A stretch of 64,000 bases of DNA from Parietichytrium sp. I65-24A (Eukaryota; Sar; Bigyra; Thraustochytrida; Thraustochytriidae). Made by a program: the position numbers and the translations under genes. The notes beneath the pieces are model-generated. The model was not told the origin of the DNA. It saw only the letters and a program-made list of their open reading frames with translations, and searched no databases. Positions 1 through 64,000 of this stretch are shown piece after piece; the first letter of the stretch is position 1; the number at the start of each line of letters is the position of its first letter. The stretch covers positions 1,116,001-1,180,000 of the forward strand of contig BLSF01000003.1 in the NCBI GenBank assembly GCA_012862575.1, in the 5' to 3' direction.

Positions 1-930
1 AAAAAACACGTAAAGCACTCGCCTCCGTCCCGTGCATGTGTCGAGATCTGTCTGGATGGCAAGTGTCGCTTAGTTGTGAGCGGATATGCGACATCTCTGG
101 AGAAGCGCGTTTTGCATGTCCGAAGCATTTCGAAGTGGGCGCCTGTTTGCCTGGGTCCATACGCACAGTGCAACGTGGTTCCGGACAATTTCACGTTTGT
201 GGCTGGCCAGATTGCGCTGGATCCAGCGACCATGGAGATCCCAGGCAACTTGGCTACTGCGCAGTCTCAACTCAAACTTGCGTTTCAACACTCTGAGGCA
301 GTTCTCGCATCGCAAAGTTTGTCGCTAGGAGACGCAGTTCGTATAGTTGTCTATGTTTCTTCTCGCGGTTCGTTGACATTTCCGCAGCTTGTCTCCAACC
401 TGCCGTCTTGTTTCCACCCAGCAGATGAGCGAATGCCTCCTATCGCACTGGTGCAGGTTCCCAGACTTCCTAAAGACGCTCTAGTGGAGGTAGAAGTACT
501 TGCTCACAAATCAAGCGCTTGCGAAAGCCAGAAAACCATTCTGGAGCCCATCAACCACCTTGGAACTGCCACTATCGGGGTTCACGTTCGAACGAGTCAC
601 ATTCACGTCAACGAATCGGTGGGCGCAGGTATGCTCACTGTTCACACAAGCTCAAACCTCGACAAAGTCTTGTTCGATCACTCTCTAGAACACATCTGTC
701 CCGAGATATTAAGTCTGCTCAGCAAGCGCGGTTTTGATCCGGTAAACTCCATCTGCACGATGTACTATGACAGCTCCCTTGCTCTAGGCGCCGCCCTCGT
801 CGCGAAGCTGGCGACAGAGCTGAATGTTAGTCCGGTGCCGGTGGACTGTATTGGAACGGAGGATTCTGAACGGGCACTCGTCTGCATCAACACTGTGTTT
901 TGCAAAACTCCGCGATCCGCAGAAGAATGA
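1..930 (+). CDS. DPH6: DPH6-type diphthine-ammonia ligase, C-terminal half (5' end outside window)
   Basis: The reading frame is open from base 1 to the stop at 928-930, so this is the 3' part of a longer gene; the GTG at 76 is not a start. The visible part is two RidA/YjgF-like (L-PSP) modules. The first, from about base 115, carries the SKWAPVCLGPYAQ signature and the FVAGQIALDP strand. The second starts near base 540 and is more divergent. This tandem RidA arrangement C-terminal to an ATP-pyrophosphatase domain is typical of fungal and plant Dph6, which amidates diphthine on elongation factor 2 in the last step of diphthamide synthesis. The catalytic ATP-binding domain would lie left of the window. 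The alternative, a free-standing double-RidA protein, is less likely given the open 5' frame. It is convergent with the next gene. Confidence 0.85.
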   Translation, partial: KKHVKHSPPSRACVEICLDGKCRLVVSGYATSLEKRVLHVRSISKWAPVCLGPYAQCNVVPDNFTFVAGQIALDPATMEIPGNLATAQSQLKLAFQHSEAVLASQSLSLGDAVRIVVYVSSRGSLTFPQLVSNLPSCFHPADERMPPIALVQVPRLPKDALVEVEVLAHKSSACESQKTILEPINHLGTATIGVHVRTSHIHVNESVGAGMLTVHTSSNLDKVLFDHSLEHICPEILSLLSKRGFDPVNSICTMYYDSSLALGAALVAKLATELNVSPVPVDCIGTEDSERALVCINTVFCKTPRSAEE

Positions 931-1372
931 CAAACACAATAGCGACCAAGTTGTAGAAGGATGTTTTAACAACCTTGCTCTTAAAACTGCTCTTACGTTT
1001 ACTTAAAAATTGGCTCAGATCGATATCTAACGTAAACATATCTCCAAATATTTAGCAACTTGACACGGAATAATTGAGCAAACAGCCGCGCTTCCGGACT
1101 GACGACAAGGCGCGTATAGGTCACGTTGTGACACTGAATCACAGGCGGTCTACGAAGCACGAAGCGGAGAGTGTTAGCGCCAATTTAATTTTACTTTGGT
1201 GTTAGTTACGGGCAGTGCGTAGGCTCAAGCCCACAACAGCAGCTGCCGCTAAAAGCAATCACACGACCACAACAGCATCTGCCGCCGAGAGCAATCGTGT
1301 GGAACAATCAGCAAGCTTTTCAAAAGCGAAACAATACAAAATGTACAAGTTAGTCTGGCCATCGCCTCTTGG
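931..1372. other. intergenic, between convergent genes
   Basis: This is the shared 3' flank of DPH6 and the first HIT-like gene. It is AT-rich just after the DPH6 stop, as expected for a 3' UTR. I see no gene, RNA or repeat in it beyond a short GCAGC/AACAGCA run near 1240-1290. Confidence 0.6.
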
Positions 1373-2449
1373 TCATGTCGATAAAGCCGGGGGATGAATT
1401 TGCTGCAGAAAATCTCGAGCGTTGATGCCCTCTTCGAGCTTTTGCAGGACTAATCTGGCCGGAACCCACTTGCTGCGGTAGACCTTCGATGCGCCAAATT
1501 CTGTCAAAGGGCCTACGAGAACGTGCATGTGCAAATAGCCCACGGAAGGCACGGCGTGAAACCCGAACTGAATGTGCGCCGGGTCCAACCAGTACTCGAC
1601 GGAGTGATTGCCGAGAACGTTGCCGGTGCCGAATTTAGCAATGAAGAAGGCGCGGTTTAGTGTTACATATTCTGTTGCCACTCGGATCATCTCTCTGACA
1701 AGATCTGCGTGCTTTGCCTCAAGATCGAAGACCCATCTGAGTTTAACGTTATTCGCTTTGGCATCGCGAGACTTTTGCATGGCGGGCGAACTTTCCGATT
1801 GTTCCATGGCTGGAATCACAAGCATGTGCCAAACCATGGACAAGTCTTTACCCCCCACACCACGGAACGCCAAAACACGACCTGACCGAGCATGAAACCC
1901 AGCGCGGTCGCCAGGCTTGCGCGGAAGCATGCACCCCGTGGCATAAGGTATGAAGGTGGATTCTCCAAGCTGAATCGCCTTCTCTGAAAGAAAGGGAGGC
2001 GCCATCTCAGACCAATCCTCAACGTAGCTGGGCAAGTCTCCCGCAACTTGCTCGTAGACACTAGCCTCCTTCTCTTGAAGAGCATCGTCAAGGAGGTAAT
2101 AGGCGACTTCACCTTTCGTTACATGGCGCTCCGGGAGCCTACGCCTCTTCCCGGCCGCCTCTCGCACTTCGGTACCAGCTGAGCTCGGTCCCGATGAGCT
2201 CTGAATCCTCTCGCAAAACTGATTAGCATCAACCAACCGACTTCTCGCGCAATCCGGGTCGCTCCCCAAAGCGGACTCGTCTGCAGCAGAGCGGATCATG
2301 CTTTCGTTCCCGGTCACGGTGGCGTTGGTCGACTTCAATTGTGATGCCTCGGCACCGCTGTCTCCTGCTGCAAGTTCTGCAGGACTTGTTTGCAAAGAAA
2401 CGGCAGCTTGCCTAGGCATCCTCTGCGCAGCTTGGACGTTGTCCAGCAT
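1373..2449 (-). CDS. HIT-like domain protein (paralogue 1)
   Basis: A 358-residue protein starting at the first in-frame ATG (2447-2449); the frame extends upstream only to a GTG. The N-terminal 130 residues are Ser/Ala/Arg-rich and probably disordered. The C-terminal half has a HIT-superfamily look: a hydrophobic strand ending LVIP (core of the fold), a later FDLEAKHADLVREM helix, and near the C-terminus GYLHMHVLVG, with His307 and His309 matching the last two histidines of H-x-H-x-H. The first His is Tyr (Tyr305). A Pro-Ser-Val-Gly lead-in recalls DcpS and aprataxin-type members. HIT proteins hydrolyse or transfer nucleotides, but the substrate cannot be assigned. It is paralogous to the protein at 5533-6384 on the same strand, across pyridoxal kinase. 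A GTACT palindrome lies about 330 bp upstream. Confidence 0.72.
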   Translation of the reverse strand: MLDNVQAAQRMPRQAAVSLQTSPAELAAGDSGAEASQLKSTNATVTGNESMIRSAADESALGSDPDCARSRLVDANQFCERIQSSSGPSSAGTEVREAAGKRRRLPERHVTKGEVAYYLLDDALQEKEASVYEQVAGDLPSYVEDWSEMAPPFLSEKAIQLGESTFIPYATGCMLPRKPGDRAGFHARSGRVLAFRGVGGKDLSMVWHMLVIPAMEQSESSPAMQKSRDAKANNVKLRWVFDLEAKHADLVREMIRVATEYVTLNRAFFIAKFGTGNVLGNHSVEYWLDPAHIQFGFHAVPSVGYLHMHVLVGPLTEFGASKVYRSKWVPARLVLQKLEEGINARDFLQQIHPPALST

Positions 2450-3102
2450 GCAACATTTCTTATTCAGCCGTAATCTCCTCAAGCGCCTTGCACTTGCACA
2501 AGTGCGCTCAGTAGTCTTCCTGCAGCACGAAAGCTCTCTCCAACACCCCAGCACTCCAGTGGGATTCAGTGGGTACTAGACCTTTTCGCTCTCTCCGCCT
2601 TCCCCAACTGAGCACTTTTCCACGCGCCAGTCGCGTTCCACTCCCAAGAGAGCCCAAGAAAGCCCAAGAAAGCCCAAACCGCTAGCCGTTTCCTGGCGTT
2701 CAACGTACGTTTCCTTGCGTTTCCTTGCGGAGCCGCGCACCCCCGGTGTATGCGATGATAGTGAATACGGTACCAGTACTGTACTCTCGCGAGTGTCGTT
2801 TCAACAGTGAACTGGACTTGTGTACCACGTGTCTAGGAAATGAACTAGCAACCAACTATGCTTGGAAAACACACTTGCATAGCATTGTATAGGCTAATAT
2901 AATGGTGTACTCGGTTTCTGCAGTTATGCATTTCGAGTAGATGTGGATTAGGAGAGGGAGCGGCGGTTTCATGCTTTCATTAGTAGTATGGTATTTACGG
3001 ATAGCAAAACCATTAGTGGACTCTTTACTCTTTCTCTAAAGCTATACAGTAACTGTCTCTAATTCGATGACGAAATCAACTCAAAGTCTTTTGAGATCAA
3101 AA

Positions 3103-3165
3103 ACCAGAATTCAGAATTCAGAATTCACAGAACAGAAAATTCAGGATTCAGAATTCAGAATACTG
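3103..3165. repeat. cluster of CAGAATTC-type short repeats
   Basis: Six or so near-copies of AGAATTCAGAATTC and variants lie head to tail. Related GAATTCTGAATTC blocks recur elsewhere in the window (around 20785, 24499, 33024, 36519, 45517 and 57419), always outside coding sequence. Confidence 0.6.
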
Positions 3166-3452
3166 AATGAAATTCTTTTTGTCAGCAAAGTTTGTTTTGT
3201 TGTTGATCGAGAGCAGATTGGCGCCTTTCATTCTGGGCTTGCAACGTCTTTGCCCGTCGCTGCAATGCCAACGCCGTGCGATCGAGGCGCATTGTGCGCC
3301 TTCTAGCTCTTCTAGCATCGGTCTGTTTGTATTGTGGAGATCAATCATCCATGAGCATGATCCCTGTCTCTCGTCATGATGATCACGATGATAATCAGAA
3401 GGTGAGAACGCAGAGTGCAATGGCTTGGAATGGATTCGTGTGCATGTACCGG

Positions 3453-3464
3453 GTACTGAGTACT
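3453..3464. promoter_or_regulatory. GTACTGAGTACT near-palindrome upstream of pyridoxal kinase
   Basis: Inverted GTACT/AGTAC arms about 400 bp upstream of the kinase start, followed by a half-site at 3471-3477. It belongs to the dispersed family described in the findings. A role as a protein-binding site is inferred. Confidence 0.4.
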
Positions 3465-3868
3465 GATTACCAGTACTTCTCCTTTCTCACGCACGAATTG
3501 ACTTGTGTGCGAAGTGTAGGGATTAGATGATTGATTAGAACATCTCAGCCACGGCCAAGTTGCGGTTGGGAGAAGCTGTCTCAGCCGGGCTGCTGACGGT
3601 GTCAGAGGGTCGGGAGTTACAGTTCAGTCATTCGCAATCTGTCCCTGTCTCCCTGTCTGCGAGCTTAGATTCACAGCCCCAGTCGTCCAAACTGTCTCGG
3701 TTGTCTCATTCGGTGGTGGACTTGAGGACTGACTGCGGCGCAGCAGTGCTTCAGTACCTTTTGGAAGAAGTAGTTTGTGCGTCTGGGATCGGTGGAGTAT
3801 CGGACTGACGGGCGCGCGGCGGAGCACTCGCTGCGCTTATAAGCTCATAGCAGCGTTGTGTGGGCCAG

Positions 3869-4942
3869 ATGGATGCACGGAGGGTATTGAGTATCCAGTC
3901 GCATACGGTGCACGGTAAGTCAATGAGAATTAAGGTTTGCCAAATTGTTCGCGGACGGCTGATGAAGAGTTCGCGTGCGGGTTTAATGCAGGGTATGTGG
4001 GGAACAAAAGCGCCGTCTTCCCCATGCAATTGCTAGGATTTGACGTGGACCCCATCAACAGCGTGCAATTTTCCAACCACACAGGGTACTCCAAAGGCTT
4101 TGAGGGTGACGTTTTGAATGGCGAGCAGCTCAGCAAGCTTGTTTTGGGCCTGGAAAAGAACGGATTGATCAGTGGGTATTCGCATCTGCTTACTGGGTAC
4201 ATTGGCTCCGTCTCGTTCTTGAGCAACGTCCTTGCAGTACACTCGCGGCTCAAGGAAGCCAACCCTGACCTGTTGTATTTCTGCGACCCAGTGCTTGGCG
4301 ACAAGGGAAAACTTTACGTCCCGGAGGAGCTGGTGGAGGTCTATCGATCAGAGGTGGTGCCAAGAGCTGGCGTACTAACCCCGAATCAGTTTGAACTGGA
4401 GTTGCTGACAGAGTCCAAAGTCACAGATCTTGAGAGTGCTTTGCAAGCTTTCCAAATCCTGCATTCGAGGGGGGTGAAGGTCGTGATACTGACCTCTTGT
4501 GAATTCAATGCGAACGAGGAAATGTTGCATCTCATCGCCAGCATCTCCCAGCCAACAGGTTCTCCAAAGGTTGTGGAGGCGCTGCAGCCCAAGATCGACG
4601 GGCATTTTACTGGCACTGGTGACTTGATTGCAGCCTTGCTTCTTGCTTGGTAAGTAGGCGAAATGCATTTGCAGTGGAGTGTTGTTTGGGCGGAACTTAA
4701 CATCGTACGAATCCTCCTTTTTCGCTTGCATCTATAATAGGACCGCACGGGAGCCGGATAACATTGAGCTTGCTATCAAAAAAGCCTGCACGTCCATGCA
4801 CGCTGTAGTGTCTAGGACCAAAAAAGCCAAAGACGAGGGTCTGAATCCGAATAACGAGCTGAGGCTCATTCAAAGCCGCGCGGATTTGGAGGACCCGAAG
4901 ATCGAGTCCAGCCCTATTCGTGTCTCTGTCCTGCGCGCTTGA
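3869..4942 (+). CDS. PDXK: pyridoxal kinase (three exons)
   Basis: Phosphorylates pyridoxal, pyridoxine and pyridoxamine in the cytosolic vitamin B6 salvage pathway. Exons are 3869-3914, 3992-4649 and 4741-4942, giving 301 residues, the usual length. Exon 1 encodes MDARRVLSIQSHTVHG and joins exactly to YVGNKSAVFPMQLLGFDVD, the conserved N-terminus; the long open frame starting at 3937 is an artefact of reading through intron 1. Both introns are GT-AG (77 and 91 bp, donors GTAAGT). Other signatures are NSVQFSNHTGY, DPVLGDKG, LTPNQFELELL and the ribokinase-type GTGD with catalytic Asp226. The last codon of exon 2 (TGG) is split by intron 2. It lies between two HIT-like paralogues on the opposite strand. 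Confidence 0.95.
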
Positions 4943-5532
4943 GTCCGCCATTAACTCTTTGCCAGACGCATCGTCGGGAGAAAAGGTACTGAAAATAGCT
5001 GGGCGTTCGACAACGATTTTGCCCGCCCTTGAAAGCAACAGAGGAACAGCATATGAGAGGGAGGTGGAGAGTACGCCTACGAGCTGCTGTTTCTTTCCGG
5101 GATATTTTAAATTAATTTATCGCACTTAGCCTTGTCAAGCAAACCTGAAATAAAGAAAGGCAATCCTCGGGACCTCTGAAAATTTTGAAACTGAATGCCG
5201 CAAACTTGTTGGCCTGGAGGCTTTAGCACTGAACAGTATATCGCAGAGAAACCGAAATTTAAAAGGAATGGGAGCGAGGTTAAAAATTACATTTCGTGGC
5301 TTCTCGATTCTAACATGGAGAGGTTGTGGTGCTCGCTTAGCTCACCACCCGCAACGCTTTTGGCCATTAAAACTTGGCTGGTTTCACCGGGATAGTGCGA
5401 AATTCGTTTTGTACATAGGAGAAGAGGGTCGGCAACCACCGCCCCATTACTAATTCTTTCTGAGAAATCCAGCTTCTGGAAAGATGTCTGCGATTTCTGG
5501 AAGAAAAAGAGGGCACAAGGTGCGAAAGCAAA
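4943..5532. other. intergenic, between convergent genes
   Basis: 3' flank of pyridoxal kinase and of the second HIT-like gene. Nothing recognisable; the small open frames look random. Confidence 0.55.
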
Positions 5533-6384
5533 TCAGAAGGCGTTCACGAGTGCGTTTGCGCCTTCAAAGTGCTGGTCCTCGGTGTGCTGTGGCTTGGCCA
5601 TGCCCAGTGCGTTAATCAGGATGGTCTCCATAGCCTTACCGTTTTCCAACACTTGAAGGACAGAGTCCAGAGGGATCCAACTATTTTTGTACTTTGGTTC
5701 AAAGCCGAACTCTGTCACCGGGCCCACGAGCATGTGCAGATGGATGTAGCCGACACTTGGCTGCGAGTGAAAGCCGAACTGTATGTTCTCCTCACGAAGC
5801 CAAAAGTCAAGCGGCTTGCCCTTGAACGTGGCCTTCTTCCCATTCTTTGCAGCAAACCACTTGAGATTTGCCCGAACGAAATCGAGCCCAACCTGTCGCA
5901 TTTGCCGAAGCAGTGCAGCGTGCCGGGGTTGGAGATCAAACACCCATCTGAGCTGAAGTGCCTCGGACTGGTGGTCAACTTGATTGTGCATGTATGTTGG
6001 GATTAGCAGGAGGTGGAATATTTTACTGAGGTCTTTGCCCGCAACGCCCTGAAAGCCGAGTACGTCCCTGGACTTGACCAAAAACCTGCGCTCCCCAGTC
6101 TCGTACGGCTTCGCAGGCAGTGACCTTTCCTGCGCAATTGGCACGAAGATGTTCTTTCCGATGTTTTCTGCCTGCTCGGAGAGCTGTGCATTGGTAAAAT
6201 CTACCATCGTTGTGTACTTGCCGTTCGAGCAGTCTGGACTCTCCAGTTGATCTTCTCCGCAACACAGGTCCTTGGCTGGGTCCAACAACACGAGCTCCAT
6301 CGTTCTGCCTTGCGAACAGCTTTTGGGTACTAAAGCTCCGAGAAAGCGCCGGAGTCCGCGACCTTGGGCTCCAATCTTTGCCAT
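5533..6384 (-). CDS. HIT-like domain protein (paralogue 2)
   Basis: A 283-residue protein starting at the ATG 6382-6384; Met29 is an alternative start. It aligns along its length with the 1373-2449 protein. Shared blocks include the F-x-G-V-x-GKDLS strand followed by LLIP, the LRWVFDLQPRHAALLRQM segment, the NIQFGFHSQPSVGYIHLHML block, and the VTEFG tail. His215 and His217 form the HIT-type histidine pair, again with Tyr in the first position. It lacks the long disordered N-terminus of its paralogue. The N-terminus here (basic, Arg/Leu-rich) could be a weak organelle presequence if translation starts at Met1. Function beyond HIT superfamily is unknown. The conserved WVFDL and VTEFG blocks define a subfamily that I cannot name. 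Confidence 0.72.
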   Translation of the reverse strand: MAKIGAQGRGLRRFLGALVPKSCSQGRTMELVLLDPAKDLCCGEDQLESPDCSNGKYTTMVDFTNAQLSEQAENIGKNIFVPIAQERSLPAKPYETGERRFLVKSRDVLGFQGVAGKDLSKIFHLLLIPTYMHNQVDHQSEALQLRWVFDLQPRHAALLRQMRQVGLDFVRANLKWFAAKNGKKATFKGKPLDFWLREENIQFGFHSQPSVGYIHLHMLVGPVTEFGFEPKYKNSWIPLDSVLQVLENGKAMETILINALGMAKPQHTEDQHFEGANALVNAF

Positions 6385-9298
6385 AATGGATTTGGGTCTG
6401 GTGTTCCTCTCGGGTTGCCGGCATGGTACGGGTTGCTACATTGCTCTCTCTGCGGCCCATCGGCCCATGCACTCGCTACTCGTGAAAATATAAACTTGTA
6501 CGCCTCCTTTTCTCTCATGCCCGTATGTGCTCGTACAGTACTCGCTTGGTTCAACTAGCTAGCTGGATCGTTTGCATCCTCGTGAGTCCAGGTGAGCAAC
6601 AAAAATTGATGGTAGTTCCACCCGTAACCCATCGACACCTGCTGCGCCAGTGAGGCATAGTGATTAGGTTGAGGCAGTGCTCCTTCCCCATGACCACACA
6701 CTTGCACTTCTTGCACTTGCCTGGTCTTACATCCGGGATTTTCATGACCTGTCAATACGACAGTTCAGTGTCGACCCAGCCAATCGTCGATGTAGAAGGT
6801 CCGAAACTGCGTCTACAACTGCACAGAGAACTGTTTATGTTTGTGTTGCGTTTGAGCCTGAAGTGTGTTCATTTAATTTGACAGTGAATGCATTGTTCAA
6901 TGAAATGAACATGTGCTGATGCTTTTGATTTTCTCTTTACAGTATGCGTTGCCGAACTTTCGCTGGCCACAAGAAAAAACATGGCGATTTATCTTTCTGT
7001 GCTCCCGACTGGATAGCACTACTTATCGACTGGAGTAGCACTTTCAGTGTGCGCTGCTTCATCACCAATTCTGGTAGGAGACCTTAAGGAGAAAGGTGGG
7101 CTAGACGTACATAACGGCTCATAAGATTGTACTGTCTTTTGCGAAACGCGGCAGCGGGTCTTATGGAAACAGTGAGTGTTTGCTACAGAGAATAGTTCTC
7201 TGCTCGCGCACGTGCGAGGTAGAAGATAGCTACCGGAATTTGTAAGAACAGTGGCCATTTTCTTTTTTCCCGCTGAGTGCTAATCGGGTAGCCGAATCGT
7301 AGTGCGGTACGGAATAGTAGTTTTTTATGAGTTACCCTGGGACTTTGAAATGTCGGAAACCCAAAAGCTGCCCAAAACAACCTCGGTTTGGGCACAGAGC
7401 ATTACAGAGCTTCGTTTACTTGCCACGAATGCCAGGAGCTCAAATCGTCAAGGGATGGCAAGGCATGTCAAGGGTCTCAGGGCCAGTACAAGCTGAGTAG
7501 CTCTCGCCGTGGCCGATGGCTGATGGTCGGGCTCCTGATGATCGATGGATATCGATGGCACGGATGGGGTAGGACTCGAAGCCGCGTTTTGCAGTGTCGC
7601 ATTCACATTCATCTTCCGCATTCACATTTGTGTTTTACCTCTTTATGATCATTTCGTGATCACACTGATTGGTCGACTTATCCGATCGAAAAGCTTACGG
7701 CGTGTGTTTTGAATTGATGTTTTGATTGAATCGCTTCAGATCGACCAATGGAAAGATACATGCGTATACTTTTCGATGGGGTTGGCAGACTTGCCGCTTG
7801 CGATGGGATGCAGCGACTCACCTAAATTCTCTGTTGGAGAAATGGCGAGTTCAAATCCTTCTCACAACCTTTCGCAAGGTACTGTACTCACAGTCAGTAA
7901 AGCATGAGAAGCGGATCAGGTAGTCTTTCAGTACGAAGCCGAGAACCAAGGAGCCACGAAGTGCAGCTTAAAGAAACCCTATCGGAAGGTGGGGTGGCCG
8001 AGAACCAGCGCGTCGAGAACCCTTTTCGCTTCAAATTGTTCACGAATCACCACTTCCGTATTGATTGTTCCCACTTGTTCCTCAGCGCTCTCAAATATCC
8101 AAGTCGAGAACATCGACAATGCACAGTACATGTGCAAGATCAAGACCTGCGAAGGAGAGTTCAACGATCATCGGCCAGGCTGGCCAGGCCGAGCATCCGC
8201 GGTTGATCTCAGGCGTGCAAGCAGCCATTGTGGTGCAACAATGGCAAATCAATCATTTTTTATACATAAGGCCGAGTCTCGGCATTTATGAGCCGCGAAT
8301 TTCCGAGCACTGCGAGCAGTCCAGTTCCTTCCAAGACCATCCCCACGACAACTGTTGAGAGTGTTGAGCGTGTTGAGCGTGTTGAGCGAAAGACTTTTCT
8401 GACTCTGACGAGCTTTGTACTAGACAACTCGGAGCCAGCTTGCGCGGAGGCTTTCGAGAGCTCATCACAGAGCTCCGCAAGGAAGGAGTCCTTGAACGGT
8501 GTCTTCTGACATTTGATCACGTGCATTTGATCTTGAAATCACTCCGATTCAAATCAAAACCAAACGTGAATGTCGCGAATGTCATCTCGTTTTTCGTTAC
8601 CGTCGAGAGTAGGCCTCCCCTAGCCCTCTCCAAAGACAGACTCGGACGTGTCCGTCGAGCAACCTTTTACATCAACCGCTATACCACTCCTATGCAATCA
8701 CCCAACCCGTCTTTCCTTGGTTCCTAGCCGCTCATCTAACGATTGCATAGTGTTTGGAATACCGCGGGTCTACACCCGTATAGGCCTTAGAAGATCGACT
8801 AGCGCACCGTCCCACTCCCATGTAGCCCTCTTCTACTAGGACCACTAGTTCCCCACGGAGACGAACAGACGGACTACCCAATTCCGTAACCACCGCTACC
8901 TCCACACCAATCTAAATCTAACAACCTCCCCATAGCCAATGCAATAACACCCGCCTAGCACCCCCTCACCATCTTAGTCCATCATAACTGACCCCTACTC
9001 CGTCGGTGACGAAGGCGAAGAAGCGAGGAGGATGGGAGGGCTATCCGTTTGCTACCCAATACGTTAGGAAGGCGTTGGGAAAAGGTGGGGAGAAAAAGCG
9101 TTGCTGTGGCTGTGTGTTGGGTCCGCGGACACCAAAAGCGAACGATTCACGGCAGTCCCACCGCCGCAGACGTTGCGAAACTCGCCGAATTCGTCCCACG
9201 AGCACGACTGCGAGACTGCGATATTGCGAGAGTGTGAGACTGCGAGAGTGTGAGGGTGTGAGAGTGTGAGAGTGTGAGAGGCGAGATAAGAGAGGGAG
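6385..9298. other. gene-poor 2.9-kb interval
   Basis: No convincing gene. A minus-strand frame ending at 6555 has a protein-like stretch (positions about 6555-6690, Gln/Asn/Tyr-rich, ending before a TAG) that could be a terminal exon, but no upstream exons could be joined. GTACT half-palindromes occur at about 6533 and 7879. From about 8570 to 9000 the base composition changes, with many CTA/TAG triplets, CCTCC-type runs and no frames. The last 70 bases are a GTGAG-rich minisatellite abutting the acetolactate synthase start. Confidence 0.5.
9228..9292. repeat. GAGAGTGTGAG minisatellite in the acetolactate synthase 5' leader
   Basis: About six imperfect copies of a 10-bp GAGTGTGAGA unit end a few bases before the ATG at 9299, so they lie in the leader or core promoter. 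Purine-rich on the plus strand. Confidence 0.7.
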
Positions 9299-11316
9299 AT
9301 GGGGAGAATGTTGGCGCTTTCGGCGCTGAGGAACGGCGCGGCGGCCAAAGTTCTGGCGCGAGGCGTGGCCGCAAGGGCGATGTCATCGGACGTGAGGTCG
9401 AAGAGCACTCTTGCGGCCAGCGCGGTGGCTGAGGAGGACGACTCCAGGTTTGTTGGACTGACCGGGGCGCAAATTTTCCATGAGCTCATGCGTGAGCACA
9501 AGGTGGATACCGTATTTGGGTACCCTGGTGGAGCGATCTTGCCGGTGAGTTGGATGATGGAAGCTGCGATTGTTTTGTTTTGTTTTGTTTTGTTTTGCTT
9601 GCTGGATGCGGAACTGACGGTTATGGTGTGCGTGCGTAGGTGTTTGATGCAATCTACGAGAGCAAATACTTCAAGTTTATCCTCTCCCGCCACGAGCAAG
9701 GTGCTGGCCACATGGCAGAGGGCTATGCGCGCGCCACGGGAAGGCCTGGAATTGTGCTTGTCACCTCCGGGCCTGGAGCTACAAATACTGTAACTCCGCT
9801 CATGGATGCCTTCATGGACGGCACTCCGATGATTGTCTTCACCGGTCAGGTGGTGACCTCTGCGCTCGGTACCGACGCGTTCCAGGAAGCTGACGTTGTC
9901 GGTATTACCCGCGCTTGCACCAAGTGGAACGTGCTTGTAAAGGACGTCAAGGAGCTGCCTCGCCGTATCAACGAGGCTTTCGAGATTGCTACCAGCGGCC
10001 GCCCTGGACCAGTTCTTGTGGATCTTCCAAAGGACGTGACTGCAGTGCAGCTCAAGACCAAGCCCGACTCGTCGCCTCATATCGCCGTCCGCATGAAGCA
10101 AAAGGTGGAAATCTTCCACAAGGAACGCGTCGGCGCGCCAGGAACGAGTGACTACGAGTTCATCGGTGATTTGGTCAACCGCGCCAAGAAGCCAATCATT
10201 TATGCCGGGCAGGGAATCATCCAGTCCCCAAACAAGGGCTGCGAAGTGCTCAAGACATTTGCTGAGAAGGGTAATATCCCAGTCACCACCACTCTGCAAG
10301 GAATGGGCGCTTTCGACGAGCGCAACCCGCTTTCTCTCAAGATGCTCGGAATGCACGGATCCGCATACGCCAATTACGCAATTCAGGATGCAGATCTCAT
10401 TCTTGCACTCGGAGCGCGCTTTGATGATCGCGTCACCATGCGTGTGGACACCTTTGCTCCAGAGGCCAAGAAGGCCGAGCTTGAGGGTCGCGGAGGCATC
10501 ATCCACTTTGAGATCAGTCCAAAGAACTTGCACAAGGTGATCAACCCTACCGTCGCGGTGCTCGGAGACGTCGCCGAGAACCTCGCAAACGTTTTGCCAT
10601 ACGTGGAGCGCAAGGAGCGCACCGACTGGTTTGAGAAGATCGCAAACTGGAAGGCCAAACACCCATTTTCGTACAAGCCAGCAATTGGTGACGAAATTCT
10701 CAAGCCGCAGCAAGTGATCCAGGAGTTGGACAAGCAGCTACTTCAGATTAGGGAGAAACAGGGAACCGAGGTGTACATTTCCAAAGGGGTTGGTGCTCAC
10801 CAGATGTGGGCTGCACAGTACATCACTTGGACTCATCCACGCCAGGCAATCACCTCTGGAGGGGCTGGAACCATGGGATATGGTCTCCCAGCTGCGATTG
10901 GAGCCAAGGTCGCAAAGCCAAAGGCAATCGTTATCGACATTGACGGAGATGCGTCCTACTGTATGACCGGAATGGAGCTTCTTACTGCTGTGCAATACAA
11001 CATTGCAGTCAAGGTGCTCATTTTGAACAACGACTTTCAAGGCATGGTCAAGCAGTGGCAGACTCTGTTCTACGACAAGCGCTACTCGGGAACCGAGATG
11101 GTCAACCCACGTTTTGATAAGGTCGCAGATGCCATGGGCGCCAAGGGCATGTACGTCAACAAGGCAGAGGACCTCCCTCGCGTGATCAAGGAGTTCCTCG
11201 ACTACAACGAAGGCCCAGTCGTTCTTGAGGCTTATGTCGATAAGGCTGAGCACGTCTTTCCTATGGTTCCAGCAGGAGGAAGCCTCAGCGATATGATTCT
11301 GAGCATCAACGAGTAA
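9299..11316 (+). CDS. ILV2: acetolactate (acetohydroxyacid) synthase catalytic subunit, mitochondrial type
   Basis: A ThDP enzyme that makes 2-acetolactate or 2-aceto-2-hydroxybutyrate, the first common step of Val/Leu/Ile synthesis. Exons 9299-9544 and 9640-11316 give 640 residues; the 95-bp GT-AG intron contains a TTTTG run. Residues 1-35 are Arg/Ala/Leu/Ser-rich without acids, a classic mitochondrial presequence. The catalytic domain then shows GYPGGA, the cofactor Glu in HEQGAGHMAEG (Glu101), the FAD-domain GARFDDR, and the ThDP motif GDAS (518-521) to NN. It resembles yeast Ilv2 (for example CTKWNV and INEAFEIATSGRPGPVLVDLPKDVT). The active-site channel Trp is present (Trp555), but Val154 (codon 9853-9855) stands where nearly all homologues have Pro (Arabidopsis 197, yeast 192). 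A regulatory subunit gene is not in this window. Confidence 0.96.
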
Positions 11317-11720
11317 AGAGTGTCTGCGTTTTACCTTATTATTCATTGCGCTCGTAAATTAAGTTGGCTTTTTTTTCCCTTTTCGGCATTCGCATTCGCC
11401 CTTCTACTCCTTTGATGACAGTCGACCATTTTAAAGCACGTTTGTTGAGAGGGTATTTGTATTCATTAATTGTAAATCATGCGTTGAGTTTATTACGGAG
11501 AGCGAGAGTGCGGAGCAAAGATGATGTCGCGTTGGGAATACAAGATCGGGCTTCTTGGGCTGGCGTTCGTTCGTTCGTTAGCTTTCATGAGACTCAGGAC
11601 TGCTGCCATCACCTAGCGTCGCGGCTCGTGAACCGCGAAATTGTAATGTGTAATGCTAATTATCGTCTTGGAACCCTCCGCCATTAAGCAAACCGTCGAG
11701 TGGTGTTGTGTTTTGTGTTA
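11317..11720. other. intergenic, between convergent genes
   Basis: 3' flanks of acetolactate synthase and the SDR. AT-rich after the synthase stop; no gene or repeat seen. Confidence 0.55.
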
Positions 11721-12545
11721 TTATCTCGCGCCGAGACATATCCTACCACCGTCCACTGCGATGTGAGACCCGGTGATGAAACCTGCCTTGCTGGAGTCCG
11801 CAAGAAAGAGGACGGCCTCTGCAACCTCCTCCGGCTCCGCTATGCGACCAAGTGGGTGTGTAACTTCAGCGCTGCGTTTCAAAAAGTTGGCATAAGCCTC
11901 TTCGTCCATTCCCCCTCTCTTGTGGAGTTGTGTTCGCGTCACACCAGGGTTGACACTGTTGACTCTGATGTTGAAAGGAGCGAGGTCCACTGCGCCACAA
12001 TCGGTGAGCATGTCACATGCAGCCTTGGAAGCGCAGTAAGCCGCGCACCCCGCAAAGCTGTGCAGCCCGTTGACGGAGGACACATTAACAATCGCTGCGG
12101 AAGGAACGTCTTTGCCGCGCTTCATGAATGGGGTCGCAGCATTCATGAACGAAAACACACCGCGAGCGTTGGCGGACATGTTGGCATCAAAGTTGCCAAT
12201 CCCGACAGACCCGACCGCGCCGCCTTTCAAAATGCCCGCGCAGTTCACCAGCACATCCAGCCTGCCCGATTCTCCATTTTCTTGACCGCATGAAAAGGCA
12301 GCCGCGGAGGCAACGCACTTTTGCACTTGATCATCGTCCGAGACGTCCGCCACGAAAACGTTCACATTTCGAGATGGCGCAGAGATCTCTCCGGCCAGCG
12401 TCTGCAGCGCGGATTCGTCGCGTCCGGTAATAGTGAGAAACTCGCAGCCTCGGGAAACCAATAGCCGAGCCACTGCTTGCCCAATACCGGACGAGGCGCC
12501 TGTCACCAGCGCCGCACGTCCTGCGAAGGCGAGGTCCGCGCTCAT
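11721..12545 (-). CDS. classical short-chain dehydrogenase/reductase
   Basis: 274 residues from the ATG at 12543-12545; the frame continues upstream only to a GTG. A complete classical SDR: cofactor loop TGASSGIG (15-22), NCAG (101-104), the catalytic Ser in NVSSVNG (about 156-157), and Tyr170/Lys174 in YCASK, then VNSVNPGVTRT and the C-terminal FITGSHIAVDGG motif. It has a gluconate/3-ketoacyl-reductase-like layout with no targeting signal or membrane segment, so a soluble NAD(P)H oxidoreductase. The substrate cannot be told. The Arg41-Asp43 region after strand 2 (ITGRDES) suggests NADP, but weakly. A doublet of GTACT palindromes lies 85-115 bp upstream, the closest such site to any start in the window. 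Confidence 0.9.
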   Translation of the reverse strand: MSADLAFAGRAALVTGASSGIGQAVARLLVSRGCEFLTITGRDESALQTLAGEISAPSRNVNVFVADVSDDDQVQKCVASAAAFSCGQENGESGRLDVLVNCAGILKGGAVGSVGIGNFDANMSANARGVFSFMNAATPFMKRGKDVPSAAIVNVSSVNGLHSFAGCAAYCASKAACDMLTDCGAVDLAPFNIRVNSVNPGVTRTQLHKRGGMDEEAYANFLKRSAEVTHPLGRIAEPEEVAEAVLFLADSSKAGFITGSHIAVDGGRICLGAR

Positions 12546-12629
12546 CTTTGTGAGTGTGTGCCGTAACACTGCTTATCGTGCCCGCAGTTCTTTTCTTGTG
12601 GGGTTTGTGTACGTCGCAAAGCGTCGTGG

Positions 12630-12659
12630 GTACTCGAGTACACTCAGTACTGTACTCAG
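12630..12659. promoter_or_regulatory. paired GTACT palindromes upstream of the SDR
   Basis: A perfect 12-bp palindrome GTACTCGAGTAC (12630-12641) is followed at once by CTCAGTACTGTACTCAG. The block lies 85-115 bp upstream of the SDR start on the minus strand. It is a member of the dispersed GTAC-core family; function inferred. Confidence 0.45.
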
Positions 12660-14753
12660 GACTCGAGGGAGTTGCGATTATTGTATCTTTCCGACACGAC
12701 TCCGAAGATTCAATAGTCCGGGTGGACCAAGATAACAGAACACAGACGGGTCGTGTGCACATGTACAAGACCAAGACTCACATGGTAGTGCCTGATATGG
12801 TCAAGTGTAGAGCTTGCTCCTATGGACTTGCGCTGTGTCGGGGTAAGAGGGCGATACCCCACTTTGCATCGCAAAGCACATGGCAAAGCAGCAGCAGAAA
12901 ATTCGTGGTTTGGAAATTGTCAATCAAAAGTTTTGGCCAAACTTCACACAGTTCAGAAAAGTGCGCTTTGTTGTCAGTGACTCAACTGACTCAACTCAAT
13001 GATCTTGATTTGAGAGATTCGAACAATTCGAACTCTTCGAACTATGACAGCGCATTGAGCTTCGAGTCATCTCGAGTCGATGCATAGCGCCATGCACAAT
13101 GCATTTCCTCCACGACCAATCGATCATCATGATCAAATATCGGGACTAACACAAGTACTCAAACTCATAGCAGTTGTTTGAATGGCTGTGCCAATGCAGT
13201 CAACATCATTCAACATCTACACGTCTGCCCTGCGACCAGCAGACCCGGAACGTCCGGGCAGGCGCTTCTAGCGCGTCTCGTGCGGAGCATGTAAGCATGC
13301 AAGCATATAAGCACGTAGGCATGTAAGGACTCGGGCGTGTGGGCATGTGGGCATGGGCCAATGTGCGCGGCTCTGTAGCTGTGGATTGTAAGTCAAAGTG
13401 AGCTGCGAGGCGCGGAATCGCTCGCGTGGGATGGCAGTGGGTTTGGAGCGCACGGTGTCTCGTGTGGGTTTACGGAAAGCGGGACAAGAGCAACGACAAC
13501 AATAACTCGACCAATGCCGCGCCAGTGAGGAAACAAATTTTGACTCTCTTGCTGAGCTCTCATATATGATGAGTAAACCAATGGATCCTGCCGAGGCTTG
13601 AAGCCGGTGCGGTCGAGTTTGCGTTGCAGTTGTGGGCGTGGTTTGCGCCGGATGGGCAAGAGGCGAAGAGACTCGGATGGACGCAGTGCTGAGATGATCT
13701 TCTTTTACGGTATCTTTCCTGATTGCGAGTGAGGAGACGTATAATAGACTACGATGGGCTGAGCGCTGTGAAACTCTGCGGTCGTCGCGGGATGGGTTTG
13801 GGAGAGTTAAGATTTGTTCGAAGGATAGAATTCTGACGTTTTCCAAATTTCAAATGTTCTCTTCTTCAACAGGACGAAACGGTCAATCACGAGATAGATA
13901 GAGCCTGAGCCAGCTCGGGAGCCATAGCGCGTCTCTCTGACTCTGTGTAGTTTGTGTCATTTCTGTAAATATATCTGTGTACATTCTTCCCTGCTCGAGC
14001 AACAACACATTTCCATTTTTTTGTTTCTTCCTGGTGCGGATGGCGCAACACAGTTCTATCACTGCCAGAGCCATCGTTCCTGCGACAAGTTAGCTCCAGA
14101 CTGCCGCTCGAGAATGTTCCATTTTCACTCAACAAGTCATGAACTTGACGGTAGAGTGACGTAGCTGCCAGTACCACCCGGGAGCATGCCTCTGAGGCCA
14201 AGCGAGTTTCTGAGATTCCAAGACTCATGCCAACGGCTAAGATGAGCCGGAGCTTGGACGACGTAGGTGGCTCGCGCGTTTCTCGCCACGCGCGCTCGAC
14301 CACGTCACCGTGGCAGGCCAATGCAGCTATAGCAGAACTTGGCCAGCGCATTTTCGTTTTCAACATCGCTGAGAGAGGCAGGAGAGGCATGCCCGCCTTC
14401 CGCTTTGCCATGTCGTTGATCAACAAAGCATTGTTTATTCTGAACTTGTGTATTTTCGCACGTCAGAACAGAGTTCACTGTCAGAAGTTCTTTCTTTTTA
14501 CTTGTTTACAACTAAAAAATAGTTACAGCGTCGATTTCTTTTCTTTTCTTTTCCTCTAGGCTTGTCATTAATTGACATTATCTGAGAAGCCTTACTAGTA
14601 GATGACGTCATGGTCCTATGATCGTAGGAAATTGTCCACGCACAGGACCCGGCGCAAGAGCTCCCAGCTGCGACTCACAAGGATGTCAACGAATCTGGCG
14701 TACAGTCTCGTCGAATATGGACCGGTTCCAAGGAGCATGCAGAGCATGCAGAG

Positions 14754-14760
14754 NNNNNNN
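14754..14760. other. assembly gap (7 N)
   Basis: Seven undetermined bases directly after two copies of AGAGCATGC. The true gap length is unknown and sequence may be missing here. Confidence 0.95.
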
Positions 14761-15231
14761 TAAGCTCGACAACGGATAAAACATGTGCATTTCATTTCAA
14801 TCAGACACTTGTTCATAAAACAGAATTGGTTTATTTTCACTCTGTTGCAATTGAGAAAGATGACAGCAACTTTCCGTCATTAGTTCTCACAAAGTCGCCT
14901 TTCGCACGTTGCTTTCCATGGCTTAATTGTTGATATTCGACTGTGTAATCCTCAGAAGCAGAGCTGGCTGTGATGGTGTGCGTTGGAGTTGGCGGTGTTT
15001 GGCTACGTTGGTTTCCAAGTAGTCAGCCTATGCATTAGGCAAAGTGCGCAAGAGAGAGGCGGGTTGTGTGGAAAGCAGTCACTCAATTCCAATTGCTCCA
15101 TCGGTACAAACAGTCCGCATTTCCCGAGTGGTTTTCATTTCATTCCATTTCGTTTCATTTCGGTCTACAGACGTGCGAGAGCGAGAGCGAGTGCGACTAC
15201 CGGGTCAGATTGACAGGCACGGGCAAGCGCG

Positions 15232-15831
15232 ATGTGGGACTCAGAAGCGGACAAGTACTGGAAGGAGAAGGAGAAGGCGAAAAGGCAGGCAGCTCTACAG
15301 AAGAAGGTTGCCCTCGGCGTGGGTCTTTTTATTGCGTTTTGTCTCTTCGTCAAGTTTATCACCGCACCTGAGCCTGTGCCACAAGGTGAGCCGGGTCCGG
15401 CGCCAAACAAAACGATCAAGGAAGTGCCAAAAGTTTCGAATGAGATTCTCTCGATGTGCAGGAATGAGTGCAGAGTGAAGGCAGTCGACCACTGCAATCA
15501 ATCTTGCCGATTTGCACTTCAGGAAATGCCTCGACCAACGATCTTCAGGTCGTGCCAATCTCCGTGCGTGAACGCTGCTCACAATCTCTGCGACATGGCA
15601 ACGAAGAACTCCGAGCAGATGCGCAAGCAGTGCAGAAGCACGCAGAAGAGCATAGCCTTCCAAATCTGCGACCAATACGAAAATATGCTTCCTCGCCCGA
15701 GAGTGCAGCAGGTGTGCAAAACGGGAGCGAAGGCTGGTGCTGAATTTTCCTGTGATGCAGCCCAAACCTGTATTGACTACAACTACGCCAAGCTCTTCAA
15801 TGATGCACAAATGGCTCCTGTGCAAATGTAA
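15232..15831 (+). CDS. single-pass membrane protein with a CX3C-rich domain
   Basis: 199 residues, single exon, ATG at 15232; not a family I recognise. Residues 1-25 are highly charged (KEKEKAKRQ). Residues 26-45 are one hydrophobic segment (ALGVGLFIAFCLFVKFI) with positive charges on the N-side, predicting an N-in single-pass topology. A Pro-rich linker follows, then a Cys-rich domain with CRNEC, CNQSC and CQSPC (three CX3C pairs), plus seven or more further Cys including CDAAQTC. Paired Cys after a signal anchor point to an oxidising compartment (ER lumen or mitochondrial intermembrane space). The CX3C pairs recall small-Tim or Erv-type folds, but the spacings (7 and about 15 residues between pairs) do not match a family I know. 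Convergent with the gene at 16166. The regular codon use and conserved-looking Cys pattern make a chance frame unlikely. Confidence 0.7.
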   Translation: MWDSEADKYWKEKEKAKRQAALQKKVALGVGLFIAFCLFVKFITAPEPVPQGEPGPAPNKTIKEVPKVSNEILSMCRNECRVKAVDHCNQSCRFALQEMPRPTIFRSCQSPCVNAAHNLCDMATKNSEQMRKQCRSTQKSIAFQICDQYENMLPRPRVQQVCKTGAKAGAEFSCDAAQTCIDYNYAKLFNDAQMAPVQM

Positions 15832-16165
15832 AAAGACCATTAACGTTTCATTATTTTTCGTCCTGAAAACAACCTAAAAAACAAAATAAAGCAAAGCAAT
15901 CACATCTTTTTTTGCGCGTGTTCTAAATTTCCTCAACAGAAAATGAAATCTAACGTGGGGCGACAATACGTGAAAAGACCAACTTTTTGCACTGCAGCAA
16001 AATGGTGAACAAACTCTTCTTCTAACTCTAAGAACACCCACCCACTATGGAAAAATAAACTCACTAATTGAGGCTCACAGGGGCGCGCGCAAGCACGCGC
16101 AAGCATGTCGCAGTACATAGATGTCTGGCCGAAACATAGAGAGATGGAATGGGCCCACCAAACGC
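15832..16165. other. intergenic, between convergent genes
   Basis: 3' flanks. AT-rich with several AATAAA-like strings just after the 15831 stop; a short GCGCAAGCA repeat near 16085-16110. No gene seen. Confidence 0.55.
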
Positions 16166-17344
16166 TCAAGCTGCAGCCAATGACATTTCTTGGAAGGAAA
16201 CAAGCTCAATGATCTTGGACTGGTCCACACCAGGAATGGCCGCCTCAAAGGAACGCTTACTACCGCTCTTGGACGGAAGCACCACAACTTGAAGAAGACT
16301 CTCCCGCCCGATCGGGAAGCTATTGAAATCCATCAGCGTGCGCGACGTGAGTACTGTCACCCCGCTTGCCGTACGAATGACCCTTGACTTGTTGCTTGAC
16401 GAAAGGGTGACGAGCGTTGCCACGGGCAAATGTGTCGTCCAGTAGTTCAAAACACGGCCGAGCGCTGCATCATCAACCCCAGGGGGAATCACAACTCCGA
16501 CTAGGGGACAGTTGACGAATCCTGTTCGGTATTTTAAAAGATCGAGAAACCCTGGTTTAATCTCCTCTGGAACCTCCTCTGGCGTCTTGAGCCAAACATG
16601 GAACGATTCAAACCAACGTTCAGAAAGAAACTGCTTTGCAGGACTGAAGTCATCTCCCTGGCCGCTGATGGCTGCAAGCATCTCCATCGGGACCAAGTTT
16701 TCGCTGGTGCTCATAAAACGATTGCCGCAAAGGAATGTGGAAGTAGTATCGCAGCCTGCACCTACCAACTTTGCCAGAGCCTTGGTTTGCTTGGAGCACT
16801 TCTGGCAAGCAACTTGAAAATCCGACATGAGTGGCCTGAGAGCCTTGTTTCCCTTGGCAGCTAAAAGCACAGCCTTGGCAGCGTTCCCAACAGTCGCCAC
16901 TTTCATGTCACTAGTTGACTTGGAGACTAGGATGGACGAAAGAAATCTGCGGAGTGCTCGATCTCTCGGCACGTTGATACCGGACGGAACGACCAAGACA
17001 TCCACGCGCAAGTCTGGCGTGACCTGCTCGAAGAGAAGGTCAGCTCTTAGAGCCACGCCGCCATCGGTTGTGATGCATTGACTGGCAGCGCAGAAGAGCA
17101 CTTGACACGAGTCTATCAGCGCATTCTTGAGCAGCAAAGCCTGTGCCACGCTCGAGCCCGCAGTCAGAGCCACGAGTACGGTCCTCCGTTCCTTAAAGCT
17201 CCCGTTCACCATCCTTCCGCTAGACGTCCGCCTTTTCTTCCCATCCAAGTTATCCCACGAGTCCAGACTCGTATGTGACACATTCTTGCGCATGGCCTCC
17301 CGCTTGAGCCATTGCTGCAGCGCCGTCTTCAACTCGCGCTTCAT
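16166..17344 (-). CDS. possible double DJ-1/PfpI (GATase1-like) protein without the nucleophile
   Basis: 392 residues from the ATG 17342-17344. The first 45 residues are basic (KKRRTSSGR, a possible NLS). Residues about 54-175 look like a GATase1/DJ-1 fold: strand TVLVALTAG, then CITTDGGVALRADLLFEQV, then VDVLVVPSG and the elbow VATVGNAAKAVLLAAKG. In active members the elbow reads V-C-x-G-A; here Cys is replaced by Gly, so catalysis is doubtful. Residues about 280-375 repeat the pattern weakly (VGVVIPPG, SGVTVLTSRTLMDFN, VVVLPSKSG), suggesting an internal duplication. The assignment rests on pattern only; a structure-based search would settle it. Similar non-catalytic domains occur in transcription regulators. 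A GTACTCAGTACT palindrome lies about 300 bp upstream. Confidence 0.55.
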   Translation of the reverse strand: MKRELKTALQQWLKREAMRKNVSHTSLDSWDNLDGKKRRTSSGRMVNGSFKERRTVLVALTAGSSVAQALLLKNALIDSCQVLFCAASQCITTDGGVALRADLLFEQVTPDLRVDVLVVPSGINVPRDRALRRFLSSILVSKSTSDMKVATVGNAAKAVLLAAKGNKALRPLMSDFQVACQKCSKQTKALAKLVGAGCDTTSTFLCGNRFMSTSENLVPMEMLAAISGQGDDFSPAKQFLSERWFESFHVWLKTPEEVPEEIKPGFLDLLKYRTGFVNCPLVGVVIPPGVDDAALGRVLNYWTTHLPVATLVTLSSSNKSRVIRTASGVTVLTSRTLMDFNSFPIGRESLLQVVVLPSKSGSKRSFEAAIPGVDQSKIIELVSFQEMSLAAA

Positions 17345-17649
17345 CTTCTCTCCTCTCCTCTCCTGGCCAGCTAAACACCTTCACAATTTGCAAGCAACCT
17401 TTTCACTTTTCGCTTTTCACTTTCCAACCAATTGCAAGTCTACACTGTCTGCGCCTTACTCCTTCGCCACATTTGGGGTTTGTTCGTCTCCAACTCTTTC
17501 CTTCTTTCTTTCGCACTTTCGACATCCCGGTTTGCCCCCCACACTTATCATTAAAGGTAGCTGGTGCTAGCCGCCACCCCATTCACTGCAAACTGAATTC
17601 TGGAGAGGAAGGAGCTCTGAATGGTGCCTAACGGAGGTTAGTATTTGAG

Positions 17650-17661
17650 GTACTCAGTACT
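17650..17661. promoter_or_regulatory. GTACTCAGTACT near-palindrome
   Basis: About 305 bp upstream of the DJ-1-like gene start (minus strand). Member of the dispersed family; role inferred. Confidence 0.4.
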
Positions 17662-17678
17662 GGAGAGGGTTTGTTATT

Positions 17679-17706
17679 CGATTGATTGATTGATTGATTG
17701 ATTGAT
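17679..17706. repeat. ATTG tetranucleotide microsatellite
   Basis: About six consecutive GATT/ATTG units. A similar run occurs at about 54742-54800 upstream of MON1. Confidence 0.8.
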
Positions 17707-20481
17707 TTCACAGCCAATTTGAATCCCTTTTGGAACACAGGAGGCTCAAAAGCTTCACTTATCGGTATGTGCTGGTAGGCATGAAAGTCGTTTTGATTGA
17801 TCAAAAATGATTCTTTGGATTGATCGACTGACTGATTCACTGATTCATCGATTTTGATAGTCCTCACGTTCTGGTTGGCGCTGACTGTCTTTCGCCCAGA
17901 TCGGTCGCATCACGCACTCCCCATTGCTCCCTCACACCGACCTTCTCTATCGACGAGCGCCTACCGACAGACTCTAAGAATAAGTTAAGAGTCGACCAGG
18001 GCACTCACTTTTTTCCTTCCTCCTCGGAGAAATTCATGTCTCCCACACAACACAACAAGAGAGGGGACTGACGCCACTCACAGTCTCAAAAATTAAAAAA
18101 TTAGTAGAAGGATGGGCAGGTCGTACCATGACTCCTACGGGGAAATGCCAGGTGCTACGAGGGTACTAATTAAAAAAGATAGTCAGTGGCGTACCGCAGG
18201 GCGAGAGGACGACGCGAACTAGATTAGCGTATCCAATTTCCGGGGAAACAAAGTGGAGTTGGAATCCCCGAGGAGAAGGGAAATGATGCGCTCACAACCT
18301 GTGTGCCCCGCAAACGTTGCTATTCTCTTCATTCATTCATTCATTTGAATTTTTAAAGCTTTTCTTTTCCGAATTTCCCTGTCACGCAACTTGTTTGAGC
18401 AAATCAATCGCAATGTTCAAACTCCTCCCAGTTCGCCATCTACTCTTTTCGGTAGTGGCACTCTAGCTTCCCGCACGCTTTCAGAGCTCGGCATCCATCA
18501 TTTCAGAAGAGAAGAATAGCATATTTGACGACTGCAACCTGATGCTCACCAACCGGGGAATCTATTGCATTATATGATTGTTCTAATTTCCTTTCAACTT
18601 GTTCAGCTCGGAGCATACATGTTTCAAAGGGTTTTTAAAACCCGTTGTTTGTCAAGTGACTTTTATTGTCTCGAAATGACGCTGTCGGGACGGCATCGCC
18701 GCTATTCCGAACCCGAAAGCGAACGTTTGCAACTACTATCTCTCAATTAGCTATTCCGGTAGTACATCGGCAACCTCACCTCGTTATGGTGAGTTGGAGC
18801 CTCTGTTTCTGGAACCCACGTTGCCATCATTTGCCATCGCTCAAACCGTGGGCGGGAGGGCTGTACACGAAGCTGACTTATGTTCAAGAAGGCTCTAAAC
18901 TGAGCGTTCTGTTGGCTCTGCAATGCTCTGTGGGATTTTGTGAGCTTGAAAATTCTTCGGTTCACAAGAGCCACCTGTTTTCGTCACGTCTCGCCGGCCA
19001 CAACGTCTTTTTTTCCATGAATTCGGAGATAATTAACTCTTCTGTGTATTCGACATTCTTGAGTCCGCTTGTCGCTTTGCCACAGTCAGTTAGTCACTGT
19101 TGACGGCGCGTAACCGGGCGGAATGACCTCGCCTGGGCCCGAGACCCCGAGGTTGGCATACTTGTCGAAATCGTCAAAATGGGAAGAGTGAAGCACCACG
19201 AAGATGTGCGGAGTTGTTGATGCGAAGAGAGCGTTGCCGCTGTTTATTTGGAATTTGCTTTTTCTACGCTGGGCCGATCGATCCTTCGAGAGACAAGGAG
19301 AGAGAGGAAAGAAATGCTTCGGCTTGTGAATCTGGAAGGTTGTCGACGGCGACAGCAGCAAACAAGAAACTGTCCGATTACTCGACGTCGCCTACTGCGC
19401 AGTAGGTCTGTTGTATCCGAGCTGGATCGCACTTTCACGGTGTGCGTGCTGTCCTGATTATCCTATTGTATTTTTGTCTGTTCAATCATCAAGAACATGA
19501 AAATGAAAGTGAAAATGAAAATAAACGCAAAGGAGCGATACCGGTAACTTCAGCTTCAACGTAATTCAACTGACAATGTTTCGCATCTTCACATTACAAG
19601 TTACCATTTTTTTCTTTGAACAATGATTTCACTCACTCGAGACACGCATCGTGTCCGTTCTTTGATCAAAGTTTCCAACAGTCGAACAACAGTAGGTTTC
19701 CCCGAGAGGGAACCTTCTCATGGAGGGAGGGACGACCCATCAGTGTGCGAATTTGGAAGTAACTTAGCAGACTATTTCGACCCCACACCCTATGGTTCAG
19801 CCAGGGCTTATGGTAAGCGATGATAGTCTTTCCTCGACCTCCATCCTCTCTCGTGCAAACCTCAGCAAACCTCCGCTACTATGCAATACGGTAGACAGTG
19901 GTAGTCAGCGTCACAGTCCGCTAGGCTGTAGTAGTACTCTTTGGACCTGGTCATGGAAGTTGTGGAAGTTCAGAGTTCCTGACTATCAGAGAGCTGAATG
20001 TTGTATTGCATTTCGTACAGACAGTCAAGTCGCATTGCGTGCTTGGCATTTTGCGCATTTGCAAATGTTTCATTCTGAACTCTGAATGATAAACACCAAT
20101 TAAAAAATCGCTTGCCCAAAATTTGCAAAAGCAAAATTCCTGGGCTGAATTATTCTGTTCTAACTGCGGATTTCCAAATTCTGATGTTCTGATGTTCTGA
20201 ACTCACTTCAAGTGGAGGGAGAACACTGACTGCGAGTTTGCCTTTCCTCAATAAGTGTTGCTCGGGACGAGATTCGCTAGCTTTCGATTTGCATTTTCGG
20301 CGTTGAGCAGAGCTGAGGTAAGCGGGAGTCTGGCGGCTTCTGTCTGTCTGTGGTGCGAGCTCCAACGCGTTGTGTAGAACTTGTGCGAGAAAGTGAAGTT
20401 TTTAGGTTGAATATCCAAACGCTTTCATCCCCGGTAACTCTGAGGTCGATCGAGTGTTTCGAATTTCACAGTCATCCCTAT

Positions 20482-20501
20482 ACCAGTACTCGAGTACTGG
20501 T
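20482..20501. promoter_or_regulatory. perfect 20-bp palindrome ACCAGTACTCGAGTACTGGT
   Basis: The longest perfect member of the GTACT family in the window. It is in a gene-free stretch 1.2 kb upstream of the DHRS12-like gene, so a promoter role here is uncertain. Confidence 0.5.
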
Positions 20502-21749
20502 TACGGTGTTTTTCAAACTGAGTCAAACCTGACGCCAGATTTGCTGTGCTGCATTTTGTTAAAACGATTCTGAAAAGAACGAACTTTGAAGTAGGAACCG
20601 CGGTTCGTGAAGATCATGGAACTTGGCAGGAGATGAGTTAAAGGAGTTAGACGGGTGAAATCTCTCACTGATCACTGACCGCGTTGAAGAAATTAACAAC
20701 ATGAAAATATCCAGACTTTCCCACGAGTTCATTGTGTGACAGGCTCAAAAAGGTTTGCAGGCGCTGTATTCGCTGTAATCTGAATTCTCCTGAATTCGAA
20801 ATTCTGATTTTTGAGCTGCCTGACAAAGTTTTCATTTTGGTCAAGAAAAGCATTCATACAGCTTTCCTTCTTTCCATCAAGCAAAAACTAAATCTCGAAA
20901 CGATTTTGTGGAGAAACGCCCACATCTCCCACACTCTAGCTAGTTGGTCTATGATGGTCTCACCAAAAATAGTAGCATGCGATGTCCCTCAACTGGTAAG
21001 AACAAAGGAAAGAAATGTAGATGGGAATCTCACTTAGTAACACACTCTTAGTTTTGTAGGGGTTGAAAAAGTTCCAATCTTCAAAGCTGCTCAGCCAAAG
21101 CGCGATAGTAATTGAGTTTGTAAAATGAGATAATGACAGCGCCAAGCAAAATTCAAAGACAGCTCTCTGCCAATGATAAAATGACAACTGATTGAATCCA
21201 AAGAGCAATCAATCGACTGCGCCAGTGGGTGAAGAAAGAAAGCCCTCCATGTCGATCGAAGGGTTTTTCTGTTCTGTGCACACGTAACACGTATTTACAA
21301 CACATACACGTTTCAACTAACTAAAGAATCAACAACAGCAAGCGCGTATTAGAACGTATCAGTGGACTCTACTGGCGCCTAAGTGCTGTTTACGTCCAAA
21401 TTGAACCCGCGCTAGCCCAAAATCATAAAGGAAAGTGAACGAGACCACGTCTTCTTTGTGCGATTGATTGATCGATTGTTGTTCAACTGAATAGGTTTTG
21501 GAACCGATTGACGAAGATACTCAATCAAGGCCAGAACAGCACCGCGCTGAGCCAGGTCTTGACCTCGAACTCGAGGCCACAGGACACACGGGCAGTACCG
21601 GAACGTGTTAATTCTGTAAAGTCGAAACTCACTCAGGCAGCCAAGTCGAACGCAGGATATACAGCCAAGTGCAAGCCTATTGAGAGTTGAGAGCACGCCA
21701 GACTAGGCGCAAGCAAGAGGCAAGAGAGAGAGAACGGGGCTCGAACACG

Positions 21750-22718
21750 ATGCTGGGCAGGGTCTTCGCGTTCTACAAACTCGGTAGGAAGCGCTTTACG
21801 CGAAAGGGCTGGGAAAAGGCGGAGCGACTGGATGTGTCCTCGGACTTGTCTGGCAAGGTCTATGTGCTGACGGGGTCCAACAGTGGAATCGGCAAGTGCC
21901 TCGCTGATCATCTCTTCTCGCGCGGTGCAAAAGTGTACATGGTGTGCAGAAGCAAGGACCGCGCAGAGGCGGCCAGGTCAGAGATCCTGGAGGCACGAAA
22001 GGAGTTCCTGGAGGAGAATTTGCAACTCATCATTGCAGACTGCTCTCTGAAAGCTGACGTGGACAGGGTTGTTCGTGAGGTTGGGGAGAAAGAGAAGGCA
22101 ATCGATTGCTTGGTCTGTAACGCTGGTGCGCTTCTGGACCACAAAGTAATGACAAAAGACGGCGTTGAGACGACCTTTGCGTGCCATTTCCTCTTCGGGA
22201 CCTACCTTCTTGGAAAGCTTGCCACACCACTGCTGGAGAACTCGACAGATCCGAGGATGGTCATTGTAACTAGTGGAGGGATGTACACGGCCAAGCTCGA
22301 GCCTTTCGAGGACATTGTGACTGGGCAAGGGAAATTCGATGGACAAAATGCATATGCGAAGGCGAAAAGGTGCCAGGTCATGCTCGCAGAACAATGGGGC
22401 AAGACCAGCCCGAATATTCCAATTGTCACAGCGCACCCGGGATGGACGAGCACTCCTGGTGTAGATAAAGCGTACGGCTCTTTTGCGCAATTTTTATTGT
22501 CTCCGATGCGTTCGGTATGGGAAGGCACCGAAGGGATCGCATGGTTATGCAGCACCCCGGGGTCCAATCTTAAGAGCGGGGAGTTCTATCTGGATGGTGA
22601 GCCACAGCCCAAACATGTCCATCACAGCACCGAGTACACGCAAGAAGAAGCGAACGATTTCATGTCGTCCGTGCAAAATTATCTACAAAAGCTCGAGCTT
22701 TCTGTAAATGCACAATAA
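21750..22718 (+). CDS. DHRS12-like short-chain dehydrogenase, complete copy
   Basis: 322 residues from the ATG at 21750; an upstream in-frame extension begins at a non-ATG codon and is Arg-rich leader. It follows human DHRS12 closely in layout: a short helical N-terminus (KLGRKRFTRKGWE), cofactor loop TGSNSGIG (41-48), NAG (124-126), TSGGM with the catalytic Ser175, YAKAK (Tyr202, Lys206), then AEQWG, the block TAHPGWTSTPGVDKA and a W-L-x-S-TPG ending with FYLDGEPQPKH. All catalytic residues are present. DHRS12-type SDRs are NAD(P)-dependent oxidoreductases of poorly defined substrate, often lipid- or organelle-associated. A near-identical second copy follows in the same orientation 430 bp downstream, separated by an N at 23151. 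Confidence 0.9.
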   Translation: MLGRVFAFYKLGRKRFTRKGWEKAERLDVSSDLSGKVYVLTGSNSGIGKCLADHLFSRGAKVYMVCRSKDRAEAARSEILEARKEFLEENLQLIIADCSLKADVDRVVREVGEKEKAIDCLVCNAGALLDHKVMTKDGVETTFACHFLFGTYLLGKLATPLLENSTDPRMVIVTSGGMYTAKLEPFEDIVTGQGKFDGQNAYAKAKRCQVMLAEQWGKTSPNIPIVTAHPGWTSTPGVDKAYGSFAQFLLSPMRSVWEGTEGIAWLCSTPGSNLKSGEFYLDGEPQPKHVHHSTEYTQEEANDFMSSVQNYLQKLELSVNAQ

Positions 22719-23150
22719 AATCCTGACTTTAACGATCTTGTCCTTGGCGTGGCATTTTATGTTCTTATCTATGTGCAATCGGACCCGGCTTAGCTTTACT
22801 CGGCAATGTGGTCAAACACACTTGCTTCGCGAGCTTCAGGAGCTTTTTCCAGGGAGATTGCCGAAGGAAGCTCTGATATCTGCTAACAGTGAACAGCTAG
22901 CTAGAGCTCTAGAGCTACTTGACCCACCCACTCTGATGCGATCCAGTGACAGTGAACAGGTGAGCCATGAAATGTCCCGAGACTACGAGCCTCCGACAGG
23001 TGGGAGATTCACGAGTGTGTTTCCCTCCCATCTACATCGCGCAGTACTTGGCGTGCAAGGCTCAACCGCTTCGAGAGCTGTTAACCTGGCTCTAGCTAGC
23101 TAGATTCTCGAGGAGACGGTCTTCGCAAGCATCCGTTTCAACGACCTCGA
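21987..23150 (+). repeat. tandem duplication unit, copy 1 (partial DHRS12 plus 3' flank)
   Basis: This 1.16-kb stretch matches 23152-24312 almost base for base. In the coding part there are six differences, all synonymous. In the roughly 400-bp 3' flank there are four substitutions and two indels. The unit ends exactly at the N at 23151. Confidence 0.9.
22708..23103 (+). other. open frame overlapping the DHRS12 stop, kept in both repeat copies
   Basis: A 131-codon frame whose ATG overlaps the DHRS12 stop region in another frame. It begins with a hydrophobic stretch (ILTLTILSLAWHFMFLSM). The second repeat copy has the same frame (23873-24265, 130 codons) because its two indels are +3 and -6. 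However, all four substitutions between the copies change amino acids, which is what neutral 3' UTR sequence would show. Probably not coding; noted because of the frame retention. Confidence 0.2.
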
Positions 23151-23151
23151 N
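23151..23151. other. single-N join between the two repeat copies
   Basis: One undetermined base sits exactly at the boundary where copy 1's 3' flank meets copy 2's coding sequence, in mid-gene. This is typical of two contigs abutted with no measured gap, so the missing 5' part of copy 2 may be an assembly loss. Confidence 0.9.
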
Positions 23152-23883
23152 TTGGAGGCACGAAAGGAGTTCCTGGAGGAGAATTTGCAACTCATCATCG
23201 CAGACTGCTCTCTGAAAGCTGACGTGGACAGGGTTGTTCGTGAGGTTGGGGAGAAAGAGAAGGCAATTGATTGCTTGGTCTGCAACGCTGGTGCGCTTCT
23301 GGACCACAAAGTAATGACAAAAGACGGCGTTGAGACGACCTTTGCGTGCCATTTCCTCTTCGGGACCTACCTTCTTGGAAAGCTTGCCACACCACTGCTG
23401 GAGAACTCGACAGATCCGAGGATGGTCATTGTAACTAGTGGAGGGATGTACACGGCCAAGCTCGAGCCTTTCGAGGACATTGTGACTGGGCAAGGGAAAT
23501 TCGATGGACAAAATGCTTATGCGAAGGCGAAAAGGTGCCAGGTCATGCTCGCGGAACAATGGGGCAAGACCAGCCCGAATATTCCAATTGTCACAGCGCA
23601 CCCGGGATGGACGAGCACTCCTGGTGTAGATAAAGCGTACGGCTCTTTTGCGCAATTTTTATTGTCTCCGATGCGTTCGGTATGGGAAGGCACCGAAGGG
23701 ATCGCATGGTTATGCAGCACCCCGGGGTCCAATCTTAAGAGCGGGGAGTTCTATCTGGATGGTGAGCCACAGCCCAAACATGTCCATCACAGCACCGAGT
23801 ACACGCAAGAAGAAGCGAACGATTTCATGTCGTCCGTGCAAAATTATCTACAAAAGCTCGAGCTTTCTGTAAATGCACAATAA
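23152..23883 (+). pseudogene. DHRS12-like SDR, 5'-truncated second copy (probably an assembly truncation)
   Basis: It begins in mid-codon context at the equivalent of Leu80 of the upstream copy and continues to the same stop, 243 residues, amino-acid-identical to copy 1 over that span. It lacks the TGSNSGIG cofactor loop, so as written it could not bind NAD(P). The six nucleotide differences from copy 1 are all at synonymous positions (for example ATT/ATC, TGT/TGC, GCA/GCG), which implies purifying selection on a full-length gene rather than decay. The two readings are a real tandem duplicate whose head is lost in the gap, or two alleles placed in series. Confidence 0.8.
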
Positions 23884-24312
23884 AATCCTGACTTTAACGA
23901 TCTTGTCCTTGGCGTGGCATTTTATGTTCTTATCTATGTGCAATCGGACCCGGCTTAGCTTTACTCGGCAATGTGGTCGAACACACTTGCTTCGCGAGCT
24001 TCAGAAGCTTTTTTCCCCAGGGATATTGCCGAAGGAAGCTCTGATATCTGCTAACAGTGAACAGCTAGCTCTAGAGCTACTTGACCCACCCACTCTGATG
24101 CGATCCAGTGACAGTGAACATGTGAGCCATGAAATGTCCCGAGACTACGAGCCTCCGACAGGTGGGAGATTCACGAGTGTGTTTCCCTCCCATCTACATC
24201 GCGCAGTACTTGGCGTGCAAGGCTCAACCGCTTCGAGAGCTGTTAACCTGGCTCTAGCTAGCTAGATTTTCGAGGAGACGGTCTTCACAAGCATCCGTTT
24301 CAACGACCTCGA
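23152..24312 (+). repeat. tandem duplication unit, copy 2
   Basis: Partner of 21987-23150. After 24312 the sequence becomes unique (GCGTCAAGTG...), showing the true downstream flank of the locus. Confidence 0.9.
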
Positions 24313-25962
24313 GCGTCAAGTGTAACGATACCGCCAAGCTCCACGCCTGCGTCGATGCAGCTGCAGCTCAAGTCATCGCTGAGATGTTCATTACACACAC
24401 TGTGGCATTCCTTGCCTCAAACGTATTAAAACTGCAAAACAATCACAACCATCCAGGATCCAGGACAAACAAAGCAAATCGAATCGTTTTTCTTTCTTCT
24501 GAATTCGAAATTCTACAAAAACACTTGATCGAATTTGGTCTATGAAAAAAAGAGCTTGGAGGAGAAGATTGAGACAATGCAACTGACTTGCATAAGCTCC
24601 ATCAAATCGATAAATAGTCAAACAATTTGTCTTTCACAGTCAATCAATTGATCGCAGTTCACTGCCAATTCAAAGAACATCAATTTTTGAACAAAACAAC
24701 ACAACTCGACGAACAGAAAGTGAGAATACACTACACTTTACTCTAACCGACTCTCAGAGGCTCACTCTGTGCTCACCGGTACTGTCTCGCGGCTCCTCAC
24801 AGTGAGATTGCTACCGTTCGAACTAGTCTCCATTAGTACTTCTCATTTCGGATGGCAGGCCTTCCTCACAACCAAACGAAAAAAAACTATCAGTTGGCTC
24901 AGATTCTAGTCAATCGTATGGATACTACTACGCAAATATACGTCCATCTGGGCTAAACGCTACTCATGGGCATATAAGAGTCTAGCGGTTCCTGTAAAGG
25001 GGGTAATACTCGCAGTAGTAGCTTGTGGAAGGAACCAAAACCAACTCCCGGAGAGTGAGAGGGGCCTATGCGTTGCTACGCACCAGCCAGCAAGAACAAT
25101 AGCATCCTTCTACCCTACCCACAAACACTCTTACCCATATTTCCATCCCCTCCTCTCTCCCCGTAGGCCTTTCCTCTATGAACCAACAGCTCTCTACTAG
25201 CACTCCATAAGCACAACTACTCCCCACCCAGCCAAACCCTACCACAAACCATAACACTTCCATAACCCTCCCCAAACCCCAACCCTCAAATACCGCCAGC
25301 GCTAGCACCCACCTCTACCGCAATCCCTACCCACCCCTACCCATGTGGAGCACGTAGGAGGCGTGGCCGACGTGTAGTACTACCATAATCCCGAGTACAC
25401 CGATCCTATGCGTCTTGAAAGAAGGTCTCCAGTTGACTAAGTTTGGATGGAACCTTTTCTTCCAACATTCATTCACAGTCAATTTTTATAATTCAATTCA
25501 TTCTAACTGCGCAAACGACCAAGTGCTCTGAGTGCTCCGTCTCATTCTCTCATTCTCTCATTCTCTCATTCTCTCATTCTCTCATTCTCTCAGTCAGTCA
25601 GTCTCTCTGTGTCTCTCTCTGTGCTCCTTCTCCTTCGCCTTCGCCTTCGACCTCTCTGTCTCTGTTGTCTCTGTCTCTGTCTCTGACACTCTGACTCTGT
25701 CTCTCTGTGTCTCTGTCTCTCTGACACAAGTGCACCAGTCCGCAAGTGCAAGTGCAAGTGCAGGAGAGTGGTTGTTGATTCATCGCTGGGTGGCGTTGCA
25801 TAGATTCGGTGCGCTCGGTTTGGAGGTCCGGGTTGGCGAAAAGCTGAAAGCTGGGCAGGATTTGGTGAAGGAAGGAAGGGACGGGCTCCGGCTTCAGCAA
25901 GCTTGGGGTGGTGTGGTTGAAAGAGTCGGGCGCGAGCGGGACGGGTCGGGAAAGCTTGCTTG
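24313..25962. other. gene-free interval upstream of UBE2S
   Basis: No gene. About 24760-25430 is a composition-shifted patch with many CTA/TAG triplets and CCCTACCC-type runs. 25540-25730 is a pyrimidine tract of TCTCATTC then TCTCTGTC repeats that leads into the UBE2S 5' region. A CTGAATTCGAAATTCT string at about 24499 is shared with about 20790. Confidence 0.5.
25541..25732. repeat. TCTCATTC/TCTCTGTC pyrimidine-rich repeats
   Basis: About six TCTCATTC units followed by CTCTGTCTCTGT runs, ending about 230 bp upstream of the UBE2S start; likely promoter or leader DNA. Confidence 0.75.
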
Positions 25963-26739
25963 ATGAAACGAAAGATGAGTGTAAGTGTGGTAGGGATTGG
26001 GAATTGGGAATGCGTGAGAGGTTTGATTGTTCGCTGACGAGGTTTGGTGTGGTTGTTGGGGCAGTCTTCACACGAGAATCTGTCGCCACAGGTGCTGCAA
26101 AGCATTGCGAGGGAGCTGCGGAAATTGGTCACATCACCTCTGGAAGGCATCAACATCGTGGTGAACGAGGAGGACTTTACAGATATTCAGGCCGAGATTG
26201 AAGGCCCTCAGGGCACTCCATACGAAGGAGGTATTTTCAGGTGCAAGCTAGTGCTCAGCAGCGACTTTCCATCCTCGCCTCCTCGCGGGTTCTTTCTTAC
26301 CAAGATCTTCCACCCGAATGTCGCACCAAATGGAGACATCTGCGTAAACACTCTTAAAAAGGACTGGAAGCCAGATCTCGGCATGTCGCACATTTTCCAA
26401 ATCATCCGCTGCCTGCTCATCATTCCTTTCCCAGAGTCTGCTCTCAACGAAGATGCCAGCAAGATGTTCTTGGAGAGCTACGACGACTACTTTAAACGCG
26501 CCAAACTCATGACATCCATCCATGCAGTCCGCAAGTGCTCCGAAGCCGGAGCATCGGGCTCTTCGAAATCAACCCCTGCCGAGTCCGGCGACGGAACCTC
26601 TCCAGACCCCTGTGAGGAGGAAAAGGAGAGGGAGAACGCGAGCTCAGAAAAGCTCGCGAAACGACGTGCACTGAACAAGACAGCCTCTGTCAATGATAAG
26701 AAAAAGCTTGACCGTAAGAAGAACCTCAAGCGCTTGTAA
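25963..26739 (+). CDS. UBE2S: ubiquitin-conjugating enzyme E2 S
   Basis: The E2 that extends Lys11-linked ubiquitin chains on APC/C substrates in mitosis. A tiny first coding exon (25963-25980; ATG at 25963 or in-frame 25975) is followed by an 84-bp GT-AG intron (25981-26064) and exon 26065-26739, giving about 230 residues (human 222). The UBC fold runs from ENLSPQV to the [17 protein letters not shown] helix, with [22 protein letters not shown] and the active Cys99 in NGDICVN. The UBE2S-specific segment [14 protein letters not shown] follows. The C-terminal extension is acidic then Lys-rich and ends KKNLKRL, matching the terminal LRRL-type peptide by which human UBE2S docks on the APC/C. That tail makes UBE2S far more likely than another E2. 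Confidence 0.93.
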
Positions 26740-27050
26740 CCGACACAAACACAGCTTTTTGATTGAATGGAACCCTTTTTTTTACGATTCTCTTACTTCA
26801 AGACAAAAAAAAAAGGTTTCACTTTACGGTAGAAAGAACGTGTGCGTTAATGCGTATTTAGTGGTCAATGGTCTTTCTCTGGCATGCAAACAATCCGACG
26901 CAGATTCGGAAAAGCGGAAACAGAGGCCTAACAGAGGCGAGACGCGCAAAAGGTGTGCATCATTTCTTAGTCACCTCAACTTTGGAAAGAACGAGGCAGA
27001 AAAGCAGACAGATGAATGCTGACGAATTGCACTTGTTTAAAACATGCGCA
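26740..27050. other. intergenic, between convergent genes
   Basis: 3' flanks of UBE2S and the RGS gene, with an A-run near 26805. Nothing else seen. Confidence 0.55.
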
Positions 27051-27962
27051 CTACAAATGCGGAAAAACGGACGACGAACTTTTCCTTCGGGCCAAGAGGC
27101 GCTTTGAATGAAGTGTCCCTGTATATGATTTGAGTCTGCGATGGCTGGTGCGGGGCGAGTCCATTCCCGGCCGTTCGACAGGGCGGCTCGAAGCAAGAAT
27201 GTCGGAGACTCTTGACTGGATTTGCGGACTGGTTTCGTAGCAGCCCTTTTCATTGTCACACTCCAAGGCATGCCCGACATAGCGCGGCAAGACGTCAGTC
27301 TCCAGTGTTTTTTTGGCCTCGCCGCAAGCGTGCTCGAAAATCTTGGGAGGAACTCGATCTTGCTGCAGCAACTTGCGAATTTCAAGCACAGTTTTGGGGC
27401 TCACACAAACCCACTCGGGCGCATTGTCGTCCAGAAAGCGAGCGTAGATCTTTTCTGCACAAGACTTGCACCTGCAAGGCTCTGACGGATGGCACTCTGG
27501 CTTGCAGCGAATGGAGTGAAAGTCGCGAATTGCGAGATAGAATGCCAAATTCTCGTACGACCATTGAAACATACAATACCGCGTCAAGTCGCGAGCTACA
27601 ACCGTGTCACAAAGAAAGTCATCGATACTCAGAGTGCTTTCCGCAAATTTGCTGCAAATGGCCTGTCTTCGAATGCTACTTGAAGTTCGGGTCTCCAGCG
27701 CGAGCTGCCTCTTGCTATTTTTGAGCTCTTGGCTAAGCTCGTTCCAGCTGTGCACCTCCTCCGCCTTCGTTTCGAAGCGCCTCCCGGACACCGATCTCCT
27801 TCCCAGCACAAAACCTATCCCGCCAAGAAATTTCAAATTGAACCTGTTTGACCGAGCTTTCCTTCTGTCCATTGATTTGGTCCCTGACTGAGGCATCTGC
27901 AGATGATAAACGTAATATTCTCCTCTCCTCTTACCAGCTCTCGCGGTGCCACAGTCGTGCAT
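27051..27962 (-). CDS. RGS-domain protein
   Basis: 303 residues from ATG 27960-27962; Met23 or Met31 are possible starts (a basic MDRRKARSNRF follows). Residues about 110-235 form an RGS domain: SIDDFLCDTVVARDLTRYCM, then WSYENLAFYLAIRDF (the conserved E-N-L-x-F), then CAEKIYARFL, then WVCVSPKTVLEIRKLL and the closing FEHACGEAKKTLETDVLPRYV. RGS domains speed GTP hydrolysis by G-alpha subunits, implying heterotrimeric G-protein signalling in this organism. A Cys-rich insertion (KPECHPSEPCRCKSC) interrupts the domain between helices; it is unusual and might bind metal. The C-terminal 60 residues are Ser/Arg-rich with potential phosphosites. No membrane segment or DEP/GGL domain is visible. Confidence 0.85.
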   Translation of the reverse strand: MHDCGTARAGKRRGEYYVYHLQMPQSGTKSMDRRKARSNRFNLKFLGGIGFVLGRRSVSGRRFETKAEEVHSWNELSQELKNSKRQLALETRTSSSIRRQAICSKFAESTLSIDDFLCDTVVARDLTRYCMFQWSYENLAFYLAIRDFHSIRCKPECHPSEPCRCKSCAEKIYARFLDDNAPEWVCVSPKTVLEIRKLLQQDRVPPKIFEHACGEAKKTLETDVLPRYVGHALECDNEKGCYETSPQIQSRVSDILASSRPVERPGMDSPRTSHRRLKSYTGTLHSKRLLARRKSSSSVFPHL

Positions 27963-30302
27963 CAAATTTCTCTTCGCGTTCGCGGTCTAAATTGGCCTGC
28001 CTCGAACGTGTAGGCAATCTTCGAACGGTCCTGATTTTTGGTACTGCACTGTCTCCAAATGGTGTGCGACCAACACGATCCAAAGCTCCTCCTTTCTCTT
28101 AGCAATTGGCAAAGAATCAGCGAAAGGTATTTACAAGCCTTCACCAGGCCTCGCCAGAGCTAATTCGCCGACACGGCACTTGTACTTGCGCAACGTTTTC
28201 ACGTGTCAATCCATGCAGGATTCAGTGCTTTACAGCCTGAGAGGTCCCATCATCGACCAAGGACCAAGGACGGAGTGAGAAACCTCGTTGAAACTTATTC
28301 AGACCCGCATGGCATTGCATTGCATTGCATCGTATCGTATCGCATTAATTTGCTTTACTTTGCTTTGCTTTGACGGAATCAGAAGACAACCATATTCCGA
28401 CCATCGCCGATGGAGTTCGTTCTCCACTAACATCACTTGCCATTCAGCGCCTCCTTCCTTCCTCCCCGCGCCGAACTCCACTAGGCTTTTCTATAGGCTT
28501 CAGTGAACGGTAAGTGCAATGAGAGCCTTTAAGGCTGTGTTAGGGGTGGTACGGTGGAGTTCAGTGTACTCAGTGAGGTCACTACAATTTTGCTATTAGC
28601 GAGATTGATATTGTGCATTTTCTGTGCGTCGCAAAAGCGGAATGCCAGTTTGAACTAAGAATTGCCTGGTCCTTATAAATCAGTTAGTCGAAAGGATAAT
28701 GGGGAGACATAAAAGAAAGATTATCATTCCCTTCTTCATCATGTAACAAGACTTTCAGAATTCAGCTCTTTCGAGGTGTTGATTATATCGTGTCGATTGA
28801 ACCAAGCCTTTTCAGTGATTTGTTGTTTCACCGTGCGCTCCACGTTTGACGAAACCTGAGACCTGAGAAGAAAATCACGCAAACACATGGCACACCCCAC
28901 CCTCTCCGGGAAACGTTAGATCAATTTATCTTGCATCTTGGGCACTTGCCCAGCGTGAGAAACGAAATGTGCGTCGCTTTTCGCCACAATCTCGCCAGCT
29001 AAACACATGCCAACGCTCCTGGGAATACCATTCAGCTATTTGAGCTTCTGAATACAGCACGTACTCGAAGCGAAATTGATCTGAGCACCGGTAACCGCTT
29101 ATCTGGCCTTTGTGGAAGGGCCGCCTATTCATCACCCAAATGCATTCGAATCTGTCGAAGTTGCCATATCCAACCCAGGACTGCCCACTCCTTTTGACTG
29201 ACAACTCAGTTGGCGGGTAGTCCACATCGCGTTTTATTGTCGGAAATTTCGCGTTTGTGCCCGAAATTCAGCGGCACCACCGCAAACGTACTGATCTAAA
29301 CTCGTTGCTTTTATTCTTCTGAAACGCTTTGCGTCTCGTTAGGGCTCAGGTTTGCGTCTAGGAGGTCGAGCCTCTCCTGTTGTGTTTTTGCGCAGCGCGC
29401 GCAGCATGTGAGGCGACAGGGTCAAGCTGCAAGCGTTCCCAGGGTTCCGGCGAACTACAACCTAAGCTGTCTGGTTCTAATACCACGTTGTTCGTGGTTG
29501 CGCAGAATGAAGAATGTAAAAGATGGCGTTGCGGACCTGCACTGAAGAATGCCGTCGCTGGTTTACTCGACCGAGATGCCGCTCAGGCACCTTTTCAAAG
29601 CTTCTGCTTCTGTTCCGTCCAAGCTGGTTTTCGACGCTCGCTCGTCTTCCTGCCGATTTGCTTGGTCAAAGTTCAAGCTCACGAGCTGTGCAACTGTAAA
29701 AAACATTACTGCGAGTTCCATGCAATAAGCCCCAGCATCACCAATGCGATGCTGATCAGCTCTCCTTTAGGTTTGCCTTTCCGCCGCCAAATTCGAGACT
29801 TTCTCTCTTGTGCACCTTCCATGATCTCCGCCCGCAAAGTTACGAGCAAACGACACTGACGGACGCACGCGACCGGAAGGACTTTGGACCCAGTTCCAAA
29901 CCTCCAAAATTCTGCTCTTGTTTCCATAGCCATTCCACCTCTCGAGCAATGATTGTCCAAATTGAAATCTTGAATTTTGATCAAACAAAAATATACAAAC
30001 AAACAAGCAGATGAGATGAACAACGAGAGGTTCTCACTGCTCGCGAGCAAAAGCGAGCTCACGAACAGAAACGTTCGTTTTGATCGTGATCAAAAGTGTC
30101 GTCCGTGCGCGGAGTACAAGAACCACATCACATGACACACATTGGCACACATCGAAACCAACTTGAAGTCAAGAATTATCGCGGACGAACGGCACATGTA
30201 AGGCCTATAGGGTACGCGGACGGACGACACAAGTAACAAGTAACAGGTAACAGTTGACGCGTGTGGGGCAGTGTAGTAGGGTCGCCGACGGGCACGCTGA
30301 CG
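27963..30302. other. gene-free 2.3-kb interval
   Basis: No supported gene. A minus-strand frame at about 28926-29130 has protein-like composition (Trp/Tyr/Phe-rich) but starts without ATG in its upstream part and matches nothing I know. A GCATT pentanucleotide run lies near 28313-28335. Confidence 0.5.
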
Positions 30303-30867
30303 ATGTCTCGCGTACTTCGATCTCGGCACTTTACGTCGAACACGTTGGGCAAAATTTCCAGCGCCAAGTCTCCCGCCGCGAAGAGGGAAACGGGAGCGAA
30401 GAGACCTGCGAGCACGTGGACGCAGTCGAAAGATCGCAAGAGGAAGGTTCCGACGCCATTTCAGCAGTCAGTGTACGACGCCATTGTGAACGTCCCGGCC
30501 GGGAAAGTTTGCACGTATGGAGAGGTCGCCCGAAAGCTGAAGTCTAGCCCTCGGGCGGTGGGAAATGCGCTGCGCAATAACCCTTTTGCTCCGCAGGTGC
30601 CGTGCCACAGGGTTGTGGCGTCAACACGGTGAGTGAGGTTGAGGACTTGTTGTGTTCAGAGCAGGTGTTGTAAAAGATGTTTGAGATTTCTGACTGGCAC
30701 GTTCGCGCGCATTTCATAGCGAGCTGTATGGGTTTGACGGACAGACGGGTGCGGGGGCGCCAAAGCTTGACAAGAAGAAGAAGATGCTCGAAGAAGAAGG
30801 TGTAAACTTCGAGATTGAGCACCCGTCAAGAGTGTCGGAAGAATCTATGTATACATTTTCGAGTTAA
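30303..30867 (+). CDS. MGMT: methylated-DNA-[protein]-cysteine S-methyltransferase
   Basis: Suicidal repair protein that moves the alkyl group of O6-alkylguanine to its own Cys. Exons 30303-30628 and 30720-30867 (91-bp GT-AG intron) give 157 residues. The N-terminal 50 residues are basic (KRETGAKRP, SKDRKRKVP), probably a nuclear or mitochondrial signal. The rest is the minimal DNA-binding/catalytic domain: FQQSVYDAIVNVPAGKVCTYGEVA (split here as FQQSVYDAI and VPAGKVCTYGEVA), the Arg-finger helix SPRAVGNALRNNPF, PCHRVV with acceptor Cys101, and after the intron ELYGFDGQ and KKMLEEEGVNFE. An alkyltransferase-like protein is excluded because the acceptor is Cys, not Trp. The N-terminal Ada-like domain is absent, as is common. 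Divergent pairing: none; TAF12 follows convergently. Confidence 0.93.
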
Positions 30868-31270
30868 CACAAACTAAAAGCCGCGCCGAAAAACTGCGCT
30901 TGGCTGCGTGCGTCGCGCATTGAAGCCCCTCAAGCAAGCCAGTCTCCCGAGCTCAGCTCGTACTCATGTACTACGTTTTCGTTTCTGGCCATTGGATACT
31001 CCGCTCCACGCAAATCATCCCTCCACCACTTCATCAGTGAGAATCGCTCGGTCAGCCATGGCGCAATGAATAAATGAATCAAATTAACCCACGGGACCCA
31101 ACGGGACCGATCGATAAAACAATGAATCCATGAAGCAAACAATCAGTCGCAGTGAACAAAGTTGCACAATCCGAAACCCGGAAAGAACGTTTGCAATAAG
31201 CCAAGTTTCGGACAAAAGCAACCAACCGAAGCCCAACATCCCAATATCCCAATATCCCAGAATCCTTGCG
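30868..31270. other. intergenic, between convergent genes
   Basis: 3' flanks of MGMT and TAF12; a TATCCCAA repeat (three units) near 31238-31262 and a GTACTCATGTAC imperfect palindrome near 30960. No gene. Confidence 0.55.
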
Positions 31271-31777
31271 CTACTGCGCAAGCTTTTGCTTCTTTGCCGG
31301 CGGTTGGGTAGCCAGTGTAAAGTCCTCCTGCAGCGACACGTGCGCCTTCTTCTTGAGCCGCATCCTGTTCGCGTGCTCGTCTGTTGGCTTCCCCGGCGCA
31401 CCCGACTTGACTGCTCCGTGATAGAAACTGGCATCCAACTGGCCAGCCACTGGCGCCGAGCAACCTGCGACGTGCACGCCAAGCACCTTCTCCACGTACA
31501 ATTTGAGGTCCGCCAGCTCGATGTTCTTGGACTCCCGGTGCTGTGCGAGCTTGCACCCAAACCTGGCCGCGCTCTCGATGAACTTGGCAGAGAGCTCCAG
31601 CAACACCTCCTCGACTTCCGTGCTCAAAGACGCTCCTGCATCCATCCGCTGCACGAGGTCGTGGAGCTTGGTCCTAGACGCAGTAATCTCATCGTCGCCG
31701 AAGCCTTGCGCTTTAAGCCGCTTGAAAGCGTCCAGCGGAGCCCGTGGAACGCCGCTATTGTACGGGGAGCTCTGCAT
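31271..31777 (-). CDS. TAF12: TFIID subunit TAF12 (histone-fold)
   Basis: 168 residues from the ATG at 31775-31777; the frame extends 26 codons upstream to a TTG only. Residues about 36-104 are the TAF12 histone fold: TKLHDLVQRMDAGASLSTEV, EEVLLELSAKFIESAARFGC and KLAQHRESKNIELADLKLYVEK, matching the KLQDLV...D..EQL...VEE.LL...DDFI pattern of human and yeast TAF12. TAF12 pairs with TAF4 in TFIID and with ADA1 in SAGA, as an H2B-like partner. The C-terminal 55 residues are basic and end in PPAKKQKLAQ, a likely nuclear localisation signal. The short length without the long Gln-rich N-terminus of animals is normal for protists. A cluster of GTACT palindromes lies about 330 bp upstream. Confidence 0.88.
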   Translation of the reverse strand: MQSSPYNSGVPRAPLDAFKRLKAQGFGDDEITASRTKLHDLVQRMDAGASLSTEVEEVLLELSAKFIESAARFGCKLAQHRESKNIELADLKLYVEKVLGVHVAGCSAPVAGQLDASFYHGAVKSGAPGKPTDEHANRMRLKKKAHVSLQEDFTLATQPPAKKQKLAQ

Positions 31778-32104
31778 CCTCTCCGCGCTTTCAAGGTGCC
31801 AACTGTACCGTGCACCGTCACTCTCAACTGCCAAACGGCCAATGCGATCAATCAAAACGCGGCGAACGACGCGAGAACGTCTAGACTTTCCGCACGCGTA
31901 CTAGTATAAAGCCACTCGCAGACCAAGTCGCCGAGTCGAATGAAGTGACAGTGTTGTTGCCTCGAGCAGCGAGCGGAGTGCAGAGAGCTGGGGCTAGTGT
32001 GGGGCTGTCAATGGCGGCAGCGGGCACGCCGAGATGGGTGCGCGAGGACTGGCAGGAGGGTCCTCGCAGTAAGGTTGCGTGTGTGTCTGTAGGATGGAGA
32101 GAGA

Positions 32105-32129
32105 GTACTCAGTACTCAGTACCGGTACC
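32105..32129. promoter_or_regulatory. overlapping GTACTCAGTAC palindromes upstream of TAF12
   Basis: Three phased GTACT/AGTAC units followed by a GGTACC, about 330 bp upstream of the TAF12 start (minus strand). A further copy, GTACTCAGTAC, is at 32282-32292. Role inferred. Confidence 0.45.
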
Positions 32130-33208
32130 TAAGCGAATCGCTGCAGGTGGAAGAAGTTGTTAATGAAGGAGCTGTTTTGTTTTGGTTTGTTTTGGTTTGC
32201 GTTGTATTCTTTGAAATGTGTATTGCTTTCTGTTTTGGTTTGTGCATTGGTTTGCTTACTTTGCTTTTGCTTTCTTGTATTGTACTCAGTACCTGTCTTT
32301 TTTTTTGGGAAACGTATGGTGTTGTTTCCAGTTTCGTTTTGTGGGATTCATTGACTTGACTTATCATGTCTTATCTTTGGAAGCGAAGTTCGTGCAAGCT
32401 GCGGTCATTTGTTTGGTGGAGCGGGAAATATGGCTCGTCTGACGGGGTACTCAGCACTCGTGCATCGGCGTGCGAGCGTAGGTTAGGGATCGAAGTTTTG
32501 AGGAAGGTGGGATCGGCAAAGTCAAGTGTCTTCGTTGAGTCTATTGAAGGCCGCGGGTGCTCTTGCCATCATTCTGACGCAGTCTTCGGAGATTTGCTCA
32601 GTGTTCTGCTTCCAGGTTCCTTTTATTATGGAAAGAAAATAAGCTTGCAATGTGGGTAGACTATGCCAGAACACTTTGCTTTAAATTCTTCAATTTTGGA
32701 AACCGCCTCAATGATGTCCTCAAAGTCTTTCAGAAACTCGTTCTCTTAAATTTTATGTTCTTGCAATTCATCTCTCATCGAACCTCGCTGGAACTTGACA
32801 AGCCCGCCTCGCTCAGATTCGCACAGGTTCATGTTTCTTTGAACATAAAGCTTGTAGGTACCACATCCAAATCAAATCAAATCAAAGCAAAGCAAAGCAA
32901 ATCAAGAAAGCACGATTTAAGCTTTTTGGCCGCGCGAGGAGTCCGTTCAAGCGTGCCACAACTTCCAGCCAAGCCAAACGATGTAACACAAAGTAGTAAG
33001 CAGGTGCTGACGGCACGAAGATGCTGAATTCTGAATGTTGCAAACATTCCTCCATCTCGTTTTTGATTTATTCACAAGCGGAATTAGCAACACATTCACA
33101 ACGCTCCTCGCCTTTCGAATTCTATGCTATATTTTGCGGAAACGTCATACCTTTAAGTCTCTTGGCGGAGACCTCTTTCACATACCGACTACATGGTTAT
33201 GAGTTTCG

Positions 33209-33227
33209 GTACTGTACTCGAGAGTAC
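33209..33227. promoter_or_regulatory. GGTACTGTACTCGAGAGTAC palindrome-like block
   Basis: Compound member of the GTACT family in gene-free DNA; no gene within several kilobases downstream, so its role is unclear. Confidence 0.35.
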
Positions 33228-34010
33228 GCGCAAAGTGGAGGGGCTCTCGAGGTCCAAGTCTCTTGCCTCGTGATGAATTGGCACATTTTGCGGTGAAAAA
33301 GCCTGGTGACGGAAACTCTTATGCTTTGGAGTAATGTTTCTTGTAGTATCCACTCTCCATTGGACGAGAGAACAGCAAGATTGAGGCAGGATGAGGTCAG
33401 GATGCCGTCGAACGGCTTGGCGTCTCGACAGAAAATGACAGTGTCTAATTTTGCATTTCACGGTTTCTATGACAGTTTCTCTCGATGAGTTTTCATTTCC
33501 TCCATCGATCGATCCATCCATTTAAGTTTAAAAAAAAAAAAAGTATCGCAACGCAACGCAAGGCAATGCAATGCAATGCCAATTCACGGTTTGTCAGCGC
33601 AGAAGGCGCCAGTGCAGCCACAAACGAGGCACAAGACACCCTGGAAGAGCGCTTGGCCTGCTCTCCAACCAAACAGAGCGCGCAGGCACTTGCACGGATT
33701 GCATCCCTCGGCATTTGCACCTCCCTCCATTCACGCGCCGCCTTCCGTCCGGGTCAAGTTATAGACCGAGCAGAGGCACGCTCATCCTCAGCCCGCCGAA
33801 ACACTTCTTTACAGACTCTTGTTCAAAGCATCCATCCACTTTCTCCACCCCACTCCCTCTCCCCATTCGCAAAGGCGTCCTTCCTCCTTCCTCCTGCACG
33901 CCGCAGCCTGTACAGTCTCCCGTCCGAGCCGTCACAACCCGCACGCACTCTTGGCTTTCTTAGGTTCAACAACTTGCCCGTAATCTCGAGCCACCGTGCA
34001 CGTTCCGCGG

Positions 34011-34690
34011 CCACACTCCCTCTGCACATCTCCACGCCCTTGTCCCGTTGCACAAACACAAACCAACACACACAAAACCAACCCAATTCCTCCGCGTCGA
34101 GAGACGTAATGCTGGCAGCAGGCAGGTAGCTTTTCTCCTTGCTCGCCTCCCAATCGTCCGATCGCTCCTTCCGTCTGCAGAGACTCACTGACTGTTCCAG
34201 CAAAGCGGGCCACACTCGGCAATCGCGTACGCCTTCGCCCAGCAGCAAAGGGCAGGAAAACCAACTTGACAGTGAATCCAACGCATCTCCATGTCCTCGC
34301 GCTACACATCCACACATCCACACTCCCACACTCCCTCTGCACATCTCCACGCCCTTTTGTCCCCTTGTCCCGTTGCACAAACACAAAAACCCACACACAG
34401 AAACCCCACACACGCAAAACCAACCCAATCCCTCCGCGTCGAGCGACCGGATGCCGGTAGCAGGCAGCAGGCAACAGGCAACAGGCAGCACTTCTCCTTG
34501 CTTGCCTCCCAATCGTCCGATTGCTCCTTCCGTCTGCAGAGACTGACTGACTGAACTGACTGTTCCAGCAGAGCGGGCCACACTAAGCAACCGCGTACAA
34601 ACGCCTTCGCTGGGCAGCAAAACCCACTTGAATCCAACACAATCTCCATGTCCTCGCGCTACACATCCACACTCCCACATTCCCACATTC
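34011..34690. repeat. two imperfect ~340-bp direct tandem repeats
   Basis: Copy 1 is about 34011-34328 and copy 2 about 34329-34690. Shared blocks in the same order are CACTCCCTCTGCACATCTCC, then CCTCCGCGTCGAG, then CCTCCCAATCGTCCGAT, then CTTCCGTCTGCAGAGACT, then CGGGCCACACT, then TCCATGTCCTCGCGCTACAC. Copies differ by several indels that shift frame, so they are not coding. A faint third copy start lies just upstream, near 33840-33960. Confidence 0.75.
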
Positions 34691-37600
34691 CCACACTCCA
34701 TCCGCGGACACTGATCTTAATCACAACCTCCATCTCTCTCTCTCTCTCTCACTCGATCTCTCTCTTCTCCTTCCCCACACTCCCTCCCCACAGTGCGCCA
34801 CAGTGCGCGGTCTTTCCCGCACTCTAACCCACTCCCAGCACCATTGGCGCGTAATCCCCGCAGCTACACTTCCTCTCCCATCCCCACATCCATCCCCGTC
34901 CCCTCTAGCTCCGCCTACCCGCTGTGCATCGCAGAGGCCCGCGGACCCATCCCGCGAGGAGATGGCGGGAAGGGGAAGGAGACGGAGAAGTCGCCACGCA
35001 CATCCCACATCCCACACCCCACACCTTCACCATCCCCATCCCCCGCAGCAGCGGATGCGCCCACTTGCGGGAGCGAAATAGAGAGCCAGAGAGAAAATGA
35101 GAAAATGAGAGAGCTTCGCGGACGCTTAGTGAGGGGGGACAAGAGATCCACTCTCCACTCTCCACTCTCCACTCTCCACACTGAGCCGCGGCCACACACC
35201 CCACAGTAACCCCACAGTCACCCCTCTTCTCCCTCCCGCATGGCCGAATAAATGATCGAATGGATGGCCGAATACATGACTGGATGCATCGGATGGATCG
35301 GATGGATGCGCGGTCGGCACTGGCCATTGCCCAAAGCCGATGATCATGCGCAACCAAACCCACTCACACACACACACACCCCACTTGCCAGTCCCCCTCA
35401 AGTCGCCAACGGCTCTCTTGTCCCACTCGCGCGTCCCACCTACGCACCTGCGTGGGATCCGCGCGCGCACCCCTCTGTCCCCGTCCTCCATCCTCCATCC
35501 TCCTCCCGATCCCCAATCCTCGATGCATCGCCAAGGGAAGGAAGAGAGCAAGCCTTCGTGTGCGCGACCGACCCAACAAGCTGGGGCCCCTCAAGTAGCC
35601 AACGGATCTATTCCTGAGTGCGGCGCAGCTGCGGGGCGGCGGGAGAAAGTGAGGGGGGTTGGTGGGAGGGCAGGGGTGCGCGGCGCGTACCCTCGGGGTG
35701 CGCGCGGCCGATGAATCGAAAGATGGATGGGACGATGGGCAGTGCGAAAGTGGATCAGCAACAGCAAGGGCTTTGCTTTTTGCTCGGGCGATGTGTGCAC
35801 ACGCGCCTCTGGGTTAGGGTAGGTGAAACGTTCCCGGAACGTTGCGCGGACGGGCGCGCAACCGCGAGGACGCGAGGAGCTAGCCGTCTGCGCGAGAAGA
35901 GAGAGAGAGACAGAGACAGAGAGAGGGAGGGAGAAGACGTTCGCGGTCGCTGACGTTTTTTAATTCTGCGGGCGATGGACTTTTGCGAGGGGCAGATCAC
36001 TTCATCGCGCTGCTTACTTTTCCCCGCGCAGCTTCTCCCTCGGTCCCCGCAGCAGGCGTGAGGGGTGCGCGTACGCCGCGGACACCCTTTTCACCCCGCA
36101 CCACCTCCGTGGGACGCGCGTCCCACTTGGAAACCTAACCCTGGCGGGCAGCCAGCCGGTGCAACTTTTCCTCCTTCTTGCGTCGATTTTTTGTCTTCCC
36201 TTTTTTGGTTATAAGTGCCACCTACTTCCTCCTCCCGCGCCGCCCTCAGAGGCTCCACACGCCCTCACAACCGCCGGGAGGAAGAAGGAGGGGGGATTTG
36301 CCTGTCTGTGAGTCGGGAATTGGAGAGGTGCGAGAGTTTGGCGTTTTCTTTTTCGTGGGAGGAATGAGTGAGTGAATGAATGAATGAATGTTGGTTTATT
36401 TTTTACTTTTTCTTCTCTGTTTCTCTGTTTTTATTCCAAGTTGAAATTTATTTTGAGTTGATTCAGAGTTATGTAGAAAGTAAAACTTATACTGCGGAAG
36501 GTGGGTCTCCTCACATTCCGAATTCTGAATTCTGACGCACGCTCACCGTCAAGTCACCGATGATTGTATGTATGTATGTATACTTCTTTCTTTCGAGAGG
36601 GTCGACAGGGAGGGAGGGAGGGAGGGGTGGGTGGACGGAGAGCAGGCGCCTCACAAGGAAAGAAAACATTCAATCGAACGCCCTGGCCTCTCTGTCGCAC
36701 TTGCTAATTGGCAGTGCACTCGGCTCTCCTCAGTATCTTTCATCCTTTCTCTTTCTCTGAATCAACAGAATTTACAACAGCTTCTTCAGAACCTTTTTAT
36801 TTCTAACGAAAAAGACGTTTTGTGCACTGACAGTGAATGAAGTGAGCGTCCGTTCACTCTGTTTTCATTGATCTGAGCGCGGTCAAATAAAATCAGTTGA
36901 ATTGTAAAGTTTCTCTCTTCAGAACTGCAAAAAAAAACAAAAAAAACGCACAGGTCCCGAGAGAGAAGGATCTTGGTTCAAACATCAAACGTCCGTTACA
37001 CTTCCTGCGCCGTCGGCAACTGCTTTCGCTCCACCCGTGTCGTTCATTATCCAGCAGCAAACAACTGGAAATTGGAATGAAAGAGAGAGAGAAAATAGAG
37101 AAAAGAAACACAAAGAGATGGACTTGGTTTACTCGAATCGCTCGCCACTCCTACGTACGAACGAACCAAACAAAGAAGGAAGGAAGGAAGGAAGGAAGGA
37201 ATCTCACACACGTACGCTCTCTCGCGTTTTCTCACATGTCCTCACAGCAGCGGGCAAAAGCGCGCTAGCCTGGAAGCCGTGGGAGCCGAGGAAACCTGGG
37301 AAGAAGCGGCTAGGGATACTTTGTAAAGTGCGCCACTTGTGGACGTACTTTTCCCCGCCACTCATCACTCATCACTCGTCACCCGCCACTCGTCGCTACT
37401 CGCGCACTCGGAAAAGCTGAATTCTGATTGACAATGAGTGAATTTATTCACTGTGAGTGAATTGAGTGTGTGGCAGGAACGACGGGTTATCGCGGTGGTC
37501 GATTTGGACGGGTGAAATAATCCATCCTCCGCATTCTCAACATCGATGAGAAAGAAGCCCACACTCACTCATTCACTGACTCATTCACTCGTTTACTCAT

Positions 37601-38510
37601 CGCTCCACTAACTCACTCACTCACTCACGCACAGACACGCTGCGATGGAGGAGATCTTTGTTCAAGAGATCAGCGTGAAAAAGTAAATTAAGTGATTAGT
37701 TTGGACACTGAGAACTTGTGTGAAGGAAGATTGCGCGCTGGAAGTCAGGAACAAGTCTAGTCTGGACACGTTTGTTCCCGACAATCGGACTGTGCTCAAT
37801 CGAAATCAATCGGAATGAATTGAAATGAAAATCTAAACTTCAAAATTCAACTGGAATTAACAATTGAGCTCGGTTCGGAAGGTTCAAGGTCCGCCCAGTG
37901 ATATGTTCTACTTCATTCTTCCTTTCGAGCCAGCCCAAAACGGTTGGCCTTTGCAAATTTGTGCAGCACAACTACGGCGTCATCAGGCATTTCCCTAGCA
38001 TAGAAACTCGGCAACGGTCTTTTGCCAAGGTTGGGTTGTGGTGGGAATCCTTCCAACAGAACTTGTGAGGTGGAGGTGATGACTTGAGTTTCGTCAATTG
38101 TCTGTCGCGAACACACGCACAGGTGCGGCTTCCGAGAGTGACAGTCACAGTCATTCTCACTCATCTCTCTCGTCTTGACTGTGAGTGCAAATATGTGTAA
38201 ATTATCTTTGTTCAAAGTTCAAAGAAACAAAACCACATAAATGTACTTCAAGTAGACAGCCCCCCCTTAACAACAGAGCAGGATGCAGGTGCCCTTCTTG
38301 TTTTATATCCCCACTCCTCAGCGTTTTTTATTTATTTTAAACACAAGCAGTTCCAACACAAGCAGTTCCAACTCGAGTGTTCGTGCAGGGTCCACCCTCT
38401 TACCGTGAGGGCCTAATGATGAGCTATAAAGATACATTAATTTCTCCTAGAACCCACAGACTCACTGTCAGGAAGCTTTCCAGAACCTAACAGATGGTCT
38501 AATCAAGTCC

Positions 38511-38531
38511 TAGTACCAGTACTAGAGTACT
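38511..38531. promoter_or_regulatory. compound GTACT palindrome
   Basis: AGTACC, AGTACT and AGTACT half-sites in series; another related block lies at 38674-38691 and another at 39402-39413 (AGTACTCAGTAC). All are in the gene-free block. Confidence 0.35.
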
Positions 38532-41105
38532 GATTTCGGTTCTTCACACTACCTGGCCGGGTTCTCTCCGCGCGGGTTCCTCGACTACGGTGACACGGGT
38601 CCGATCTTTCCCTCTACTGCGCAAAGCATCAGATGGTTTTCATGTGGGGTGAGAAAGGTATTCAGCATCGGTGCTCAGTACTAGGTACTAGTGTTTTATT
38701 GACAGGCGTTTCGAGAAGGACAGCAGCTCGTACGATAAACTAACGCTCGATAGGCAATCGTTAAAAAGCTCTTCGTGTCTTGTATTCATCGCACCGCGAT
38801 TTCGGCGCTTCGTCGATTCCCTTTGTTTGTACAGCGTAACACGCGCAGATAGGGTTAAGTTAGTCTTTATAGCATCGGAGATTGGAGAGTTGCAGAAGAC
38901 CGCCCTCCCACGAAGAACACTCCTCGGTAGCCCATCATATACACTGTTATCTAGTGTAGACCTGGATTCCACTGTACACTCGACTCTCCACGAGAGAGTG
39001 CTACTGGACCAATACTATTAATGTTAATCGTCAGGCACATCTTCAGCACCAGCGCCGGGTCGCAAAGAAGCTCATTAGTGAAACTAATATTGTTTACCAT
39101 AGTTTCAATCGCTCGCGACACTGCAAAATATTGAGAGGGGGATCCCTCCTTCAAGTTTTATCGGACCACGTGTTACGGAAGCAAGCCTATCCGTCGGAGG
39201 TAGTAGTCTGATATAACTGAGAAAAGAATAAAATTTCCCTCTCTGTTTTCGTTGTTACTCCAGCAAAGCAATTTTATACATCTGCAGATGCAGATAGAGG
39301 AGGCGCGAGAAACGCGAAATTGGATCTTCCTTCTCAGCCATTGTGAGTATGGCGAGAAACAAATACTCAACTTACATCTTGAAATCAAAAGCCGTCAAGC
39401 TAGTACTCAGTACATAGTCCTTCCTCTTTAGAGATTGTGGGATCACCTAGACTAGCAGCTGCCAGCAGCTCGAGTAGTAGCGGAAACGAAGCTCGAAACC
39501 ACTTCGCTGTCTCATCTGTGGTGGAGAAATAAAATTTTCAAAGCTTTTGGTGAGATTAAAAAGGGGAACAAGGCTCTCCATCCTCCTCCTCCCATTTCCC
39601 ATTAGAATCTCGTTTTCAAGAGACTCCAGCGAATGGCTGGCTGCGTAGTACGTAGAGGCCCCCAGACGGATGATTTGATTTCTCCGCCCACCAGTGAAGG
39701 AGAAGGGGAAAAATGGTCGTAGAAGTCCGCAACTGCTCACAATCACAGTCGGTACCGATCACAGCACTCTGTAAAAAGTTGTGTTACAAGTAGGTTACTC
39801 CGAGAAGAGATTCCCCGAAAGAGTAAGGCTTTATTATAGAGATCTAATGCCTTTTATCACCTCGAGTTTTTTGGGAGGAGCATTTCTTCAAAAAGTCCCC
39901 CAATTAGTACAGCCTTCCGCAAACATAGCACTCGATTACCACCTGGAAACCTCTTTTTTCCGAATCCCCAGGAGAAGGTATGCTAGCAACAGCATTTTTA
40001 TTATGGCATAGATACTCTTACGGAGGGAAAAAAATCGACCTGGATGCCATTAGAACTTTCTTACCCAGGATCTGAGGGGAAAATTTAGGCCTTCGCTATT
40101 GTTCTTTATTAAGAGCAGTGGGTGGCATGCTGGGAGGAAGGTGGAGGAGCCTCTGGGGGACTATATCTTTCCTATTCTTTCGCGTACAACATGGATTGAC
40201 GGGTCCTTCCTATTTCACTGGCTGAAGCGAGATGGTACTAGTACTGGAGTGGGCATCTTACTTATATGAATATGTACAGTTGCTATCCACTGAGAGGGAG
40301 AGAGAGGGGCGAGCTGAAAAGTAGTGTCTCTCAGAGGGGGAGAGAGAGAGAGTGACAGAGAGAGAGTGAGTTGGAGAGGAAGAAAAGGAGGAGGAGGCGG
40401 AGGACGAGTGCGCGTCTGTGATCAGTGATCTGCGAGAAGAAAACAATAAATAAATAAATTAATTAATTAAACCTGAATGAAATGAAATAATATTCAGGAC
40501 CCATACAGTGGCGTGAGAGGGGGAGTGCGAGAGGGACTACGAGTGCCACAGAGACATCCAGTATCAAACTCCTACCACCCCCAACCTCCAGGAACACTTC
40601 AACCACCGCGCCTCACAATTACAAAAAAAATCGACGAAAAAGAAAAAGAAAAAAGGGACAAAGGGGAAAAAAAAAATTAAAAGAAATCGAAACCCCAAAC
40701 TCGATTTCCCATCGCCCCTCACACGCGCGGTCGGTAAATTTGGAAGGGTCCGCGAGGACTCCCTCTGTACGCGGCCAAGGTCAGCGTACGCGCAGCCACT
40801 CCTAGCTGCGGGGACGCCGCCTGGCGAGCGAGCCCTTGCGCGTGCTGGCAGGTAGCGCGTCGCTCTGCCGACCAGTGGCACTCCCAGCAACGCGCCCTTC
40901 GCTTGCGCGCCCGCGGCGAAACCCGGGGAGAAATATCGGCGCGAATTTAGGAGACTGTGGGGGAGAAGGGCGAAGCAAGCGAGGAAGGAGGAAGGGAGGA
41001 AAGGAAGGAGGGAGAGAGAGAGGGAGCGCAGCTGTGGGGAACGCGCGCGGACGGTGTTGAAAAAGTTGGATTGTGAAGACTTTGCGTAAAGCGGAGACGG
41101 AGGAA

Positions 41106-41165
41106 CGGAACTGGGAACTGGGAATTGGGAATTGGGAATTGGGAATTGGGAATCGGGAATTTGGG
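41106..41165. repeat. GGGAATT heptanucleotide tandem repeat
   Basis: About seven consecutive GGGAATT/GGGAACT units followed by GGGAATCGGGAATTTGGG. Low-complexity; creates a false 'FPIPNSQ' repeat frame on the minus strand. Confidence 0.8.
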
Positions 41166-41766
41166 AAGCGCATATAAGCATATATAGAACAGACGAAAGG
41201 CACGCGCTGGAATTCTAACGGAGAGGAGGAAGAGTTCGTGGAATTACGAAAAGCTTGAACTGATTGGGCGCATTCTCTCGATTGAGATTGTTCGTCGATC
41301 ATCGGCAACGTAAACTGTCTCCCGGGTGGGTTGGGAGACAGCAGCGGGTGTAAGTTCTTCAAGTCGGGTAGCATTCGTGACGACACTGGGGTCCGCTGGT
41401 GCTGGATGGAGACATAGTTCCCAGAAGATATAAACCTTTTCTTGCAAAGTGGAAGACTTTGGTGCTGTTCCTATACCATACCATCTTTATAAAAAAGGGA
41501 GCAGTCCATTCCACGTAAATTAAGTCCCTGGCCATCGTCGACGTATTGCTCGTCACTGCAACAATCTTTAGATTCCAGGAGGAAAAGCGCTGTTATCAGG
41601 ACCCGTGAACTCGAGACAAAAGTGCTCTTGTCGTTGTTGGCTGGAACTCCACGTGTGGAGAACGGATTGTGCCTCTAACCGGGCCGCATTGAGAACTTTA
41701 ACACAATTGCGAATATAAAGAGTGCTGGAGCGAGCGCTTTTGCTATTTGACAACACCTAAGAAAAG

Positions 41767-43293
41767 ATGTATCCGGGCAAGCCGCACGTGCTATCGCCCG
41801 TGACGCGCTGCGCTTTTGAGTCGTGTCTGCATAACGCTATTTCGGGATGTGACTACTGCCGCACCCACGGGGGCAGGAAGCGTTGTGATGTCCTTGGATG
41901 CGCGAAATTTGCGCAGGCCCCGACCACGCGCTGTAAAGCACATGGCGGAGGTTATCGCTGCAGGTTTCCTGGCTGCAGCAAGTCTGCGGCGAGCGGAGTC
42001 TTTCATTGCGAGGGTCACTTGGAGGACTCCGTGACCTACTCGGATGCGCCCACCAATACCTCTAAGACCTGCCAGGCCACCAACTGCGAAGCACCTGGCA
42101 CTAAGTTTACCTATTTATGTAAAACGCATGGTGGTGGCAAGCGCTGCAAGTCTCTGGGCTGTACAAAGTCTGCCTGTGGGAAAACCTTATACTGCGTGGC
42201 GCACGGAGGTGGCAAGCGCTGCAAGTATGACAGCTGCAGGAAATCGGCTGTTGGAGCAACGGACTTTTGCGTCCAGCATGGTGGAGGCAGACGGTGTGCG
42301 CTCGTACATTGCAACCGCAGCGCGAAGAGTAACTCGATGTATTGCCACACGCATCAAGAAGAAGGAGAACGGAAACATAATCTTAACGTTGGTAGTACTG
42401 CGATGGCTCCCCCGCTTGGCTTTGCGCCTCAGGGCTTTCCGCAATATCCAGGAATGGCCAACCCCTATGCAGCGCAAGCCGCTGCTGCTGCTGCGGCTGC
42501 GGCTGCGGCTGCCGCCGCAGCTAATCAATATGGCGTAAAGATGGTTGACTATTCCGGTGGCCATCCTATCCCGCCACCGTATCCCGGTCTTGGGATTCAT
42601 TTCCCATATGGCTACCCTATGCCACCAATGCAGATGCCGCATGCGCAGTATCCAGGTATGGCTTCCGACCTTGCACGTGGTTATCCTCCGGTGCTACATG
42701 CTGCTCAGCATGGAGCCCACCATCCCCATGATGGCTACCCATTCTTCCCTCGTGATCCTGCGGCGGCGGCAGCAGCTGCTGCGGCGGCGGCGGCGGCCGC
42801 TGGTGGAACAGCCAGTCGTCTCAGTGGACTCCCGCACGAATTACGGGCTTCGTTTGTCATGGAAAATGGCGCTCATGGTAGTCCGCCTCTTGGATCCATC
42901 GACGTCTTTCGTGGGTCCGGAGCGTCATGGTCAAAGCCATTTGTCTCTCCGGCTGATGCAGCCAGGACTTCCTCCTCTCCGCCGCTATCTTCAGCAGAGT
43001 CCGTTGCTGTGGCGGCATACGAAAAACGAGCAAAGGAACTCAAAGCGCGACAAGCCGGGGAGAGTAATGCGAGTGTTGCTTCGTTCGAAAAAGGCCAAGA
43101 GCCGGACGCGGACGAAGACCAGGACAATAATACTACGCCACCGGCTCCCCCCGAATCGAACGGAATCTCCGTGGCGGCATCGTCGAAAAGCAAGGCTGCT
43201 CCTACCAAGAGACCCCTGGCAATGGATCCTTCGTCAGAGGAGGACAATGTTGATCAAAAGTCGAGCTCTAAGAAGAAGCCAAAAGCTGAATAA
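41767..43293 (+). CDS. HGGG-repeat (C4-C10-C2-H) zinc-finger-like protein 1
   Basis: 508 residues, one exon. Residues about 14-200 hold seven repeats of C-x4-C-x10-C-x2-H, five of them followed by H-GG-[GR]-x-[RK]-C, arranged as three, a 17-residue linker, then four. Such repeats occur in many stramenopile and other protist proteins that databases label 'WRKY transcription factor 19-like', although no WRKY domain is present here. Each repeat could hold one Zn2+ (Cys3His). The remainder is low complexity: a Pro/Gly/Tyr/Met-rich segment, poly-Ala runs of 15 and 14 (coded by mixed GCN codons, so not a fresh repeat expansion), and an acidic, Lys-ending tail (KKPKAE). This looks like a nuclear DNA- or RNA-binding regulator, by inference. 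Its paralogue is at 45637-46881. Confidence 0.85.
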   Translation: MYPGKPHVLSPVTRCAFESCLHNAISGCDYCRTHGGRKRCDVLGCAKFAQAPTTRCKAHGGGYRCRFPGCSKSAASGVFHCEGHLEDSVTYSDAPTNTSKTCQATNCEAPGTKFTYLCKTHGGGKRCKSLGCTKSACGKTLYCVAHGGGKRCKYDSCRKSAVGATDFCVQHGGGRRCALVHCNRSAKSNSMYCHTHQEEGERKHNLNVGSTAMAPPLGFAPQGFPQYPGMANPYAAQAAAAAAAAAAAAAAANQYGVKMVDYSGGHPIPPPYPGLGIHFPYGYPMPPMQMPHAQYPGMASDLARGYPPVLHAAQHGAHHPHDGYPFFPRDPAAAAAAAAAAAAAAGGTASRLSGLPHELRASFVMENGAHGSPPLGSIDVFRGSGASWSKPFVSPADAARTSSSPPLSSAESVAVAAYEKRAKELKARQAGESNASVASFEKGQEPDADEDQDNNTTPPAPPESNGISVAASSKSKAAPTKRPLAMDPSSEEDNVDQKSSSKKKPKAE

Positions 43294-43930
43294 GAGCACC
43301 ACAATGTACGTCAAGTGCTTGCACCGGGCTGTTGCCTGAAGTCTTTTCGCAATATTCATTGCTTGTTGAGCCCCAGGAAGGATCGTTGTCCTCGGTTTAA
43401 TTTGGCCAGAGATCTGCTGAGGTCTTCTATTCTAACACTCTCACATATAGGCGGTTGATATTCACTGGATCCAACTGCGCAGGTTTTGAACGTCGCTGGC
43501 GCACGCAGTCTCTGTCCTGCACTTGTTTCTAAAATAAAATAGATCTCGAGGGCAAGGCTCTTGCTCCTTGTTCGCGTCATATGCATATGCGAGAATGGTG
43601 GCTTGAAACTCTATTTTGCCTCGTCCGAAGATTCGCTTTCTGTCTGCGACTTTTATAAGGACCGTTGGGGTAGTGGTCTTGTAATCGTGTGCTCGCTTTG
43701 CGTTTCTTCTCTTGCCAATCTTTTCTTCTCGCTTGTGCGATTTCCCCTTTTGCTGGTGGCGGCCGACTTTTGCTGGTTTTGATAGTTACCGGTGTTTGCT
43801 GGCTATAGTTGCATGGCCGACCCTGCAAGAGGTAGATAAAGTACATTCATCAATAATCTTCTTTCTTTTTCTTTCCGCGCACACCGATTGGCACTCTTCC
43901 AAGTTATCGTCTGTGTCATATTGTGGTACG

Positions 43931-43935
<5 letters not shown>

Positions 43936-43962
<27 letters not shown>
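43936..43962. repeat. (GT)n microsatellite
   Basis: About thirteen GT units in the 3' region of the first HGGG-repeat gene. Confidence 0.9.
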
Positions 43963-43964
<2 letters not shown>

Positions 43965-45516
43965 CCGAGCGTGAGTTATTGTTTTCGTGGGATTTGGATG
44001 CGTGTGATCTGTATGGCTCAATCAGAGAATGAACCCCACTCAAGGCTCGCGCGTGCGCTCGCTCACATCCAAAGGCGATGAGAATTCACGATTTATGTGC
44101 AAACTGCGCCTTCATTTCCGGCCCCTGCGCCACTGCACTTGCTCGGACCCTGCCCTTCTCCGCGGTTTTTTACTGCCAAAGCAAAGATACACGTATCTAA
44201 AACTTACCAAACACAGAACATGTGAATCTTGATCCACCGTCAGCAAACCTCGCTGATCCCGTTCCCCAAGATCGTCATGGTCACACCCAACGTCCTCCAT
44301 CCATCCATTCACTTTGCGAATCATGAAACCCGGCGGCCTTCTTGCACCGTCACCTTGACGGATTCACAAGTCGGCAAGTCGGGACTTTCTTGCACTGCAT
44401 GCATGCATGCATGCAAGACAGCACATGTGATGTTGATTTAGATAACTGCTTGGTGCCGTGGCTAGTCATGTGTGCCTCGCAGGACCCACTAGTCTCCGCA
44501 CACCAAATTTCTTCCCACAGAAGTTGCGCCAAATTTCTTACAGTTGAAATACAGCCGACTCGGATGCCATGCAATGTAATGTATATGCAATGCAATGCAA
44601 TTCAATGCATGTAGTCTCACTCACTTTGCCACATCTCCCTCGCTCCACCGGCCTACATCGCCAAACAGATTACACAACCTTGCCTACGACTACCCCACCT
44701 CCTATCCAAAAAAACACTAGATAATTCTTAGTCCGTACGGCTGAGTTGTACATGCATTGCTATTGTACTCTTAGTATTTGACATGCTTAGCATATAGAAG
44801 ATTCCACTAATACGCAGATAGGTGTTATGTTGATGTGATTAGCAACTTCGTCGTAGAGAAATTGGTAGTATTGAATAGCAAGTTGGACTACGGCCAGAAC
44901 CAGCCTTTCAAAACAGGATGGGCCATTACCCGAAAAGGGTAAGTGTGTTTAACGGTGAGCTCCCTCATACACCTCCAAACAACACCTCGCAAAACGTCAC
45001 ATCCCGAAACGTATCTGCTGCTTACTACAAACGCTACCACTCTGGCCCACTCACTGCGCGCAGATCACTAGGCCTCTCACTACCCCCTCTCAGCCCAAAC
45101 GCTAAGCTTATAGATAGTCACCTCTCGTAACAGAGAACCAAACTCTTATATCAGTAACCCTTCACTTACGGTAAACCAACACTTGCGAGTAGGAGTGTTT
45201 TTTTCCCTGGTCGGCCTGGACGAGCCAAAACCCAAACGAAGGACAGGCGCGGACGTTTCGCGCGAGTATTGGAGTTCAAGAGTCGTCTGTGTCAGGCGAG
45301 ACAGGCGAGGCGGGTCGTCGTGGCGAGAGGGTGCGCGGGAGAAACGTCTCGGTGCGGGTTTCGGGCCGGCGAAATTAGGTTGCTGTTTGTGGAGAATAAA
45401 TAGTGTGAAAATAAACTTTGGGGAAAGTAGAAGAGAGAGTGGATTAGCAAGTCTTTGCTTGTCAATCATACGGTCCTCGAAATTTGGGCTTTGTACGGTG
45501 GATTAAATTCGCGCAG

Positions 45517-45585
45517 GATTTCTGAATTGGTGTCTCGGCAGAATTCTGAATTGGTGTCTCGGAGGATTCTGAATTGGTGTGTCCG
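45517..45585 (+). repeat. three tandem 23-24-bp repeats in the leader of HGGG gene 2
   Basis: Units starting at 45517, 45541 and 45565 share CTGAATTGGTGTCTCGG. They end about 50 bp before the ATG, so lie in the 5' UTR or core promoter. Confidence 0.8.
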
Positions 45586-45636
45586 AAGCCTTGGCGGTTT
45601 GTGGTGTTCACATTGAGAAGCTCCTTGTAGCGCAAG

Positions 45637-46881
45637 ATGGAACAGCCCGGAAATGAGAGGTATCTTGGAGCACATGAGGATGCCTTTCGCGTACCGGCCC
45701 AGCAATCAAATGCGGATCATCTTCATGACCACCACGAACATCAGCACGAACAGCAACATCTCCATCAGGTGGATCACGGACATGAAGATGCGCACGACGA
45801 GATGGAAGTGTTGAAATGTAAGGTGGCAGGGTGCACGAACCAGGCCACCGCCGGCAATTCTACTTGTAGAGCGCATGGAGGTCGTAAGCTCTGCGAGCAT
45901 CCTGGATGCACGAAATTCGCTCAAGCGCCTACGCCCAAATGCAAGTCGCATGGCGGTGGATATCGCTGCCAGCACCCGGAGTGCAAGAGATCTGCCGCTA
46001 GCAGCGCGTACAGGTGCAAAGTGCACTCTATTGAACTTGAGCATGTGACCCCGGTGCCCCCCACGTGCTTGAGGGCGTGTGAAGTTGAAGGGTGCCAAGA
46101 GCGGAGCAGGCTAGTGGCGCTTCTTTGCAAGACGCACGGTGGGGGCAAGCGGTGTGGCGTAAAGGGCTGCACAAAGTCAGCCTGCGGACGGACAGAGCTC
46201 TGTGTCAGTCATGGTGGCGGCCGACGATGCATGAAACTTAATTGTGGAAACTCTGCGGTGGGCTCCACTCCGTATTGCGTAAAACATGGTGGCGGCAGGC
46301 GCTGTGCAGTGACGAACTGTCCACGGAGCGCGAGAAGTGGGACAGAGTTTTGCCAGGCTCACCGAAGGGCAGACGAGCTGGGTGTGCAAAAGCGACCTGT
46401 GCCTTCGCATGTAGCTTCGGACTCGCTCGCTGGAGCCACTCCACCACCTGATCCGAAAGGACAGACTGATTTCGTGCTCAACTCTGGCGAGTCTCCAATA
46501 GACGCAAAATCGCCCTCCCCTCAGATTATCTTTTCGCAGGCAATCTCACCCGAGGATTCAAAGGGCGCACTACCAGCCCCACCCCCAGGCTACGTAGCAG
46601 TGGTAAGCCATGTTCCGGCATCTTATTTAACTCAGGGCGGGTCGTTCCCCCAGCACCTCTTAGGAAATGCTGGGGTTCTTCAACATGACTTGCTCTCTGG
46701 TGGTAAAGCTCACGATCACTCTGCCGGAATACATTTGTTGAGCTCACAAGCAACTGGCAAAGGCTATGAAAAGGGGCCAAATGTGCATGGTGTGCACGGC
46801 GAAGAAGAAAGGGAATCTCACAGCCACGACTTGCAAGTAGACGGCCCAGAGCACAAGCGACAGCGAACTGACTATGCTTGA
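45637..46881 (+). CDS. HGGG-repeat (C4-C10-C2-H) zinc-finger-like protein 2
   Basis: 414 residues, one exon. Residues 28-52 are a His/Asp/Glu/Gln-rich segment (HLHDHHEHQHEQQHLHQVDH), a plausible metal-binding or disordered region absent from the paralogue. Residues about 60-250 hold seven C-x4-C-x10-C-x2-H repeats in the same three-linker-four order as the 41767 gene. Equivalent repeats match one to one (for example TKFAQAPT in repeat 2 and TKSACG in repeat 5), so the array existed before the gene duplicated. The C-terminal 160 residues are Pro/Ser/Gly-rich and end in a basic KRQRTDYA, a possible NLS. No WRKY or other domain is visible. Probable nuclear nucleic-acid-binding protein, by inference. 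Confidence 0.85.
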   Translation: MEQPGNERYLGAHEDAFRVPAQQSNADHLHDHHEHQHEQQHLHQVDHGHEDAHDEMEVLKCKVAGCTNQATAGNSTCRAHGGRKLCEHPGCTKFAQAPTPKCKSHGGGYRCQHPECKRSAASSAYRCKVHSIELEHVTPVPPTCLRACEVEGCQERSRLVALLCKTHGGGKRCGVKGCTKSACGRTELCVSHGGGRRCMKLNCGNSAVGSTPYCVKHGGGRRCAVTNCPRSARSGTEFCQAHRRADELGVQKRPVPSHVASDSLAGATPPPDPKGQTDFVLNSGESPIDAKSPSPQIIFSQAISPEDSKGALPAPPPGYVAVVSHVPASYLTQGGSFPQHLLGNAGVLQHDLLSGGKAHDHSAGIHLLSSQATGKGYEKGPNVHGVHGEEERESHSHDLQVDGPEHKRQRTDYA

Positions 46882-47300
46882 AAATCGCTTGTTTGATTGT
46901 AAAATTAATCAACAAGGTGGTGATAGCACAGAGCAAGTTATTTATCTCGACATTGGTTCTGGCGCTGTGCAGGGACTTGCATCCAAGTTGGGTGATACTT
47001 TCGAATGATGGCTTCCTCACTCCTTTTGACAACATTGCCGAAATTGAAACTGATGTAAACGAGGTTGTCGCCATTCTCTCTGGCACCGACTGTTGCATAT
47101 GTGTGAATGTGACGACCACTTCAGCTTGAAATGATTCTCGAAACCAGCTTGGAAAGGGCGACTTGATGCGCTTTTCACTCCGGTATACACAAAGAAAGTC
47201 CATGCGATATTTGATTAGTTATATGTGTGGTCGGTCACATGGGAGTAATTCAAGTTCTAAAATCTGAAGGCAATTTCATCGTTACTGTTTTATGTCTCGT
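46882..47300. other. intergenic, between convergent genes
   Basis: 3' flanks of HGGG gene 2 and the dioxygenase-HD fusion; no gene or repeat recognised. Confidence 0.5.
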
Positions 47301-49421
47301 TTACCCCGTCACTGCGCCTTTCTTCGGGTGGTTTGGGGTGTGCCAGAAGGCATCCCTGCTGAAGACCCGCTCCACCATCGGCACAAACTCCTTGATGTCC
47401 ATGCTCGAGTAATTAGGGTCAAAGCTGGACTGATCGAAGCGCTCGCAAAAGTCCACTGTCAGGTTGTACACCTCACTTAATTCCGGCTTGTCTCGATAAA
47501 TCTTGCGGATGTCGTTCTCTTTGGCGGGCACAAATTTGTGGTTGTAATAGTACATTTGAAACACCTCATGGTGCTCGAGCATCCAGGTGATCTTCGGGTG
47601 GACATAAGGGCGAAGCAGTGCTGCCGGGAATTCGCCGTGATTGCTAGGGGAAAGTAACTCTCCAACGTCGTGGAGCAGTGCTGCAACAATCATGTCCTCG
47701 CTGCAACCAGCGCGATAGCAGCGTGTGGCAGCTTGCAGGCAGTGTTCATATAGGTTCACCTGGACGCCCAAGTGGGTATCATCAATGTCCACGATTTCGC
47801 TCCCAGGAACGTTTTGGTTGAGCAGCTTCATCAGCCCGAGCGCACGACTCGCTAGCCTTGGTCCCGTGTTCGCGTCACGATAGTACTCGGTCATCAGCGC
47901 CAAGTCCTCCTCCGAACATTCCTTCAAGCTTGTAAAGGTTGTCATCTTGCCCAGCCGCATCGCCTTTTCTGCTTCTACCTGGACGGTGTGGGCATGCGCG
48001 TTCGAACTGGTGCTCATTGCTCGACGAGCGCCCATGCGCCCCAAAGCGACGTTGCGCTTGGCAACGCGAAATTTGTTATCTACAGAATCCAAGTAGCATC
48101 CGCGCAAGTACCGAGATACTTTGCTGAGGTCCAGGCTATCCAAGGCAGCATCTTCACGCATGCGCGCAGCAGCATTGGAGGCTGATTCACATGGTGTCTC
48201 CTTGGGCTCCTCGGCAGGAGCTTCTTCTTCGGCGTTGAACTCGGACCGCCCGTGGAGAATGCGCGTGTTGCTAAAGATGAGCATGTCGCCTTCGCTCAAC
48301 TTGAAGTTTATGTAGCACCCTGGGCGGTACATCTCCTCGATGAGCATCTGCTTGGCGCGATAGAATTTCTCCACCGCTTCAAAGGAGCCCAAGGCCGGAG
48401 TAGCATCGAGGCGGCCGCTGAACATAACGCCCTCAATTTTGCCGTCTACGTCCACAGTAATCATTGGGCGAGTTGTCATAAGCTCGTTGTTGGCGTCGCT
48501 GTAGTGAAATCGCACTTTGGTCGATTTCAAGATCTCGAACGCCTCCGGGTCTCGGAGCCTGAGCGATTGTGCAGCGCTGATTCCGTCCGAGAGCATCGAG
48601 TCCCCGCCAGATTTGCTCTGTTTCATGCACTGCAAGACCTGAAACAGGAGCGGGTTCTGGTTGTAAGGACCATCGGTGTGCAGAGGGATTCCCAGGCTGG
48701 AGTACGCGGTATCCACCACGGAGAGGCCCTCCTCGCCTTGCTTGGGCATCGCTACCACCTCGAACCAGCTTCCCCAGTTGGTCGGCCGGATGAGTCCGAC
48801 TGAGCTCAGGAACGCCTTGTAAGCCGCAGTCCTGCCAGGGGTGTTTTTCACAATCGCGGAGCCCCACGTGAGCAGCGACTCCAGGAACTGAGCGTGCGCT
48901 TCTTGCGATGACTGGAGGTCGCTAAACTCGTGCGTGGCCACCGACAGCGTGAATGGCCCGTCGAACTCTGCGCCCCAAAGTTTCGGCTCTGGTACGGAAA
49001 CCGAAACGGGAACCAAAGTTGCGCCATCTGGTGTGACAACCGAGGCCCTGTACGTGCATGGTTCGCGGATTTCTTGCGCAAGAGCCTCCGGGTCGAGCGT
49101 GTCTTTGAACCCGTCCGCGTACGTAAGCTGCAGCGCGCCGGTGTCATCGATGAACGCCTCTTGCACCAAAGCTTCTGGCTTCCCACAGAAATTAGATACC
49201 TCAAACTTGCGCTGCTTGGACTCCACATGCAGCAGTTCAGGCTGCTGGGTGCGCTCTCTCAGCCACAGCGGGTGCAGCAAAACGCTGTCCGACCCATCTT
49301 TCGCCAAAGCCACCGCTCTTCCGTCGTGGGTCACGCTGGCCCGAAACACACGCGCCAACTTGCCGTTGCTCGCGCGAGACGCAACTGCTGCTTGCGTGCT
49401 AAACCTTGCCGCGCACCGCAT
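47301..49421 (-). CDS. fusion of GBBH-like 2-oxoglutarate dioxygenase and PhnZ/TmpB-like HD di-iron oxygenase
   Basis: 706 residues, one uninterrupted frame from the ATG at 49419-49421. Residues 1-27 (RCAARFSTQAAVASRAS) look like a mitochondrial presequence. Residues about 28-120 match the GBBH-like N-terminal domain but without its zinc Cys cluster. Residues about 150-455 are a TauD/BBOX-type dioxygenase with the iron triad His248-x-Asp250 and His390, ending in the family's RGCYLD block. Residues about 480-700 are an HD oxygenase with every expected di-iron ligand: His560 (LYEHCLQ), His584-Asp585 (LLHDVG), His595 (SNHGE), His617 (LEHHE) and Asp663 (RFDQSSFDP). In bacteria, separate TmpA and TmpB hydroxylate then cleave 2-(trimethylammonio)ethylphosphonate to glycine betaine and phosphate; PhnY/PhnZ do the like for aminoethylphosphonate. 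A one-chain phosphonate-degrading enzyme is the best inference. Trimethyllysine or butyrobetaine hydroxylation is the alternative for the first half. Confidence 0.88.
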   Translation of the reverse strand: MRCAARFSTQAAVASRASNGKLARVFRASVTHDGRAVALAKDGSDSVLLHPLWLRERTQQPELLHVESKQRKFEVSNFCGKPEALVQEAFIDDTGALQLTYADGFKDTLDPEALAQEIREPCTYRASVVTPDGATLVPVSVSVPEPKLWGAEFDGPFTLSVATHEFSDLQSSQEAHAQFLESLLTWGSAIVKNTPGRTAAYKAFLSSVGLIRPTNWGSWFEVVAMPKQGEEGLSVVDTAYSSLGIPLHTDGPYNQNPLLFQVLQCMKQSKSGGDSMLSDGISAAQSLRLRDPEAFEILKSTKVRFHYSDANNELMTTRPMITVDVDGKIEGVMFSGRLDATPALGSFEAVEKFYRAKQMLIEEMYRPGCYINFKLSEGDMLIFSNTRILHGRSEFNAEEEAPAEEPKETPCESASNAAARMREDAALDSLDLSKVSRYLRGCYLDSVDNKFRVAKRNVALGRMGARRAMSTSSNAHAHTVQVEAEKAMRLGKMTTFTSLKECSEEDLALMTEYYRDANTGPRLASRALGLMKLLNQNVPGSEIVDIDDTHLGVQVNLYEHCLQAATRCYRAGCSEDMIVAALLHDVGELLSPSNHGEFPAALLRPYVHPKITWMLEHHEVFQMYYYNHKFVPAKENDIRKIYRDKPELSEVYNLTVDFCERFDQSSFDPNYSSMDIKEFVPMVERVFSRDAFWHTPNHPKKGAVTG

Positions 49422-50598
49422 TTCCAACTTGGCCCGGGCGCCGCAGGATCAATGATACACAATGCTCAGCTCGCGCAGCTCTCCGTGAATGGATTGCCCC
49501 GACTCTTCAAGTTCGCTTTGCCAGCGACTTACCTTTCGCAATGTGAAAATCTTATGGGTCAAGTCAGTCAATCAAAGCATGTCAATGCAAATGAAGATTG
49601 AAGGCCTTTGTATACTCTGACAGGGGGCATTAGTACACGTACGTACTGGCTGATGTGAGTGTACACGTCTACTTTGTAACCTCTGAGTCTTTATGTTCAC
49701 GTTTTTTCGCGCTCCCGGAGCGGCTTTGTTCTTCCTTCCTTTCAATCATCCATTCTATCTTTCTATGCTGGCTGCTTCCAAGAGTTGTGCAGTACTTGTT
49801 TTTATTGCTCATGAAGAAAATGAATGCTCATTGAAAGAATAGTACTAGTACGCCTCTGCTTTTTGTTGCTTCAATGAACATGTTCATTGACCAAACATGT
49901 TCTGAAAGCATTCGCTGAGTCCAACCAAGATCCTTGCATTTCACAGCGCTAATGCTTTCTCCTTGAGTCATCTAACAGACTCCTCAGTCAGTAAATTTTG
50001 ACTGTTAATGTTTTTCGCTGACGCAGCCTGAGTACTTCGGTCAAGAATTTGCGTACTCGCAGTCAAGCATTCCGTAGCAGTTGATTGGCGGCCAGCTCAA
50101 CCAGCACACACTTTTCGAACTGTGGAAGATACTCACAGTCAGAAAAGAAATGAGAGAAGATTGCACGAGCGTCAAAGAGCTCAAAGAGTCAAAAGAATGA
50201 ATGAATGATCGAATGTTTGCTTTTGTTGACGGTGATTCTAACAGAATCAGTTGGCATTTTAAACTGTTCTGTAAAAATGAACTGGACGACAACTGAAACG
50301 ATTTGACCGTACCAGTAACGCACTGAAGTTCGACAGCAGCAAGCCGAAACATCTCTCCTCTCTCCTCCTTCACTAAAGCCAATCGATAAACCAACGATGA
50401 ATGGAGATCAGTGATCAGTGGCGACGCAGACGAACGAACGGAGCGCGCTTATTGCCAGCCTGTGCAACAGAGAGATCAACCAGACTATTTCAATCAGATC
50501 GTTGTGATCGTTGCGCACTGTTGACTGAGACTGTTGCTGAGAGTTGGGACAGTACGTACAGAAAGTTACGTAATATCTTTCCTTGCCACCACCACCAA

Positions 50599-50745
50599 TC
50601 AATCCATCCAGTGTGCGCAGCGCGTTTTGCTATAGACCAAACCATGCGACGGGAGCTGGTCGATCAGCTGTGCGTACTTCTGCATAACTTTGCGCAGTTT
50701 CGCCAACTTTTCCAAACGTTCGTGGACGATTTTTGCTTGGGACAT
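50599..50745 (-). CDS. candidate 48-residue microprotein
   Basis: ATG at 50743-50745 to TGA at 50599-50601. The product is helical and charged (ERLEKLAKLRKVMQKYAQL) and ends in SKTRCAHWMD. Composition looks like a real coiled-coil, but there is no homology I recognise and the length is within chance. It may be an exon of a larger gene. Confidence 0.2.
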   Translation of the reverse strand: MSQAKIVHERLEKLAKLRKVMQKYAQLIDQLPSHGLVYSKTRCAHWMD

Positions 50746-51368
50746 GATGCAGGCACTGCGGTTGTTTACTGTGGCCTTGGGCTTTCACTGCAATACTTTC
50801 TTTCTTCTATTTACAGTCACGTCAATCGCTTTCAACTGAAAGTAAAAGGTTTAGACTTTTCAGTGTAGAAGACCATTCGATTGTCTCGATCGCTGCTTTT
50901 CTTATGCTTGCTTGCTCTCCTGGCGGGCTTCAAGTCGCCCAGCGTTGATGGCTTTCCTCAAGTTTTTTGGATGTCTTCGTTCCAGGGCCATGTTGACCTG
51001 GATACGATCTACCGGAAAGCCATTTCGAAAGTTGGGACATTTTTTGGTGCTTAGTCTTTGCAATTGCCTGTGCCGCGATCATGATGCAAAACACGTCGTC
51101 TTGCCTGTCTTGCCAGCTGTGGCTTCCAGACAGCATGTCCTCGAGGGCAGAGAGAGCAGAGAGCTTATGCGAGCGTTGGCGCTTGAGAAATTAGCTGTTC
51201 TGCAAATTGACTCACAGCACAGTCATTTCAACCTCTGCAACCGCCAAAACATATTTTTTCGAGTGAAACGTGGGCGTGTGCAGAGCGCGTGGAGAGTCAA
51301 GTCAGTGTGAAACGCGAAAGCAACGCTCACGCGGAGCTCCGCCATCGCCGTTGCAGTTGCAGTCGCAG

Positions 51369-51569
51369 TCAAAACTCTTCCAGAGTGGCGTCTTCTACTG
51401 CAAAGCCAGCAAAGCTTCGGGCTTTGAATGACTGATTGCGGGGCGCGAAGCTCTCTCTAAACCACACTTTTACGTGCTGCACGTGAGTACGCAGGACATG
51501 TACCTTCTTCCCGCTGTCTTCCTTCGCGTTCAATTCAAAAGAACGTATGGCTTTCATGGCTTGCAACAT
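51369..51569 (-). CDS. candidate 66-residue protein or exon
   Basis: ATG at 51567-51569. The product (starting MLQAMKAIRSFELNAKE, ending FAVEDATLEEF) has the alternating hydrophobic pattern of a small folded domain. A possible splice acceptor (TTGCAG) lies 20 bp upstream of the ATG, so this may be a last exon. No family recognised. Confidence 0.25.
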   Translation of the reverse strand: MLQAMKAIRSFELNAKEDSGKKVHVLRTHVQHVKVWFRESFAPRNQSFKARSFAGFAVEDATLEEF

Positions 51570-51950
51570 CGTAAATGCTCTCTTTCGACCTGCAAGTCAC
51601 TGTACTTGACGACAAAAGCAACTTGAAACCTCACTCTCGAGCTCCTTCGTTTCATGAGATGAGCGGATTAAACGAATGAATGCATGGATGGATTGAATGA
51701 ACGAAAGTCTCGTCTCGTCTTGTCTCGTACGTAGCTGAATGGCGTCGCGCACACTGCGGCGCACACTCAACCAGGGCAAGTGCAGGAAACAGATTACACG
51801 GCAAGTAAACGAAGGGTTCAAGATGGTTTGAGTAGCACTGCTTCGCGAGGAAGTTTCGGACCCTTCTACTACCCTTCGTCACCTTCGTCCCTGCTGCCGT
51901 AAGCCTATCGTCGCTCTGATCGAAGCTTTCATTCAAGGACGAGGACGCTC

Positions 51951-52231
51951 ATGGACTCTCGCGGATTGTCTTCTAAACTAGCTGATTGCTGCAAGCCGAA
52001 AGCTAAATGCGACTCAGAGATTCCTGCGTCATCGCACAAACGAGAGGAGGTAAGGGTTGACGAAGTTCAAGTGGCATGCCATTCCAACTATTTCCAACTC
52101 CTGAGCTTTACGCATGTTGCGAGTTACAAATTGACTTCGACTTTTACGCGTCCTGCGATCTCGCGCAGCTCTCTGCATGCTCCTCGCGCTCCACAGAGTC
52201 CCTGGCCAAGTGCGTCCGCAGCGAAGATTGA
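51951..52231 (+). CDS. candidate small spliced Cys-containing protein
   Basis: Exon 51951-52049, then a strong donor (GAG|GTAAGG), a 119-bp intron to a CGCAG acceptor at 52168, and exon 52169-52231, giving 53 residues with five Cys. Intron size and borders match the proven introns in this window. The product has no family I recognise, so this remains a hypothesis. Confidence 0.25.
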
Positions 52232-52405
52232 CTGCGATGAATTGAAGTAAACCCCAGGCCAAAGAATGAAACAATAGAACAATAGAATGATGGAACGAGA
52301 GGGCAGCCTGAGCAACCATTGAAACTTGGCGCTTCATTTCCAAAGGTTTTCTCGCAACCAAAAAAGCATTCGCGGCATTCACAACACATTCGTTTACGTA
52401 AGCGA

Positions 52406-52421
52406 TACTCAGTACTGAGTA
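52406..52421. promoter_or_regulatory. perfect palindrome TACTCAGTACTGAGTA
   Basis: About 485 bp upstream of the choline/ethanolamine phosphotransferase start. GTACT-family member; role inferred. Confidence 0.45.
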
Positions 52422-52494
52422 CCACCATTCTCGTCAACAAAGAAAGAAAGAAAGAAAGAGCGACAAAAACACCATCACAGCAAATTGCTAAGAT

Positions 52495-52700
52495 CAAATT
52501 TGTCATAACTAATTAACCTAATCTTATATATACAATAGCACAAAATGCTGTAATAGCTTATAAAACTATGACACATCATACAAGATTATCGAGTGAGATA
52601 GTCCAATAGCTCTAGACACAGATGTACATGTTATAGATATAATCATAACCATAGAAAGATAATCTTATCAAAATCTTATCATCCAAATAATGGCACGGGA
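52495..52700. other. AT-rich island
   Basis: About 200 bp far richer in A and T than its surroundings, with repeated ATCTTAT/ATAATC strings and no frame. Could be a replication-start or matrix-attachment type element, or inserted organellar DNA; nothing here decides. Confidence 0.5.
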
Positions 52701-52794
52701 GATCAGAGTAGAAAAGGTCTCCCAGGTTGCTTGCTAACTCATGGAGAAGAAAGGGAGGATAAGAAAGTAAGAAAGAAGGACAGAAAGGAAACAA

Positions 52795-52827
52795 ACAACA
52801 ACAACAACAACAACAACAAACAAACAG
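52795..52827. repeat. (AAC)n/(AAAC)n run in the phosphotransferase leader
   Basis: About eight AAC units then AAAC units, 80-110 bp before the start codon. Confidence 0.8.
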
Positions 52828-52904
52828 AGCACGTCGTGCATACCAGGTAGCCGCGTGGCTGTATCCATCAAATTTGCGAGGTTGAACGCAAAGCAGAGCG
52901 GAAA

Positions 52905-54170
52905 ATGAGCTCGAGCAGCGAGAGGTTCAAGGCTGCGGTGTTGCAGTACAAGTACACGAGCCCGACGCTGTCGCTGCTGGAGAGACTGTACTTGAACGAG
53001 TTCTGGGCCAAGGTGGCTGAGCTGTACCCGCGATGGCTCGCGCCGAATGTGATCACGCTGATGGGGTACGTCTGCGTGTGGACGGCGTTTGGCATCACTC
53101 TGCACGGCTCTCCCAGCCTCAAGGGTGAGCTGCCAGCTTGGAAGTACTTTGTGAACGCTGCGCTGTTCTTCGCTTATCAGACGTTGGATGGGTCGGATGG
53201 CAAGCAGGCACGCCGCACTGGATCGGGCTCTGCGCTCGGCGAGCTCATGGATCATGGCGTGGACGCAGTGGTGACTACCTTGCTCGCTTTGCTCGTGTCC
53301 GACGTTTTCGCGTTCGGCATCACCTCTGTCTGGCCGTGGATCTTCGTGTCTGTTGCCTTGCTCAGCTTCTTCCTCAGCAACATGACTCTGGTGCACTCCG
53401 GAAGGCAAATGTTCTTCGACATGGACGTAATGGAAATCCAAACGACGATGATCATCACCTTGTGCATTGCCGGAGCTTTCGGAACAGACTTTTTTAACTC
53501 CTTCAGCTTCCCGGTTCCCGAATTCGCGCAAGGTATCAAGACCGATCTCGGCGGCCTTTTGCAACCGGAGGAGGCCATTGACTTTACGTCTGGGAGAATC
53601 AGCCTCAAGCTCTTCATCGCCCTCGGCGGGCTAGGCGGTATCCTCATAAACTACCCACAGTACAACTGGGCTTGCTTTAGACCTTACGTGTGGCTCAAAA
53701 AGGAGGACAGGCCCGAACATGTCAAGAAAGGTGTTCCTGGGTCGGGACTTGGGGCACTGCTTTTCCATCTTGCTCTCATTCATACATTCTTTGCGGTCTG
53801 CTGCGCTTCCGTCTACTTTGGAACGCGGCTCGAGACCAAAGAGCGGTCGGAGGCTGCAATGCGAGCCTTTGCCGTGCTCATCTCTTTTTCTTTCGGCGAC
53901 CTAATGGATAGAGTACTTCTCATGCGCGTAGCTCACGAGCCTTTGCCGCTCGTCCCATCTGGCCTGCTTCCTTTGGTTGCTTTTCTGTTTTGCGCTCAAA
54001 ATGACAATACGCTCAAGACCACAACCTTCATCGGCAATTACGAGTGGTGGACCCTTCTCGCCGCCTCAAGCTTCATGGTCCATCACGCTTACTTTGCACG
54101 GTCTGTGCTTGCGCTGGCCAGAGTTCTCGGAATCCATCCTTTTAAGATCGCCCAGAAGAAGAAAGACTGA
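52905..54170 (+). CDS. CEPT1: choline/ethanolamine phosphotransferase (CDP-alcohol phosphatidyltransferase)
   Basis: Last step of the Kennedy pathway: joins CDP-choline or CDP-ethanolamine to diacylglycerol, making PC or PE in the ER membrane. 421 residues, one exon. The signature DG-x2-AR-x8-G-x3-D-x3-D is complete at 98-120 (DGKQAR, Gly112, Asp116, Asp120). The N-terminus has the family's YKYTS...LL followed by W-x-P-N-x-ITL. Around eight to ten hydrophobic segments are spread over residues 45-400, as in Cpt1/Ept1. The C-terminus KKKD fits a KKxx ER-retrieval signal. Choline versus ethanolamine preference cannot be told from sequence. A loop at about residues 207-235 is longer than I would expect. 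Phosphonate head groups (CDP-aminoethylphosphonate) are used by some such enzymes, of possible interest given the neighbouring fusion gene. Confidence 0.93.
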   Translation: MSSSSERFKAAVLQYKYTSPTLSLLERLYLNEFWAKVAELYPRWLAPNVITLMGYVCVWTAFGITLHGSPSLKGELPAWKYFVNAALFFAYQTLDGSDGKQARRTGSGSALGELMDHGVDAVVTTLLALLVSDVFAFGITSVWPWIFVSVALLSFFLSNMTLVHSGRQMFFDMDVMEIQTTMIITLCIAGAFGTDFFNSFSFPVPEFAQGIKTDLGGLLQPEEAIDFTSGRISLKLFIALGGLGGILINYPQYNWACFRPYVWLKKEDRPEHVKKGVPGSGLGALLFHLALIHTFFAVCCASVYFGTRLETKERSEAAMRAFAVLISFSFGDLMDRVLLMRVAHEPLPLVPSGLLPLVAFLFCAQNDNTLKTTTFIGNYEWWTLLAASSFMVHHAYFARSVLALARVLGIHPFKIAQKKKD

Positions 54171-54737
54171 GCACTATATGCTCGTTCGATCGTTCGTCCC
54201 TTCACAGTTTCGAACCCCGCTAGATAGTTTCTCTTTTACTCCTCCTTTCCATTCTCCTTTCCTCTTTACTTTCACTCAAGTATACACGCTTTTCAGCCTC
54301 TTTCGCCACCCGCATCCATTCAGAGCGACGATGAGCCTCCCCTCTTGTACTCAAAACCAGCCAACCTACTTGCCCAAGGCTTCTGCACATTCTCGCGGCT
54401 TTCCAGAATTCAGTCCAGAACAACAGAACTTACTGATAGAGCAGACGAGTTTCAGAATTCCCAAAAAGTCAAAAACCTTCGTCGCCCCTTTGCAGATATA
54501 CCATTTACAACTTGGTCAAAGTTGGCGACGCTCTTTCCTCAAACCTCAAGAGCTCCCCTTCTTACTGAACGAGCGAAAGGATGACAAATGATCGGAACTC
54601 TCTATAACTTTCTCGCGATTCTTTATAATAAACTTGTTATAGAAAAACGGGTGTTGATTGGAATGCCAGCCAATGTGGCGCTCTTGACTGTCTTTGAACG
54701 TTCATTTGAGCCACAACCGATTCAACTTCCACTTCTC

Positions 54738-54768
<31 letters not shown>

Positions 54769-55198
54769 CGAATGATTGAATGATTGAATGATTGAATGAT
54801 TGAGATAGGATGAGATAGGTCTTCATCAACTTTGAAAGCTGATAACTTACCGGTACGGATAATGAATGATAAGCAAATGCATTTCATTATTGACAGAGAA
54901 TGAAAGACGCTCCATAGACTCCATAGTGTCCATAGCTCCATTGCCGACCGATTCCATAAGAGTCTGCGCTGCGCGTACACTACACGTACGCAGCACAGGC
55001 GCCTAGCTGAACCGAAACGTACTCGCCGAGTACTCGTCGCAGCACTCCTCTTTTGCAAAGACGCACAAGCCGCCAAGTTATCTCTCACAAGCGCCTTGGT
55101 TTGCTCCGTGAGCGGCCAACGAAGGCTGCGAAGACGGCAAGAAAGTAAATTCGAAAAAGGAGACTGGAAGGTGCGGGAACTCACTTTCGTTCGATCTT
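54171..55198. other. intergenic, upstream of MON1
   Basis: AT-rich 3' flank of the phosphotransferase, then a (GATT)n/(GAAT)n run at about 54742-54800 and a CGAGTACTCG palindrome at 55027-55036. Open frames here look random. Confidence 0.55.
55027..55036. promoter_or_regulatory. CGAGTACTCG palindrome upstream of MON1
   Basis: 10-bp perfect palindrome with the AGTACT core, about 165 bp before the MON1 start. GTACT-family member; role inferred. Confidence 0.4.
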
Positions 55199-56911
55199 AT
55201 GCAACGACCGTCCGATGATAGCGCAGAAAGCAGCGGCGAAGGCGTCGACGGCCACAAAAGCGCGGAGGCGACGGAGCTGGAGCTGGGTCGAGACCAGCCG
55301 CGACAAGCTGCTGCTGCGAAATTGGAGGACAAAGAGAGCAACGGCGATGAATTAGCTGCACTAAGCACCAGGAATTACGGTCTCGAAGAGGACGAAGAAG
55401 ATGAAGACGAGGATGAAGAAGACGCCGATACGGTAAACGAGGAGGACAATGACGTGTTCTTGACATTTCCGGACGCAGGCATGAACCTGGTGGAAAGACC
55501 CAAGTCCATTGACAAAGATGAGGAGGACTTTGGTGGACCGAGCACTTCGTTCGCAGCAATGCAGGAAGAAGAGAATATGAGGCAGGAGGAGCGCCAGCAC
55601 AGCGAAAGGAACTGGGTCAATCGCGAGAAGAACGTCATGGTTTTCAGCCGGGCCGGAAAGCCAGTTTATTCAAGCCACGGCGACGAATTGCACTTGTCGT
55701 CGCTTTTTAGTTTACTGCAAGCTATGTTGGCGAAAACCGACGATCAATTGCGAGTGGTGCGAGCTGGAAAGGGCTTTGTGATGGTCTTCTCCGTTCGCGG
55801 CCCGCTAATGCTAGCGATGGCGTCTCGCCTTGATGAACCAATCGGATACATGCAACTTCAGCTGGAGTACATCTACGCCCAAATTTTGTTCCACTTCACT
55901 CTTTCGGCTTTGGAAGACACATTTAGCCGCAAGCCCGGCTACGACATGCGTGGTTTGCTTGGTGGTGCGAGGACGGAGCTGGAAGGCATCGTGGAAATGG
56001 CCTCCACTTCTCCGTCCCTCCTCTTTGAGGCTGTTCCCGTGCTCCCGCTGCCCTCCGATATTCGAAGCGCTGCGACGAATATCTTGTTCTCGGTCCGCCA
56101 AACAAATTTGTTGTACTCTATCTTGCTTGCGGATTCTAATTTGGTGACGCAAATCTCGCCGAAACGGCATCCGTTGAAAGCTAGCGACATGTTATTGCTC
56201 AGCAATTTCGTTCAAAAGGCAAAACAACTTCGCTCGCAAGAAACGTGGACTCCACTTTGTCTCCCGGGGTTCAATAGCACTGGTTTCCTGCACGCGTATG
56301 CCGCTTATGTTTCGGACAAAATATGCCTCCTAATGCTCTGCTCTGGCGAGTCGCTGGAACAGTTTCACTTTTGCTCAAAATCAAAGTCAAGCATCATGGA
56401 CCAGCTCAAGGGCACTGGGATTGCCGCCAAGATAGAGCTGGCCGTCACAAACCCAAAACTCACGCCAGGGAGCTGTGACGCAGCGTCTTCCATCCACCTT
56501 ATGTATCGCTCGCTTCGCCAGGATCAATACTTTGAGACAACAGTTGCTGACCATGCTCCTTTGCACGTCGGTGAGACGGCTCGGAAACGTCTCATGAAAC
56601 GGTACATCGATATTAGCGAACGCTTGCACTCTTTTCACCGTCGCGTTTGCATCGTGTCGCCAACGGAGACACCAGCCCCAGCAAACGGCGGTTTGGCCAG
56701 CTATATCAAGCAAGCAGAGCAAGGCGAAATCTGGGATGTGCGGGACAGCGAAGCTATTATCGCAATCATCAACCCCGGGCATTTCGAACTGTATGCTGCT
56801 TTTCATATCTTCACAACTGCTTCGCAGGCCATGGCGTGCGCTACGAGGTTTGCATCTTGGGTGCGAAGTTCACGGCAAGACGTGTTCCTTATGAAACCGC
56901 CAACATGGTAA
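55199..56911 (+). CDS. MON1: vacuolar fusion protein MON1
   Basis: Subunit of the Mon1-Ccz1 complex, the guanine-nucleotide exchange factor that activates Rab7/Ypt7 on late endosomes and autophagosomes. 570 residues, one exon, ATG 55199. The first 135 residues are acidic and disordered (a run of Glu/Asp with LEEDEEDEDEDEEDAD). The Mon1 family core begins at MVFSRAGKPVYSSHGDE (Longin-type domain 1). It continues with GKGFVMVFSVRGPLMLAMASR, the YMQLQLEYIYAQILF helix, a second domain near HPLKASDMLLLSNFV, and a third at the C-terminus with HLMYRS, a FHRRVCIV segment and a W-x-R tail. Spacing and length fit fungal and animal MON1 (about 530-640). The partner CCZ1 is not in the window. Confidence 0.93.
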   Translation: MQRPSDDSAESSGEGVDGHKSAEATELELGRDQPRQAAAAKLEDKESNGDELAALSTRNYGLEEDEEDEDEDEEDADTVNEEDNDVFLTFPDAGMNLVERPKSIDKDEEDFGGPSTSFAAMQEEENMRQEERQHSERNWVNREKNVMVFSRAGKPVYSSHGDELHLSSLFSLLQAMLAKTDDQLRVVRAGKGFVMVFSVRGPLMLAMASRLDEPIGYMQLQLEYIYAQILFHFTLSALEDTFSRKPGYDMRGLLGGARTELEGIVEMASTSPSLLFEAVPVLPLPSDIRSAATNILFSVRQTNLLYSILLADSNLVTQISPKRHPLKASDMLLLSNFVQKAKQLRSQETWTPLCLPGFNSTGFLHAYAAYVSDKICLLMLCSGESLEQFHFCSKSKSSIMDQLKGTGIAAKIELAVTNPKLTPGSCDAASSIHLMYRSLRQDQYFETTVADHAPLHVGETARKRLMKRYIDISERLHSFHRRVCIVSPTETPAPANGGLASYIKQAEQGEIWDVRDSEAIIAIINPGHFELYAAFHIFTTASQAMACATRFASWVRSSRQDVFLMKPPTW

Positions 56912-57161
56912 AATGTAGTACAAATCATTTCATCAATACTGTTGTCTCTCTTTTCCCTACTACTTCTTTGAAGTTCTCTTGACGCGCTGGGGCAACCACC
57001 TGTACTACTCGAGTCTTTGAGGCACGCAGAGGGAAGGCCTCCTTCAAGAGACATCAAATCTTCATAATCGAGCAATTTATGGCACACGGAGGCCGTACAT
57101 GTCTTCTTCTAAAAGTCCTTTCGGCATCAGCACTCCACATCAAGCATCCACGAGAAGTTTT

Positions 57162-57679
57162 TTACCCATGCCGAAATGTCAATATGAGGATTGGTCCCAA
57201 GCTGAAATAAAACATATTCTTGTCCTCGTGAGTAACAAAAGACCCGTAGCTCTTGCCGACGATTGTATGCCACGCTCCGCCCCTCCTCTCTGTCAGTGCC
57301 TCAGTGATCACCTGCGCAAGCTGATAATACCGTTTAAGCTCCCCCTTCAGAAGCATTTGAAGCGCCTATCCACGCACAAGAGGTTGGTTTAAACAACCAA
57401 AACTCGCAAACGTCAGAACTCAGAATTCAGCATTCAGATCGCGAACACACACACACATTCGCAACCATCAGCAACAACGCAACTAACCTTGCCCGCAGCT
57501 TCCAGCGCACACGCCACAACCTCCTCATCTGCACTCAAATAATGCGCCTGATACTTGTACTTTTCCAATATCTCCGACGGGATCTCCTTCTTCGCGGCCA
57601 TCGCTGCGTTCACGCTCACATTCGCATTCGCATTCGCATTCGATGCGCTCTTGTTCTCATCATTCACTTGAGTCGCCAT
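57162..57679 (-). CDS. DYNLL: dynein light chain, LC8 family (two exons)
   Basis: Homodimeric hub protein that binds dynein intermediate chains and many other partners. Exon 1 is 57488-57679 (ATG 57677-57679, 64 codons). A GT-AG intron of about 143 bp is followed by exon 2 at about 57162-57344, giving about 124 residues. Exon 2 carries the LC8 core: WHTIVGKSYGSFVTHEDKN, then FYFSLGPILILTFRHG, aligning with W-H-C-I-V-G...GSYVTHE...G...LLFKSG in human DYNLL1. Exon 1 has a 26-residue Asn/Ala-rich extension before IPSEILEKY and the ADEEVVACALE helix. The acceptor is uncertain: CTGAAG (used here), TATCAG and GGATAG all keep frame, changing the loop by a few residues. LC8 occurs in cytoplasmic and axonemal dynein. 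Confidence 0.88.
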
Positions 57680-58575
57680 CTCCCAAAGCTCAAACCAAAA
57701 AACTAACAAACCAAAAAACTCAAACCTTTGCACTTGTTGGTTGGATCCGACCAAGAGACCGTAGCTAATACTCTAACGCAGTCTCAAACGGCTCTGCGCG
57801 TACCCAATTTCGTATGTCTGTTACTTAATTTACAATTGAGAGTGTCCTCGCTTTCACAAGTACGTTCTCTGAGACTGTGTGTTGCAGACGTTTTCACTTT
57901 ACGTTCTCAAGTTTCCGGAGTCGTCAACGTTTTCTGCGGGACGTCGCGGAGCAGGAGTGCTCTGCGATGAGGGAAATTCTCTCTGTTCGTCGCGGAGTCC
58001 ACTAGCTACCTCTGTCAATCTTTACAATCCTTACTCTATTTTAGACTAGCTCAAACCATTATATAGCACCAGTGCTGCTAGCTAGCACTCTAGTCTAGTA
58101 GCGAGTGCAGGGTGCAGGGTGTGGCTTTACAGTTTAATTTAAGGTATTTTTGGGGAATTTTGTGAGAGAATTCGCTGTTATTCTTGGGAATTATGCGCGT
58201 TTTTTTGGGGGGCAGGGGAGAGGTGCTGGGTGTGGTGTATCTTGTTGTGTCCGCAAAGAGTGAGAAGGTACTTGAGTACCCCTGTAAATGGGCAGGTGTC
58301 CGCGGCGAATCAACGTGTGAAGACTGTCTTGTGTGTGCAGCTCGGCATTTAAAATTTCAAAACGTTTGAAGAATTGTATCTATCGAAGGCGTTTGGTGTT
58401 CGGCTGAAGTTTTCGTGCATCATATTGCTTTCGGTGTATTCTCCAAGTTTACTTTCATTGGCGCGGGATTGTTTTGGAGATTTAGAAGCAGAGATTCATT
58501 GTTGAAGATAAGCAGCAGCAAATTACGTTTAGCTGTGGGAACTCAGGGAGTTGAGCGTTACCGTGAGTGAGGAGA
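57680..58575. other. divergent promoter region between LC8 and CSN1
   Basis: No gene. A GGTACTTGAGTACC inverted repeat lies at 58267-58280, about 295 bp before CSN1 and about 590 bp from the LC8 start. Confidence 0.6.
58267..58280. promoter_or_regulatory. GGTACT-TG-AGTACC inverted repeat upstream of CSN1
   Basis: Six-base perfect arms with a 2-bp spacer. GTACT-family member; role inferred. Confidence 0.4.
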
Positions 58576-60045
58576 ATGTCGAGCATGTCTTCAGGAGAAG
58601 TGGCGGCTCCGCCTCCAAACTATGAGTTCGACCTGGATGCGTACGCGAGCCGATACAGTGGGAATTTGAAGATCGATCGGCTGCTGTTTGTGGCGAAGAA
58701 GAGGCCTGACCTTGAAGAAAGAGCGACTCGGCTTGCTCTCGCAGAAGCGAAGCAGATGCAGAATTTCGTGAGGTACAGGGCGATTGCAAATGAGAGAGAT
58801 GTCGATGTAGACAAAACATGGCTCATGGATGCGGAAGCAAGAGGACGCGAAGAGTTAAAACGGCTTAATGCGGAACTGGAAGCTGCGCGTGCAGGCACGA
58901 TTAAAGAAAAAACGTTGGTAAGTTTCGGACGGGGATGTGTTGCTTTGGTCTGCGAACCGTGCTGACTCGATCTGAACCAAACCAAACCGATCGGTGCTTA
59001 CTGTGCAAAGATGTACTATACCGAGATTGGGCACTTTCACGCCAAACAAGGCGACTATGCACAAGCGATGAAATCGTACGGGAAGTCACGAGATTACTGC
59101 ACAAACACGACCAGACATGTAAATGCCTTCCTGAACATGATTCAAGTCAACTTATGCTCTGACCGATTCCCAACAGTGTTAAACTTCGTTCAGAAGGCGA
59201 AAACGGCGCTTGGTGCCAACACCGAATCCACAGTCACCCTCTCAAAATTGAATGCTGCCGGCGGACTCGCAGCGTTTAGATGTGAAGATTACGAGGAGGC
59301 GGCGCAGTATTTTCTCTCCGTCGGCCTGGAGCTTGACTCGTCCTTCAAGGAGGTCATCACATGCCAAGATGTTGCGCTCTATGGGGGCATTGTGTGTCTA
59401 GCAACGTTTTCCCGTGACAAGCTCAAAAGTGAGGTCATGGCCTCTCCGACTTTTCGCACCATGCTCGAATCGGTGCCACTTGTGCGCGATATCTTATCCG
59501 GGTTCTTGGCTTCCAAATACTCTTCATTATTTGGTTTGCTCGCAAAGCTCGAGGAGGTGGTTAGGTTAGACATATACGCTCATGCGAGTTTCGACAAGCT
59601 GCTCAAAATGATTCGCACCAGAGCTTTGCGGCAATATGTCTTTCCCTTCAGCTCTGTGGACTTAAACGTGATGGCGAATGAGTTTGGCTCCAGCTTTTCG
59701 CAACTCGAAAAAGAGATATCTGACCTGATTGTCGACGGGTCTTTGAGTGCAAGGATAGATCGACAGAGCGGATTTTTGTACATGTGGGAAAGCGACCCTC
59801 GGGTGACCTTGTTTGACACCGTTCTCGGCTTGGGAAAATTATTTGAGTTTGAAGTGACGACTTCTTTGCTGCACTTTAATCTCGGGCGAAAAGGCATCAT
59901 TCGGGAAGTTAGGAAAGGCCAGAAGCGCGGTGCGCCGCGAGCAGCTGGCAGTGCGTCGATGGAAGTCGATGGGCCAGAAGCCGCCGGTGAGGAGAGCGAC
60001 GAGGATATGCAATACATTGAAGACGTGGAGAGCCCGCCGTATTAG
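58576..60045 (+). CDS. CSN1: COP9 signalosome subunit 1
   Basis: Scaffold subunit of the COP9 signalosome, which removes NEDD8 from cullin-RING ligases. Exons 58576-58917 and 59011-60045 (93-bp GT-AG intron, phase 0) give 458 residues; the ATG 58576 is the first in frame. The N-terminal FDLDAYASRYSGNLKIDRLLFVA is the CSN1 hallmark (DLEAYASLYSG...RL.FIA) and sets it apart from the related proteasome subunit Rpn7. A helical-repeat region follows (YTEIGHFHAKQGDYAQAMKSY, TRDYC-like SRDYCTNTTRHV), then a PCI domain (about 300-400: LDIYAHASFDKLLKMIRTRAL, QYVFPFSSVDLNVMA, QLEKEISDLIVDGSLSARID). The acidic C-terminus (EESDEDMQYIEDVESPPY) is longer than usual. Convergent with the STPGR gene. Confidence 0.92.
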
Positions 60046-60283
60046 AACGCAATGCACGATCGAATTCTACACAACAAAGTTTGCAAAAGGCTAAAAGAAA
60101 AGCTGAGTACCTTTTTTCTTTTCCCAATAGCGGGCTCAGGTAAAAAAATTGACTCGTGAGACACAATCACCAATCGGCACCTCTAATGGTTCACCGACCA
60201 AATCATGGCCAAACTAAAAGTCGAATTAGGATATCCGTGTTTCACAAACATTTCTTATTCCTTCAAGTCGTTCAGTTTATAGG

Positions 60284-62089
60284 TCAAAAATCACAGCCAT
60301 ATATCTCGCGCTGTCGCAGAAGAGCACGCTCCTCTTCTTCGGCGATGGTCAAATTGAACGTCAAGTTCGTAAAGTTTTCTGAGGACGTGTCGTAGTAACC
60401 TGGGCCAGGAGCAGAATCCATCTTTTGGGATTTGAATCTCTCGACGGTAGACCAAGAGGAGCTCTTGTGACCACGCGACTTTGGCTGGCGCCGCGAGACA
60501 GCATTTAGGTCTGTGTCATAGTACCCCGGCCCGAGCTCCCCATTGAGCTCGTTTTTCGACGTGTCGGACTTCGCAAATCGTACGGTCTTGCTCGACATTG
60601 GGCCCCATCCCCTTCCTTCGCTCTGAGCTTGTCGCTTTGGATGCGACATCGTTTGAGGCGCTTCGCGTACATCTCGACCTATGACTAGCCCGCTTTTTCT
60701 ACGCTCAGCAGTGCCTGACGACGGGACACCACGATACTTCGAAATGAGGTTGATTGCGCTTGCGGGTTTCCGGGCTCTCAATTGCTCTCTCCTTTGTCTC
60801 TGCCTCTCGTCCGCCTCTTCGTTTCTACTATTTTGTTCAGCGCTTTCTTTTCTTTTGAGAGCTCCACCGGAGCTGTTCGAATTGGCAGTAAATCGCTTTG
60901 TCGTGGACCCAAACGGGACCTTGGCGGTTTCCGGAACGAGAGCTTGCTTGAGATGCAATTCGTCAGCCAGCCCAATCACATTGTACGATCCGACTGAAGG
61001 ACCTGTCTTATCTTTTAAAGTATTTCCTGCTCCATCGCGCGGAGCGGCAGAGCCAAATGGCACGTGCTTGCCGAGATATCTCTTCGCGCCAACTTCTCCA
61101 AATGTGTTTGGAGTGTAATAGTATGCAGGGGTATCGTAGTCTTGCCTTTCTTTGAATCTCTCAGACCTGGTTCCAAACATAGGCTCCTTCCCGACAGTGC
61201 GCGGCCTTTGCTTATCGAAATCCGAAGGCGCCTTGTAGTCACCTGGCCCTGGTCCGTCATTTAAAGAGCGCTGACTTGACTGCTCTGAATTGCGACGAGA
61301 TGGTGCTGCGAAAGCTGGGTGGGGAGCCAGCCGAACAGAATTCTTCGAACTGGGATTCTTCGTTGTGGCAAGTCTTCGCAGCTGCTCAAGGGTGGCGTCG
61401 TCGTTCGTCTGTTGCGGGTGATATTGTCCGGGGCCGGGCATCTCTGACTGGATGATGCGTCGCGGCTCGCGCGGCGCAACTCTCGCAAAGTCTATTCCTG
61501 AGCCTTTAGGAGCAGTTGCTGCGCGCTGGACATGCTCCGTTGACTGGCGCGGCTTCCGCGGTTGAAGACTGCCGTCTGCGCATTCGTTGTATCCAAAGCT
61601 CTTGTCTCCGCTCGGGATTGAAGGGGCTTGTTCCTTGGGCAAGACGAAATTGTTCTTCGAGCTAGTTTGACGCTTTGGTCCACGTTTACCGTTCGTAGTT
61701 TCAGCGCCATACGTCAACTCCGTTGCGAGCTCGGATATGTTATACGTTCCTGGCCCGGGTGTTTTAGCAGTTCTGTTCGCATCCTCCCGTCCGAGACGGC
61801 TCTGCTTGGACTTGAACGCAATACTCGCCGTCGAACTCACTTTGCCTTTCACCTTATTCTCTGCGCTCACCCAGTCATAAGATCCCGGGCCAGGCACCTC
61901 TTGTGATTTCGAGCCCAATACCCGTTCCGAAGACGCTGCAAAAGGCGCTCTGCTCTTCTGCACTTGCTTCGAAACCTCAATGTCGTACGTGCCCGGCCCG
62001 AGACTCGCTGCCGACTTTTCGGTCGCAAACGCCGATGAAAAGCCTCCAATGCGGCAAGTGTCGCGTGTGGTCCTGTGCACGAATGCCAT
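60284..62089 (-). CDS. sperm-tail PG-rich repeat (STPGR/SHIPPO) protein
   Basis: 601 residues from the ATG 62087-62089; the frame runs 33 codons upstream only to a TTG. It contains seven clear P-G-P-G-x-Y repeats and two worn ones, spaced 40-90 residues apart: LGPGTYDI, PGPGSYDW, PGPGTYNI, PGPGQYHP, GPGPGDYK, (PSVGSYNV), LGPGYYDT and PGPGYYDT, with the partner motif F-G-x-x-x-x-R/F-x-x-R (FGTRSERF, FGSTTKRF). The rest is Ser/Arg/Lys-rich and disordered. STPGR/ODF3-like proteins sit in or beside axonemal microtubules and are largely confined to lineages with cilia, so a flagellate stage (for example a zoospore) is implied. No enzymatic domain. Its closeness to LC8 is probably incidental. Divergent with the PH-domain gene across 850 bp. 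Confidence 0.85.
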   Translation of the reverse strand: MAFVHRTTRDTCRIGGFSSAFATEKSAASLGPGTYDIEVSKQVQKSRAPFAASSERVLGSKSQEVPGPGSYDWVSAENKVKGKVSSTASIAFKSKQSRLGREDANRTAKTPGPGTYNISELATELTYGAETTNGKRGPKRQTSSKNNFVLPKEQAPSIPSGDKSFGYNECADGSLQPRKPRQSTEHVQRAATAPKGSGIDFARVAPREPRRIIQSEMPGPGQYHPQQTNDDATLEQLRRLATTKNPSSKNSVRLAPHPAFAAPSRRNSEQSSQRSLNDGPGPGDYKAPSDFDKQRPRTVGKEPMFGTRSERFKERQDYDTPAYYYTPNTFGEVGAKRYLGKHVPFGSAAPRDGAGNTLKDKTGPSVGSYNVIGLADELHLKQALVPETAKVPFGSTTKRFTANSNSSGGALKRKESAEQNSRNEEADERQRQRREQLRARKPASAINLISKYRGVPSSGTAERRKSGLVIGRDVREAPQTMSHPKRQAQSEGRGWGPMSSKTVRFAKSDTSKNELNGELGPGYYDTDLNAVSRRQPKSRGHKSSSWSTVERFKSQKMDSAPGPGYYDTSSENFTNLTFNLTIAEEEERALLRQREIYGCDF

Positions 62090-62943
62090 GGCTGCCGATG
62101 AGACCACCGAGTCGTTGACGAAATTGTCAAAGACCAACTTCTCCACGCGTTCGCAGTCTCGCCCTGTGCAATCGGCGAGCTGGTGCAATCCGCGTCAATC
62201 TTCAAAGCTAAACAGTACTGACTGTGAGTACCTCTTCCTCCAAATTGAGTTGAAAGAATTGAAAGCAAATGCATCGAAGATGCACAGCTCGTGGAAGACT
62301 TTGTTCACCAAACACTCTACAACGTGAGACGAATTATGCAGAGAAAGTCGTGGGGACTCAAGCTTCATGCTGGAGCTGCCGCAGACCGATTCTCTTTTGT
62401 TTCGTAAATGAATACTTTGCCGACCATCTTCCCATTGTTCGAAACAAATTGTTTTTCCACAAAGAAAACACACCAATAGTTCCGGTACAGATCGCTCACT
62501 TACCCGGAGAATACTTCCTTGATCTCAAAAGAACAAAGAACAGATCGCCGACGGCGTCAATTAATCACGGACGCGGAGTGTGAAGCACAGCGAGAGACGG
62601 ACACGTATTCGAGTACTGAGTACACATCACATACGCACATACGCACATACGTACGAATGTATGTGATGGAAAAAAGAGCGGCAGAATTCCAAGTCGGAAT
62701 TTAGGAGCTCAACTGGAGACCTTCTCTGTGCGCCTTAGATTAAAGACACGAAACTTGCCCTCGCAAAGCAGGAAAGCTTTGTGCAAAGGTTTGCCCACGC
62801 TTTCTAAATTCTAAATTCTACGCTTTCTAAATTCTACGGTTTCGAGATTTGCTCTATATTGGTCAGTATAGATAGTGTCGGTCGGAGCTAACGATTGAGT
62901 CGTTGGATTGGTTGATTTGGTTGATTGATTAAAATTGGGAACG
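62090..62943. other. divergent promoter region
   Basis: Between the STPGR gene (-) and the PH-domain gene (+). GAGTACTGAGTAC at 62611-62623 lies about 520 and 320 bp from the two starts. An ACATACGCAC run (62628-62652) and a duplicated TTTCTAAATTCTA (62801-62835) also occur. No gene. Confidence 0.6.
62611..62623. promoter_or_regulatory. GAGTACTGAGTAC near-palindrome
   Basis: GTACT-family member in a divergent promoter; role inferred. Confidence 0.4.
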
Positions 62944-63930
62944 ATGGGAAAGGTCTCGCCTGGGGACGAAGCTGCTGGCGTCGGTGCAAGCGATGAAAAG
63001 TTCAAGTATCGGCTGATGGGAAGCCGCGACAGCAATATTGAAGAGGACATGGGCATGCTGTTCGCCGTTGGGAAACACTTTGAAGGGAGGCTGCGGTATC
63101 ATAAGCCAACCACTCCGAAGACGCCTCTAGTGGATGGCCAAGAGGCGGAGATTATCCCTGTTGCGCCACACGAGTGGCACAGATGTTTTGTTATACTTAA
63201 TGCTCTCTCCTTTACAGTGTATGATGATGAAGATAGACACCGCACGCTGTACCGCTTTGACGTTTCTGCCATTGGAAAAAGAGTGCACAATCTGACGGGT
63301 GGTGTATTTGGCTTCCCGGTTCCCTACTCGATGCATGGAAAGTGGATCTTCTTCGAAACTGGCTCTGTGAGCCTGGGGTCGTACTGGGTGGAGGCTTTGT
63401 ACCAAACGCGATCTATCCGGGGAACCTGGAGCCTGACTGGCTGCTCTTCGCTGGAAAGATTTGCTTGCGGTTGTCTGTTTGGGAACAATATTTATGACCT
63501 GATGATCCAATTCGCTACATTAAACCTGCTCACAGTCCTGTTGTCCATTGTCTCGGATGCGGTTGACACCTCCGCGGAGCGGCAACTTCCGGTTGTAGTC
63601 TCTCTCGTCAATGATGTGGCTTGCGCCATCTCACTGTTTGTCTATTTGTACATAATCTCGAGGAAAGATAGTATGCGATCAATCCTCGTCAAGTCAAAGC
63701 TGCTGTGCAGCGTCATGGCAGTCTTGTATTCAGCTGAGCTCCTGATCTGCTTGTGGCTGTCGTTTGACGACGGCGATCTCGCAGTCACTGTGCGCCACCG
63801 GCTTATTAACTTTGTCGATTCCATCACACTGTTTATGTGGCTAAACGGGGTGTACTTGAGCCATTGGGCTCAACATCTCTTGAGCCAGGATATCACAAAG
63901 CAGTTTGATTTAGAGTCGATTCGCTCATAG
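62944..63930 (+). CDS. PH-like domain protein with C-terminal membrane segments
   Basis: 328 residues from ATG 62944; not a family I can name. Residues about 42-155 read as a PH domain: FEGRLRYHK (strand 1), HEWHRCFVILNALSFTVYDDED (here split as WHRCFVILN and LSFTVYDDED), LYRFDVSAIG, WIFFETGS and the final-helix Trp in YWVEALYQ. PH domains bind phosphoinositides or proteins. Residues about 185-320 hold four hydrophobic segments (FATLNLLTVLLSIV, VSLVNDVACAISLFVYLYII, LLCSVMAVLYSAELLICLWL, FVDSITLFMWLNGVYL) that probably cross a membrane; loops between them are short and carry few charges. A PH domain joined to a small polytopic domain suggests a membrane-contact or lipid-handling role, by inference only. 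The start of the PH part is preceded by about 40 polar residues. Confidence 0.65.
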   Translation: MGKVSPGDEAAGVGASDEKFKYRLMGSRDSNIEEDMGMLFAVGKHFEGRLRYHKPTTPKTPLVDGQEAEIIPVAPHEWHRCFVILNALSFTVYDDEDRHRTLYRFDVSAIGKRVHNLTGGVFGFPVPYSMHGKWIFFETGSVSLGSYWVEALYQTRSIRGTWSLTGCSSLERFACGCLFGNNIYDLMIQFATLNLLTVLLSIVSDAVDTSAERQLPVVVSLVNDVACAISLFVYLYIISRKDSMRSILVKSKLLCSVMAVLYSAELLICLWLSFDDGDLAVTVRHRLINFVDSITLFMWLNGVYLSHWAQHLLSQDITKQFDLESIRS

Positions 63931-64000
63931 TGCTGAAATTGTTGCGTAGCGAGACCTTTCCTTTCTGGCGACCTTGCGAAGGCTGTCTCTAGCTCTCGTC

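Follow-up and report, generated by a model that had tools for sequence, protein, structure and literature searches.

PhnY/PhnZ, TmpA/TmpB and PhoF all follow one scheme, in which a substrate is hydroxylated and the bond beside the resulting carbinol is then cleaved in a four-electron, O2-dependent step (PMC10574752). Three HD-domain di-iron oxygenases are known, PhnZ, TmpB and MIOX, the last of which cleaves a C-C bond beside a carbinol (PMC8177086). TmpA/TmpB of Leisingera caerulea (structures 6NPB and 6NPA) pairs a BBOX-type hydroxylase with an HD oxygenase, and in PhoF of the fungus Fonsecaea multimorphosa a PhnY-type hydroxylase is fused with an HD domain of PhnZ type (PMC10574752), so that a two-step fusion in a eukaryote is already known. 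BBOX and TMLH of carnitine synthesis have the TauD fold and its aromatic cage but lack an HD domain.

Here, we analysed a window of 64,000 nucleotides (the whole stretch of DNA under study) from Parietichytrium sp. I65-24A, in which one gene on the minus strand joins a TauD-type dioxygenase to an HD protein. We put a probability of roughly 55% on this protein being a one-chain version of an uncharacterised bacterial TauD-HD gene pair, with two O2-using iron sites and a substrate that is probably not a phosphonate. It resembles TmpA/TmpB in its BBOX-type hydroxylase, its predicted HD oxygenase, its cage, its six di-iron ligands and its nearest solved structures. However, it is a single chain, its HD half lies in another clade, the positions of the YxxE loop, His62, Lys108 and Arg158 are changed, the hydroxylase has Asp/Ser for Asn/Asn, and both halves score under the curated cut-offs. 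With PhoF it shares the fusion of hydroxylate-then-cleave oxygenases in a eukaryote, although the parts differ: a TauD type and a non-PhnZ HD type. The layout of the gene is as follows.

47301..49421, minus strand: full coding frame of the fusion, 706 residues plus stop, ATG at 49419-49421; stop-free, with a single 100% match in the genome
49356..49421, minus strand: residues 1-22, rich in Arg, Ser and Ala, without acidic residues (pLDDT below 50 throughout)
48057..49304, minus strand: BBOX/TmpA-type 2-oxoglutarate dioxygenase domain, residues 40-455, from Pfam, profile and structure matches
48123..48227, minus strand: acidic loop insert of low complexity within the dioxygenase (residues 399-433), absent from aligned bacterial relatives (pLDDT below 50 at 405-422)
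47952..48056, minus strand: linker joining the two enzymes, residues 456-490, from frame scoring
47304..47951, minus strand: HD half, read as an oxygenase, residues 491-706, from trees and predicted fold

The first-pass annotation had described, without giving the strand, one uninterrupted frame in a eukaryotic carrier, and both points held up. The frame runs open from one domain into the next, a scan of the linker showed no strong splice-donor motif, and across the loop insert and linker (residues 399-490) the coding frame ranked top of six, by a small margin. Pfam recognises TauD (E 1.6e-31) and HD (E 8.5e-6) domains, and the MIOX family gave no match in the fused protein at E 0.1. The gene is single-copy at 100% in the 42.5 Mb, 172-contig genome of the same organism, and the other two matches there are TauD-only proteins of 28-29% identity, one BBOX-like (L002) and one TMLH-like (L003), each encoded by a gene of its own. 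Neighbouring genes in the window are of eukaryotic type, from translations read by eye, and the fused gene thus sits in a eukaryotic context. Residues 1-22, judged by composition, are a possible mitochondrial targeting peptide.

The iron site and substrate site of the TauD half are marked by four features.

48672..48680, minus strand: HxD iron motif His248-Asp250, invariant in 34 relatives
48252..48254, minus strand: distal iron ligand His390, invariant in 34 relatives
48711..48713, minus strand: Asp237, at the position of BBOX Asn191 and TMLH Asp231; Asp in 23/23 of the HD-linked TauD clade, Asn in 5/5 TmpA
48411..48413, minus strand: Arg337, common to TmpA (5/5) and the HD-linked TauD clade (23/23), not in the BBOX and TMLH rows

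The iron triad is therefore the one first proposed. By sequence (E 1.3e-39) and by fold (top Foldseek match), the nearest solved structure of this half is TmpA. Its score against the TmpA profile NF049936 is 214.8 bits, below the 400-bit cut-off, although this profile does not cleanly split the two functions, as an HD-linked bacterial TauD (L018) passes it at 429.6 bits. Scores against the BBOX (TIGR02409, 184.6 bits, cut-off 414.75) and TMLH (TIGR02410, 143.3 bits, cut-off 268.3) profiles also fall short, as do those of the genome's own BBOX-like and TMLH-like proteins. In the TauD tree, the window sequence lies among bacterial HD-linked TauDs (support 93-94/92), apart from TmpA, which forms its own clade (100/100), and not near TMLH. 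Approximately unbiased (AU) tests rejected a clade of the window sequence and the genome's own BBOX (p 0.008) and did not reject one of the window sequence and TmpA (p 0.09). Judged from these sequence comparisons, kinship with the HD-linked TauDs appears moderately supported.

For residue comparison, BBOX numbering was fixed from a sequence alignment. The aromatic cage is whole (Trp216, Phe220, Tyr240, Tyr443), so that, of the traits of TmpA, the iron triad and cage are present while the equivalents of Asn191 and Asn292 are Asp237 and Ser335. At the Asn292 position, the 23 HD-linked TauDs have Ser (20) or Asn (3), and all five TmpA proteins have Asn. In BBOX, Asn191 binds the substrate carboxylate (PMC13257696), and in TMLH, Asp231 is thought to recognise the alpha-ammonium group of the substrate (PMC7764450). 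Together, the cage, Asp237 and Arg337 suggest, as a fitting substrate, a trimethylammonium compound that bears a further ammonium and an anionic group, such as a quaternary-ammonium amino acid, a suggestion that depends on the equivalence of single alignment columns.

In the HD half, the iron ligands are as follows.

47742..47744, minus strand: iron ligand His560, in 90/90 of the family and 7/7 TmpB/PhnZ types
47667..47672, minus strand: iron ligands His584-Asp585, from the HD-family alignment
47637..47639, minus strand: iron ligand His595, from the HD-family alignment
47568..47570, minus strand: iron ligand His618, invariant in 90/90 of the family and 7/7 TmpB/PhnZ types
47433..47435, minus strand: iron ligand Asp663, from the HD-family alignment

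This is the full set H...HD...H...H...D, and with it all nine iron-ligand residues of both sites are intact. All six HD ligands claimed at the outset are present, except that the fifth had been given as His617; the correct residue is His618, position 617 being Lys in 38 of the 90 relatives and position 618 always His. An AlphaFold model of the HD half (pLDDT 87), built on 42 family sequences that exclude those from plasmid loci, has an oxygenase-type fold: PhnZ (Z 15.9), TmpB (14.9) and MIOX (11.0) are its nearest matches in the PDB, and hydrolases score 8.0 or less. The match in sequence to TmpB and PhnZ spans only about 45 residues, and identity to MIOX, the C-C-cleaving member of this trio, is about 13% over the aligned fold. 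The order of folds and the complete ligand set make an O2-using di-iron oxygenase the best reading of the HD half, and a role of the fused protein as a hydroxylate-then-cleave enzyme is well supported by the same model.

Despite this fold, the HD half falls outside the PhnZ/TmpB families in each of the sequence tests applied. It scores 33.4 bits against the TmpB profile (cut-off 300) and 33.7 bits against the Phn-HD profile (cut-off 214.6). In a tree of 98 HD proteins, it groups with 90 bacterial HD proteins, none of them characterised, split at 100/100 from the TmpB types and from the PhnZ-type domain of a second fusion in this genome (L093). An AU test of the window HD with the TmpB group gave p 0.48; this split is identical to one in which the window sequence is the first branch of its own family, so the value does not bear on TmpB membership. 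Identity is 35-49% to the best bacterial HD proteins (about 140-161 bits) versus about 25% to TmpB (45-50 bits). The first-pass annotation had named as refuting a position of this half with inositol-oxygenase-like or nucleotide phosphohydrolase families instead of PhnZ/TmpB; it lies outside PhnZ/TmpB, yet not with hydrolases.

The pocket residues differ as well, and two positions that separate the families are the following.

47658..47660, minus strand: Glu588 at the PhnZ His62 position; Asp in 89/90 of the family, His in 7/7 TmpB/PhnZ types
47556..47558, minus strand: Gln622 at the PhnZ Lys108 position; Gln in 90/90 of the family, Lys in 7/7 TmpB/PhnZ types

In PhnZ, Glu27 contacts the substrate amine and His62 the hydroxyl (PMC7916636), and Tyr24 is a lid residue (PMC8177086). 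The alignment bears out the early remark that the Tyr24 and Glu27 positions are taken by His550 and Val553. Beyond these and the two changes listed, Arg158, conserved in 7/7 TmpB/PhnZ types, is replaced by Glu660. Given this conservation, we take the cationic Lys108 and Arg158 to be phosphonate-binding positions. With Lys, Arg and His lost, the pocket would be ill-suited to a phosphonate. Invariant or near-invariant residues of the HD family are kept (Asn594, His595, Trp613, Phe621, Gln622, Phe658, Cys659, Phe667). In contrast, the window protein departs from its own family at Tyr553 (Val), Arg557 (Leu) and Asp588 (Glu), residues found in 82, 89 and 89 of the 90 relatives. These departures, read from the alignment, could shift the substrate, and because the three positions are strongly conserved, that of the bacterial family may not carry over to the window protein.

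The bacterial relatives were collected by a scan that took one genome per species and returned at least 496 HD matches. The best 80 of these are 35-49% identical to the window HD, with SAR11 and Halomonas at the top, and 18 of the 80 loci have a TauD gene, directly upstream and on the same strand in all but one (L069); the TauD gene mostly overlaps the HD gene by about one base. These loci are in Halomonas, Onishia, Chromohalobacter and kin, one SAR11 (L031), one SAR86 (L078) and one other gammaproteobacterium (L054). The SAR86 TauD is divergent. The same arrangement is carried by the Pseudomonas plasmid pF045_1 (L004). Taken together, the HD and TauD trees point to a single bacterial gene pair as kin of both halves of the fusion, more weakly for the TauD half. 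The pair shares with the window protein Asp237, Arg337 and the HD signature NH...W...H..FQ...FC...D..FD, but consists of separate overlapping genes and retains Tyr, Arg and Asp where the fusion has Val553, Leu557 and Glu588. The HD family also occurs without TauD, as in Rhizobium (L011), beside Rieske-type genes (translations read by eye). Some of the bacterial HD relatives are annotated 'HD domain-containing', 'phosphohydrolase' or 'inositol oxygenase family'.

An adjacent TmpA/TmpB-type pair and, at another locus, an HD protein of the family described here occur together in five bacterial genomes (G006, G007, G008, G009 and G020); in G006 and G007 this HD gene has a TauD neighbour too. The TmpB protein passes the curated cut-off in three of the five and reaches 255-258 of 300 bits in G006 and G007. 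The presence of both in one genome speaks for a different function of the HD-linked pair.

Gene contexts of the bacterial pairs agree only loosely with a quaternary-ammonium substrate, two loci in all being informative for the cage-bearing sub-type: on the Pseudomonas plasmid, the pair is followed by a choline-type binding protein, a GMC oxidoreductase and an aldehyde dehydrogenase, and in SAR11 L031 it is preceded by two OpuAC-type binding proteins and a permease. The bacterial TauDs fall into two sub-types that differ in the aromatic cage and need not have a common substrate. In the Halomonas sub-type (L018 and others), the cage is absent, with Ala and Met at two positions, and the L018-type operon encodes a 5-guanidino-2-oxopentanoate decarboxylase, an aminotransferase and an amino-acid ABC transporter, near an L-carnitine dehydrogenase; a second BBOX-like gene lies near the Halomonas pairs. 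This sub-type probably acts on a different substrate.

Considering these data, we infer both reactions and their order, what kind of substrate is used and what becomes of the product as follows. The TauD half would use Fe(II) and 2-oxoglutarate to hydroxylate a small molecule, with the trimethylammonium end bound in the aromatic cage, as its family relationships suggest. The HD half, with O2 at its di-iron site, would then convert the new carbinol into a carboxylate and break the bond next to it in the manner of PhnZ, TmpB and MIOX, as the ligands and fold suggest. The best-fitting substrate class would be a quaternary-ammonium amino acid or betaine in which a C-C bond is cut; in our view, the fusion most likely runs a C-C version of the known chemistry on such a compound.

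The first-pass annotation had instead proposed a one-chain TmpA-TmpB, which would hydroxylate 2-(trimethylammonio)ethylphosphonate and cleave it to glycine betaine and phosphate. In its favour, no solved structure is nearer to the TauD half than TmpA, the cage is retained, Arg337 is common to both, and the AU test does not reject a clade of the two. However, the HD half branches outside TmpB/PhnZ at 100/100 and scores about a tenth of the TmpB cut-off, the equivalents of Tyr24, Glu27, His62, Lys108 and Arg158 are all replaced, Asp237 and Ser335 stand where TmpA has Asn/Asn, and bacterial relatives share genomes with a TmpA/TmpB-type pair. Profile scores, HD tree, pocket residues and the Asp/Ser pair thus disfavour both the family membership and the phosphonate substrate, and we consider this proposal unlikely; what survives of the likeness is the single chain, TmpA as nearest structure and PhnZ/TmpB as nearest folds. 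Still less probable is that the HD half is a phosphohydrolase to which the fusion merely adds a hydroxylase. Most HD proteins are hydrolases, and the annotation of some relatives would agree, but the three known HD oxygenases are the best fold matches with a gap before the hydrolases, the H...HD...H...H...D set is complete, and the pairing with a hydroxylase gene recurs. The fold order in particular disfavours a hydrolase.

Two further candidates are specific forms of the preferred reading, that of a one-chain bacterial-type pair. One specific guess is conversion of N6-trimethyllysine to gamma-butyrobetaine, glyoxylate and ammonia, by beta-hydroxylation and MIOX-like C2-C3 cleavage, which would bypass two enzymes of carnitine synthesis, the aldolase and the aldehyde dehydrogenase. 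The cage and Asp237 are as in TMLH, Arg337 could hold the carboxylate, C-C cleavage next to a carbinol is MIOX chemistry (PMC8177086), and BBOX-like and carnitine dehydrogenase genes lie near some bacterial pairs. Yet the genome already holds TMLH-like and BBOX-like genes, the TauD half is distant from TMLH in the tree, and a direct link to trimethyllysine is lacking, so that this guess is a doubtful one. Chain-shortening of a betaine carboxylate, such as beta-alanine betaine to glycine betaine and CO2, by alpha-hydroxylation and oxidative cleavage, would be the carboxylate analogue of TmpA/TmpB. Its carbon geometry is the same as that of TmpA, and betaine/choline-type transport genes adjoin some bacterial pairs, but Asp237 replaces the Asn with which BBOX holds a carboxylate (PMC13257696) and the HD pocket has lost cationic side chains; we see a small chance for it.

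Extending the preferred reading of a one-chain bacterial-type pair, we suggest tentatively, at somewhat under even odds, that a third branch of HD di-iron oxygenases works with dedicated BBOX-like hydroxylases to cleave C-C bonds in quaternary-ammonium amino acids and betaines in SAR11 and halophilic bacteria, and has become fused into one self-contained enzyme in a eukaryotic microbe. A literature search, with most subscription journals outside its reach, returned nothing on a TauD-HD system or on this HD family, and neither the bacterial pair nor a BBOX-type hydroxylase fused to an HD protein of this clade was found there. If correct, this would add a second kind of two-oxygenase cassette beside the phosphonate ones (PhnY/PhnZ, TmpA/TmpB, PhoF), carried by bacteria that are among the most abundant in the sea, and HD proteins now under the generic annotations quoted above would gain a function. 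It could also provide another way of making compatible solutes from quaternary amines, and the eukaryotic fusion, with both steps in one polypeptide, would offer a clean assay. It would also warn against taking every BBOX plus HD pair for phosphonate degradation.

A search of viral contigs with the whole fused protein found no fusion, and such contigs gave only four distant HD relatives. A Pfam search of the genome for PEP mutase, itself incomplete, gave a sole match that reads as isocitrate lyase, and to that extent offers no hint that phosphonates are made. The second fusion, L093 (contig C33:493683, 510 aa), joins an HD domain of PhnZ type, which retains YIGE and HDVGH and scores 197 of 214.6 bits against Phn-HD, to a PhyH domain nearest the methylphosphonate hydroxylase PhnY (215 of 500 bits). 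The PhoF-type make-up, PhyH/PhnY with a PhnZ-type HD, is absent from the window protein and present in L093. Going by these domain matches, L093 resembles PhoF and makes a stronger candidate than the fusion in the window for a phosphonate enzyme in a single chain.

Besides the fusion gene, the genome to which the window belongs encodes a second single-chain two-oxygenase protein, which we designate L093.

Contig C33 (genome G000), 493683-494225 and flanks (locus coordinates 670-2202), minus strand: two-oxygenase chain of 510 aa, L093

In this protein, a PhnZ-type HD domain, in which YIGE and HDVGH are present and the ligand set is complete, precedes a PhyH/PhnY-type domain, an arrangement resembling PhoF, the PhnY-PhnZ fusion of the fungus Fonsecaea multimorphosa. 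L093 is a better candidate for phosphonate degradation than the window's fusion gene.

Bacterial members of the HD family occur in several gene contexts.

L018, L024, L046, L056, L059, L060, L064, L071, L081: conserved Halomonadaceae operon
L011, 4508-12149: HD-family gene and neighbours, Rhizobium plasmid

The Halomonadaceae operon encodes an AraC-type regulator, a TauD lacking the aromatic cage, the HD oxygenase, an AruI-like decarboxylase, a class II aldolase, an aminotransferase, a choline-type binding protein and an amino-acid ABC transporter. A second BBOX-like gene frequently lies upstream of it, and the whole looks like an uncharacterised catabolic pathway. On the Rhizobium plasmid, a Rieske-type ferredoxin gene immediately precedes the HD-family gene, and genes for a ferredoxin reductase, a GMC oxidoreductase, a choline-type binding protein and an aldehyde dehydrogenase lie close by. 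These neighbours suggest that the HD enzyme can partner another type of hydroxylase. In SAR11 genomes, the HD-family gene (L012, L014, L017) and a TauD of the HD-linked clade (L101, L102, L104) lie apart from each other; of the SAR11 loci retrieved, L031 is the only one in which the two adjoin. HD relatives (35% identity) also occur on two putatively viral IMG/VR contigs (L140, L141).

Other genes lie near the fusion gene.

Window 41767-43293 and 45637-46881: pair of related genes encoding zinc-finger-like repeats
Window 52905-54170: frame resembling choline/ethanolamine phosphotransferase

The repeat in both genes reads C..C...HGG(G)xRC, and one of them contains long polyalanine runs. The phosphotransferase-like frame, approximately 3.5 kb from the fusion gene, is probably a coincidental neighbour.
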